Source: Alphaproteobacteria bacterium (lineage in GTDB: Bacteria; Pseudomonadota; Alphaproteobacteria; Rhodobacterales; Rhodobacteraceae). Taken from it: 40,766 nt of DNA. The notes under the pieces were generated by a model that was given only the letters and a program-made list of their open reading frames with translations, was not told the origin of the DNA and did not search any database. Location of the stretch: the NCBI GenBank assembly GCA_030427145.1, contig JAUHWT010000028.1, positions 1-40,766 on the forward strand. The letters run 5' to 3'. Position 1 is the stretch's first letter, and every line of letters begins with the position of its first letter. This document shows positions 1 to 40,766 of this stretch, one piece after another. A program made the position numbers and the translations under genes.

Positions 1-19
1 AAGAGTAAGGTTTGCCCAT
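1..19 (-). CDS. IS630-family transposase, N-terminal fragment (cut by window edge)
   Basis: Six codons (MGKPYS) and one extra base of a transposase are present before the window ends. They are identical to the start of the right-hand copy at 40724, which continues as MGKPYSLDLRERIC, the typical N-terminus of IS630-family transposases. GGAGG lies 5 nt upstream of the ATG. Confidence 0.75.
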
Positions 20-102
20 GATCCACCTCCAAACAGAAGTGAATCAGACGAAGGCGGGCTTGTGAATCCCAATTCGATTCAGATCAAACGCAAACCGCTT
101 TA
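1..102 (-). mobile_element. IS630-type insertion sequence, left-hand copy (5' end only)
   Basis: This is the upstream end of an insertion sequence, reading out of the window to the left. It is the exact reverse complement of the right edge of the window. The transposase start codon (ATG, 19-17) follows a strong Shine-Dalgarno GGAGG. The element abuts a TA at 101-102, fitting the TA target dinucleotide of the IS630/Tc1 group. The IS tip in reading direction begins AAAGCGGTTTGCG, and a short inverted pair TGAATC/GATTCA lies inside. Only the first 19 nt of transposase are in the window, so the family assignment leans on the longer right-hand copy. Confidence 0.85.
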
Positions 103-516
103 GTCCAACTCTATTTGCACCAGCAGCAGAGAAGTCAGGTCCGCACTCAGGCGCACGCCATCAAAGGGTTTTTCAATCACCGGGGCATCAATGCCAAGCC
201 TGCGCACCGTCGCCTCGGTATGGCCCGTGACCACGACATAGGGGATGGCCAGCTGGTCCAGTTGCTCGGCGACCGGCTGCGACGTTTCATCATCTAACTG
301 TATGTCAATCACGGCACAGTCGATCCGCCCTTCCCTCATCGCAAGAAAATCCAGCGCGGCATCCGGGGTATTTGCAATCCCAACGACCTCATATCCGGTC
401 TCACGAAGCGAATGCGCGATGTCCGTCCCGATCAGGTGATCATCCTCCACCACCAGGACACGCGGCGACCCGCCATAGCGTGCCATCAGCCGTGCGAAAT
501 CGGGACGGACCGGCAT
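100..516 (-). CDS. Single-domain response regulator (REC domain)
   Basis: This is a stand-alone CheY-like receiver protein of about 138 aa. The receiver features are in order: acidic pair in LVVEDD, phosphoacceptor Asp in CAVIDIQL, Thr in VVVTGH and the conserved Lys in VIEKPF. No output domain follows, so it would signal by protein contact. The reading frame stays open upstream to a TTG at 669, but that stretch has no recognisable domain and less coding-like codon use, so I chose the ATG at 516; no start has a convincing ribosome binding site. The stop codon (102-100) is made from the TA target plus the first A of the flanking IS. The gene therefore ends exactly at the insertion; the domain looks complete, but a few native C-terminal residues could be missing. 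Its partner kinase is not adjacent. Confidence 0.75.
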   Translation of the reverse strand: MPVRPDFARLMARYGGSPRVLVVEDDHLIGTDIAHSLRETGYEVVGIANTPDAALDFLAMREGRIDCAVIDIQLDDETSQPVAEQLDQLAIPYVVVTGHTEATVRRLGIDAPVIEKPFDGVRLSADLTSLLLVQIELD

Positions 517-752
517 ACCGGCATCACCGCCCGTCTCAAGACCGATCTTGAGAAGTTCGGTTTTGCCTCTTCCCAGCCCATTTTCGTCCGCAAAATCCAA
601 CAGCCACCACCTTCCTGAAAAGTCTTGTTGACCCGCAAACGCAGGCACCTCTTGCAAGCGTAGGGCCAAAACCGGATTTGTCCAGCGAAATCAATTTCTT
701 AACTTACCACACCAGCATCACGAGCTCCAATGGCACAACCGGGGCTTTATGA

Positions 753-766
753 GTAAGTTACCTTAC
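753..766. promoter_or_regulatory. Short inverted repeat, possible operator upstream of the RHH gene
   Basis: GTAAG-TTAC-CTTAC is a perfect 5-bp inverted repeat. CTTACC also occurs at 703-708 and again at 762-767, with GTTACC overlapping at 757-762. Ribbon-helix-helix proteins often bind short repeated half-sites near their own promoter, so autoregulation is possible. The assignment is inference from position only. Confidence 0.25.
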
Positions 767-823
767 CTAAAATTCGGTGTAAAATGTGGTTGGAATTTGA
801 TTCCGCCACCAGTCCACAATGGA

Positions 824-1066
824 ATGCGAAAGATGTCCGGGCAAAGCTCCAAGCGTATGGAAAGACTGCAGATAATGGTCTCGGAGGACGAGCTCAAAGC
901 GCTGGACGACTGGCGCTTCAAGAGCCGAATGCCCAGCCGTGCCGCCGCCATTCGCGAACTGCTTCAGCGTGGCCTGGCCGCTGAGGGCTACTTTTCAACC
1001 GCGCGCGATGGGTCTGCATCGCGAGATTTCGGGGTGCTTGATTCAAATTCAGGCAAGCCGGAGTAA
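824..1066 (+). CDS. Ribbon-helix-helix (Arc/CopG-like) DNA-binding protein
   Basis: This small protein of about 80 aa has a ribbon-helix-helix core: a beta strand RLQIMVS, helix DELKALDDWRFKSR, then MPSRAAAIRELLQRGL, the usual pattern of Arc/MetJ/CopG-type regulators. Such proteins dimerise and insert a two-stranded sheet into the major groove. A tail of about 30 residues (FSTARDGSASRDFG and onward) looks disordered. The frame is open from an ATG at 749; starts at 749, 824, 833 and 857 are all possible and none has a strong ribosome binding site. I chose 824 because the upstream residues are not family-like. It lies 121 nt before a sugar transferase gene on the same strand and may control it or itself. 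It could also be an antitoxin-like protein, but no toxin gene is next to it. Confidence 0.65.
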   Translation: MRKMSGQSSKRMERLQIMVSEDELKALDDWRFKSRMPSRAAAIRELLQRGLAAEGYFSTARDGSASRDFGVLDSNSGKPE

Positions 1067-1093
1067 CCGAACCCAACAACTTTATTCAAATCC

Positions 1094-1160
1094 TCCGTGA
1101 CGTCTATCACATCCGTGACGCGTCCGTTCTGCCAAAAAGAGGCCAACCCCGAGGACGGGG
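1094..1160 (+). promoter_or_regulatory. Direct repeat and small hairpin upstream of the sugar transferase gene
   Basis: TCCGTGACG occurs twice (1094-1102 and 1112-1120), 18 nt apart start to start. It is followed by a hairpin CCCCG-AGGA-CGGGG (1147-1160) that ends 27 nt before the sugar transferase start codon. The direct repeat could be a site for the upstream ribbon-helix-helix protein, and the hairpin lies in the mRNA leader. No promoter boxes are clear. Function is inferred from position only. Confidence 0.25.
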
Positions 1161-1187
1161 AACCCCTCAACCGGCAGGACACCTGAC

Positions 1188-1856
1188 ATGACAGTTTCAG
1201 ATTTCAGTTCCGAACAGTTCCCCGCCACCATTCCAGGAACGGATGCCACAACACCATCCTGGCGCATCAAAGCCGCCGTAGACCGCATTGGCGCTCTGAT
1301 CCTGCTCCTGACCTTCGCACCCCTTCTGATCATCACCGCCGTCTGTGTGAAGTTCACCTCTCCCGGACCCGTCTTTTTCCGCCAGCCCCGTTACGGCGCC
1401 GGGCGGGACGTGATCACCGTGACGAAATTTCGCACCATGTTCGTTGAGGGCACCGACCTGTCGGGCCGCCGCCAGGCCACCCGCGACGATGACCGCATCA
1501 CTCCGCTTGGCCGCATCCTGCGCAAAACCTGCCTCGACGAACTGCCCCAACTATGGGACGTTCTCTGCGGTCGCATGTCCCTCGTCGGACCCCGCCCCCA
1601 TGCGCTGGTGCTGGAGGTCGAAGGCCGCGACATCGAGGACATGATCCCGTACTACCATGCCCGCCACCAGATCCGTCCCGGCGTGACCGGCCTCGCGCAG
1701 ACCAATGGCAACCGTGGCCCCATCGACGACGCCGAAACCGCCTTTGAGCGTGTCCACTACGACCTCGACTATATCCAGAACCAGTCGCTTGTGCTCGACG
1801 CCTTGATCCTCATCAAGACCCTGGCCGTGCCGTTTCAAAAAGGCGGTTCTTACTGA
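1188..1856 (+). CDS. Undecaprenyl-phosphate sugar phosphotransferase (ExoY/WcaJ-type)
   Basis: This is a 222-aa bacterial sugar transferase of the PF02397 type. Such enzymes move a sugar-1-phosphate from a UDP-sugar to undecaprenyl phosphate at the inner membrane, the first step in building exopolysaccharide or O-antigen units. One hydrophobic segment lies near residues 34-55 (IGALILLLTFAPLLI). The cytoplasmic catalytic part carries TKFRTM, RKTCLDELPQLWDVL and SLVGPRPH, then GVTGLAQTNG, the usual order in this family. It is the short ExoY-like form without the extra N-terminal membrane domain of long WcaJ/WbaP proteins. No other polysaccharide gene is adjacent, so the polymer is unknown. It may be an isolated copy that works with gene clusters elsewhere. 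Confidence 0.9.
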   Translation: MTVSDFSSEQFPATIPGTDATTPSWRIKAAVDRIGALILLLTFAPLLIITAVCVKFTSPGPVFFRQPRYGAGRDVITVTKFRTMFVEGTDLSGRRQATRDDDRITPLGRILRKTCLDELPQLWDVLCGRMSLVGPRPHALVLEVEGRDIEDMIPYYHARHQIRPGVTGLAQTNGNRGPIDDAETAFERVHYDLDYIQNQSLVLDALILIKTLAVPFQKGGSY

Positions 1857-1909
1857 GAACCACACCCGGACAAAATTGGCGTGCCAGTTCAAACAGAATG
1901 GCCCGCGAC

Positions 1910-1938
1910 TTGACCCCGGTTCATGACATTTGTGTAAC
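1910..1938 (+). promoter_or_regulatory. Candidate sigma-70-like promoter for the GMC oxidoreductase
   Basis: TTGACC (1910-1915) and TGTAAC (1933-1938) are separated by 17 nt, close to the -35/-10 consensus in sequence and spacing. It sits about 57 nt ahead of the GMC start codon at 1995. This is pattern matching only. Confidence 0.35.
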
Positions 1939-1944
1939 CTCGAT

Positions 1945-1967
1945 CAGTGGGCGAATTTCGCCCGCTG
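1945..1967 (+). promoter_or_regulatory. GC-rich palindrome between promoter and GMC start
   Basis: A near-perfect palindrome has the core GGGCGAATTTCGCCC (1949-1963) and is extended on both sides by CAG/CTG after one non-matching pair. It lies just downstream of the candidate promoter and 27 nt before the GMC start codon. That position suits an operator or an mRNA leader hairpin. No T-run follows, so it is a poor intrinsic terminator for the preceding gene. Confidence 0.35.
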
Positions 1968-1994
1968 ACTTGTGGTTTGAGGATCGGGGAACGG

Positions 1995-3611
1995 ATGCAG
2001 GTCGACTACGTGATTGTGGGCGCAGGCAGTGCGGGCTGCGTTCTCGCCAATCGGCTCAGCGCGGACGGAAAATCAGACGTGGCTGTGATCGAGGCCGGCG
2101 GCTCCGATCTGAACCTCTGGGTTCGCATGCCCATAGGCTATGGCGGGGCGTTTCACAATCCGCGCATCAACTGGCGCTATTCCACCGAACCCGACCCCGG
2201 CACCGGCAACCGCGTCAGCTACTGGCCCCGTGGACGTGTTCTTGGCGGGTCGAGCGCCATCAACGCCATGGTCTACATTCGTGGTCAGGCAGCGGACTAT
2301 GACGGCTGGGCTGCACTAGGAAACCCTGGCTGGTCCCATGCGGACGTGCTGCCCCTGTTCCGGCGCATGGAAAACAACCTCGCGGGCGGGGACGACTGGC
2401 GCGGCACCGACGGACCCATCACCATCACCGGCACCAACAAGGGCGTGCATCCGCTGAGCCACGACTGGGTCGCCGCGGCCGAAGCCGCCGGCCTCCCCCG
2501 CAACCGCGATTTCAACGGCGCGGACCAGGAAGGTGTCGGCCTCTACCAGATCACCACCCGCAACGGTTTCCGCTGCTCAGCGGCCACCGGCTACCTGAAC
2601 CCAGCCCGACGGCGCGCAAACCTCCAAGTTATCACACGCGCCCACGCGACCCGCATCCTCTTTGAGGGCCGCCGCGCCACCGGCATCGAATACCGGCGCG
2701 GCAGCGAAACCCTGCACATCCACGCCCGCCGCGAGGTCATCCTCTCCGCCGGCGCCGTCAACTCGCCCCAGCTGCTGCAACTCTCCGGCATCGGCGAGGC
2801 CAGCCGCCTGAAAAACCTCGGCCTCGACATCACCCAGGACCTCCCCGGCGTCGGCTCCAACCTTCAGGACCATATCGGCTACGATTTCATCTATGAGGCC
2901 AACTGCCCCACCCTCAACGACACCCTGCGCCCCTGGGCGGGACGCATCGCCATGGGACTGCGCTACATGCTGACCCGGAGCGGCCCACTCTCGCTCAGCT
3001 TCAACCAGGCCGGCGGCTTCTTTCGCAGTTCGCCCGACCGACCCCGACCAAACCTGCAACTCTACTTCTCTCCGGTCAGCTACACGCGAAAAACTCCCGG
3101 AAAACGTCGCCTGCTCGCCCCCGACGCCTTCCCCGGGATGCAGCTCGGGATCTCCAACTGCCACCCCCAAAGCCGCGGGCACCTCCATATCCGCTCCGCC
3201 GACCCGATGGCACCGCCGGAAATCCACCCCCGCTATCTCAGCGCCCCGGAGGACCTGAACGAGCTTTGCGAGGGCGTCGACATCCTGCGCCGCATCGCCG
3301 CCGCCCAGCCGCTGGCCGGCTCCATCCTCCGCGAGATCATCCCCGGAGCAAACGTCACCGACCCCGACGACCTGCGCGCGAACATCGTTGCCCAGGCCGG
3401 CACCGTCTTCCACCCCTGCGGCACCTGCGCCATGGGCCCCGACCCAAAGGAGTGCGCAGTGGTCAACGCCCGCCTGAAGGTCCATGGCCTGGACGGCCTG
3501 CGCGTGGCCGACGCCTCCATCTTCCCCCGCATCACCGCCGGTAACATCAACGCCCCGTCCATGATGGTCGGCGAAAAGGCCTCCGACCTGATTTTGGCGG
3601 ACAGGGAATGA
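1995..3611 (+). CDS. GMC-family FAD oxidoreductase (choline/alcohol dehydrogenase-like)
   Basis: This 538-aa flavoprotein oxidises an alcohol to an aldehyde. The N-terminal FAD motif is VGAGSAG (residues 8-14), followed by the GMC signature WPRGRVLGGSSAINAM. The C-terminal catalytic region has FHPCGTCAMG with His473 and GNINAPSMM with Asn519, the His/Asn pair of choline-dehydrogenase-like members. The ATG at 1995 is preferred over an upstream in-frame start at 1947 because GGGGAA lies just ahead and the protein then begins at the FAD strand (MQVDYVIVGAG). The substrate is open: choline, long-chain alcohols and polyethylene glycol are all oxidised by close family members. No betB or betI is adjacent, which weakens a choline assignment. 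It appears monocistronic. Confidence 0.9.
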   Translation: MQVDYVIVGAGSAGCVLANRLSADGKSDVAVIEAGGSDLNLWVRMPIGYGGAFHNPRINWRYSTEPDPGTGNRVSYWPRGRVLGGSSAINAMVYIRGQAADYDGWAALGNPGWSHADVLPLFRRMENNLAGGDDWRGTDGPITITGTNKGVHPLSHDWVAAAEAAGLPRNRDFNGADQEGVGLYQITTRNGFRCSAATGYLNPARRRANLQVITRAHATRILFEGRRATGIEYRRGSETLHIHARREVILSAGAVNSPQLLQLSGIGEASRLKNLGLDITQDLPGVGSNLQDHIGYDFIYEANCPTLNDTLRPWAGRIAMGLRYMLTRSGPLSLSFNQAGGFFRSSPDRPRPNLQLYFSPVSYTRKTPGKRRLLAPDAFPGMQLGISNCHPQSRGHLHIRSADPMAPPEIHPRYLSAPEDLNELCEGVDILRRIAAAQPLAGSILREIIPGANVTDPDDLRANIVAQAGTVFHPCGTCAMGPDPKECAVVNARLKVHGLDGLRVADASIFPRITAGNINAPSMMVGEKASDLILADRE

Positions 3612-3615
3612 TCCC

Positions 3616-3637
3616 GCGCGCCATTGGTCAGGCGCGC
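3616..3637 (+). terminator. Hairpin after the GMC gene, possible terminator
   Basis: A perfect 7-bp stem GCGCGCC / GGCGCGC encloses the 8-nt loop ATTGGTCA, starting 4 nt after the GMC stop codon. There is no clean T-run behind it (ATCCATTCGTTATT), so termination may be weak or the hairpin may only protect the mRNA end. Confidence 0.4.
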
Positions 3638-3725
3638 ATCCATTCGTTATTATGACTTATTCGCGTATCGTGGCGAACAGTTCGTCCGCGTCCATTAAAA
3701 CAGTTCCAGATTTCCCTGAGTACCC

Positions 3726-4460
3726 ATGCAAAATTCAAGCCATTCACCCACACGCCACGGATTAACAGCCCACGCCGTTATTCTGGCAACACTGGTCACC
3801 CTGCCTTCTCCCGCCACCGCCCGTGAACCCTGTCCGGTTGAAGGCCCCAAACCTGAAGTCTACGGAAACACATGGATCCACGTTGACGACCGTACGTCCC
3901 TGCGTTTGGTCCCCAGTCACGTTCTTCTCATCGTCGACGGACGCGAAAAATCCTTCATGGCGGTTCAGCAGCCTGATAACGGCCCGACGGAAACGATAGT
4001 AGAGGTAACACCGGGAAAGTACTTCGTTCTGGGTCCGGTCAGGAGCTATCTGATCACCCTCACGGAAGGCGACGACGGGATCGAGATGGTAGCCCCAGTT
4101 GAATTGCCCGTTCGCTACTACGAAGAATGCAGTTTCGTGGACAGGGTGTTCTGGGGTATCTGCATGGAAAAACCCACTGAATACAGTCCGGCTCTCGGCG
4201 CGGTCGTTTCTTCCGGTTTTGACACAAAAGGCAGCCAGGGAACGGTTCTCTTCCGGGACGACAGTATTGGCACACCCCTCGAACTTGAGGACGGCACACC
4301 AGTAATCTACCGACGGGACGATCAGGCTGGGAACGCTTTGGTCGTGACGATTGAAGACTGGGATGGTTACGTCATCACGAAGAACGGTACACTGACGTGC
4401 CGGGACTATCTCGAACACCACCCCGAACTTGAAACCTTTCCACCCCGCACGGACCCCTGA
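3726..4460 (+). CDS. Secreted protein of unknown function, first tandem copy
   Basis: This 244-aa protein is not a family I recognise. The N-terminus looks like a signal peptide: a short polar start, a hydrophobic stretch around residues 17-29 (AVILATLVTLPSP) and an ATA-R cleavage site near residue 32, so it is probably periplasmic. The mature part has four cysteines (EPCPV, YEECSF, GICME, LTCRDY), all conserved in the next gene, suggesting two disulfides. It appears rich in beta strands (IHVDDRTSLRLV, HVLLIVDG, TIVEVTPGKYFVLGPV). The start is supported by a shared upstream sequence in both copies (TTTCCCTGAGTACCC here and TTTCCCGAGTCCCC there) rather than by a ribosome site. Codon use is less GC-rich than in neighbouring genes. 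No clue to function comes from neighbours. Confidence 0.75.
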   Translation: MQNSSHSPTRHGLTAHAVILATLVTLPSPATAREPCPVEGPKPEVYGNTWIHVDDRTSLRLVPSHVLLIVDGREKSFMAVQQPDNGPTETIVEVTPGKYFVLGPVRSYLITLTEGDDGIEMVAPVELPVRYYEECSFVDRVFWGICMEKPTEYSPALGAVVSSGFDTKGSQGTVLFRDDSIGTPLELEDGTPVIYRRDDQAGNALVVTIEDWDGYVITKNGTLTCRDYLEHHPELETFPPRTDP

Positions 4461-4561
4461 CGGAAACATTCACACGTTTGGATTATCCAACATTTTCGGT
4501 CATCCTGCCCGTTGCGGCTTATCCGCAGTCATTGTTCCAATTCCTAATTTCCCGAGTCCCC

Positions 4562-5326
4562 ATGCAGTTATCCAGCGATCCATCAGCACATCACAAAATG
4601 TCGAAACCATTTCCCCACTTAACCGCATTAACAGGCCGGGCCATCGTGCTCGCTGCCCTGGTCACCCTGCCCCGACCCGCCACCGCCCTCGAACCCTGTC
4701 CGGTTCGCGGTCCCAAACCTGAAATCTATGGCAACACATGGATCCACGTTCACAACCGAACGTCCCTCCAGTTGGCCTCCAGTCACGTTCGCCTCATCGT
4801 CGACGGACGCAGAAAATCCTTCACACCGGTGTTTCAACCGGATAGCGGACCCCCGGAAACGATAGTGGAGGTAACACCGGGAAAATACTTCGTACTGGGT
4901 CCGGTCAGAAGCTATCTGATCACACTGACGGAGGGCGATGACGGGGTCGAAATGAAGGCTCCAGTCGAACTCCCTACTCGCTACAACGTCGAATGTGGTT
5001 TCTGGGAAAAGTTTATTGAGGGCGGTTGCATCGAACAACCTGCCGAATACAGCCCGGCGTTGGGAGCTGTCGTTTCCGTTGGTTATGACCAGAAAAATAG
5101 GCAGGGAACCATACTCTTTCGCGACGACAATATCGGTACGCCCCTGGAGCTGGACGACGGAACACTATTAATCTACCGATGGGACGACCAGGCTGGAAAT
5201 GCATTGGTCGTGACCGCGGAAGACTGGGACGGTTACGTCATCACGGAGAACGGTACACTGACGTGCCGGGACTATCTCGAACACCACCCCGAACTTGAAA
5301 CCTTTCCACCCCGCACGGACGACTGA
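4562..5326 (+). CDS. Secreted protein of unknown function, second tandem copy
   Basis: This 254-aa paralogue of the gene just upstream is colinear over its whole length. It has the same signal-peptide layout (LAALVTLPRPATA then LEPCPV), the same four cysteines and the same C-terminus CRDYLEHHPELETFPPRTD. The ATG at 4562 aligns with the start of the first copy; an open frame extends further upstream to 4478 without homology. Similarity is uneven: the last 74 nt before the final two codons (5247-5320) are identical to 4381-4454, while the middle differs at many sites, a pattern typical of gene conversion. Tandem duplication explains the pair. Function is unknown. Confidence 0.75.
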   Translation: MQLSSDPSAHHKMSKPFPHLTALTGRAIVLAALVTLPRPATALEPCPVRGPKPEIYGNTWIHVHNRTSLQLASSHVRLIVDGRRKSFTPVFQPDSGPPETIVEVTPGKYFVLGPVRSYLITLTEGDDGVEMKAPVELPTRYNVECGFWEKFIEGGCIEQPAEYSPALGAVVSVGYDQKNRQGTILFRDDNIGTPLELDDGTLLIYRWDDQAGNALVVTAEDWDGYVITENGTLTCRDYLEHHPELETFPPRTDD

Positions 5327-5366
5327 ATGTGGAATAAACACGAACGCCCGTCGACAGGACACACCC

Positions 5367-6851
5367 TCATACCAACCCCCGCATCACCCGTCCCAGCGCC
5401 GCGACACTCCGCCCGATCCGCGCGGCGGGCACCGCGCTGAACCCAAGCGTCAGCCCCTGCCGGTCGATCGGTGAAAGCGCAAACCGGCCCAGCGGTGCCG
5501 TGGCGATCCCCGCCGCGCCCGCCGCCCCGGCGACAACGGTTTCCGACAGCCCCGACACCTCCAGATCCCCGATTGTGTGAAACCCGGTCTCCGTGGGCCG
5601 TACCGTCAACAGCCCCTCCAGGTCCCGATCCGCCGCCCGCATCAGGGCATCGCGCCGTTCGGCATAGACCTCCCGCATCCTGCGGATATGGGTGGTGAAA
5701 TGCCCCTCGTCGATGAAATCCGCCACAATGGCCTGCGCCCCCGTGGGCGCGCCCTGCAACATCGCCGCCGCCGTGCGCTCGAACATCTCCACCAGCCGGG
5801 GCGGTGCCACCACGAAACCCAGGCGCAGGGCAGGGAAAATCGACTTCGAGAACGTGCCCACATAGACCACCCGTCCCGAGGCATCCATGCTCTTCAGCGG
5901 CGGTGGCGTGTGGCTGCCATAGTGGAACTCCCCCACGTAATCATCCTCGATGATCCAGGCCCCCGTCCGCTCCGCCGCCCGCAACAGTTCAAACCGCCGC
6001 GACACGCTCATGGTGTTTCCCAACGGATGCTGATGCGCGGGCGTGACAAAGGCCAGCCGAAACTCCGGCGCGGCCTCCAGGCCCGCCGCCACGTCCAACC
6101 CTTCCGCATCCACCGGCACCGGCACCAGCCTGGCTCCGCAGGCAATGAAACTGTTCCGTGCGCCCACCGTGCCGGGGTTTTCAAACCACACCGGATCGCC
6201 CGGATTGACCAGCATGGACGCGATCCGGTTGAACGCATCCTGCGCCCCGTTGAAGATAAACACCTCCTCCGGCGCGCAGGTCACCCCCCGGTTCGCCCGC
6301 ATGTGCTGGCTCACGCTCCGCCGCAACTCCATCAGCCCGCACGGGTCCGGATAGCGCATCACCCCGCTGCGCCCGCCCCGCCAGTGCCGCGCCGACAGCC
6401 GCGACCACAGCGCCATGGGAAACACGTCAAACGCGGGCATGCCCGTCACAAACGCCCGTGGCGTGTCCGGATGCGCCAGGCGCGTGTAATACCGGTCCGA
6501 CGCATCCCGGCTCAGGGTCGCCAGCCTCGGCGGCACCGCGTCCTCCCCACGCGGCACCTCATGGGCGGGCACCGGCGGTAGGATCGTGTCACTCACATAC
6601 GTCCCCGACCCCACCAGCGACCGCAGCAAACCCTCCGCCGCCAGCTGCTCATAGGTGTTGACCGCCGTGGTCCGCGACACCCCCTGGCTCCGCGCCAGCG
6701 TCCGGCTCGCGGGCAGACGCACCCCCGCCGGCAACTGCCCCGACAGGATCATCCGCCGCAGCGCCGCGACCAGCTGGACCGTTATCGTGGCACTGTCATC
6801 GTGCCTGATCGGAATGACCGGGATGAGCGCCCCGCCCGCGTATTTCGTCAC
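5367..6851 (-). CDS. MocR/PdxR-type GntR regulator with aminotransferase-like domain
   Basis: This 494-aa regulator has an N-terminal GntR winged helix (about residues 20-90: QLVAALRRMILSGQLPAGVR, then SRTLARSQGVSRTTAVNTYE) fused to a fold-type I aminotransferase domain. The PLP-lysine motif GTFSKSIFPALRLGF puts Lys near residue 336, and IIEDDYVGEF provides the usual acidic PLP contact. MocR proteins sense PLP adducts of amino compounds and control neighbouring metabolic genes. I chose a GTG start at 6851 because GAAGGAG (6863-6857) sits 5 nt ahead; longer ATG starts at 6878 and 6947 lack such a site and would run into the divergent promoter. It is divergent from the enolase/oxidase genes, with a putative operator between them. 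Likely local activator or repressor; the effector is unknown. Confidence 0.9.
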   Translation of the reverse strand: MTKYAGGALIPVIPIRHDDSATITVQLVAALRRMILSGQLPAGVRLPASRTLARSQGVSRTTAVNTYEQLAAEGLLRSLVGSGTYVSDTILPPVPAHEVPRGEDAVPPRLATLSRDASDRYYTRLAHPDTPRAFVTGMPAFDVFPMALWSRLSARHWRGGRSGVMRYPDPCGLMELRRSVSQHMRANRGVTCAPEEVFIFNGAQDAFNRIASMLVNPGDPVWFENPGTVGARNSFIACGARLVPVPVDAEGLDVAAGLEAAPEFRLAFVTPAHQHPLGNTMSVSRRFELLRAAERTGAWIIEDDYVGEFHYGSHTPPPLKSMDASGRVVYVGTFSKSIFPALRLGFVVAPPRLVEMFERTAAAMLQGAPTGAQAIVADFIDEGHFTTHIRRMREVYAERRDALMRAADRDLEGLLTVRPTETGFHTIGDLEVSGLSETVVAGAAGAAGIATAPLGRFALSPIDRQGLTLGFSAVPAARIGRSVAALGRVMRGLV

Positions 6852-6864
6852 CGCGGCTCCTTCA

Positions 6865-6896
6865 ATTGGTCTGCCCATTGGTTCAAAGTGGACCTT
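6865..6896 (+). promoter_or_regulatory. Putative MocR operator A (MocR/enolase intergenic region)
   Basis: ATTGG (6865) and AAGTGGACCTT (6886-6896) are 21 nt apart start to start. The same two elements with the same 21-nt spacing recur at 9423-9454 in front of the transporter operon. The half-sites TTGGTC and GTGGACC look like imperfect direct repeats 22 nt apart, about two helical turns, as described for several MocR regulators. It lies directly upstream of the MocR ribosome binding site, so autoregulation is also possible. Confidence 0.55.
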
Positions 6897-6964
6897 ATCA
6901 CCAGCCCAATATGCAATCATCCGTGGATGCGGACAATCCATGTCCATCCAAGGTGAGCCAACGC

Positions 6965-8083
6965 ATGAAAATCATTCGCATCGAGACATTTTCGAACCCC
7001 TTCGTGGGTTTCACCAGGGTCACGGACGAGACCGGCGCCACCGGCTGGGGCCAGATGTCCACCTACCATTCCGACATCACCGCCCAGGTTCTCCACCGCC
7101 AGGTCGCCCCTTGGACAATCGGCATCGACATTGACGACCTGGACGACCACCTGAACCTCATACAGGAACGCGAACACAAATTCCCCGGCTCCTATATCTG
7201 CCGCGCCATGGGCGGCCTGGAAACCGCCATTTGGGATCTGCGCGGCAAACAGGCGGGCGTCCCCGTCGCCACCCTGCTCGGCGGCAGTCCCGGCAAAATC
7301 CGCGCCTACGCCTCGTCCATGAAGCGCGACATCACGCCTGCCAACGAGGCAGATCGCTTCCGCCGCCTGCGCGGTGACTACGGCTTCGACGCCTTCAAGT
7401 TCCGCATTGGAGCCGAGGTCGGGCGCGGCCGCGACGAATGGGAGAGCCGCACCGGAGAAATCATCCCCACGATCGCCAAAACCTTCGCCGGTGAGGACGT
7501 AACCCTGCTCGTGGACGCCAATTCCTGCTACGCCCCCGACCAGGCCATCACCTGGGGCCACATGCTGCTCGACCACGGCATCACCCATTACGAGGAACCC
7601 TGCCCCTACTGGGAACTCGACCAGACCCGCACCGTTCGCGAGGCCTTCGCCGACACGCCGCTCGACGTCACCGGCGGCGAACAGGACTGCATGATCCCCA
7701 CCTGGAAACGCATGATCGACATGCACGCCGTCGACATCGTGCAGCCCGACGTGATGTATGTGGGCGGCATGGGCCGCACGCTTGAGGTCGCCCGCCTGGC
7801 CGAAGCCGCGGGCCTGCCTGTCACCCCCCACTGCGCCAACCTCTCGCTGGTGACGCTCTTCACCATGCACCTCTTGCGCGCCATCCCAAATGCGGGAAAG
7901 TATCTCGAGTTTTCCATCGAGGGTGAGGACTACTACCCATGGCAGCAGGACCTTTTCGTGACCGATCCCTACGCGATCACGGACGGAATGGCCGAGGTCA
8001 CCGACGCGCCGGGCTGGGGTATCGAGGTAAACCCCGAATGGCTCGCAAAATCCATCTACCAGGTCAGCGAAATGGACGACTGA
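6965..8083 (+). CDS. Enolase-superfamily enzyme (mandelate racemase/muconate lactonizing type)
   Basis: This 372-aa protein has the enolase-superfamily capping domain (about residues 1-110) and barrel. Visible barrel residues are Lys145 in FKFRIG, metal ligands Asp184 (VDANS), Glu210 (YEEP) and Glu239 (GGEQD), and an Asp262 (VQPDV)-His289 (TPHC) dyad. The spacings 239-262-289 equal those of mandelate racemase (247-270-297), so this is an acid-sugar dehydratase or racemase type enzyme acting on a carboxylate. The usual KxK or KxH is KxR here (Lys145, Arg147), so the exact reaction is unclear. The ATG at 6965 has AAGGTGAG 8 nt upstream. It is followed 36 nt later by an amine-oxidase-like gene and stands divergent from a MocR regulator, which suggests an amino or hydroxy acid substrate. 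I cannot name it. Confidence 0.85.
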   Translation: MKIIRIETFSNPFVGFTRVTDETGATGWGQMSTYHSDITAQVLHRQVAPWTIGIDIDDLDDHLNLIQEREHKFPGSYICRAMGGLETAIWDLRGKQAGVPVATLLGGSPGKIRAYASSMKRDITPANEADRFRRLRGDYGFDAFKFRIGAEVGRGRDEWESRTGEIIPTIAKTFAGEDVTLLVDANSCYAPDQAITWGHMLLDHGITHYEEPCPYWELDQTRTVREAFADTPLDVTGGEQDCMIPTWKRMIDMHAVDIVQPDVMYVGGMGRTLEVARLAEAAGLPVTPHCANLSLVTLFTMHLLRAIPNAGKYLEFSIEGEDYYPWQQDLFVTDPYAITDGMAEVTDAPGWGIEVNPEWLAKSIYQVSEMDD

Positions 8084-8085
8084 CC

Positions 8086-8127
8086 ATGTCCGAAAGCGTC
8101 CATAACGCTGCGGCTTACAATGGCTGA
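8086..8127 (+). CDS. Possible 13-codon leader ORF overlapping the oxidase start
   Basis: ATG at 8086, two nt after the enolase stop, opens a 13-codon frame (MSESVHNAAAYNG) whose TGA at 8125-8127 overlaps the oxidase start codon at 8120. The oxidase lacks a visible Shine-Dalgarno sequence, so translation of this short frame could deliver ribosomes to it. It could equally be chance, or a relic of a longer N-terminus lost by frameshift. Confidence 0.25.
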   Translation: MSESVHNAAAYNG

Positions 8128-9418
8128 ATTCTTCACGAAGGATTTTCGCGCGGCACCCTATTGGTGGGACCGCTACCCTCTGGACGATCGAACCGCACCC
8201 GACCTGCCAAACCGGTCCGACGCGGTCGTCATTGGCTCGGGCTACACCGGCCTTCACGCAGCGCTGCAAATCGCACGCGCCGGTCGCAGTGTCATCGTAC
8301 TTGAGAGAGATGCCCTAGGCCAGGGCTGCTCAACCCGCAATGGCGGCCAGATCAGCATTTCAATCAAATCTGACCTGAAGGAACTCACAGTCAAACACGG
8401 CGCCGATACCGCCCGCCGAATTCTTCAGGATGGACATGCCTCCCGCGCCTATATTGAGGAATTCGTCAAAACCGAGGGCCTTGACTGTGACTTCCGCACT
8501 TCCGGCCGCTTCCACGCCGCCCATTCGGCCGCAGCCTTCAGGGATCTGCGAGCAACCATCGAGAACCAGCCGAAGGAATTTGTGCGCCAGATTACCCTGA
8601 TACCCCGCACCGAACAAAGACGCGAGCTTGGCACGGATTTCTACCACGGGGGCGCGGTATACCATGACGTTGCTGAAATCGACCCCGGCCGCTACCACGC
8701 AGGCCTCATCGCCCTTTGCCGCAAGGCTGGCGTCTCGATCCATCCCAAGACACCAGCAACCTTGCTCGATTCCGACCACAAGGGCGCAACCGTCACCACC
8801 CCACGCGGACCCATCAAAACCCGGGACGTGGTCATTGCCACCAATGGATATTCCGGTGACCTCTCCCCTTGGCACAGACGCCGTATCATCCCCATCGGCA
8901 GCTACATAATCGCCACCGAAGTGCTTCCCTCCGACCTCATTGATGGATTGTTCCCCACAGGCCGCCTCGTCTCGGACAGCCGCCGCGTGGTTTACTACTA
9001 CCGAACCAGCCCGGACCGACGCCGCATCCTCTTCGGCGGGCGAGTCAGTGCGGGCGAAACCGACACCCGCGCCAGCGCCCGCCGCCTGCGCGACGAGATG
9101 ATCCGCATCTTTCCCGAGCTCGCTGGTTACCAAATATCACACTCCTGGATGGGTTTCGTCGGCTACACCTTCGACACCCTGCCCCATATGGGTCGACAGG
9201 ACCGGGTGCATCACGCAATGGGCTACTGTGGCGCAGGCGTGGGAATGGCAAGCTACCTCGGAATGAAAACCGGGTTGGCTGTTCTAGGCGATCCCGAAGG
9301 AACCACGGGCCTCGAAAAAACCGCGTTCCCGCCCCGTCCCCTCTACAACGGCAAACCGTGGTTTCTGCCGGCAGCCGTGGAATATTACCGCCTCCGGGAC
9401 AGACTCGGCCTTTCGTAG
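8120..9418 (+). CDS. FAD-dependent amine/amino acid oxidoreductase (DadA/PuuB-like)
   Basis: This 432-aa flavoenzyme belongs to the D-amino acid oxidase (DAO) family, most like gamma-glutamylputrescine oxidase and related proteins. The FAD motif VIGSGYTGLHAAL is near residues 37-49, followed by TRNGGQ near residue 75, which matches the GRNGGQ of PuuB-type enzymes. The C-terminal FAD region has HAMGYCGAGVGMASYLG. Such enzymes oxidise a C-N bond of an amine or amino acid to an imine. The N-terminal YWWD pattern supports the start at 8120. It is probably cotranscribed with the enolase-superfamily gene and sits just ahead of a polyamine-type transporter, so it likely acts on the imported compound or a product of it. 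The substrate cannot be read from sequence. Confidence 0.88.
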   Translation: MAEFFTKDFRAAPYWWDRYPLDDRTAPDLPNRSDAVVIGSGYTGLHAALQIARAGRSVIVLERDALGQGCSTRNGGQISISIKSDLKELTVKHGADTARRILQDGHASRAYIEEFVKTEGLDCDFRTSGRFHAAHSAAAFRDLRATIENQPKEFVRQITLIPRTEQRRELGTDFYHGGAVYHDVAEIDPGRYHAGLIALCRKAGVSIHPKTPATLLDSDHKGATVTTPRGPIKTRDVVIATNGYSGDLSPWHRRRIIPIGSYIIATEVLPSDLIDGLFPTGRLVSDSRRVVYYYRTSPDRRRILFGGRVSAGETDTRASARRLRDEMIRIFPELAGYQISHSWMGFVGYTFDTLPHMGRQDRVHHAMGYCGAGVGMASYLGMKTGLAVLGDPEGTTGLEKTAFPPRPLYNGKPWFLPAAVEYYRLRDRLGLS

Positions 9419-9422
9419 CGTC

Positions 9423-9454
9423 ATTGGCATGCCATTGCATGGGAAGTGGACCTT
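9423..9454 (+). promoter_or_regulatory. Putative MocR operator B (upstream of the ABC transporter operon)
   Basis: ATTGG (9423) and AAGTGGACCTT (9444-9454) repeat the two elements of site A at identical spacing, 105 nt ahead of the binding-protein start codon. The bases between them differ apart from a CCATTG. This argues that the same MocR regulator controls uptake and breakdown. Confidence 0.55.
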
Positions 9455-9558
9455 GCCCAACGGGCTAATTCGGGGTCTAGTCCCCTCCAGCGAAAAAAGC
9501 GCAACAAAAAAGAACAATAACACACAAACCACACACCAACACGGAAGGATTCTCAGAC

Positions 9559-10626
9559 ATGAAAGCGTCACTCAAACTCCTGCTGGCGGGCACGGCCCTC
9601 AGCCTGGTCGCGGGGACTGTCTCCGCCGAAACCCTGCGGCTCATGACCTGGGGCAGCTACGCGCCGGAGGAACTGATCAACAAATTCGAGGAGGAATATC
9701 CCGACATTGTTGTTGAGGTCACGTTCTCTAACAACGAGGAAATGATTGCGAAGCTGCGCGCCACCGGCGGCTCCGGTTACGATCTGGCCCAACCCAGTCA
9801 TGACCGCATTTTCTCCGCCCAGCAGGAATACAACATCTACAAGCCACTCGACCTGAGTCAGATTGACACCTCCGTCATGTCGGAAAACCTGCTCGAGGGC
9901 GTCAAGGCCAACACGACGATCGACGGCGAGGTCTATGCCGTGCCGCACCAGTGGGGCACCTCCGGCATCATGACCAACAAATCGGTCGCGCCTGACGTGA
10001 CTGGATGGAACGACCTTTGCGACCCGGCCTACGAGGGAAAAACCTCCATGCGCCTGCGCCGTACCATTCTGCTCGGCACCGCCTTTGGCATGGGCATGGA
10101 CCCGTTCGCGCTCTACGACGACCCCGAGGCCTACCAGGACATGCTGGACCAGGTCACTGAAAAGCTGATCGACTGCAAATCCGTAATCAAAACCTACTGG
10201 ACCGGCGGCGATGACCTTGCTGCTCTCATGCTGTCGGGTGAGGTCGTGGTGTCGGAAACCTGGGATTCCACGGCCTACAAGCTGTTCGGCGAAAACCCGG
10301 ACATCGTCTTTGTGCCGCCCGAGACCGGTGCGCTTGCCTGGATCGACACTTTCGCCATCCCCCGTGGCGGAGAAGCCGATGACGCGGCCTACAAGTGGAT
10401 AAACTTCGTAATGCGCCCTGAGAATGTGGAAATCATGTCGGCTTCGACCGGTGCGATCGCTGCCGTTCCGAACGGCATTGATCTCCTGCCTGAGGACAAA
10501 CGCGCCGCCGTGCAGGCAGCCTTTGAGGATACCGACCTCGAAAACCTGAAGTTCTTTGCGAACATCCCGGCCGGAATCGAAGACATGGAAGGTCTCGCGC
10601 TGGAACGCATCCAGGCTGCACAGTAA
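9559..10626 (+). CDS. Polyamine-type ABC transporter, periplasmic binding protein (PotD/PotF-like)
   Basis: This 355-aa periplasmic binding protein opens with a signal peptide (LLLAGTALSLVAGTVSA, cleavage near residue 23) followed by ETLRLMTWGSYAP, a start typical of PotD/PotF-like proteins. Later blocks such as VPHQWGTSGIMTNK, SGEVVVSETWDST and FAIPRGGEADDAAYKWINF match the family order. It captures a cationic amine or similar solute and hands it to the PotA-B-C membrane complex encoded just downstream. GGAAGGA lies 8 nt before the start. The putative MocR site upstream and two hairpins downstream suggest that it heads its own transcript and is made in excess over the membrane parts. The ligand may be putrescine, spermidine or another amino compound. 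Confidence 0.9.
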   Translation: MKASLKLLLAGTALSLVAGTVSAETLRLMTWGSYAPEELINKFEEEYPDIVVEVTFSNNEEMIAKLRATGGSGYDLAQPSHDRIFSAQQEYNIYKPLDLSQIDTSVMSENLLEGVKANTTIDGEVYAVPHQWGTSGIMTNKSVAPDVTGWNDLCDPAYEGKTSMRLRRTILLGTAFGMGMDPFALYDDPEAYQDMLDQVTEKLIDCKSVIKTYWTGGDDLAALMLSGEVVVSETWDSTAYKLFGENPDIVFVPPETGALAWIDTFAIPRGGEADDAAYKWINFVMRPENVEIMSASTGAIAAVPNGIDLLPEDKRAAVQAAFEDTDLENLKFFANIPAGIEDMEGLALERIQAAQ

Positions 10627-10647
10627 AAACTTTTTACCACCATCCAT

Positions 10648-10695
10648 GGGCAGGGGCGACAATACGCCCCTGTCCTGTTCCGGCCATTCGCCGGA
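10648..10695 (+). terminator. Two consecutive hairpins between the binding-protein and ATPase genes
   Basis: The first hairpin (10648-10675) has a perfect core stem CAGGGGCG / CGCCCCTG around ACAATA, extended by three more pairs including one G-U. The second (10679-10695) is TCCGGC-CATTC-GCCGGA. Neither has a T-run. They lie in the 99-nt gap between the binding-protein and ATPase genes. Such hairpins often protect the upstream mRNA from 3' decay or cause partial termination, giving more binding protein than membrane parts. Confidence 0.5.
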
Positions 10696-10725
10696 CCCGG
10701 AATTTCAGACATCGGGGGGCGGATC

Positions 10726-11799
10726 ATGTATGATCTCAGATGCGAAAGCGTCATTAAACGCTTTGGGAATTTTACCGCCGTGAATGGCGTCAGCTTTGGC
10801 GTGCCCGCCGGTTCATTCTTTTCCATTCTCGGCCCATCGGGCTGCGGAAAAACCACCCTGATGCGCATGATCGCAGGGTTTGAGCATCCCGATGCGGGCG
10901 ACATCCTGCTCAAGGAAAATTCGGTCCTGAATCTCGCGCCCAACAAGCGCAACGTGAAGATGGTGTTTCAGCACCTCGCTCTCTTCCCCATGATGAACGT
11001 GGGCGAAAACATTGCCTATGGCCTGCGGTGCCGGGGCGACGCCAAAGCCGGTATCGGTGAAAAGGTCCGGGCCGTACTTGACCGTGTCGGCCTGCCGGGA
11101 GTCGAGGACAAGCAGATCTCGCAACTTTCCGGGGGCCAGAAACAGCGTATCGCAATCGCACGCTGCATGGTCCTGGAACCGGACGTGCTTCTGCTCGATG
11201 AACCGCTTGGCGCACTCGATCTTAAACTGCGCGAACACATGAAGATTGAGCTGAAGCAACTCCAGCATCAGTTCGAGACCACGTTCCTGTATATTACGCA
11301 CGACCAGTCCGAAGCCCTTGTAATGTCTGACAATGTGGCCGTGATGAACGCCGGCCGATTCGAGCAGATCGGACCACCACGCGAACTCTACGACAACCCG
11401 GTCTCCGGCTTCGTCGCGGGCTTCGTCGGTGACACCAACCGCTGGGAAGGACGCATAGATCGTCTGGTCGATGGCACCGCCCGCGTGGCCCTCAACGGTG
11501 GTGGCTCGGTCCTGGCCAAGACCGGCGCGAACAGCCTGCGCGAGGCGTCTGCAGTGGAGGTTTTCGTGCGCCCCGAGGCCGTCGCAATTGGCCGGGGCAA
11601 TGACGGAGCCACCCTTTCCGGCCGCGTCGACAGCCTGCTGTTCAATGGCGCCAACAGCCGCATCCTGGTGCGAACCGAGACCGGAAAACTCGTTGAGGTG
11701 GCCGATACCTCCGGAGCAACCGGGTTCAACGAGGGCGACCCAATCGACATCCACTGGCATGCCGACCGGGCGCTTTGTTTCGCGCGGGACGCGGCCTGA
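10726..11799 (+). CDS. Polyamine-type ABC transporter ATP-binding protein (PotA-like)
   Basis: This 357-aa ATPase powers the transporter. Walker A is GPSGCGKTT (residues 36-44), the ABC signature LSGGQ is at 134-138, Walker B is VLLLDEPLGALD, and the switch His is in ITHDQSEAL. The C-terminal 110 residues after GDTNRWEG form the TOBE-type domain of PotA/MalK-like subunits. The last base of its TGA stop is the first base of the next ATG (TGATG at 11797-11801), so translation of the ATPase and the first permease is coupled. Confidence 0.93.
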   Translation: MYDLRCESVIKRFGNFTAVNGVSFGVPAGSFFSILGPSGCGKTTLMRMIAGFEHPDAGDILLKENSVLNLAPNKRNVKMVFQHLALFPMMNVGENIAYGLRCRGDAKAGIGEKVRAVLDRVGLPGVEDKQISQLSGGQKQRIAIARCMVLEPDVLLLDEPLGALDLKLREHMKIELKQLQHQFETTFLYITHDQSEALVMSDNVAVMNAGRFEQIGPPRELYDNPVSGFVAGFVGDTNRWEGRIDRLVDGTARVALNGGGSVLAKTGANSLREASAVEVFVRPEAVAIGRGNDGATLSGRVDSLLFNGANSRILVRTETGKLVEVADTSGATGFNEGDPIDIHWHADRALCFARDAA

Positions 11800-12665
11800 T
11801 GCGGTCTGACACGGGAAAACTCTCGCTTATTCTGTTGATGGCACCTTTCGCGCTCTGGATCGTGCTTCTTATAGCCCTGCCACAGTTTGGCATCGGCTAT
11901 GTCTCGCTGCGGGAGAAGGTCGGACCGGGCGAATATGAACTGGGTTTTGCCAATTACACGGCATTTCTTGGCGAGCCCATCTACTGGAACACCCTGTTGC
12001 GCACCGCATGGATGTCCATCCTCGTGACCTTTCTGGCCCTGGTGGTCGGTTTCCCCGTGGCTTACTACATCGCCAAAATCGCCCGCAAGCGCGCCCGCGC
12101 CGGTCTTTTCCTGCTCTGCCTGATCCCCCTCTGGGTCAGCGACCTTGTCCGTGCTTTCGGATGGATTGTCCTCCTGCGAGAAACAGGCATCGTTTCCAGC
12201 AGCCTTCAGTGGATGGGCGTCATCAGCGGCCCCGTGGAACTGCTCTACAACGATATCACCGTGATCATTGGTCTCGTCTACACGGTCGTGCTCTTCATGA
12301 TCGTGCCGCTTGTCTCCACACTCGACGGTATGGACGACGCCATGCTGGAAGCGGGCTATAATCTCGGCGGCAGCCGCTTCACCGTGTTCCGCCGCATCAT
12401 CGTCCCCTACGCCATGCCTGGCCTTGTCGCTGGCTGCATCATTACTTTCATGCTGACGGCAGGCAGCTACCTCACGCCCATTCTACTCGGCGGCAAAAAC
12501 AGCAGCTGGTTCACCGAGCAGATCTACAACCAGTTCATCACCCGCTACAACTGGGAGGCCGGAGCCACTTTCGGCGTCCTGCTGCTCGCCTTCACCTCGC
12601 TCGTGGTCTGGGTCGGCCTTCGCCTAACTGGCCAAAGCCTCGCAACAACCGTGGCAAAGGAGTAG
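11799..12665 (+). CDS. Polyamine-type ABC transporter permease 1 (PotB-like)
   Basis: This 288-aa inner-membrane permease has about six hydrophobic segments; the first begins at LSLILLMAPFALWIVLLIALP. The EAA loop that contacts the ATPase reads EAGYNLGGSRFTVFRRIIVP. The start at 11799 overlaps the ATPase stop by one base and removes eight unlikely residues of a longer open frame. A matching second permease follows 4 nt downstream, and the two would form the heterodimeric channel. Confidence 0.92.
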   Translation: MRSDTGKLSLILLMAPFALWIVLLIALPQFGIGYVSLREKVGPGEYELGFANYTAFLGEPIYWNTLLRTAWMSILVTFLALVVGFPVAYYIAKIARKRARAGLFLLCLIPLWVSDLVRAFGWIVLLRETGIVSSSLQWMGVISGPVELLYNDITVIIGLVYTVVLFMIVPLVSTLDGMDDAMLEAGYNLGGSRFTVFRRIIVPYAMPGLVAGCIITFMLTAGSYLTPILLGGKNSSWFTEQIYNQFITRYNWEAGATFGVLLLAFTSLVVWVGLRLTGQSLATTVAKE

Positions 12666-12669
12666 CGCG

Positions 12670-13524
12670 ATGAAACGAGCCAACCGATCCCCGTTCCTCA
12701 ACGCCGTTTATGCGACTTACATCGTCATCTTTTTCCTCTACCTCATAGCCCCTCTTCTCGCCGCCGGAGTTTTCGCCTTCAATGACTCCCTTTTCCCGTC
12801 GCTGCCGTGGCAGGGTTTCACCCTCGACTGGTTCTTCAACGACACCGAACCAAAACTCGGCATGTTCCACGACGAGCGTCTGTTGCGGGGTCTGGGAAAC
12901 TCGCTTTACATCGGCGTTATCGTCTCCGCCCTTTCGGTCGCAGCCGGCACCTGCAACGCGTTTCTGTTTGTACGCCGAGACTTCCCCTTCAAGAACGCGC
13001 TCTACGTGCTGATGGTCGTGCCACTGGTGATCCCTGGCGTCATCCTCGGCATCTCAATCCTCGTGTTCGCCTCCATGATCGCCAACGGCATCGACCAGGG
13101 CCTCGGCATCAACCTGACATGGCTTCGGCCCGGCATCCCGCTGATCGTTCTGGGCCAGTTTTCCTTCCTGACAACCATCACCTCTCTCGTAATCGCCGCG
13201 CGACTTGAAAAATTTGACATGGCACTGGAGGAAGCCGCCCTGAACCTCGGCGCTAACCGTCTTCGCGTACTGACGACCATCACGCTGCCTTTCCTCGTCC
13301 CGGCCCTGTTCTCGGCCTTTGTGGTGGCCTTCCTGGTGTCTTTTGAGAACTTTAACACCACGCTCATGCTGGTAGGCTCCGATGCGCCGCTCACAATCAC
13401 CATGTATGACCGCATGGTAAAGGTCGGCTCCACTCCCGTCCTGAACGCCGTATCGGTCTTCCTGATGCTCGGCTCCGGCCTTCTGGCTCTCCTGAGTGTC
13501 ATCGTTCAACGTGACCGAACATGA
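12670..13524 (+). CDS. Polyamine-type ABC transporter permease 2 (PotC-like)
   Basis: This 284-aa permease has about six transmembrane helices, starting YIVIFFLYLIAPLLAAG. The EAA loop reads EAALNLGANRLRVLTTITLP. AAAGGAG lies 6 nt upstream of the start, overlapping the previous stop region. It is the last gene of the transporter operon. No clear terminator follows in the roughly 300-nt gap. Confidence 0.92.
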   Translation: MKRANRSPFLNAVYATYIVIFFLYLIAPLLAAGVFAFNDSLFPSLPWQGFTLDWFFNDTEPKLGMFHDERLLRGLGNSLYIGVIVSALSVAAGTCNAFLFVRRDFPFKNALYVLMVVPLVIPGVILGISILVFASMIANGIDQGLGINLTWLRPGIPLIVLGQFSFLTTITSLVIAARLEKFDMALEEAALNLGANRLRVLTTITLPFLVPALFSAFVVAFLVSFENFNTTLMLVGSDAPLTITMYDRMVKVGSTPVLNAVSVFLMLGSGLLALLSVIVQRDRT

Positions 13525-13820
13525 ACTACCCGCCTTAACGAATGGGGCTGAATCCAGTCATCCCCACCCCACGATTTCAATGGACTGAGGACGTTTCGAC
13601 GAAGTGGCCTAACTCGGAAGGTCAACAGCACTCCACTCGGATCAACCGTCATTGTCCAAAGGCCACAGTTTAAGTCGTCTTCGTTGTCTGAAGATTGGAG
13701 AACTCGACCACGCACACCGGGACATCAATGACTATGATTAAGCAATCAATGGTTGTACGGTCCCCTCAAGGTCATTTTTGAGCGGTCGCGCGGAACCGAT
13801 CATGTGACGTTGGAGGTTCG
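13525..13820. other. 296-nt intergenic region without a recognised gene
   Basis: Short open frames here have no family features and no ribosome sites. A weak GGGG/CCCC pairing lies just after the permease stop but has a long loop and no T-run. The final part should contain the promoter of the sensor kinase gene, whose GGAGG lies at about 13810-13815, but no confident -35/-10 pair was found. Base use is less coding-like than on either side. Confidence 0.5.
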
Positions 13821-16184
13821 ATGCGCCTGAAATTTAAAGCTGTTTTAATTCTTGGGTTGGCAGCTCTAACCACTCTTCATGCCGGCAATTCCGCAGTCGC
13901 GCAGGACGGCGCGCAGCCACTCGTGGTGGGCTGGACGGAAATGGCGCCGTTCTTTGAGAGCGGGGAAGACGGCGACGTGGACGGGTTTTCGGCAGAGGTC
14001 ATCGAGCGCGTTGCCGAAATTGCCGGCATTGAGATTTTATTTCAACAGTTTTCCAATCTCAGCGAAATGCGTGCCGCCCAGGCTGAGGGAACAACGGACA
14101 TTCTGGCCGGTGTAGCACCATCTCCGATGCTTGAGCCAGGAAGCCTCTATTCCGAGCCGGTGGCCGTGACCCATGTGCGGCTTTTCATGCGCACGGAAGA
14201 GGCGGATATCAGTCAGGAGGATTTCATCGGCATGCGACTGGGGGTCGTGCCCCCCGCAGCGGGGTCCAACCCCTCGCCACTACTGGATCGCAATACTGCA
14301 GTGCGGATGCCCAATACCGCCACCCTTTTGATGCGCCTTTTGGACGGCGATATTGACGGCGCGCTGGTGACCGAGGTTTCCTTTTTCCGGCAGGCCCATG
14401 CAGCACAACTCGACCACAGGATTGCCGCTGTAGGCCCCCCGGTTGGTGCTTTTGACAGGGTGGTCGTGCTTCGCCGCGAACATGCCGAACTGTTGGGAGC
14501 CATCAACGAGGCCGTAGCCGTAATAGAAGACAACGGGGACCTGGAAGCACTTCGCCAAAAATGGGGCGTCGTGCTGCCACCTCCCGCGCCGGAGGTGCTG
14601 GTCGTTGGCGTAACGGATTTTCCGCCACTTCAGGTCGTGACGGAGGATGGCGAGTTCACCGGTTACGCAGTGGAAGCGGTCAGGGAACTGGCCCGACGTG
14701 CCGGGCAACCACTCAAATTTATTGAAATTTCTCCCGAGGAATGGGCGGCCGGACCACGACCGGGCGCGTACGACATGCTGCCCCAGTCTCCGGTGACCGA
14801 TGCGCGCCGCGAACGGATGGATTTTTCGCTTCCAATTGAAATATTTACAACGTCAATCTTCATGCCGGCAAACAACTCCGACGGCATTGCCTCGCTCGCC
14901 GATCTGAGGGAGGCCGGACTTCGGGTTGCGGTCAGCTCCAACAGTGCCTCGCGCGGCTTTGTTGAGTCCGAAGCCGGCCTGAGTGTGGATCTCGTGCCGA
15001 ACTCGAGAGCGGCTCTCGATGCTGTGCTTTCAGGTGATGCCGATGCGATGGTGGCGGCCAGTTCCGCCACGCATCGCATGATTGAGGAACGCGGCGCCGT
15101 TGGAAAGATCGTCGAAGTCCTCCCGCCCGTGTATGTCGCACCACGGGCACCCGCACTGCGCCCTGGGCTCGGTACAGTGCGCGAACAGTTCAATAGCCTG
15201 ACGCCAGGGTTTCTCGCCTCGGAACAGCACAGGTTTTTGGTGACCCGCTGGTATGGTGAGCCGATATTTTGGACGCAGGAACGCGTCAGGCTGGCAGTTG
15301 GCGGAATTCTGGCCGTCGCCGTAGGGGCAATTGTAGCGTTTCTGATGTGGCGCCAGAGGGTTCGTCAGAGACATTTCGCGGAGATCCAGGCCGCGAATGC
15401 CCAGCTTGAGCGGCAAAACGCAAGGCTGGACGAACTCAATGCCGAACTCCTGCGGTCAAATGGCGAACTGGACAACTTTGCATATGTCGCATCACACGAC
15501 CTGAAAGAGCCGCTCCGCGGTGTCACGATCAATGCAAACTTCCTGTTGCGTGAGGACCTTGGCGAAAGGGCACGTGACCGCGTCGAGCGGATGACTGAAC
15601 TGTGTCAGCGAATGGAGCGGCTGATCTCCGATCTGCTGTTTTTCTCGCGGCTGTCGCAGAAGGATACCCAGCCCGAAGCCGTCGACGTCACTTCGGTTGT
15701 CGGAGAGATCCGCCGGAGCCTCGCGGAAACAATCTCTGAAAAAAACGGGGTACTGGAAATCGACGGCGACCTGCCCAAAGTCTTGGCACAGCCCACACGC
15801 ATTGCGACGGTTTTTCAGAATCTCATCGTAAACGCCCTGAAATACAACGATTCCGGTGCACCGGCGGTGGAGGTTGGATTCGCCAGGGAGGTAACCGTTG
15901 GGGGCGTCCCCAAAACAAACATGTTCTTCGTTCGCGATAACGGGATTGGCATAGAGGAAGAGTTCCACGACGAGGTGTTCCGAATTTTCCGGCGACTTAA
16001 TTCCGACAAAATTTACGGTTACGGTACCGGTGCAGGTCTGTCATTTGTCAAAAGGATTATAGAGGATTACGGTGGAGAAGTGACGTTCGTTTCGACACCC
16101 GGACAGGGCACAACGTTCTACTTTTCGCTGCCACTGGCGGATGAGGAAACGACGGTATCGGGCGTGACGGCAATGGCGTCCTGA
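13821..16184 (+). CDS. Sensor histidine kinase with two periplasmic solute-binding domains
   Basis: This 787-aa membrane kinase starts with a signal sequence (cleavage near AVAQD, residue 28) and two tandem family-3 solute-binding domains (about 33-250 and 258-480), a BvgS-like sensor layout. One transmembrane helix (about 488-508, LAVGGILAVAVGAIVAFLMW) leads into a coiled coil rich in AQLERQNARLDELNAEL. The kinase core has the H-box ASHDLKEPLRG with His559, then N-box FQNLIVNALKYN, G1 VRDNGIGI and G2 GYGTGAGLSF, most like phytochrome-type kinases. It lacks the receiver and HPt modules of BvgS and has no response-regulator gene beside it. GGAGG lies 5 nt before the start. It probably senses an amino acid or similar small molecule outside the membrane. 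Confidence 0.9.
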   Translation: MRLKFKAVLILGLAALTTLHAGNSAVAQDGAQPLVVGWTEMAPFFESGEDGDVDGFSAEVIERVAEIAGIEILFQQFSNLSEMRAAQAEGTTDILAGVAPSPMLEPGSLYSEPVAVTHVRLFMRTEEADISQEDFIGMRLGVVPPAAGSNPSPLLDRNTAVRMPNTATLLMRLLDGDIDGALVTEVSFFRQAHAAQLDHRIAAVGPPVGAFDRVVVLRREHAELLGAINEAVAVIEDNGDLEALRQKWGVVLPPPAPEVLVVGVTDFPPLQVVTEDGEFTGYAVEAVRELARRAGQPLKFIEISPEEWAAGPRPGAYDMLPQSPVTDARRERMDFSLPIEIFTTSIFMPANNSDGIASLADLREAGLRVAVSSNSASRGFVESEAGLSVDLVPNSRAALDAVLSGDADAMVAASSATHRMIEERGAVGKIVEVLPPVYVAPRAPALRPGLGTVREQFNSLTPGFLASEQHRFLVTRWYGEPIFWTQERVRLAVGGILAVAVGAIVAFLMWRQRVRQRHFAEIQAANAQLERQNARLDELNAELLRSNGELDNFAYVASHDLKEPLRGVTINANFLLREDLGERARDRVERMTELCQRMERLISDLLFFSRLSQKDTQPEAVDVTSVVGEIRRSLAETISEKNGVLEIDGDLPKVLAQPTRIATVFQNLIVNALKYNDSGAPAVEVGFAREVTVGGVPKTNMFFVRDNGIGIEEEFHDEVFRIFRRLNSDKIYGYGTGAGLSFVKRIIEDYGGEVTFVSTPGQGTTFYFSLPLADEETTVSGVTAMAS

Positions 16185-16295
16185 CCCATAGCCCGGTCGT
16201 TCATGACGGATCAATTAACTGCTGCCGATCGGCTCTTGCTTCCGGTCAGGTGGTAGCATCATCATCGCGCCAACCAGAAAACAGGGGATAATTAC

Positions 16296-17066
16296 ATGCC
16301 GGTTCAGTTGCACCAGTATACGCATCAGTCTGATAATTATGGCGTTCTCGTCCACGACGAGGAAACGGGGAAGACCGCCTGCATAGACGTTGGAGATCCC
16401 GCGGCACTGCGCCGTGCTCTGGACGTCACGGGGTGGGCGCTCGATCAGATTTGGATCACGCACCATCATGCGGATCACACCAACGGCCTTGAAGAGATCA
16501 AGGCGGAGACCGGGGCGGAGGTCACCGGGCCGGGGTATGACACCGGCAAAACGGTGGCCGGCCTCGACCGCAGGGTTGTGGAAGGTGACAAGGTGGAACT
16601 CGGCGCCACGGTGTTCGAGGTTTTGCACACACCTGGGCACACCCTCGACATGCTGAACTACCACTGCGCCACGGAAGGACTGCTTTTCTCCGGCGATACA
16701 CTTTTCATGATGGGCTGCGGGCGCATTTTCGAGGGCACACCGGAAATGATGTGGGAGAGCCTGCAAAAACTGGCGGCGTTGCCGGGCGATACGATGGTTT
16801 ACTGCAGCCATGAATACACCGTGGCGAACGCCAAATTTGCCCTGTCGGTCGATCCAGACAATCAGGCCCTGATCGCGCGCGCAGCCAAGGTCGAGGACAT
16901 GCGCGTGAGGAAAAAAGCTACGGTTCCTGGCCTGTTGTCAGTTGAGTTTGAAACAAACCCCTTCCTGCGCGCATCAGATTCAGCCATCCGTGCGCACTTG
17001 GGCATGGTCGATGCGTCGGACGTGGAAGTCTTTACCGAGATCCGCAAGCGCAAGGATTCATTCTGA
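16296..17066 (+). CDS. gloB: Glyoxalase II-like hydrolase (hydroxyacylglutathione hydrolase)
   Basis: This 256-aa metallo-beta-lactamase-fold hydrolase has the metal motif THHHADH at residues 55-61, the downstream HTPGHTLDM, the FSGDTLFMMGCGRIFEG block and YCSHEYTVANAKFAL, the usual order in glyoxalase II. The family splits S-D-lactoylglutathione to D-lactate and glutathione in methylglyoxal detoxification. The C-terminal helical part is present, including the basic RKKATVPG stretch that contacts glutathione in the family. The length is standard. AGGGGAT precedes the start. It is convergent with the MATE gene. Regulation is not visible. Confidence 0.92.
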   Translation: MPVQLHQYTHQSDNYGVLVHDEETGKTACIDVGDPAALRRALDVTGWALDQIWITHHHADHTNGLEEIKAETGAEVTGPGYDTGKTVAGLDRRVVEGDKVELGATVFEVLHTPGHTLDMLNYHCATEGLLFSGDTLFMMGCGRIFEGTPEMMWESLQKLAALPGDTMVYCSHEYTVANAKFALSVDPDNQALIARAAKVEDMRVRKKATVPGLLSVEFETNPFLRASDSAIRAHLGMVDASDVEVFTEIRKRKDSF

Positions 17067-17083
17067 GCCCGTGCTGCTACCCC

Positions 17084-18511
17084 TTACGCAATCCTGCGGG
17101 TTTTGCGGGGCAGTACCACAGCCCAGAACCGGTAGTTCAGCAGGATTGCGGCGCAGGCCAGGCCAACGATTAGACCGATCCACACACCTGGCGTGCCCCA
17201 GCCGACGAACCGGCTAAGGATCAGGCTGGTGGGACATCCCACCAGCCAGTACGACACGGCGGCAATCAACATGGGCGCGCGTGCGTCCTGAAGACCACGC
17301 AGCAGCCCCATGGCGATGGACTGGAAGGCATCCACAAGCTGAAATATCGCGGCATAAACGAGCAGCAGAGAACCGGTCGCTATAATGACCGGCCGGGCCG
17401 GCTCATCAGAAGCGAGAAACAGCCCCGTAAGCGGCTCAGGAAATTTGAAGAAAACCAAACCCGCTAAAATGGCGAAACAAACCGCCATTGCCAGTATTAC
17501 CCTGGCCCCGACCCGCAAAACATGGGCATCACCGCTGCCAAAGGCCCTGCCCGATCGCACCGTCGCCACTCCGGAGAAGCCCATCTGGATCATGAATGTG
17601 ATTGAGGCCAGCTGGATGGCAATGCCATGGGCCGCCAGGTCCTTCAGGCCCACCCAGCCAACCATGACGGTGGAAGCCGCAAACAATCCCACCTGGGCCA
17701 GCATGGTCAAACCGATGGGCCAACCCAGCCGAAAAACCCGGATAAACACGGGCCAGTCAGGCCGCCAAAGGCGTGTGAACAGCGCATGCCGCTTCACAAA
17801 AAACGATATGTAAACCGTCAGAACGATTACGGAAATCATCTGCGTCGACAACGAGGCCACGGCCGCACCCCGGATGCCAAGCTCCGGCAGGCCCCAGTGA
17901 CCGAAGATCAGGCAGTAATTGACGATGATATTCATGGGCACCGCGACGAGGCCACCCCAGAACAGAATGGCGGTGCGCTCCAATGCGGACAGGTAGCTTT
18001 TCAGAACCATGATCAAGAGGGATGGAACCACACCCAGCCCGGCAATGCGCAGGTACTGCTGCGCCAGACCCGCGACCTCCGGATCCTGACCCAGGAACTT
18101 GAGGACGCTGCCTGAACACATGAACATTGGCAGCGTAATTACCGAGAACAGGAGAGAAATCCATATCCCCATCCGGGTGATCCGACGAACCCGAACGTCG
18201 TTGCCCGCGCCAGCGGCCTCAGCCACAAGAGGCATTACCGCGTTACCGAAACCCGTACCGAAGATGAAAATCACGAAGTAGTAGGCCCCGGCCAAAACGA
18301 TCGCGGCCAGCGATTTGACGTCGTACCAGCCGACCATCACGGTGTCGGAAATTCCGATGGCGATCAGGGCGAGGTTGCTGCCGATAAGCGGAACACCAAG
18401 GGACGCGGCAGCCCCGACATGGCCGCGGACAGTCATTGGACCGCTGTCGGCTTCCGTTTGGTCGGCGCGGACGGGACGGCCGTTGGCTGGCGTTTGTTCT
18501 GGCTGGTGCAA
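17084..18511 (-). CDS. MATE-family efflux transporter (NorM-like)
   Basis: This 475-aa multidrug and toxin extrusion protein has about 12 hydrophobic helices, including [15 protein letters not shown] near the N-terminus, and the family blocks [11 protein letters not shown] and [13 protein letters not shown]. It exports cationic or aromatic compounds using a Na+ or H+ gradient in the inner membrane. Two starts are possible: 18511, used here, or ATG at 18436, where the protein would begin [11 protein letters not shown] and have a more usual length of 450 aa. It is divergent from malate synthase and convergent with the glyoxalase gene, so it is probably monocistronic. Confidence 0.9.
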
Positions 18512-18686
18512 TTCAGTTTCTGCTCACGGTTGCGCCGAATTCATTCATGCATTTCGTCCTGGCGTGCAACAATTAAGATTTTGGTCGGTTTTGTGGTGTG
18601 GCAGATTCCGCTTGTTTCCCTCTGCCTGTCATGTGCAATTAAGTCGCAAGAGGCCACGGAAGGCAAAAATACGTCAGGACAGGCAC

Positions 18687-20846
18687 ATGACATCACGCAC
18701 AAACCGTTTTGGATTGCAGGTGGATACGGCACTTGCTTCGTTCATTGAGGACAGAGCCATTCCCGGTACCGGCGTTGAGCCGGACGCCTTTTGGAAGGGC
18801 TTCGCCGACATGGTCGATGCACTGTCGCCCATCAACGCGCGCCTTCTGAAGACCCGCGAAACGACGCAGGCGAAAATTGATGCATGGCACCGGGACCGGA
18901 AGGACCTGGCGTTTGACGCGAAGGAATACCGGTCATTCCTCGAACATATCGGCTACATCGTCCCGGAATTCGGTGATTTCAAAATTGAAACGACGAATGT
19001 TGACCCCGAAATCGCGCTGATCCCCGGCCCGCAGCTTGTGGTCCCGGTGATGAATGCCCGCTACGCGCTGAATGCGGCGAACGCGCGCTGGGGGTCCCTC
19101 TACGATGCGCTCTACGGCACGGATGCCATGGGTAGCGTGCCCATCCGCAAGGAATATGAGCCAAACCGTGGTGCACAGGTTATTGACTGGGCCAGGGCCT
19201 TCCTCGACGACGTACTGCCACTGGCTCATGGTTCATGGACCGGAGCGACCGGTCTTGTGATTGAGGGCGACAGCCTCGCGGTGTCGTCTGACAGCGGCCG
19301 CTCCGCATTGCGCGACGAAAACGCCTTCACGGGCTATACCGGCACGGCGGATGAACCGGAGAGTATTATTCTGACCAACAATGGTCTGCATGTGCGGATC
19401 ATGCTGGACGCCACGAGCGAGATCGCAAAACAGGACTCCGCAGGGATCTCGGATATCGTCCTGGAGTCCGCCATGTCCACGATCATGGACTGTGAGGACT
19501 CGGTCGCGGCCGTGGACGCGGAAGACAAGGTCATCGCCTATGCCAACTGGCTCGGCCTCATGGTCGGCAATCTGTCCGAATCCGTAAATAAGGGCGGCCG
19601 CACTATTGAGCGGGTTCTCAATCCTGATGTTGCCTATACCGCCGCGGATGGCAGTGCCGCGAGTTTGAAGGGCCGCTCTCTGATGCTGGTCCGCAATGTC
19701 GGACATCTGATGACCAATCCGGCCATTCTGGACCGTGACGGCGATGAGGTGCCCGAAGGGTTGATGGACGCGATGATTACCGTTCTGATCGCGATGCACG
19801 ACCTCAACAAAACGGCCGGCATGCGGAACTCGGTCAAGGGCTCGGTCTACGTGGTAAAACCAAAGATGCATGGACCCGAGGAAGTGGTCTTTGCCGACCG
19901 GATTTTCACCGTCGTTGAGGAGGCCCTGGGCCTGCCGAAATACACCGTCAAACTCGGCATCATGGATGAGGAGCGGCGCACATCCGCCAACCTGCGCGAG
20001 TGCATCCGGGCAGCAAAACACCGCGTCGCCTTCATAAACACCGGCTTCCTCGACCGGACGGGGGACGAGATCCACACCTCAATGGAGGCCGGCGCTTTCC
20101 TGCGCAAGGACGAGATCAAGACACAGCCCTGGATCAAGGCCTATGAGGACCGGAACGTCGATATCGGTCTGGCCTGCGGTCTTCAGGGCAAGGCGCAGAT
20201 AGGCAAGGGCATGTGGGCCATGCCGGATCTGATGAACGGAATGCTGGATCAGAAAATCGCGCATCCGCAATCAGGTGCCAACTGCGCATGGGTACCCTCC
20301 CCAACCGCGGCGACCCTGCACGCGACCCACTACCATCGGGTCGACGTGATGGCCCGGCAGAATGAGATTGCCGCCGGTGGTCCGCGCGGCAAGCTCGAGG
20401 ATCTGCTCACAATCCCTCTGGCACGTGGCCGAAACTGGTCGCAGGAGGAAATCCAGGCCGAAGTCGAGAACAACGCGCAGGGCATTTTGGGCTACGTGGT
20501 GCGGTGGATCGACCACGGCGTCGGCTGCTCCAAGGTTCCCGACATCAACAATGTCGGTCTCATGGAAGATCGCGCAACCTGCCGCATCAGTTCACAACAC
20601 CTTGCCAACTGGCTTCATCATGGTGTCGTCACCGAGGCCGAAGTCCTCGCAGCAATGAAAAAGATGGCCGCGGTGGTCGATGAGCAGAACTCAGGTGATC
20701 CTGCGTATCAGAAAATGGGTCCCCATTTTGACGGCGTCGCATTCCGTGCGGCAGTTGACCTGGTAATTCGTGGGCGGGAACAACCCTCGGGATACACGGA
20801 GCCCGTTCTGCACCGGCGCCGACAGGAACGGAAGGCTCTGGCCTGA
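18687..20846 (+). CDS. glcB: Malate synthase G
   Basis: This 719-aa enzyme condenses glyoxylate and acetyl-CoA to malate and CoA; E. coli GlcB has 723 aa. Diagnostic blocks are [18 protein letters not shown] with the metal-binding acid, [17 protein letters not shown] with the lysine region, [12 protein letters not shown], and [19 protein letters not shown]. It is monomeric, cytosolic and the form tied to glycolate and glyoxylate use. The ATG at 18687 is preceded by AGGACAGG; the frame is open far upstream without homology. It is alone on its transcript and about 15 kb from the beta-hydroxyaspartate genes, which use the same substrate, so the two routes must share or divide glyoxylate. Confidence 0.97.
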
Positions 20847-20866
20847 GGGTTTCCATGAATTTAATT

Positions 20867-20887
20867 GCATCCGGATGGGCCGGGTGC
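20867..20887 (+). terminator. Hairpin after malate synthase G
   Basis: GCATCCGG-ATGGG-CCGGGTGC forms an 8-bp RNA stem with one U-G pair, 20 nt after the glcB stop. It is followed by an AT-rich stretch rather than a T-run, so it is a plausible but not textbook terminator. Confidence 0.4.
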
Positions 20888-20893
20888 GGTTAA

Positions 20894-20930
20894 TTAAAAA
20901 TATTTACAAGTTTCCCTATAATTGGGGAAA
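20894..20930 (+). promoter_or_regulatory. Candidate promoter with palindrome around the -10 box
   Basis: A perfect TATAAT (20917-20922) lies 17 nt after TTAAAA (20894-20899). The -10 box sits in the loop of an inverted repeat TTTCCC (20911-20916) / GGGAAA (20925-20930). The region is strikingly AT-rich for this genome and lies about 115 nt before the chemoreceptor start. A protein bound at the inverted repeat would cover the promoter. Confidence 0.45.
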
Positions 20931-21036
20931 TAACTCAAACCCAACATTTACCACCATTTAAAACACCACACCTATCTTCCCGCGGGTCATTACCTCGAAC
21001 CTGCATGTCGATTGTGAAGTAGTAAGGTGTGTTGTT

Positions 21037-23706
21037 TTGTTTAGTCTTTCAAATACGAAAATCAGTCATAAACTTCCCATGCTGATCGCAACGGTCGGCA
21101 TTTTTTCAAGCCTTGCCGTCGGGATCATTGGATACCATCAGGTTTCGAAGATGGCTTCCCGGACCGCAATCGAACGCCTGAACGCGGTCTCTAAAGCCCG
21201 GGCAACCGAGTTCCGGCAGTACCTGTCATCTGTTGAGGACGACCTGCGGATCACGGCCAGCCGCGGAACGGTGATTGAAGCCACGCAAAATTTTTCCCGT
21301 CATTTCAGACGTCTCAGCGAACAGACCGATCCGACGGAAGCACTTCAGAAAACCTACATCACCGACAACCCACACCCTACCGGTGAAAAGCACCTGCTGG
21401 ACGATCCCAAGGACTGGTCGCCATACAGCCGGGAACACGCCGCGATGCATCCCGAGATGCGCGGGTTGCTGGAGACACGTGGATATTACGACATCTTCCT
21501 CTTCGACCTCGAGGGCAACCTGTTCTATTCGGTCTTCAAGGAACTGGATTTCGCCACAAATTTCATCGGTGGGCCCTATGCGGATTCCGGGCTTGGGCGG
21601 GCGTTTCGCGCCGCGCTGGCCAATCCGGACCCAGGCAATCTGATTTTTGAGCCATTCTCCCCATATGAACCCAGCTACGGAGCGCCAGCAAGCTTCATTG
21701 CCGCACCCCTGGTTGAAGCTGACGGAAATCCGGTTGGCGTTCTGGCCTTCCAGATGGCCGCGGACCGCATCGAGGCAATTGTCGCCAATGAGGAAGGTCT
21801 CGGAGAAACCGGCCTTGCGATGCTGGTCGGGGATGACGGACTGCTGCATTCGTCCAGCCATATTCACGGCGTTGATCTGGAACTGTTGACGCCGGCCCCG
21901 GTGGTTGAGGGACTGCAGGCGGGCTTCGACGGCGAAGACGGGCATCTGCTGACCACATTCGAAAATGTGCCTGCCGTCGTCGGGTTCACAGCTGTGAACT
22001 TTCTCGAGTCCCGCTGGGTTCTGGCCGCGCTCCAGGGTGAGGCGGAGGTGATGGCGCCGGTCGTGGGGCTGGCCAAAACATTTGCACTGATTTGCGGATC
22101 GGTTCTGATTGTACTGCCTTTGGTTGGCTGGTTCAGCGCGCGTTGTATCACCAGGCCTCTGGGGGAACTCAACAGGGTTATCGCGTCGCTTGCCACCGGT
22201 GCAAAAATCGAAACCTCACGCGCGAACCGTGGCGACGAGATTGGCGAACTGTTCCGAATCGTAAGCGAAGTAAGCCGTCAGGGTCAGGAAGCCGGTCGGG
22301 TCCGGTCCTCCCTTGAAACCTGCGATGCGATGTTCCTGGTATCGGATACGGAGCACAAAATCACCTATGCCAACTACTCGATGCGCCGCTATGTGGAGAG
22401 CAACGGGGAAACGTTGAAGGAACGGCTCCGCGGATTGGACCCCGAGGCCATTGAGGGCGCGTCGATCAATGATTTTCACCCCGCATCGAAAAGCGGTTCG
22501 ATCGAACTCCAGTTTGGGAACCTCACGGTGGTTTCCAAACGCAACCCCATTGTGGACCAGCAGGGACGGGTACTTGGGGACGTTGTAGAGTGGTACGACG
22601 CCACACTGGAAAAAGCGCTTCACCGCGATCTGGACCGTGTGGTTGGCGCCGCGGGCGAGGGTGATTTCTCGAAGCGCATGGCCATTGAGGATGCGGACGA
22701 ACAGACCACGTCCATCGTCAACAGCGTGAACCAGCTGACCGGGATCGTTGACCGGGCAACCGGTGAACTGGGTTCAGTCCTGACCGCTCTGGCCGCCGGT
22801 GACCTGACCCGCAGAATGCACGGTGATTACCAGGGCCGTTTTGCGGAACTCGCCGACAGCGCCAATCACACAGCCGACAGGATCACCGAGGTTGTGGGGT
22901 AGATCCGCTGTGCAACGGACGAGGTTGGAGTTGCCGCCAACGAGATCCTCCGCAACTCCGAGAACCTTTCCTCACGCACGGAATCCTCGGCCGCAACCTT
23001 GGAAGAAACGGCTGCTGCAACCGAGGAGTTGGCCACAACTGTAGAGAATAACGCCCAAAAAGCCAAAAGCGCCTGTGAGCGTGCCGCCTCTGCAAACTCG
23101 ACGGGAGCTGCGGCAAGTGATGTGGTCACGCGTGCGGTTGATGCCATGTCCGATATTGAGAAATCCTCCCAGATGATGTCCAACATCATCAACGTCATTG
23201 AGGAAATTGCCTTTCAGACCAACCTTCTGGCACTCAATGCTTCGGTTGAGGCCGCGCGGGCGGGTGAGGCTGGCAAGGGGTTTGCGGTCGTCGCATCAGA
23301 AGTAAGGTCCCTCGCGCAAAGATCGTCTGGCTCCGCAGAAGACATCAAACGGTTGATTTCGAACTCCAACTCGCAGGTCGGCAACGGCGTCGAACTGGTG
23401 AAGGGAACGGGATCGCAACTGGGCCTGATCGTGGAGACGATCTCTGAAATGGTGGACAGCCTCAACCAGATTTCCTCCGCCTCCGGCGAGCAGTCCATCG
23501 GTATTGGCGAGATCAACTCCGCAGTGGGTTCGATGGATAAAGTCACGCAGCAAAACGCTCAGATCGCTGAGGAAAACACCAACGCGGCACGCAATCTGAC
23601 GCGCCAGTCGAAGGTGCTTCTTGAAGCGGTTGGGTTCTTCCGCGTCGAAGGTTCTTTGGAATCCCAATTAGATAGCGATGCCGGGGATCATGACGTAGCG
23701 GCCTGA
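21037..23706 (+). pseudogene. Methyl-accepting chemotaxis protein, interrupted by an in-frame amber codon
   Basis: One reading frame of 890 codons is broken only by TAG at 22900-22902 (codon 622). Before it are a membrane helix (about 14-32), a large Cache-like periplasmic sensor, a second helix (about 348-369), HAMP (SARCITRPLGELNRVI), a PAS-like segment (AMFLVSDTEHKITYAN) and a second HAMP-like repeat. After it the frame runs on unshifted through [18 protein letters not shown] to the signalling hairpin [31 protein letters not shown]. In homologues the stop position is usually Gln (VVGQIR), so CAG to TAG is the simplest change. The truncated 621-aa product lacks the CheA/CheW-binding tip. 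The start is TTG with AAGG 9 nt ahead. The second half has no ATG start or ribosome site of its own. Read-through or sequencing error is possible. Confidence 0.85.
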
Positions 23707-23773
23707 TACGGGGCCGCAGTGCAGGGCTTGAATTCGGATTGAAGCCGAGGACCCACGGCCCTACCCTTCCGGC

Positions 23774-24997
23774 ATGAATAAAACCCGGTTCTCCAAAATT
23801 CCGCGCATTTCAAACGGTACCGCGCGCCGGATCTTCCTTGACCGTCACGCCCTGGCCGAGGCTCCGGTTGGGTCGGCCAAGGGGCTGGACCTGTTGAATT
23901 TGATCGAACGGATCGGGTTTGTGCAGGTCGACAGCATCAACACGGTTTGCCGGGCCCATCACAAAATCATTTTCGCGCGAAGACAGTCCTACAAACAGGG
24001 GAACCTGACGCCGCTTCTGGAGCGGGATCACAGTCTCTTCGAACACTGGACGCATGATGCTTCAATCATTCCAACGAAGTTTTTTCCGTACTGGCGGCTG
24101 AGGTTTGAGAGGGACCGGGAAAGATTGCGTCAGAACTGGCAGGCGGGACGGCGGGCGGGATTCGAAGCAAAGTTCGATGAAATCCTGAAACACGTGTCCG
24201 ACCACGGACCAGTAACGTCGGGAGAGGTGGGCGCTGGCGAAAAGCGGATGTCCGGTGGCTGGTGGGACTGGCATCCCTCGAAAACCGCGCTTGAATACCT
24301 TTGGCGCACCGGGGCTCTTTCGGTCACGCGGAGAGAAGGCTTTCGCAAGGTATATGACCTCACCGAACGCGTGATCCCAGCCGCCAATCTGCGACCGCAA
24401 CCGACAGAAGAACAGACAATCGACTGGGCCTGTAATTCGGCGCTGGACCGTTTGGGCTTTGCCACATCCGGGGAAATCGCCGCGTTCTGGGATCTCGTGC
24501 GACCCGCCGAGGCAAAAACCTGGTGCGAACGGGCCGTTCGGTCGTGCGACATCATTCCGGTTGAGATCGGCACCGCAGAGGAGGGCAGCTACCGGCTGGC
24601 ATATGCCCGCCCGGATCTTCTGGAATTGGCGGAGCACGCTCCCTATCCAACAACACGGCTGCGCGTTTTGAGCCCGTTTGACCCGGCCCTGCGGGACAGG
24701 AAGCGGACTGAGAGGCTCTTTGGCTTTCACTACCGTATCGAGGTGTTTGTACCAGCCCCGAAGCGGCGCTACGGGTATTACGTCTTCCCGGTTCTGGAGG
24801 GAGATCGTTTGATCGGACGCATGGACATGAAATGTCACCGCGGCGACGGGAGACTGCATGTGAACGGGTTCTGGCCCGAGCCCGGGATCCGCTTTGGCAA
24901 GGGCCGGCTACAACGGTTGGAAGCGGAACTTTCGCGGATCGCAAAATTTACCGGCAGCACGGAGGTCACGTGGGAGACGGGTTGGCTGAAAGCCTGA
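23774..24997 (+). CDS. YcaQ/AlkX-family DNA glycosylase (winged-helix)
   Basis: This 407-aa protein belongs to the HTH_42 winged-helix family. E. coli YcaQ (AlkX) in this family removes alkylated bases and unhooks interstrand crosslinks. The catalytic Q-phi-D motif is visible as Gln51-Val-Asp53 in GFVQVDSIN, followed by HWTHDASIIP. Near the C-terminus, LLSPFDPALRDRKRTERLFGF was checked in two parts (SPFDP and RLFGF), both typical of the family. The frame runs to WETGWLKA. It is convergent with guaD and monocistronic in appearance. Other genes in the neighbourhood give no added hint. A role in repair of natural crosslinking agents is inferred from the family. Confidence 0.85.
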   Translation: MNKTRFSKIPRISNGTARRIFLDRHALAEAPVGSAKGLDLLNLIERIGFVQVDSINTVCRAHHKIIFARRQSYKQGNLTPLLERDHSLFEHWTHDASIIPTKFFPYWRLRFERDRERLRQNWQAGRRAGFEAKFDEILKHVSDHGPVTSGEVGAGEKRMSGGWWDWHPSKTALEYLWRTGALSVTRREGFRKVYDLTERVIPAANLRPQPTEEQTIDWACNSALDRLGFATSGEIAAFWDLVRPAEAKTWCERAVRSCDIIPVEIGTAEEGSYRLAYARPDLLELAEHAPYPTTRLRVLSPFDPALRDRKRTERLFGFHYRIEVFVPAPKRRYGYYVFPVLEGDRLIGRMDMKCHRGDGRLHVNGFWPEPGIRFGKGRLQRLEAELSRIAKFTGSTEVTWETGWLKA

Positions 24998-25025
24998 CGC
25001 GCCCACCACTAAAATTAACTTTCTG

Positions 25026-26324
25026 CTAACCCACGTTTTTCTGAGGTTTTCCAGCAACATAGGTTTGGGCGATGGCCCGGTCATCGCCCATGATTTGAAG
25101 AATGAAAAGTTCCTCAGCCAGAGTTTCAGCCTTTTCCATGCGCAGGGCCATTGAGGACGTGGCGCGGGCGTCGAGTACGACAATGTCGGCTTCGGTTCCG
25201 GCGTTCAGGGTTCCAATTTTGTCATCCAACTCCAGAACTTCGGCATTACCGCGCGTGATCCAGTGAAAGGCTTTCAGGGGATGCATCTTCTGGCCCTGGA
25301 GCTGGAGGATCTTGTATCCCTCGTTCAGGGTCTGAAGCATTGAGTAACTGGTGCCACCGCCGATATCCGTAGCAATTGCACTGGTGATGCCGCGCGCTCG
25401 GAGGCCGGCGTCGTCAAACAGGCCACTGCCAAGGAAGAGGTTTGAGGTGGGGCAAAACACTGGATGTGAACCGCTCTCGGCAATGGCCGCTATCTCACGC
25501 TCCTTCAGATGAATGGAATGACCCAGCAGGATTTTGGGGCCAAGCAGACCACGGGACTCGTAGACGTCGAGATAGTCACGGGCCTCCGGGTAAAGCTCGG
25601 CGGTGAAGGCGATCTCGGCGTGGTTTTCGGAAAGATGGGTTTGAATGTGACAGTCGGGATGTTCAGCGGCGAGGGTCCCGGTGACATCCATCTGTTCCGG
25701 TGACGAGGTTATGGCGAAACGCGGCGTGATGGCGTAGAGCGCCCTGCCCCGGCCGTGCCATTTTGAGATCAGGGATTTGGTGTCGTCATAACCGGATTGC
25801 GGTGTATCGCGCAGGCCATCGGGGGCGTTGCGATCCATTAAAACCTTGCCGCCGATCATGCGCATATTGCGTCGTTCGCCTTCCGTGAAATAGGCCTCCG
25901 CGGATTCCCGGTGGACTGAGCAGTAGGCAACGGCGGTGGTGGTGCCGTGGGCGGTCAGTTCGTCAAAGAAATGCGTCGCCATGCGGGCGGAATGCGCGGC
26001 ATCCACGTATTCGCACTCAGCCGGAAAGGTGTAGTTGTTAAGCCAGTCGAGAAGCTGCGCGCCCCAGGAGGCGATGACCTGGGTCTGCGGAAAATGCAGA
26101 TGAGTATCGATGAAACCGGCCATCAGGAGATGCGGTCGATGGTCCACCTTCTCCGCGTCGTCATGGGCGACAGCAAGTTTCGCATGGTCATCCACGGCCT
26201 CAATCATGCCGTCGCGGATCAGTATTGCGCCGTCCTCGACATACCGGTAGCAGGCGGTATCGTCCGGACCCTGCGGTTCGGAGAGGAAATTCAGTACGCG
26301 GCCGCGCAGCAGCAGTTTTGTCAT
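25026..26324 (-). CDS. guaD: Guanine deaminase
   Basis: This 432-aa amidohydrolase converts guanine to xanthine and ammonia. Zinc ligands are visible as His75 and His77 in FIDTHLHFPQTQ, the HLSE motif, LGHSIHLKEREI and the Asp of AIATDIGGGTSY. The PQTQ context is typical of guanine deaminase rather than other amidohydrolases. It is the last gene of an operon read xdhA-xdhB-xdhC-permease-guaD. Its product is the substrate of the xanthine dehydrogenase encoded upstream. The gap to the permease is 55 nt and carries a small hairpin. Confidence 0.95.
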   Translation of the reverse strand: MTKLLLRGRVLNFLSEPQGPDDTACYRYVEDGAILIRDGMIEAVDDHAKLAVAHDDAEKVDHRPHLLMAGFIDTHLHFPQTQVIASWGAQLLDWLNNYTFPAECEYVDAAHSARMATHFFDELTAHGTTTAVAYCSVHRESAEAYFTEGERRNMRMIGGKVLMDRNAPDGLRDTPQSGYDDTKSLISKWHGRGRALYAITPRFAITSSPEQMDVTGTLAAEHPDCHIQTHLSENHAEIAFTAELYPEARDYLDVYESRGLLGPKILLGHSIHLKEREIAAIAESGSHPVFCPTSNLFLGSGLFDDAGLRARGITSAIATDIGGGTSYSMLQTLNEGYKILQLQGQKMHPLKAFHWITRGNAEVLELDDKIGTLNAGTEADIVVLDARATSSMALRMEKAETLAEELFILQIMGDDRAIAQTYVAGKPQKNVG

Positions 26325-26345
26325 CTTGTTTTTCCCGAGTGGTCA

Positions 26346-26366
26346 GGCGGCCCCCGATGGGCCACC
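26346..26366 (-). promoter_or_regulatory. Hairpin between the permease and guaD genes
   Basis: On the + strand GGCGGCCC-CCGAT-GGGCCACC pairs GGCCC with GGGCC, plus outer GG/CC across one mismatch. It lies between permease stop and guaD start on the - strand transcript, without a T-run. It may stabilise or attenuate the mRNA between the two genes. Confidence 0.3.
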
Positions 26367-26379
26367 CGACGGGTTTTGT

Positions 26380-27960
26380 CTAGCGTGACGCGGGGACCGG
26401 TTCATCAAGAACCGCGTTTTCGTTCGAGAGTTGTCCATCCCGAATGAACAACGGGTAGATGAACAGAAACGCGGCGGTGATCAGGTACCCGATTACAATG
26501 CCGGATATTTGCGGGAACTGAAGTGTTCCGGCGTGAATAATGCCGATGGACGACATCACTGCCGCGGCGATGGAAAATCCGGCGGCGTTTTTGAAGTTGC
26601 CGTCTATGATGCTGGCGGCGGTCGCGCCCCAGATCAGGCCGGTGATGATTGCCCCCTGTGCCAGTGCCAGATGCCCCTCGTAATGTGCACCCTGTTGCAG
26701 GAGTGCGGCCGTCAGGGCCTCGTCACCCAGCCCAGGCAGACCCTCGACTCCCATCGACCCAACCGCATTCAGGAGCGAGCCCCATTTGGTGATAAGGAAG
26801 TTCGAGACGTGCGGCAGCATGGCAATTGTGACTGCGGCCATATGCTCCGGTTTGACACTGTGCGCCGTGTTGGTGATGAGGCTGATGGCCACAAAGACCA
26901 GAACAGGCGCGGCGGCGGCCACGGGGATCAGGTTGTTGAGGAATGCCAGGAACCCGAAGAAAGCCGCGAACGGGATGACGATGGCTACGCCGATGATGTA
27001 ACCCGCATGTGCCTCCATCCGCTTGTAGGCGGGATGTCCGATATAAACCGTGGTCGGAAACGGGGAACCGAACAACGCGCCGATCATGGTGCCTACGCCA
27101 TCGGTGACCTGACAGGTCGCCACGGGATAGTGGTCGCCTGCGGCCTCGGCGGATTCTACGTTGTTCATGGTCTCGATGAAATTGTAGATCTGCACCGGCA
27201 CCAGAACGAGGAAGAGTTCGGGATTGGCGAAGAGATGCTGGATGCCCACCATCAGATCACCAAAATACGGAATCGGTGGATAGAACCCCACACCATCGAA
27301 ACTGATTGAGGCGTGACCGGATACCAGTGCGACAATCGTCCCGAGCAGCAGGGCCAGAAGGCCGGCAGGGATGTTAAACGGCAGGCGAAAGCGGCCCACG
27401 AGACCCCAGAGGATAATCGCCATGGAGGCAAAACCGATGATGGGATCCTCAAATACGGTCGCGAGTGGAACCGAGCCGATGAACACCAGTGCAATGCCAC
27501 AGAGCGTACCCAACATGCCCGCGCGCGGTGTTACCTTTTTCAGGAACGGACCAACAATCGCACCAAGAGCAGCCACGATACCGCCCATGAAACCGGCGCC
27601 GATGCCAACCTGCCAGGCAAGCATTGCGTCATTGGTCGACCAGTAAATCGGACCGATGACGCCGAACAGGTAGACAAACATCACCGGGGTGCTGATCCCA
27701 TATGGCAGCGCGGTGACGTCACGGCCGGTCTTGTTGGCAATGTGTTTCGCCATCAGGACGTAAACGGCGATGCCCGCGATGATGGCAAGAGCGGCACCGG
27801 GCACGATGCGGCCGAAGACGATTTCCGGTGGCATTTGAAACACAAACTGACAAACCCCGGCGAGGACCATGAGGTTGATGAGGTTGTCAGTGAACAGCGC
27901 CCAGAAGGCGCTGAAGTCGTTATGTACGACCAGCCGGTATCGGTACGAGCTTTCACTCAT
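26380..27960 (-). CDS. NCS2-type purine permease
   Basis: This 526-aa integral membrane protein has about 12-14 hydrophobic helices and NCS2/AzgA-like features, including FTDNLINLMVLAGVC at the start and GRDVTALPYGISTP after helix 2. The family carries xanthine, uric acid, guanine or hypoxanthine by proton symport. ATG at 27960 with AAGGAG 8 nt ahead fixes the start; a longer frame to 28152 lacks homology. It lies between xdhC and guaD in one operon, so import of guanine, hypoxanthine or xanthine is the likely job. The exact substrate is not readable from sequence. Confidence 0.85.
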   Translation of the reverse strand: MSESSYRYRLVVHNDFSAFWALFTDNLINLMVLAGVCQFVFQMPPEIVFGRIVPGAALAIIAGIAVYVLMAKHIANKTGRDVTALPYGISTPVMFVYLFGVIGPIYWSTNDAMLAWQVGIGAGFMGGIVAALGAIVGPFLKKVTPRAGMLGTLCGIALVFIGSVPLATVFEDPIIGFASMAIILWGLVGRFRLPFNIPAGLLALLLGTIVALVSGHASISFDGVGFYPPIPYFGDLMVGIQHLFANPELFLVLVPVQIYNFIETMNNVESAEAAGDHYPVATCQVTDGVGTMIGALFGSPFPTTVYIGHPAYKRMEAHAGYIIGVAIVIPFAAFFGFLAFLNNLIPVAAAAPVLVFVAISLITNTAHSVKPEHMAAVTIAMLPHVSNFLITKWGSLLNAVGSMGVEGLPGLGDEALTAALLQQGAHYEGHLALAQGAIITGLIWGATAASIIDGNFKNAAGFSIAAAVMSSIGIIHAGTLQFPQISGIVIGYLITAAFLFIYPLFIRDGQLSNENAVLDEPVPASR

Positions 27961-28006
27961 CCCTGTTCTCCTTTGTTGGTTCCTTATGGTTATGACGCGC
28001 GTTAGT

Positions 28007-28843
28007 TCACGCGTTCTTTTTGATTTTATTCTGTTTTTCTGAGGTATTGGTGGTGAGCGCGGCAACAACCTCCGCGGCCACGAAAGCGGCAATGACTTCC
28101 GGACGCTTGTCAGCGCTGCCCTGAGAACCGATCGGACAAATGAGGTCGTCAAGCAGGAGATCAGGGTGTTCAGACCGACACCAGGACCGGAACGAGGCCC
28201 GTTTGGTGGCGGAACCGATCATGCCGACATAGACGGCATCACCACGCGCCAGAGCCTCGGAAGTCAACAGGAAATCCAGCGCATGGTCGTGGGTGAGAAC
28301 GACGTAGGCGCTGCCGGTCGGTGCATTGGTGATCTCCATTTCAGGGATCGCACTGAGGCGCGTTTCACATCCATCGGCCGCGCGTTCGAGCTCAATCGCA
28401 CGGCTGTCTATCAGGATCGCCCGAACCGGCAGAGGTTCCAGTGCGCGGGCAAGAGCGCGGCCCACGTGGCCCGCGCCGAGGATCAGGACGTTGGGAAGTT
28501 GGGCGCGCGCGGCCTCTTCACGGTTGAGCGCGTCGCTACGGTCCAATGCATCCATTAACTTGAGCGACAAGGTCACATGGCCTCCGCAGCACTGGCCGAT
28601 TTCCGGCCCGAGAGGAACCTCCATCCGTCCAGCGATTGCGCCCTGCGCGATAAATTTGCGGGCATGGTCGATGGCCATGTACTCCAGCTGACCGCCGCCT
28701 ATGGTGCCCCAAATGGCGGTATCAGTGACGAGCATCTCCGCACCGGCCTCACGCGGGCTGGACCCCCTGACCGTTTCCAAAACGACCCGGACGATTTGAT
28801 CGTGCCGGTCGAGAAATTCCCCGAGTGAGCGACACGCGGCCAT
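28007..28843 (-). CDS. xdhC: Xanthine dehydrogenase accessory protein XdhC
   Basis: This 278-aa protein binds and sulfurates the molybdenum cofactor for insertion into XdhB; it is not part of the final enzyme. The conserved N-terminal XdhC/CoxI block is GSSPREAGAEMLV, followed by GTIGGGQLEY. The C-terminal Rossmann part starts NVLILGAGHVGRALA. It follows xdhB after a single base (TGA-C-ATG), the usual place in Rhodobacter-type operons. A long-enough leader to the permease (46 nt) includes the permease ribosome site. Confidence 0.95.
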   Translation of the reverse strand: MAACRSLGEFLDRHDQIVRVVLETVRGSSPREAGAEMLVTDTAIWGTIGGGQLEYMAIDHARKFIAQGAIAGRMEVPLGPEIGQCCGGHVTLSLKLMDALDRSDALNREEAARAQLPNVLILGAGHVGRALARALEPLPVRAILIDSRAIELERAADGCETRLSAIPEMEITNAPTGSAYVVLTHDHALDFLLTSEALARGDAVYVGMIGSATKRASFRSWCRSEHPDLLLDDLICPIGSQGSADKRPEVIAAFVAAEVVAALTTNTSEKQNKIKKNA

Positions 28844-28844
28844 G

Positions 28845-31166
28845 TCAGGCGGTCCCTTCCCGAAGCCGCTCGACCGCCATCAATACCCGCTCCGGAGTGG
28901 CCGGGGCATCCAGACGCGGGCATTCGCGATAATCGGCCACACTGGCAACGGCCATGGAGAGTGCCTCAAAGACGGAAATACCGAGCATGAACGGAGGCTC
29001 GCCCACTGCCTTTGAGCGTTTGATGGTGGGCTTGTGGTTCTCGGACCAGTCAACCAGGCGGACGTTGAATTCCCGTGGACGGTCGGACGCCAGGGGGATT
29101 TTGTAGGTGGACGGCGCATGGGTACGAAGCTGCCCCCTGTCATCCCACCAGAGTTCCTCGGTCGTCAGCCAACCCATTCCCTGAATGAATGCACCCTCGA
29201 CCTGGCCGAGGTCCAAAGCAGGATTCAGGGACCGGCCAACATCGTGGAGGATGTCGGTGCGTTCGACCTGGTTTTCGCCGGTCAAAGTGTCGACTGACAC
29301 CTCCGAGACGGCAGCGCCGTAGGCGTAATAATAGAACGGGTGTCCCGTACCAGTATCGCGGTCCCAGTGAATTTCCGGGGTTTTGTAGAAGCCGGTGGCG
29401 GACATCTGAACGCGGGCAAAGTAAGCCTTGTTCACGAATTCGGCGAAGGTGAACTGCTCCGATCCAACCTGAACGGTGTTCGGTAAAAAGGCGACCTCGC
29501 CAGCGGTTACGCCCCATTCCTCCACCGCGAACTGAACCAGACGTTCTTTGATTGTCTCTGCTGCATTTAGTGCGGCCATGCCGTTGAGATCCGCCCCGGA
29601 GGAGGCGGCGGTGGCGGAAGTGTTTGGCACCTTCTCGGTGGTGGTCTGCGTGATTTTGATCGTACCCACGTCAACCTGGAAAGCGTCGGCAACCACCTGT
29701 GAAACTTTGGTATTCAGGCCCTGACCCATTTCGATACCGCCGTGGTTCAGATGAATCGAACCGTCGCTGTAGACATGGATCAGCGCACCGGCCTGGTTGT
29801 ACCAGGTTGCGGTGAAGGATATGCCGAATTTGACGGGGGTCAATGCAATACCCTTGCGGATGATGCCGCCCCTGGCGTTGTAGTCGAGCACGGACTGGCG
29901 GCGTGTGGCGTAATCGGAACTCCCCTCAAGCTCCTGAACAAGCTCTGAAATAATGCAATCGCCCACCGTCTGGTGGTAGGGAGTCACGTTGCGGTCGGTC
30001 TTGCCGTAGAAATTTGCCTTCCGGATTTCGAGGCTGTCCTTGCCAAGGAAATATCCGATTTCCTCCATGATCCGTTCCGCGATGATTACGCCCTGTGGTC
30101 CGCCAAAACCGCGAAATGCAGTGTTGGAAACCGTATTTGTCTTCATCGGCCGGGAGCGGAGCAGAACATTGGGGTAATAATAGGCGTTATCCGCATGAAA
30201 AAGAGCGCGGTCAGTCACGGGACCGGAGAGATCAGAGGAATAACCGCAACGGGCCATGAAGTTGCCCTGCATCCCCTGAATGACGCCATTTCCGTCAAAA
30301 GAAACGTCGTAATCCACAACGAAATCATGCCGTTTTCCGGTGGAGCTCATGTCATCGTCGCGGTCGGGCCGAATTTTGACAGCGCGATTGAGCTTTTTGG
30401 CAGCCACGGCGGCGAGCGCCGCGAACTGGTTCATCTGGGTTTCCTTGCCGCCGAAGCCGCCACCGCACCGACGCACGTTCACGACGACGGCATTGGATTG
30501 CACGCCAAGCACGTGCGCGACCATGTGCTGGACCTCAGTCGGATTTTGCGTGGAGGAATATATGATTACGTCCTCATCCTCACCCGGCATGGCGAAAGCA
30601 ATATGGCCCTCGAGATAGAGGTGATCCTGACCGCCGACCGTCATGCGACCGGTGATGCGGTGCTCGGCTCCGGCCAGGGCCGCCTCGGCGTCACCGTTTT
30701 TCAATTGAAGTGGCGCGGTGACGTGTGGGTAGTCGGCCTCAATAGCTGCGACGGGATCGAGGGCGTGGGACAGTTCCTCGTAGCTGATACGGGCAAGTTC
30801 CGCGGCCCGGCGGGCGGCATCGCGGCTGGTCGCGATCACACAGAATATGGCCTGCCCCCAGAATTCCACACGATCCTTCGCTAGAACCGGTTCGTCGTGG
30901 AGATGGGTGGGGCTGACATCGTTGCTTCCGGGCATGTCATCCGCCAGCAATACGTCCACAACGCCGGGCGCACTGCGGACATCGTCCAGATCAATGGCCG
31001 TGATGCGGGCGTGCGCAACGTCAGAGATACCGAGATAGCCGTGCAGCGTACCGATCGGTTCAGGGATGTCATCCGTGTAACCGGCACGCCCCGTGACGTG
31101 CTTTACTGCGGATTCGTGGTGGAGGTCGGTACCGGTGGAACCGTGAATTGAAACCGTATCCTTCAT
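28845..31166 (-). CDS. xdhB: Xanthine dehydrogenase, molybdenum-binding subunit
   Basis: This 773-aa subunit carries the molybdopterin active site that hydroxylates hypoxanthine and xanthine to urate. Visible motifs are GQDHLYLEGH, RRCGGGFGGKETQ, TAFRGFGGPQGV, GGIEMGQGLNTK and, near the end, KAVGEPPFMLG with the catalytic Glu. R. capsulatus XdhB has a similar length (777 aa). GGGGGAGAG lies 5 nt ahead of the start. It partners with the XdhA product encoded 16 nt upstream and needs XdhC for cofactor loading. Confidence 0.97.
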   Translation of the reverse strand: MKDTVSIHGSTGTDLHHESAVKHVTGRAGYTDDIPEPIGTLHGYLGISDVAHARITAIDLDDVRSAPGVVDVLLADDMPGSNDVSPTHLHDEPVLAKDRVEFWGQAIFCVIATSRDAARRAAELARISYEELSHALDPVAAIEADYPHVTAPLQLKNGDAEAALAGAEHRITGRMTVGGQDHLYLEGHIAFAMPGEDEDVIIYSSTQNPTEVQHMVAHVLGVQSNAVVVNVRRCGGGFGGKETQMNQFAALAAVAAKKLNRAVKIRPDRDDDMSSTGKRHDFVVDYDVSFDGNGVIQGMQGNFMARCGYSSDLSGPVTDRALFHADNAYYYPNVLLRSRPMKTNTVSNTAFRGFGGPQGVIIAERIMEEIGYFLGKDSLEIRKANFYGKTDRNVTPYHQTVGDCIISELVQELEGSSDYATRRQSVLDYNARGGIIRKGIALTPVKFGISFTATWYNQAGALIHVYSDGSIHLNHGGIEMGQGLNTKVSQVVADAFQVDVGTIKITQTTTEKVPNTSATAASSGADLNGMAALNAAETIKERLVQFAVEEWGVTAGEVAFLPNTVQVGSEQFTFAEFVNKAYFARVQMSATGFYKTPEIHWDRDTGTGHPFYYYAYGAAVSEVSVDTLTGENQVERTDILHDVGRSLNPALDLGQVEGAFIQGMGWLTTEELWWDDRGQLRTHAPSTYKIPLASDRPREFNVRLVDWSENHKPTIKRSKAVGEPPFMLGISVFEALSMAVASVADYRECPRLDAPATPERVLMAVERLREGTA

Positions 31167-31182
31167 GATGCTCTCCCCCTTT

Positions 31183-32646
31183 TCACGCCTGTATCAGGCG
31201 GACGGGTTCCGCCTGGTCACTGTTTTCGAGATAGAACCTGCGGAACAGGTTCTGCGCCACCCGCAGCCGGTAATCCGCGCTGGCACGCCAATCGGTAAGC
31301 GGTGTGAAATCCTCCCCCAGAATCCTGGCGGCTTCGACGAAGGAAGCCTCGCTCCAGACCTTTCCGATCAATCGCAGTTCCGCATTGCTGGCCCGTTTGG
31401 GCGTTGCGGCCATGCCACCAAATGCAATGCGGGCGTGGATAATCCGTCCATCCACGACCATGACGTTGAACGCGGCGCAGACGGAAGAGATATCCTCATC
31501 GCGGCGCTTGGAAATTTTGTAGGCCGCATGAACGGTTCCCTGTTCGCAGGTAGGAATATCGATCCATGCGACAAACTCACCAGGTTTGCGGTCCTGTTTC
31601 CCGTAGTCGATAAAGTAGTCCTCAATCGGCAGGGTACGGGTGCCTTTCCTGGATTGCAGCGTAACCTGCGCGCCAAGCGCGATCAGGACGGGTGGCGTGT
31701 CTCCAATGGGCGAGCCGTTTGCGACATTGCCGCCGACCGTGCCCATATTGCGGACCTGCCAACCGGCGATGCGTTTCCAGAATTCGACCAGGTGGGGAAA
31801 ATTCTCACCAAGGACGTCCTCGCATTCCGAGTAGGTAACACCCGCGCCAATCCTGATACGATTGTCAGTGCAGTCGATCTGTTTAAGGTCGCTCAGGTTG
31901 CCAATGAAAACCGCAGGGGAAATGTCGCGCAGGAATTTCGTCACCCAAAGCCCGACATCAGTGGCCCCGGCGACGACTGTGGCCTTCGGGTGTTCCGCAA
32001 GAACGGCGGCGAGGTCGGCTGCATTTGCCGGGATAATTGCCCGGTCAGCGCCGCGGGCGACTTCTACGCGTTTGCCGTCATTGATGGACGCGAGACGTTT
32101 TACCATCATCTCGCGTTCGGTGTTCAGCCAGTCAGAACCGGGGTTGCCATGCTCGGAAATTGCAAGCGCGGCGCGGATGATGGGGGCATATCCCGTACAA
32201 CGGCAAAGGTTGCCCTGCAGCGCCGTCTCAATCTGGCACACTGACGGATTGGGCGCCTCCATCCACAGAGCGTAAAGTGACATCACAAACCCAGGCGTAC
32301 AGAATCCGCATTGGCTGCCATGATGCTCAACCATTGCCTGTTGGACGGGGTGCAGTTGCCCGTCGACGCCGGAAAGATGTTCGACGGTCACCACATGACA
32401 TCCGTCAAGCGACGCGAGGAAACGGATACATGCGTTCACGGTTTCATACCGGATGCCCTCACCCACCAGGCGTCCGACGAGAACGGTACAGGCTCCGCAA
32501 TCACCTTCGGCGCAGCCTTCCTTGGTTCCGGTCAGGCGTCGGTCGATGCGCAGGAAATCAAGAAGTGTATCCGAGGCCGCAACATCCGACAGGCTCACGT
32601 CCCCACCGTTCAGAACAAACCGGATTTCTTTTCTGATATCGCCCAT
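31183..32646 (-). CDS. xdhA: Xanthine dehydrogenase, iron-sulfur/FAD subunit
   Basis: This 487-aa subunit passes electrons from the molybdenum centre to NAD+. Two [2Fe-2S] sites are visible: KEGCAEGDCGACTVLVG and SQCGFCTPG with LCRCTG. The FAD-binding domain follows, with VVAGATDVGLWVT and NMGTVGGNVANGSPIGD. I chose ATG at 32646 because the protein then starts at the ferredoxin fold (MGDIRKEIRFVLNG); an open frame extends to 32823 without homology and would run into the divergent promoter. It is first gene of the purine operon, with a LysR gene divergent 258 nt away. Confidence 0.95.
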   Translation of the reverse strand: MGDIRKEIRFVLNGGDVSLSDVAASDTLLDFLRIDRRLTGTKEGCAEGDCGACTVLVGRLVGEGIRYETVNACIRFLASLDGCHVVTVEHLSGVDGQLHPVQQAMVEHHGSQCGFCTPGFVMSLYALWMEAPNPSVCQIETALQGNLCRCTGYAPIIRAALAISEHGNPGSDWLNTEREMMVKRLASINDGKRVEVARGADRAIIPANAADLAAVLAEHPKATVVAGATDVGLWVTKFLRDISPAVFIGNLSDLKQIDCTDNRIRIGAGVTYSECEDVLGENFPHLVEFWKRIAGWQVRNMGTVGGNVANGSPIGDTPPVLIALGAQVTLQSRKGTRTLPIEDYFIDYGKQDRKPGEFVAWIDIPTCEQGTVHAAYKISKRRDEDISSVCAAFNVMVVDGRIIHARIAFGGMAATPKRASNAELRLIGKVWSEASFVEAARILGEDFTPLTDWRASADYRLRVAQNLFRRFYLENSDQAEPVRLIQA

Positions 32647-32762
32647 TCCTTGCACACTCCCGCTTGGTACATTTCGTGAGCAGACCACGCTGTCGCTCAG
32701 ACACTCCACATTTTTCTGGCCCTGCTGCCACGTTCCGGCCTGTCCGACACAACTCTGCCTAA

Positions 32763-32819
32763 ATAGAAGTCTATCGCCTATTTTATTATTTAATCTACCA
32801 GGCCAATGCGGATAGACTT
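32763..32819. promoter_or_regulatory. Inverted repeats in the xdhA/LysR intergenic region
   Basis: AAGTCTATC (32767-32775) and GATAGACTT (32811-32819) are perfect 9-bp inverted arms 35 nt apart. The left arm overlaps a compact palindrome ATAGA-AG-TCTAT (32763-32774). The AT-rich stretch between them (CTATTTTATTATTTAATC) may hold a promoter. Two-part sites of this kind in a divergent LysR promoter fit LysR regulator binding and autoregulation. Confidence 0.45.
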
Positions 32820-32904
32820 TCAACGTTTCATTGAATATCCGCGGCGCTTAGGGCAGCATCTTTTAACGGTCGACACCAATCCAAAGCCGAAAGAGGACCC
32901 CAAA

Positions 32905-33819
32905 ATGCCCTACCTCGAAAGCATCAAGGTCTTCATACGTGTGGTCGAACTGGGCAGTATCACGTCCGGAGGACGGGATTTGCGGCTCACGCCTGCGGTT
33001 GCGAGCAATCGGATCAGGGAACTGGAAACACGCCTTGGGGTCCGACTGTTTAACCGCACCACACGCAAACTGGCTCCGACCGAGGCCGGACGCGTATTTT
33101 ATGAGCACGCCAGGGGTGTGGTCAACTCCCTGGAGGATGCGGAGGCGGTGGTTGCCGGGTTTTCGGGCAATCCGCGCGGGGTGATCCGGGTCGGAGCACC
33201 GATCTACGCGGGCAGCCGGATCATTGCGCCACTGACCTCGACGTTTATCGATAAGTATCCGGAGATCGAGATCCGGCTCAATCTTTCGGACCGGGTGGTG
33301 GACGTTGTCACGGGAGAGATGGATGTGGCCTTTTTTGTTGGCGATCCTGGTGAGTCCAACCTGAAGCTGCGCAAAATCGTCGACTGCGAACGGGTTCTGT
33401 GCGCGTCTCCGGACTATTTGAAACGACGCGGTGTGCCGGAAAGCTGGAAGGAACTCATCCCGAAACACAGCTGTCTGCTGTTACGTTATCCCCGGTCGCC
33501 GGAATATTTCTGGGTTCTGGACACACCGGACGGGCCGAAACGACTCGACGTGTCGGGAAGGCTGGATGCGGATAATGGGGACGTGCTGACCACATGGGCT
33601 CTGGATGGACAGGGGATCGTCAACAAGCCGAAATTTGAAGTGGCATCGGAACTGGCGGATGGCCGACTGGTGCCTGTTCTTGAGGAAACGCCACCGCGCA
33701 TGTCACGGTTTGGATGCCTCTATCCGCATCGCCGGTTGCAGGATCCAAAGATCCGGCTCTTCATCGACTTCATGGTGAAAGAGTGTCGCCGCCGGTTGGA
33801 GGCGACACCGGGCCTTTAG
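32905..33819 (+). CDS. LysR-family transcriptional regulator
   Basis: This 304-aa regulator has an N-terminal winged helix (residues 1-60: SIKVFIRVVELGSITSGG, then LTPAVASNRIRELETRLG and RLFNRTTRKLAPTEAG) and a periplasmic-binding-like effector domain starting near residue 90 (GVIRVGAPIYAG). The ATG at 32905 follows AAAGAGGA. It is divergent from the purine operon, the usual position for its regulator, and convergent with bhcD, sharing four bases at the stops (TTTAG region, 33816-33819). A role in controlling xdh/guaD is inferred; it could also influence bhc genes by read-through. Confidence 0.92.
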   Translation: MPYLESIKVFIRVVELGSITSGGRDLRLTPAVASNRIRELETRLGVRLFNRTTRKLAPTEAGRVFYEHARGVVNSLEDAEAVVAGFSGNPRGVIRVGAPIYAGSRIIAPLTSTFIDKYPEIEIRLNLSDRVVDVVTGEMDVAFFVGDPGESNLKLRKIVDCERVLCASPDYLKRRGVPESWKELIPKHSCLLLRYPRSPEYFWVLDTPDGPKRLDVSGRLDADNGDVLTTWALDGQGIVNKPKFEVASELADGRLVPVLEETPPRMSRFGCLYPHRRLQDPKIRLFIDFMVKECRRRLEATPGL

Positions 33820-34781
33820 AAATCGACAGTGATCGCCTTGCCCTTTTCCAGCGCGAGTTCGACCACCGAAGCGGCCACCGCCAGATCCTGGAGGCCGACG
33901 CCGGTTCCGTCGAACAGCGTGAGCTCATCATCGGAGGTGCGGCCTGAGTGCCTGCCATTGATGACGTCACCGATGGGAGTGATGTCCGTTTCCGAAATGA
34001 GGCCTTCCCGGGCGGCGTGTTGACACTCCCCGAGGCTGAGCGACTGCGAGACCTCATCGGTGAATGCAGTGGCGCGGGCGACAAGAGCACTCTCAACCTC
34101 CTGCTTTCCGACCGTGTCCGTGCCCATGCAGGCGATATGGGTACCGCCAGTGACCTGGGCATCCTTCAGAATAGGATCAAAACTGGACGTTATAGTGATG
34201 ATCACATCAGCCTCACCGCCGAGCCGGTCAAGGCTCACTTTCTCAAAGGGCAGACCTGCCTCCGCGGCCACGGCGGTGAGCCGGTCGAGGCGCTCCGGGT
34301 GCTGGTTCCAGCCAATCACTCTTTCAAACGCACGCTGCTCAAGAGCTGCACGCATCTGAAAAGTCGACTGATGACCCGCGCCAATCATCCCAAGAGTTTT
34401 GGCACCCTTCGGAGCGAGGTGGCGGATCGACACAGCCGATGCCGCAGCGGTGCGAAGGGCGGTCAAAAGGTTTCCCCCGACCGCGGCCTTGACCCGGCCC
34501 GTATCCGCATCGAACAGGAATATGGTCGACTGATGATTGGTCAGGCCCTTGTCCGCATTGCCGGGCCAGTACCCCCCAGATTTCAAACCAAGAGCGAGGC
34601 TCGATCGGTCGAAGCCTGATTTAAATCCGTAAAGCGCATCAGCATGACCGATAGCCTCGCGCACGACCGGAAAGTTATACGCGTCGCCTTTCGCCATTGA
34701 GGCAAACACCCTCTCAACAGCGGTGAAAGCTTCCGCCCGACCGATCAGTGAAGCGATTTCCTTTTCGGGAAGAATAATCAT
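33816..34781 (-). CDS. bhcD: Iminosuccinate reductase of the beta-hydroxyaspartate cycle
   Basis: This 321-aa enzyme of the ornithine cyclodeaminase/mu-crystallin family reduces iminosuccinate to L-aspartate with NADH, closing the cycle. Family Lys is in LGLKSGGYWPGN (Lys67), and the nucleotide fold has LGMIGAGHQS (131-136 core). The assignment to BhcD rests on being fourth in the order bhcA-B-C-D; the family alone would also allow ornithine cyclodeaminase or alanine dehydrogenase. The ATG at 34781 shares one base with the bhcC stop (TGATG), so translation is coupled; an upstream frame to 34814 is rejected. Confidence 0.93.
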   Translation of the reverse strand: MIILPEKEIASLIGRAEAFTAVERVFASMAKGDAYNFPVVREAIGHADALYGFKSGFDRSSLALGLKSGGYWPGNADKGLTNHQSTIFLFDADTGRVKAAVGGNLLTALRTAAASAVSIRHLAPKGAKTLGMIGAGHQSTFQMRAALEQRAFERVIGWNQHPERLDRLTAVAAEAGLPFEKVSLDRLGGEADVIITITSSFDPILKDAQVTGGTHIACMGTDTVGKQEVESALVARATAFTDEVSQSLSLGECQHAAREGLISETDITPIGDVINGRHSGRTSDDELTLFDGTGVGLQDLAVAASVVELALEKGKAITVDF

Positions 34782-35944
34782 CAGTAAGCCTTCCCGCGGG
34801 CGGACACCGGCCAAAGGGTTTCTACCTTGCCGCCCCGCACGCCCACATACCAGTCGTGGACATTGCAGGTCGGGTCACAATGCCCCGGCACCAGGCGCAG
34901 ACGCTCGTTCACTTTCAGCGCCCCGTTCGGGTCAGAGATGACGCCATGCTCATCCGAGCATTTGACATATTCCACGTCATCGCGGCCGAACACCACGGGC
35001 AGGCCACTGTCAACGGATTGGGCCTTAAGGCCCGCGTCGCAGATGGCTTTGTCAGCCTTGGCGTGGCTCATCACCGATGTCAGGATGAAGAGTGCGTTTT
35101 CCCATTCGCCATGGTCGATGCGGTTGCCGTCCTTATCCAGTATGCGCCCATAATCGGCGTCCATAAAGGCGTAGGAGCCGCACTGCAGCTCGTTAAAGAT
35201 ACCGGAATTGCCCTCAAAATAGTAGCTTCCCGTTCCACCGCCGCCGACGATGTCACATTCGAAGTCCTCGGCAGTGAGGGCGGCAACCGCATCGCGAACC
35301 AAATCCACAGCCACATCGATTTTCGCCTTGCGATCCTCATAGGAATCGAGGTGCTGCATCGCGCCCTGATAAGCCTGAATGCCGCTGAATTTCAGGTTTG
35401 GAGCTGAATGAATTGCCTTGGCGATCTCAACGACGTCCGGCGTGGTTGTAACACCGCAACGACCCGCGCCGCAGTCAATTTCCACGAGGCATTCAATCGT
35501 GGTGCCGGCGGCCTCGGTTGCCTGCGACAGGTCAGCCACGTTGGCGACGTCATCCACGCAAACGATTGTGCGCGCACCGAGCTTCGGAATGTTGGCGAGC
35601 CGTTTGATTTTGACCGGATCGCGGACCTGGTTGGAAACGAGGATGTCGGTGATGCCACCGCGCGCAAAGACCTCGGCCTCACTGACCTTCTGGCAGCAGA
35701 CACCGCACGCATTCCCAAGTTCCGCCTGAAGCAGCGCTACATCCACGGATTTATGCATCTTGCCATGAACGCGGTGACGGACGCCCATCTGAGCTGCAAG
35801 TTCACCCATTTTGCGAATGTTGCGTTCCAGCGCATCGAGATCGAGCACAAGGCACGGTGTCTGGATTTCGCTTTCGTCCATACCCGGAACGGCGGGGACG
35901 TCATAGCCCACCTCAAGCGCAGCGAAGTCGGGTTGCATGTTCAT
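34781..35944 (-). CDS. bhcC: Beta-hydroxyaspartate aldolase
   Basis: This 387-aa fold-type III PLP enzyme of the D-threonine aldolase/DSD1 family joins glycine and glyoxylate to (2R,3S)-beta-hydroxyaspartate. The PLP region is RVHGKMHKSVD (residues 58-68) and the C-terminal metal motif is VPGHCDPTCNVHDWY. In isolation it could be called a D-threonine aldolase or D-serine dehydratase; the operon context sets the assignment. It lies 20 nt after bhcB and overlaps bhcD by one base. Confidence 0.94.
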   Translation of the reverse strand: MNMQPDFAALEVGYDVPAVPGMDESEIQTPCLVLDLDALERNIRKMGELAAQMGVRHRVHGKMHKSVDVALLQAELGNACGVCCQKVSEAEVFARGGITDILVSNQVRDPVKIKRLANIPKLGARTIVCVDDVANVADLSQATEAAGTTIECLVEIDCGAGRCGVTTTPDVVEIAKAIHSAPNLKFSGIQAYQGAMQHLDSYEDRKAKIDVAVDLVRDAVAALTAEDFECDIVGGGGTGSYYFEGNSGIFNELQCGSYAFMDADYGRILDKDGNRIDHGEWENALFILTSVMSHAKADKAICDAGLKAQSVDSGLPVVFGRDDVEYVKCSDEHGVISDPNGALKVNERLRLVPGHCDPTCNVHDWYVGVRGGKVETLWPVSARGKAY

Positions 35945-35964
35945 TTCAGTTTATCCCCAAACAA

Positions 35965-36939
35965 TCAGTTATTTATCCATGGTAGTGCGTCGAGATCGAC
36001 ATTGCCGCCAGTCAGGATCACGCCCACGCGCTTGCCTGCGAACACCTCGCGGTTGCGCAGTATCGCTGCAAGTGGCACGGCACTTGATGGTTCGACGACG
36101 ATTTTCATGCGCTTCCAAATCAGCTTCATGGCATCGATGATTTCCTGCTCGCCAACAGTCAGGATGTCCGTGACGTGGTTGGAAACAAAGTGCCAGGTCA
36201 GTTCCTTGAGGGGAACCTTGAGGCCGTCGGCCACTGTCACAGGCGCATCTTCGGCAATGATGTGACCGGCCTTCAGGCTGCGGGCGGCATCGTCCGCCTG
36301 TTCAGGTTCGCCCGCGTAGATTTTTACATTCGGCGCGAGGTTCGACAGCGTCAGGCAGGTGCCGGAAATCATACCACCGCCGCCAACCGGCGCTATGACC
36401 GCATCAAGCCCGTCAACCTGTCCGAGCAGTTCATGCGAGCAGGTGGCCTGTCCGGCGATCACGCGATGATCGTTGTAGGGGTGCACGAACTCGGCGCCGG
36501 TTTCCGCCACGACTTCCGCGAATGTGGCCTCGCGGGAAAAGGTGGAAGGCTCGCACTCAACAATACGGCCTCCATATCCCATCACCGCATCTTTCTTCGC
36601 CTGCGGTGCCGTGCGCGGCATCACGACCGTGCAGGGTATGCCCCGGCGACCGGCGGCGTAGCTAAGACTGAGCGCATGGTTGCCGGATGAATGTGTGGCC
36701 ACGCCCTTCTCCAGTTTTTCAGCGGGCAGACCGAAGACCGCATTGGATGCCCCACGCACCTTGAAGGCCCCGGCTTTTTGAAAGTTCTCACATTTAAAGA
36801 ACAGATCCGCGCCGGCAAGGTCGTTGATAAAAGACGAGGTCATGACCGGTGTTTCATGTATGTGAGGTGCGATACGGTCCCGCGCCGCGAGCATGTCATC
36901 CAGACAGGGTATAAATATAGTGTCAGCAGCATCCATCAT
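35965..36939 (-). CDS. bhcB: Beta-hydroxyaspartate dehydratase
   Basis: This 324-aa fold-type II PLP enzyme resembles serine/threonine dehydratases and removes water from beta-hydroxyaspartate to give iminosuccinate. The PLP lysine is Lys60 in KAGAFKVRGASN, the substrate loop is HSSGNHALS and the phosphate-binding loop VGGGGMISG. The start overlaps the bhcA stop (ATGA, 36939-36936). General annotation pipelines would call it threonine ammonia-lyase; the gene order argues for BhcB. Confidence 0.95.
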   Translation of the reverse strand: MMDAADTIFIPCLDDMLAARDRIAPHIHETPVMTSSFINDLAGADLFFKCENFQKAGAFKVRGASNAVFGLPAEKLEKGVATHSSGNHALSLSYAAGRRGIPCTVVMPRTAPQAKKDAVMGYGGRIVECEPSTFSREATFAEVVAETGAEFVHPYNDHRVIAGQATCSHELLGQVDGLDAVIAPVGGGGMISGTCLTLSNLAPNVKIYAGEPEQADDAARSLKAGHIIAEDAPVTVADGLKVPLKELTWHFVSNHVTDILTVGEQEIIDAMKLIWKRMKIVVEPSSAVPLAAILRNREVFAGKRVGVILTGGNVDLDALPWINN

Positions 36940-38126
36940 GCGGCAGCTCCAGTGACCATTGTTTCGGAGTCCCGATAGACGGCCTGGGCGGCGGCGACGC
37001 CGGAGCCCGCTTCGATTTTCAATCCGAGATCGAGCATGACCATTTCGGCGGTCGCGATTCCGGCCAGCGCCATAACATCCGTTAGACTACCCAGGTGTCC
37101 GATACGAAACACTTTGCCGGCAACCTCACCAAGACCAACACCATAAGCAACATCATAGCGGTCTGCAGCATGAATGACGATGTCAGTAGCATTGAAGCCC
37201 GGCGGTGTTTTGATGGCACTGACCGTATCGGAATAAACCCTCGGATTGGCTGCACAGAGGTCAAGCCCCCAGGCGCCAGCGGCGGCACGAACGCCTTCGG
37301 CGATACGGTGGTGCCGAGCAAAAACGTTCTCCAGTCCTTCCGCCAGCAGCATTTCAGTTGAAAGCTTCAGCCCATTCAGCAGTCCAACCGAGGGCGTATA
37401 GGGATAGGCATTGTTCGCATACCCTTTGGCCATGTCGCGCACATCGAAGAAAGTCCGCGGGAGCGTCGCAGTTTTGAGGGCCTGCATGGCACGCGGACTG
37501 AACCCGACAATGGCCAGTCCGGCGGGCAGCATGAAGCCCTTCTGCGAGCCGGTCACCGCAATGTCTACGCCCCACTCATCCATGCGGAAATCCATTGAAC
37601 CGATGGAGCTGACACCATCGACATATAGCAGTGCGGGATGCCCGGCCGCGTCCAAAGCACGCCGGATGGCCGCGATGTCGGACCTAACGCCTGTCGCGGT
37701 CTCGTTATGCGTCGCAAGCACTGCGCGGATTTCGTGGGACTTGTCGGCTGTGAGGATTTCCTCGAAACGGTCAGCGTGAATGCCCTCACCCCAGGGAGTT
37801 TCGACCACCTCAACCTCAAGCCCATGTCGCTGGCACATGTCGATCCAGCGATGACTGAACATTCCATTGCGGGCTGCGAGGACACGGTCGCCAGGTGAGA
37901 GTGTGTTGGTCAGTGCAGTCTCCCAACCGCCGGTGCCGGTTGAGGGAAAAATGAAGACCTCAGCCGTTTCAGATTGCAGAACCTTCGCCACACCCTTTAA
38001 CGCGGGTTGGAGAATGTCTCCGAACAACGAGGAACGGTGATCCAGGGTCGGCATGTCCACTGCCTTGCGCAACACCTCCGGGATGTTGGTGGGACCAGGA
38101 ATGAATACGGGATTCTGGAAGTTCAT
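36936..38126 (-). CDS. bhcA: Aspartate-glyoxylate aminotransferase
   Basis: This 396-aa fold-type I (class V) aminotransferase moves the amino group from aspartate to glyoxylate, making oxaloacetate and glycine, and starts the cycle. The PLP lysine is Lys196 in TGSQKGFML, and Asp170 (LLYVDGVSS) contacts the PLP nitrogen. It resembles serine-glyoxylate aminotransferase, the usual automatic label; here bhcBCD follow directly. GAGGAG lies 8 nt ahead of the ATG. First gene of the bhc operon, divergent from bhcR. Confidence 0.95.
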   Translation of the reverse strand: MNFQNPVFIPGPTNIPEVLRKAVDMPTLDHRSSLFGDILQPALKGVAKVLQSETAEVFIFPSTGTGGWETALTNTLSPGDRVLAARNGMFSHRWIDMCQRHGLEVEVVETPWGEGIHADRFEEILTADKSHEIRAVLATHNETATGVRSDIAAIRRALDAAGHPALLYVDGVSSIGSMDFRMDEWGVDIAVTGSQKGFMLPAGLAIVGFSPRAMQALKTATLPRTFFDVRDMAKGYANNAYPYTPSVGLLNGLKLSTEMLLAEGLENVFARHHRIAEGVRAAAGAWGLDLCAANPRVYSDTVSAIKTPPGFNATDIVIHAADRYDVAYGVGLGEVAGKVFRIGHLGSLTDVMALAGIATAEMVMLDLGLKIEAGSGVAAAQAVYRDSETMVTGAAA

Positions 38127-38225
38127 TGTTGCGCTCCTCTAATTTGAGTTGCTGATAGACCCCGGGCCGAGCAGAGGCAATTTTTTTGAAAAATGCGATC
38201 ATTGGTTAGACATTGTAATTTCTCC

Positions 38226-38262
38226 AAACAAATACAGGTACTTGTTTTTTTCATTGAATGAA
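38226..38262. promoter_or_regulatory. Two adjacent palindromes in the bhcA/bhcR promoter region
   Basis: Palindrome 1 (38226-38247) has arms AAACAAATAC and GTACTTGTTT around AG, nine of ten positions matching. Palindrome 2 (38250-38262) is TTCAT-TGA-ATGAA. They lie in the 186-nt AT-rich gap between divergent bhcA and bhcR and are candidate sites for the IclR-type regulator BhcR, which is known to bind the bhc promoter in Paracoccus denitrificans. Which palindrome is the operator is not known from this sequence. Confidence 0.5.
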
Positions 38263-38312
38263 CTATTTTTTCACAATATGATTTTTTGTTGGTTTTTTCT
38301 CAGGATTACGTC

Positions 38313-39137
38313 ATGCCAACCGAAAAAAGGCTCAGGGGCCGCCCCAGGAGTTTCAACGACAATCGGGCTCAAAACACGGTGCAGTCACTCGACAGGGCTC
38401 TCGATGTCCTGGAACTTCTGACGGATCAGGGGTCACGGACACTCACTGGAATCTCGGCCGCACTGGAGCAGTCTCCTGCGACAATCTATCGGATGCTGAC
38501 CACGTTTCAGTTGCGCGGTGTCGTGCGAATGAATCCCACCACCCAAGAGTGGAACATAGGACCGGAGGCATACCGTATCGGATCCGCGTTTCTGCGCCAG
38601 GGCGGTCTGATTGAGCGAAGTCGCCCATTCATGCACACGCTCATGGAGGAGACCAGAGAGACCGCCAATCTCGGCATCGAAAAATCCGATGAGGTTCTCT
38701 TCGTGAGTCAGGTGGAAACCCACGAGACAATCCGAGCGTTTTTTCCACCTGGAACACAGTCTCCCATGCATGCATCCGGCATCGGCAAAGCCCTCCTGTC
38801 CATGTATTCGGAGGAAAGGTTCGAGAGGCTTCTGAAAAAAATGCGCCTCGAGGCATTCACGGAATTCACGATCACGGATCGCGACCGGTTGCGGGACGAA
38901 ATGCTGCGCATCCGCCAACAGGGCTACTCCTTTGACAACGAGGAACGCACGGTTGGGATGCGCTGCGTTGCCGCACCGATCACCAATGTTCATGGTGAGG
39001 TCATTGCGGGAATTTCAGTTTCAGGGCCATCGCACCGAATGACGCTTGAACGGGTTCCAGGGATGGGTGCAATAGTTCGCCAGGCCGCTGATGCGACCTC
39101 CCAGGGGGCGGTGGCAATGCAGGGAATGGAACGCTGA
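38313..39137 (+). CDS. bhcR: IclR-family regulator of the beta-hydroxyaspartate cycle
   Basis: This 274-aa regulator has an IclR winged helix at about residues 20-85 (SLDRALDVLELLTDQG, then ISAALEQSPATIYRMLTT) and an effector-binding domain with METHETIRAFF-like and MHASGIGKALL blocks, ending SVSGPSHRMTLE. IclR effector domains bind small acids, and in Paracoccus BhcR responds to glyoxylate. The ATG at 38313 follows CAGGA; a TTG at 38286 in the same frame is less likely. It is divergent from bhcA, the known arrangement. The N-terminal arginine-rich tail (KRLRGRPRS) probably adds DNA contacts. Confidence 0.93.
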   Translation: MPTEKRLRGRPRSFNDNRAQNTVQSLDRALDVLELLTDQGSRTLTGISAALEQSPATIYRMLTTFQLRGVVRMNPTTQEWNIGPEAYRIGSAFLRQGGLIERSRPFMHTLMEETRETANLGIEKSDEVLFVSQVETHETIRAFFPPGTQSPMHASGIGKALLSMYSEERFERLLKKMRLEAFTEFTITDRDRLRDEMLRIRQQGYSFDNEERTVGMRCVAAPITNVHGEVIAGISVSGPSHRMTLERVPGMGAIVRQAADATSQGAVAMQGMER

Positions 39138-39242
39138 TACGCTGCCGGTTATTTGCACGGAGTTTTTGGGCTTTCCCTGGTCCACGAGCCTGATAACAAT
39201 GCGCCTCGCTTGTTAACGGACTGACGGGATCGGGAGACTCTT

Positions 39243-40643
39243 ATGGCGGACATTGGACTTATCGGGCTCGGCACCATGGGTGCGGCGCTGGCCCTCAATA
39301 TTGCCGAGAAGGGCTTCCCCATTGCCGTCTACAACCGCACAACTTCGGTCACCAGGGATTTTGTCGCCGGTGCCGGTGAACTGGCGGAGCAACTTACTGC
39401 ATGTGAGACCCTCGAGGAACTAATCGGAGCGATTGCAAAGCCGCGGTCGATTATCCTGATGGTGCCGGCGGGCGGACCGGTAGATGCAATGATCGAACAG
39501 ATCCGTCCTTTACTCGACGAGGATGACCTGATCATCGATGCGGGCAATGCGAACTACCATGACACCGTCCGGCGCGCCAAAGCGGCCGAACAAGCCGGAG
39601 TTCCATTCCTTGGAATCGGTGTATCCGGCGGTGAGGAAGGAGCACGTCATGGGCCATCGATCATGGGCGGTGGTGAAAAAGCCGGATGGGACCGGGTTGA
39701 ACCGATCCTGAACGCAATTGCCGCAAAGTTCGGCGACACTCCCTGCGCAACCTGGATGGGTCCGGACGGTGCGGGGCATTTCGTCAAAACGGTTCACAAC
39801 GGTATTGAGTATGCCGACATGCAGATGATCGCCGAGGTTTATGGCATCATGCGCGACGGCATGGGTATGGACTCGAAAGCAATCGGGAGCACCTTTGCGG
39901 AATGGAACCGCGGACCGCTTTCCTCCTATCTGATCGAAATCTCAGCAACGGTTGCGAACACGGCCGACAGCCATTCTGGCGAGCCGCTCCTCGACGTCAT
40001 TCTTGATTCCGCCGGGCAGAAGGGTACCGGTCGCTGGACAGCTATTGAAGCGCTCCACCTTGCTGCTCCCGCGACAGTCATTGAGGCCGCAGTTGCCGCC
40101 CGGAACCTTTCATCCAGAGTTGATGCGCGCAAAGCTGGTCAGGATCTGTTCGGATCAGCGGCACAGCCCTTGGAAGACTCCACCCTGAACCTGAAAGATC
40201 TGGAAATGGCGCTGCTGGCCGGAAAAATCGCTTGTTATGCGCAGGGATTTGGCATTCTTACAGCGGCATCGGAGGAGCGGTCATGGCCCCTTCCCCTGCC
40301 CGAGGTTGCAAAAGTCTGGCGCGAAGGCTGCATCATCCGGTCCGCGATGCTTGATGACATGGCCGCCGCACTTGCCGACCACCCGGGCGGAAATCTGATG
40401 TACGCTCCGGATTTCGCAAAAAGACTCACCGACACGCATGGTTTCCTGCGCAAGGTGGTTGCGGCGGCGGCCCTGGAGGGACATCCAACTCCAGCTCTGA
40501 TGGCCGCACTGAGCTATTTCGATACCATGCGCACATCACGTGGAACGGCCAACATGATCCAGGGTCAACGAGACTTTTTCGGCCGTCATGGATTTGACCG
40601 CCTCGACGGGCTCGACATCCGTCACGGCCCCTGGGCCGACTAA
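39243..40643 (+). CDS. gnd: 6-phosphogluconate dehydrogenase (decarboxylating)
   Basis: This 466-aa enzyme turns 6-phosphogluconate into ribulose-5-phosphate, CO2 and NADPH in the pentose phosphate pathway. The nucleotide motif is GLGTMG (residues 8-13) and NRTTS at 31-35 points to NADP+. The signature GVSGGEEGARHGPSIM and catalytic Lys182 in GHFVKTVHNG are in place (E. coli Lys183). The C-terminus RDFFGRHGFDRLD...HGPWAD aligns with the end of other Gnd proteins, so it is full length. Its stop codon TAA (40641-40643) is made of the TA target plus the first base of the right-hand IS element. It follows bhcR by 105 nt on the same strand; no metabolic link to that gene is evident. Confidence 0.95.
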   Translation: MADIGLIGLGTMGAALALNIAEKGFPIAVYNRTTSVTRDFVAGAGELAEQLTACETLEELIGAIAKPRSIILMVPAGGPVDAMIEQIRPLLDEDDLIIDAGNANYHDTVRRAKAAEQAGVPFLGIGVSGGEEGARHGPSIMGGGEKAGWDRVEPILNAIAAKFGDTPCATWMGPDGAGHFVKTVHNGIEYADMQMIAEVYGIMRDGMGMDSKAIGSTFAEWNRGPLSSYLIEISATVANTADSHSGEPLLDVILDSAGQKGTGRWTAIEALHLAAPATVIEAAVAARNLSSRVDARKAGQDLFGSAAQPLEDSTLNLKDLEMALLAGKIACYAQGFGILTAASEERSWPLPLPEVAKVWREGCIIRSAMLDDMAAALADHPGGNLMYAPDFAKRLTDTHGFLRKVVAAAALEGHPTPALMAALSYFDTMRTSRGTANMIQGQRDFFGRHGFDRLDGLDIRHGPWAD

Positions 40644-40766
40644 AGCGGTTTGCGTTTGATCTGAATCGAATTGGGATTCACAAGCCCGCCTTCGTCTGAT
40701 TCACTTCTGTTTGGAGGTGGATCATGGGCAAACCTTACTCTTTGGACCTTCGGGAACGGATTTGCG
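40641..40766 (+). mobile_element. IS630-type insertion sequence, right-hand copy (5' end only)
   Basis: This is the same IS end as at the left edge, in opposite orientation and reading out of the window. Bases 40638-40742 match the reverse complement of 1-105 at all 105 positions. The element abuts TA, the family's target dinucleotide, inside the gnd stop codon. GGAGGTGG precedes the transposase start. The rest of the element, including the other end, is outside the window. Confidence 0.88.
40724..40766 (+). CDS. IS630-family transposase, N-terminal fragment (cut by window edge)
   Basis: Fourteen codons are visible, MGKPYSLDLRERIC, the usual opening of IS630-family transposases before their helix-turn-helix. 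GGAGG is 7 nt ahead of the ATG. The catalytic DDE region lies beyond the window, so activity cannot be judged. Confidence 0.82.
   Translation, partial: MGKPYSLDLRERIC

Follow-up and report, generated by a model that had tools for sequence, protein, structure and literature searches.

What would a bacterium gain from placing a MocR-type regulator divergent from an enolase-superfamily gene and a DAO-family oxidase gene, followed by a complete Pot-type ABC importer? We addressed this question for a locus within a 40,766-nucleotide stretch of rhodobacteral DNA, all of which was analyzed and is here called the window. Loci of this type occur in many alphaproteobacteria, where they appear to serve the uptake and breakdown of a small, charged, amine-containing compound. 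For the window we lean, by a modest degree, toward a role in the import and oxidative breakdown of a zwitterionic amine bearing a primary alcohol, under one MocR regulon with three transcription units.

Layout of the locus

1876 to 1901, plus strand: putative MocR operator, a direct repeat 5' of the GMC gene (sequence)
1995 to 3611, plus strand: GMC-family FAD alcohol dehydrogenase (Pfam GMC_oxred_N/C)
5367 to 6851, minus strand: MocR-type regulator, GntR HTH plus aminotransferase-like domain (GntR + Aminotran_1_2)
6866 to 6891, plus strand: putative MocR operator within the 113 bp that separate MocR from the enolase (sequence)
6965 to 8083, plus strand: enolase-superfamily enzyme, mandelate-racemase type (MR_MLE_N/C)
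8120 to 9418, plus strand: DAO-family FAD oxidase, glycine/sarcosine-oxidase fold (DAO)
9424 to 9449, plus strand: putative MocR operator 5' of the transporter genes (sequence)
9559 to 10626, plus strand: periplasmic binding protein (SBP), PotD fold, with altered residues in its ligand pocket (SBP_bac_8)
10726 to 11799, plus strand: ABC transporter ATPase (ABC_tran + TOBE_2)
11775 to 12665, plus strand: ABC permease, PotB-like, provisional start codon (BPD_transp_1)
12670 to 13524, plus strand: ABC permease, PotC/PotI-like (BPD_transp_1)

Pfam domains place the MocR gene on the minus strand and the enolase, the DAO, and a full Pot-type importer on the plus strand, just where the first-pass annotation had put them. 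The interval proposed there, 5367 to 13524, holds the right genes and is too short, for the GMC gene at 1995 to 3611 belongs to the locus. The enolase starts at the ATG at 6965. The MocR start is very probably the GTG at 6851, not 6947, because a related locus (L072) has an ATG at the equivalent place. Between the GMC gene and MocR lie two paralogous, apparently secreted proteins (3726 to 4460 and 4478 to 5326). The product of 3726 to 4460 had no match in the related enolase loci searched, and the secreted-type genes (3726 to 5326) were dropped as pathway members.

Conservation of the gene set

A total of 150 loci with a full-length enolase match yielded 139 distinct enolase sequences, which include the window's own and a 38%-identical outlier (L177); 138 entered the tree. 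Eighty of these loci were the best 80 of 369 found in genome contigs, and distant relatives are therefore under-sampled. Redundancy removal covered identical enolases only, and the genome sets partly overlap. Because hexamer-score gene calling missed or mis-extended genes in relatives, neighbors were counted by tblastn, such that the values depend on identity and coverage thresholds and distances run from the start of the match.

Counted in this way, the commonest enolase neighbor is the GMC gene (95/139 distinct loci), which lies directly upstream in 52/139. DAO follows in 61/139, MocR in 50/139, the window-type SBP in 35/139, and an aldehyde dehydrogenase (ALDH) in 30/139; in 32/139, the enolase has none of the tabulated partners. 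GMC, DAO, MocR, and the same SBP occur all together in 24 of the 139 distinct loci, the window included, and so the gene set is not the product of chance. Within the order, 390 genomes were sampled, and 68 of them carry the enolase family. That the genes adjoin each other in many relatives was expected at first pass and is borne out by these tblastn counts; the gene list given then was correct in its members, overlooked the central partner GMC, and lacked the ALDH that some relatives add (30 of the 139 loci).

The DAO step is not obligatory, because Shinella has an ALDH in place of DAO and Phaeobacter inhibens has no DAO within 10 kb of its enolase. No ALDH lies within 5367 to 13524; the best ALDH elsewhere in the source genome is 46% identical to an enolase-linked ALDH.

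A putative operator at three promoters

MocR/GabR regulators typically have a direct-repeat operator in the divergent promoter, and the taurine regulator TauR and EnuR are MocR/GabR regulators with direct-repeat operators. Catabolic loci of the EnuR and TauR kind resemble the window in setting a GntR plus aminotransferase-like regulator beside uptake and catabolic genes, but they carry other enzymes. For ectoine, the available part of the source describes EnuR as MocR/GabR-type control of a catabolic locus. The window's MocR protein exceeds the cut-offs of PF00392 and PF00155 (the GntR HTH and the fold-type I aminotransferase domain) and falls below those of the GabR, EhuR, and rhizopine MocR models. 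It scores 359 bits against the PdxR equivalog NF052282 (cut-off, 320); PdxR proteins control pyridoxine genes, whereas the genes next to this regulator are catabolic, and perfect copies of its putative operator repeat (see below) are confined to this locus.

In the window, the direct repeat TGG-N17-A(A/G)TGG precedes the GMC, enolase, and binding-protein genes. The repeat was found at the enolase promoter in 32/35 type-A and 14/14 type-C loci, as compared with none at this promoter where loci are of LysR type (0/16 and 0/14); chance would give about 0.01 per 250 bp. It also lies 5' of the SBP gene in 28 of 35 type-A loci, sites not used in building the regular expression, and 5' of GMC in 25 of 33, a count that is not fully independent because a first look at GMC-side sequences, along with the enolase-side sites, went into building the expression. 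Over the whole window, the loose repeat occurs no more often than expected (3 found versus about 3 expected in 40.8 kb from the background rate); its positions carry the information.

A longer pattern, TTGGnnTGCC-N11-ARTGG, was built from the three window sites, which are its only perfect matches in the genome; since those match by construction, what the pattern adds is that there is no fourth genomic site. Allowing up to one mismatch across the whole genome gave 11 sites, counting the 3 perfect matches, versus 16 for the reversed pattern, and thus the one-mismatch sites look like noise. With two mismatches allowed, the window holds 4 sites against a mean of 2.44, which is within chance (at least 4 in 23/100 shuffles). 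The idea of further regulon members elsewhere was dropped because one- and two-mismatch counts did not stand out from their controls. The 8-mer control consisted of 20 mononucleotide shuffles. Across 390 genomes, the longer operator pattern has 8 sites, spread over 7 genomes. Five of these sites lie in the window or immediately 5' of an enolase gene, and the remaining 3 are in genomes G036, G157, and G166.

Because the repeat precedes GMC, enolase, and SBP and is found again at these promoters in related loci, the locus can be read as one putative MocR regulon: GMC; enolase-DAO; and SBP-ATPase-permeases. Action of MocR at the enolase promoter only was dropped, given the two additional putative sites at GMC and SBP. 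The earlier proposal that MocR controls its neighbors thus gains backing, at the level of sequence, from a conserved repeat at three promoters.

The binding protein and the polyamine question

In PotD and PotF, W34, Y37, W229, W255, and D257 form the aromatic box and the amine-binding aspartate, and D168/E171 form a second acidic site. These two proteins are the best structural matches of the window SBP, whose structural neighbors include GABA and opine receptors. All 32 of 32 SBP orthologues keep PotD residues W34, Y37, S83, W229, W255, and D257. At the segment corresponding to PotD D168-E171, 37 of 37 aligned SBPs, which include duplicates from overlapping genome sets, have TSMR(L/M)(R/K)RTIL, with the exact residue pairing dependent on the alignment. 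Because the amine box is kept but the second acidic site is swapped for a basic motif, the predicted pocket suggests that the ligand is a zwitterion and not putrescine or spermidine.

A megaplasmid cluster of Ruegeria pomeroyi DSS-3 resembles the window in having MocR divergent from an orthologous enolase, a DAO, a GMC, a Pot-family importer, and the enolase-side repeat. It differs in its importer, which is of another subfamily, and in a second DAO-type oxidase, an ALDH, a LysR gene, and an epoxide-hydrolase-annotated gene. By gene order, the importer next to the enolase of R. pomeroyi maps to SPOA0381-0384, for whose assignment to spermidine Mou et al. (2010) is the source cited. In their available parts, PMC9038784 and PMC9870897 list SPOA0381-0384 as an experimentally verified spermidine importer, and the importer is the only component of the cluster that they name.

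This listing, the Pot-type importer of the window, and the PotD/PotF structural matches would all fit an ordinary polyamine route, where spermidine or putrescine is brought in, DAO oxidizes it, and GMC and the enolase handle side products. We consider such a route unlikely: the D168/E171 acidic site is absent from all aligned SBP orthologues, the window SBP is just 23 to 24% identical to five sbp2-type proteins (R. pomeroyi sbp2 not among them), R. pomeroyi sbp2 itself has opine and GABA receptors, rather than PotD, as its nearest sequence matches, and spermidine would leave the alcohol dehydrogenase and the enolase without a role. The first-pass annotation had set a plain polyamine route against its own reading; the binding-site residues speak against that route, while the importer of the R. 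pomeroyi relative, listed as one for spermidine, leaves room for it.

The enzymes

Choline dehydrogenases bind trimethylammonium through a Glu that follows the NLQDH motif. The window GMC protein has DHIG where choline dehydrogenase 9lq0 has DHLE, such that the choline-binding Glu differs. It scores 513 bits against the BetA equivalog TIGR01810 (cut-off, 732) and 598.5 bits, versus 605, against the broader choline dehydrogenase subfamily NF002550. Identity as a choline dehydrogenase was dropped on account of the BetA cut-off and the Glu, though NF002550 was missed only narrowly. The BetA/BetB pair combines GMC and BADH-like ALDH families, as does this locus type; unlike BetA/BetB, the locus has a GMC below the BetA cut-off with a different residue at the choline-binding Glu, a following enolase, and a PotD-type importer.

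The DAO fold matches amino-acid-type amine oxidases. No cut-off was reached by any of the 25 models listed for it (of 52); scores were 138/600 bits (score/cut-off) for L-pipecolate oxidase AmaA and 160/633 for an aminophosphonate oxidoreductase. It had been called PuuB-like, of which membership in the DAO family of oxidases holds; the 25 listed models include none for PuuB.

In the family alignment of the enolase, K-x-R, D, N, E, E, the D-H dyad, and the final E are conserved at 97% or above. The positions K149xR151, D188, E214, E243, D266, H293, and E319, each conserved to at least 97%, are counted from 6953 and become 4 lower when numbering begins with the ATG at 6965. The mandelate-racemase-type features are present, namely, three metal acids, K on strand 2, the Asp-His dyad, and the terminal Glu. 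The close solved relatives are 3u4f, 3tcs, 3t8q, and 3t9p, four structures without an assigned function. The enzyme belongs to an orphan family whose active site is complete for the mandelate-racemase type. It shares fold and catalytic residues with sugar-acid and cis-3-hydroxyproline dehydratases, but it falls in its own family, together with the four solved structures. All twelve listed models were missed by a wide margin, including the gluconate/galactonate, arabinonate, and cis-3-hydroxyproline dehydratase equivalogs (116/750, 112/311, 98/650, and 53/500 bits). A quite unlikely alternative involves opine- or Amadori-like sugar-amino acid conjugates, which would be imported whole; after oxidation of the sugar's primary alcohol, the enolase would dehydrate the sugar acid, and DAO would cut the C-N bond.

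One relative, L154, has no GMC or ALDH over threshold. Its enolase is preceded by an HpsN-type alcohol-to-acid dehydrogenase (549 bits to 8wwe, of the (R)-DHPS-dehydrogenase type) and a CuyB cysteate-racemase-type protein (271 bits; cut-off, 190), and a Dpp-type importer follows. This order, together with the description of cysteinolic acid as a compatible solute of marine microalgae in the available part of PMC8703288, would suit a sulfonated C3 amino alcohol (cysteinolate- or DHPS-like) converted to cysteate or sulfolactate, with the enolase as a racemase or sulfite-eliminating lyase. As a substrate for the locus type this is very unlikely, as it draws on one locus, five of whose neighbors match no other searched locus at 1e-15. 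A general DHPS/cysteate association of the enolase was dropped, because CuyB occurs in 81 of 390 genomes and is enolase-adjacent only in G106.

A proposed pathway

Returning to the zwitterionic amino alcohol, MocR with PLP would sense the amine and control the three promoters via a two-half-site direct repeat, the half-sites 22 bp apart. The ABC importer would take up the zwitterion. GMC would convert R-CH(X)-CH2OH to R-CH(X)-COO- together with an aldehyde dehydrogenase, whose gene adjoins the enolase in some relatives and which in the source genome may be a general enzyme. From the resulting acid, the metal-dependent enolase would then abstract the alpha-proton, leading to dehydration, beta-elimination, or epimerization. 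DAO would oxidize the C-N bond, so that ammonia or an amine is set free and a carbonyl compound passes into central metabolism. The order of these steps we infer from chemistry. In sequence, the model draws on the operator-like repeat, the conservation, an intact enolase active site, and an altered SBP pocket; L154, whose enolase follows an alcohol-to-acid dehydrogenase, counts in its favor as well. Against it stand the 32 loci without tabulated partners, the dispensable DAO, the lack of an ALDH within 5367 to 13524, the GMC score close to the NF002550 cut-off, and the spermidine listing of the R. pomeroyi importer. The initial picture of MocR-controlled amine import with an oxidase and a dehydratase or racemase survives in its neighbors and its regulator; it missed GMC, and its oxidase proves dispensable.

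Among the literature matches listed, none describes the GMC/enolase/DAO/Pot-importer gene set, the nearest mention being the R. pomeroyi spermidine importer. The initial view that no named pathway fits this set agrees with those matches and with an enolase and an SBP that lie below every curated model cut-off. What is proposed here is a conserved pathway assembled from known parts, for which those matches give no earlier description.

In a broader and rather unlikely version, the pathway would be widespread among alphaproteobacteria and serve a zwitterionic amino-alcohol from algae or plants, either cysteinolate-like or some other hydroxylated omega-amino compound; alcohol-to-acid oxidation would supply the carboxylate for the orphan enolase, whose reaction may be new to the superfamily. 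If so, the alcohol-to-acid step would be performed by GMC with or without ALDH, or by the HpsN-type enzyme in one relative, and the enolase reaction might be an amino-acid-type racemization or an elimination of sulfite or amine. An orphan enolase family with four structures is now tied to a candidate regulon with defined members, a putative operator, and a transporter. In the available parts of PMC9038784 / PMC9870897, transcripts of the R. pomeroyi importer differ strongly, day over night, in co-culture with a diatom, and the importer also responds to exometabolites of Micromonas; for this reason, algae and bacteria may exchange the substrate as a currency.

Gene Content of the Locus

All the genes named in the first-pass annotation are present, on the strands and in the families that it gave, and two of its starts, those of MocR and the enolase, have been corrected. 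The enolase begins with the ATG at 6965. For MocR, the most likely start is the GTG at 6851, because the related enolase locus L072 has an ATG there and an operator-like repeat sits upstream of 6851. With these starts, the intergenic region between the two genes is 113 bp. The earlier gene list was also incomplete, having overlooked a GMC-family enzyme at 1995-3611.

Genes of the locus
1995-3611, +, GMC-family FAD alcohol dehydrogenase (GMC)
5367-6851, -, MocR regulator
6965-8083, +, enolase-superfamily enzyme (enolase)
8120-9418, +, DAO-family FAD oxidase (DAO)
9559-10626, +, substrate-binding protein (SBP) of the importer
10726-11799, +, importer ATPase
11775-12665 and 12670-13524, +, importer permeases

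Tandem paralogues at 3726-4460 and 4478-5326, 77% identical, apparently secreted, and without a Pfam match, separate GMC from MocR; in type-A relatives (described below), GMC and MocR are direct neighbors. The genome has no further copy of the paralogues, and the 3726-4460 protein has no match in the related loci searched. Just upstream of GMC, 1188-1856 resembles a C-terminal-type sugar-phosphate transferase of the WcaJ/EPS family, below cut-offs. Directly after the transporter, the translation of 13821-16184 predicts a protein whose C terminus is histidine-kinase-like and which has two sensor regions resembling binding proteins; this protein also has no match in the related loci searched.

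Conservation and Locus Architectures

Removing identical enolases from 150 loci with a full-length match left 139 distinct loci, the window included. A GMC gene (counted at ≥42% identity) lies near the enolase in 95 of them, and in 52 it is directly upstream on the same strand. Other neighbors include DAO (61 loci), MocR (50), the window-type SBP (35), sbp2, the binding protein of a second importer type (30), and an aldehyde dehydrogenase, ALDH (30). GMC, DAO, MocR, and SBP occur all together in 24 of the 139, while 32 lack GMC, ALDH, DAO, MocR, both importer proteins, and both LysR types. Of the order's 390 sampled genomes, 75 have an enolase match at 1e-30; 68, the window's own included, have one at ≥57% identity, and the next match is at 39%. 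Genome G369, of the same genus, has no match at 1e-30. Enolase relatives about 50% identical also occur on haloarchaeal plasmids (L183, L184, and L186), where no partner gene of the GMC, DAO, or importer kind passes the threshold.

Architectures of the enolase loci
Type A (window; Rhodobacterales and Rhizobiales): GMC; MocR divergent from enolase-DAO; then SBP-ATPase-permeases
Type B: LysR, DAO, sbp2 importer, GMC, enolase
Type C (includes Ruegeria pomeroyi): MocR divergent from enolase; DAO and sbp2 importer on the MocR side
Type D (e.g., the 262-kb plasmid of P. inhibens): LysR, GMC, enolase, often ALDH

In Rhizobiales type-A loci, ALDH often follows the enolase, and in Shinella it replaces DAO. 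The types cluster on the enolase tree, with 37 label changes versus a shuffled mean of 87, and the window falls within a set of 34 rows, of which 28 are type A.

A Repeat at the Promoters

The 8-mer AAGGTCCA lies upstream of the enolase in 30 of 49 MocR-divergent loci, compared with at most 6 in shuffles. It belongs to a direct repeat whose two half-sites are TGG and A(A/G)TGG, with 22 bp from the start of one TGG to the start of the next; we regard this repeat as a putative MocR operator. The repeat was scanned as TGG-N17-A[AG]TGG within 250 bp upstream of enolase, GMC, DAO, and ALDH, and within 350 bp upstream of the binding-protein genes. This expression was derived from sites on the enolase side together with an initial inspection of the GMC side, and the scan itself then revealed the SBP sites. 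The background rate of the expression, in which real sites are counted, is about 0.01 matches per 250 bp on a single strand.

Loci with the repeat upstream of each gene
Enolase: type A, 32/35; type C, 14/14; type B, 0/16; type D, 0/14; GMC-only, 2/27; other, 3/32
GMC: type A, 25/33; type C, 3/9; type B, 0/14; type D, 0/14; GMC-only, 0/27
DAO: type A, 0/28; type C, 3/14; type B, 0/16
ALDH: type A, 0/17; type C, 0/5; type D, 0/8
SBP: type A, 28/35
sbp2: 0/30

The window has three matches, at 1876 (GMC), 6866 (enolase), and 9424 (SBP). Background alone predicts about that number, and so the weight lies on where they stand, each at one of the three promoters, and on the longer form that they share, TTGGnnTGCC-N11-ARTGG. 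The 4.54-Mb assembly contains no other perfect match to this form; at ≤1 mismatch there are 11 sites, versus 16 for a reversed control. The long pattern also matches in G036, G157, and G166, sampled genomes without an enolase match at 1e-30.

Enzymes and the Order of Steps

The best solved relatives of GMC are a chloramphenicol-inactivating oxidoreductase (418 bits) and an oxygen-dependent choline dehydrogenase (391 bits). GMC scores clearly below the BetA equivalog cut-off and narrowly under a broader choline dehydrogenase subfamily model (598.5 versus 605). Choline dehydrogenase 9lq0 has DHLE where the window's enzyme has DHIG. The next GMC in the window's own genome is 46% identical.

For the enolase, the closest solved relatives are 3u4f, 3tcs, 3t8q, and 3t9p (546 to 625 bits), followed by a drop to about 110 bits, and none of the listed models passes its cut-off. 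The K-x-R motif, D, N, E, E, the Asp-His dyad, and the final Glu are each at least 97% conserved in the family alignment, and the active site looks like a working one of the mandelate-racemase type. Four loci (L062, L063, L102, and L114) carry a second, different enolase-superfamily gene, adjoining MocR in three of them, whose nearest models, below cut-off, are talarate/galactarate dehydratases.

One locus bears on the order of steps. L154, in genome G106, has an operon-like order of an (R)-DHPS-dehydrogenase-type protein, a cysteate-racemase-type protein, the enolase, and a Dpp-type importer, and neither GMC nor ALDH passes the neighbor-count thresholds there. According to PMC11131964, HpsN converts a primary alcohol to an acid, which is also the net outcome of GMC plus ALDH. 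L154 therefore supports, as one case, a sequence in which alcohol-to-acid conversion precedes the enolase step. No CuyB (cysteate racemase) gene other than that of L154 lies beside this enolase in the sampled genomes and related loci.

Importers and the Proposed Regulon

PMC9038784 describes SPOA0381-0384 of R. pomeroyi as an experimentally verified spermidine importer, attributed to Mou et al. 2010, and tabulates values of 22.7 to 53.4 for these genes, which, judging by the text, we read as day:night ratios of transcripts. SPOA0381 and SPOA0384 are also among the genes responding to Micromonas exometabolites in PMC9870897. By our own mapping, this is the importer beside the enolase in L178, the R. 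pomeroyi DSS-3 locus, on the basis of gene order: the TRAP SBP SPOA0374 lies seven genes before SPOA0381. The binding protein of the L178 importer is nearest to MotA (291 bits), with PotD at only about 50 bits. Beyond ALDH, L178 carries a gene annotated as an epoxide hydrolase (14699-15871), with no NCBIfam match at 0.001.

Six loci from the type-C part of the enolase tree (L081, L086, L087, L093, L105, and L140) have the window-type importer. Within one kind of locus, importers have therefore been swapped, which argues that both types serve the same pathway.

A description of this regulon was not found in our literature search. That GMC falls just short of the choline dehydrogenase subfamily model, and that the count of loose matches in the window is unremarkable, have no bearing on the promoter and conservation counts. 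It is on these counts that our verdict rests: we read the locus as a real, conserved catabolic regulon built from known kinds of protein.
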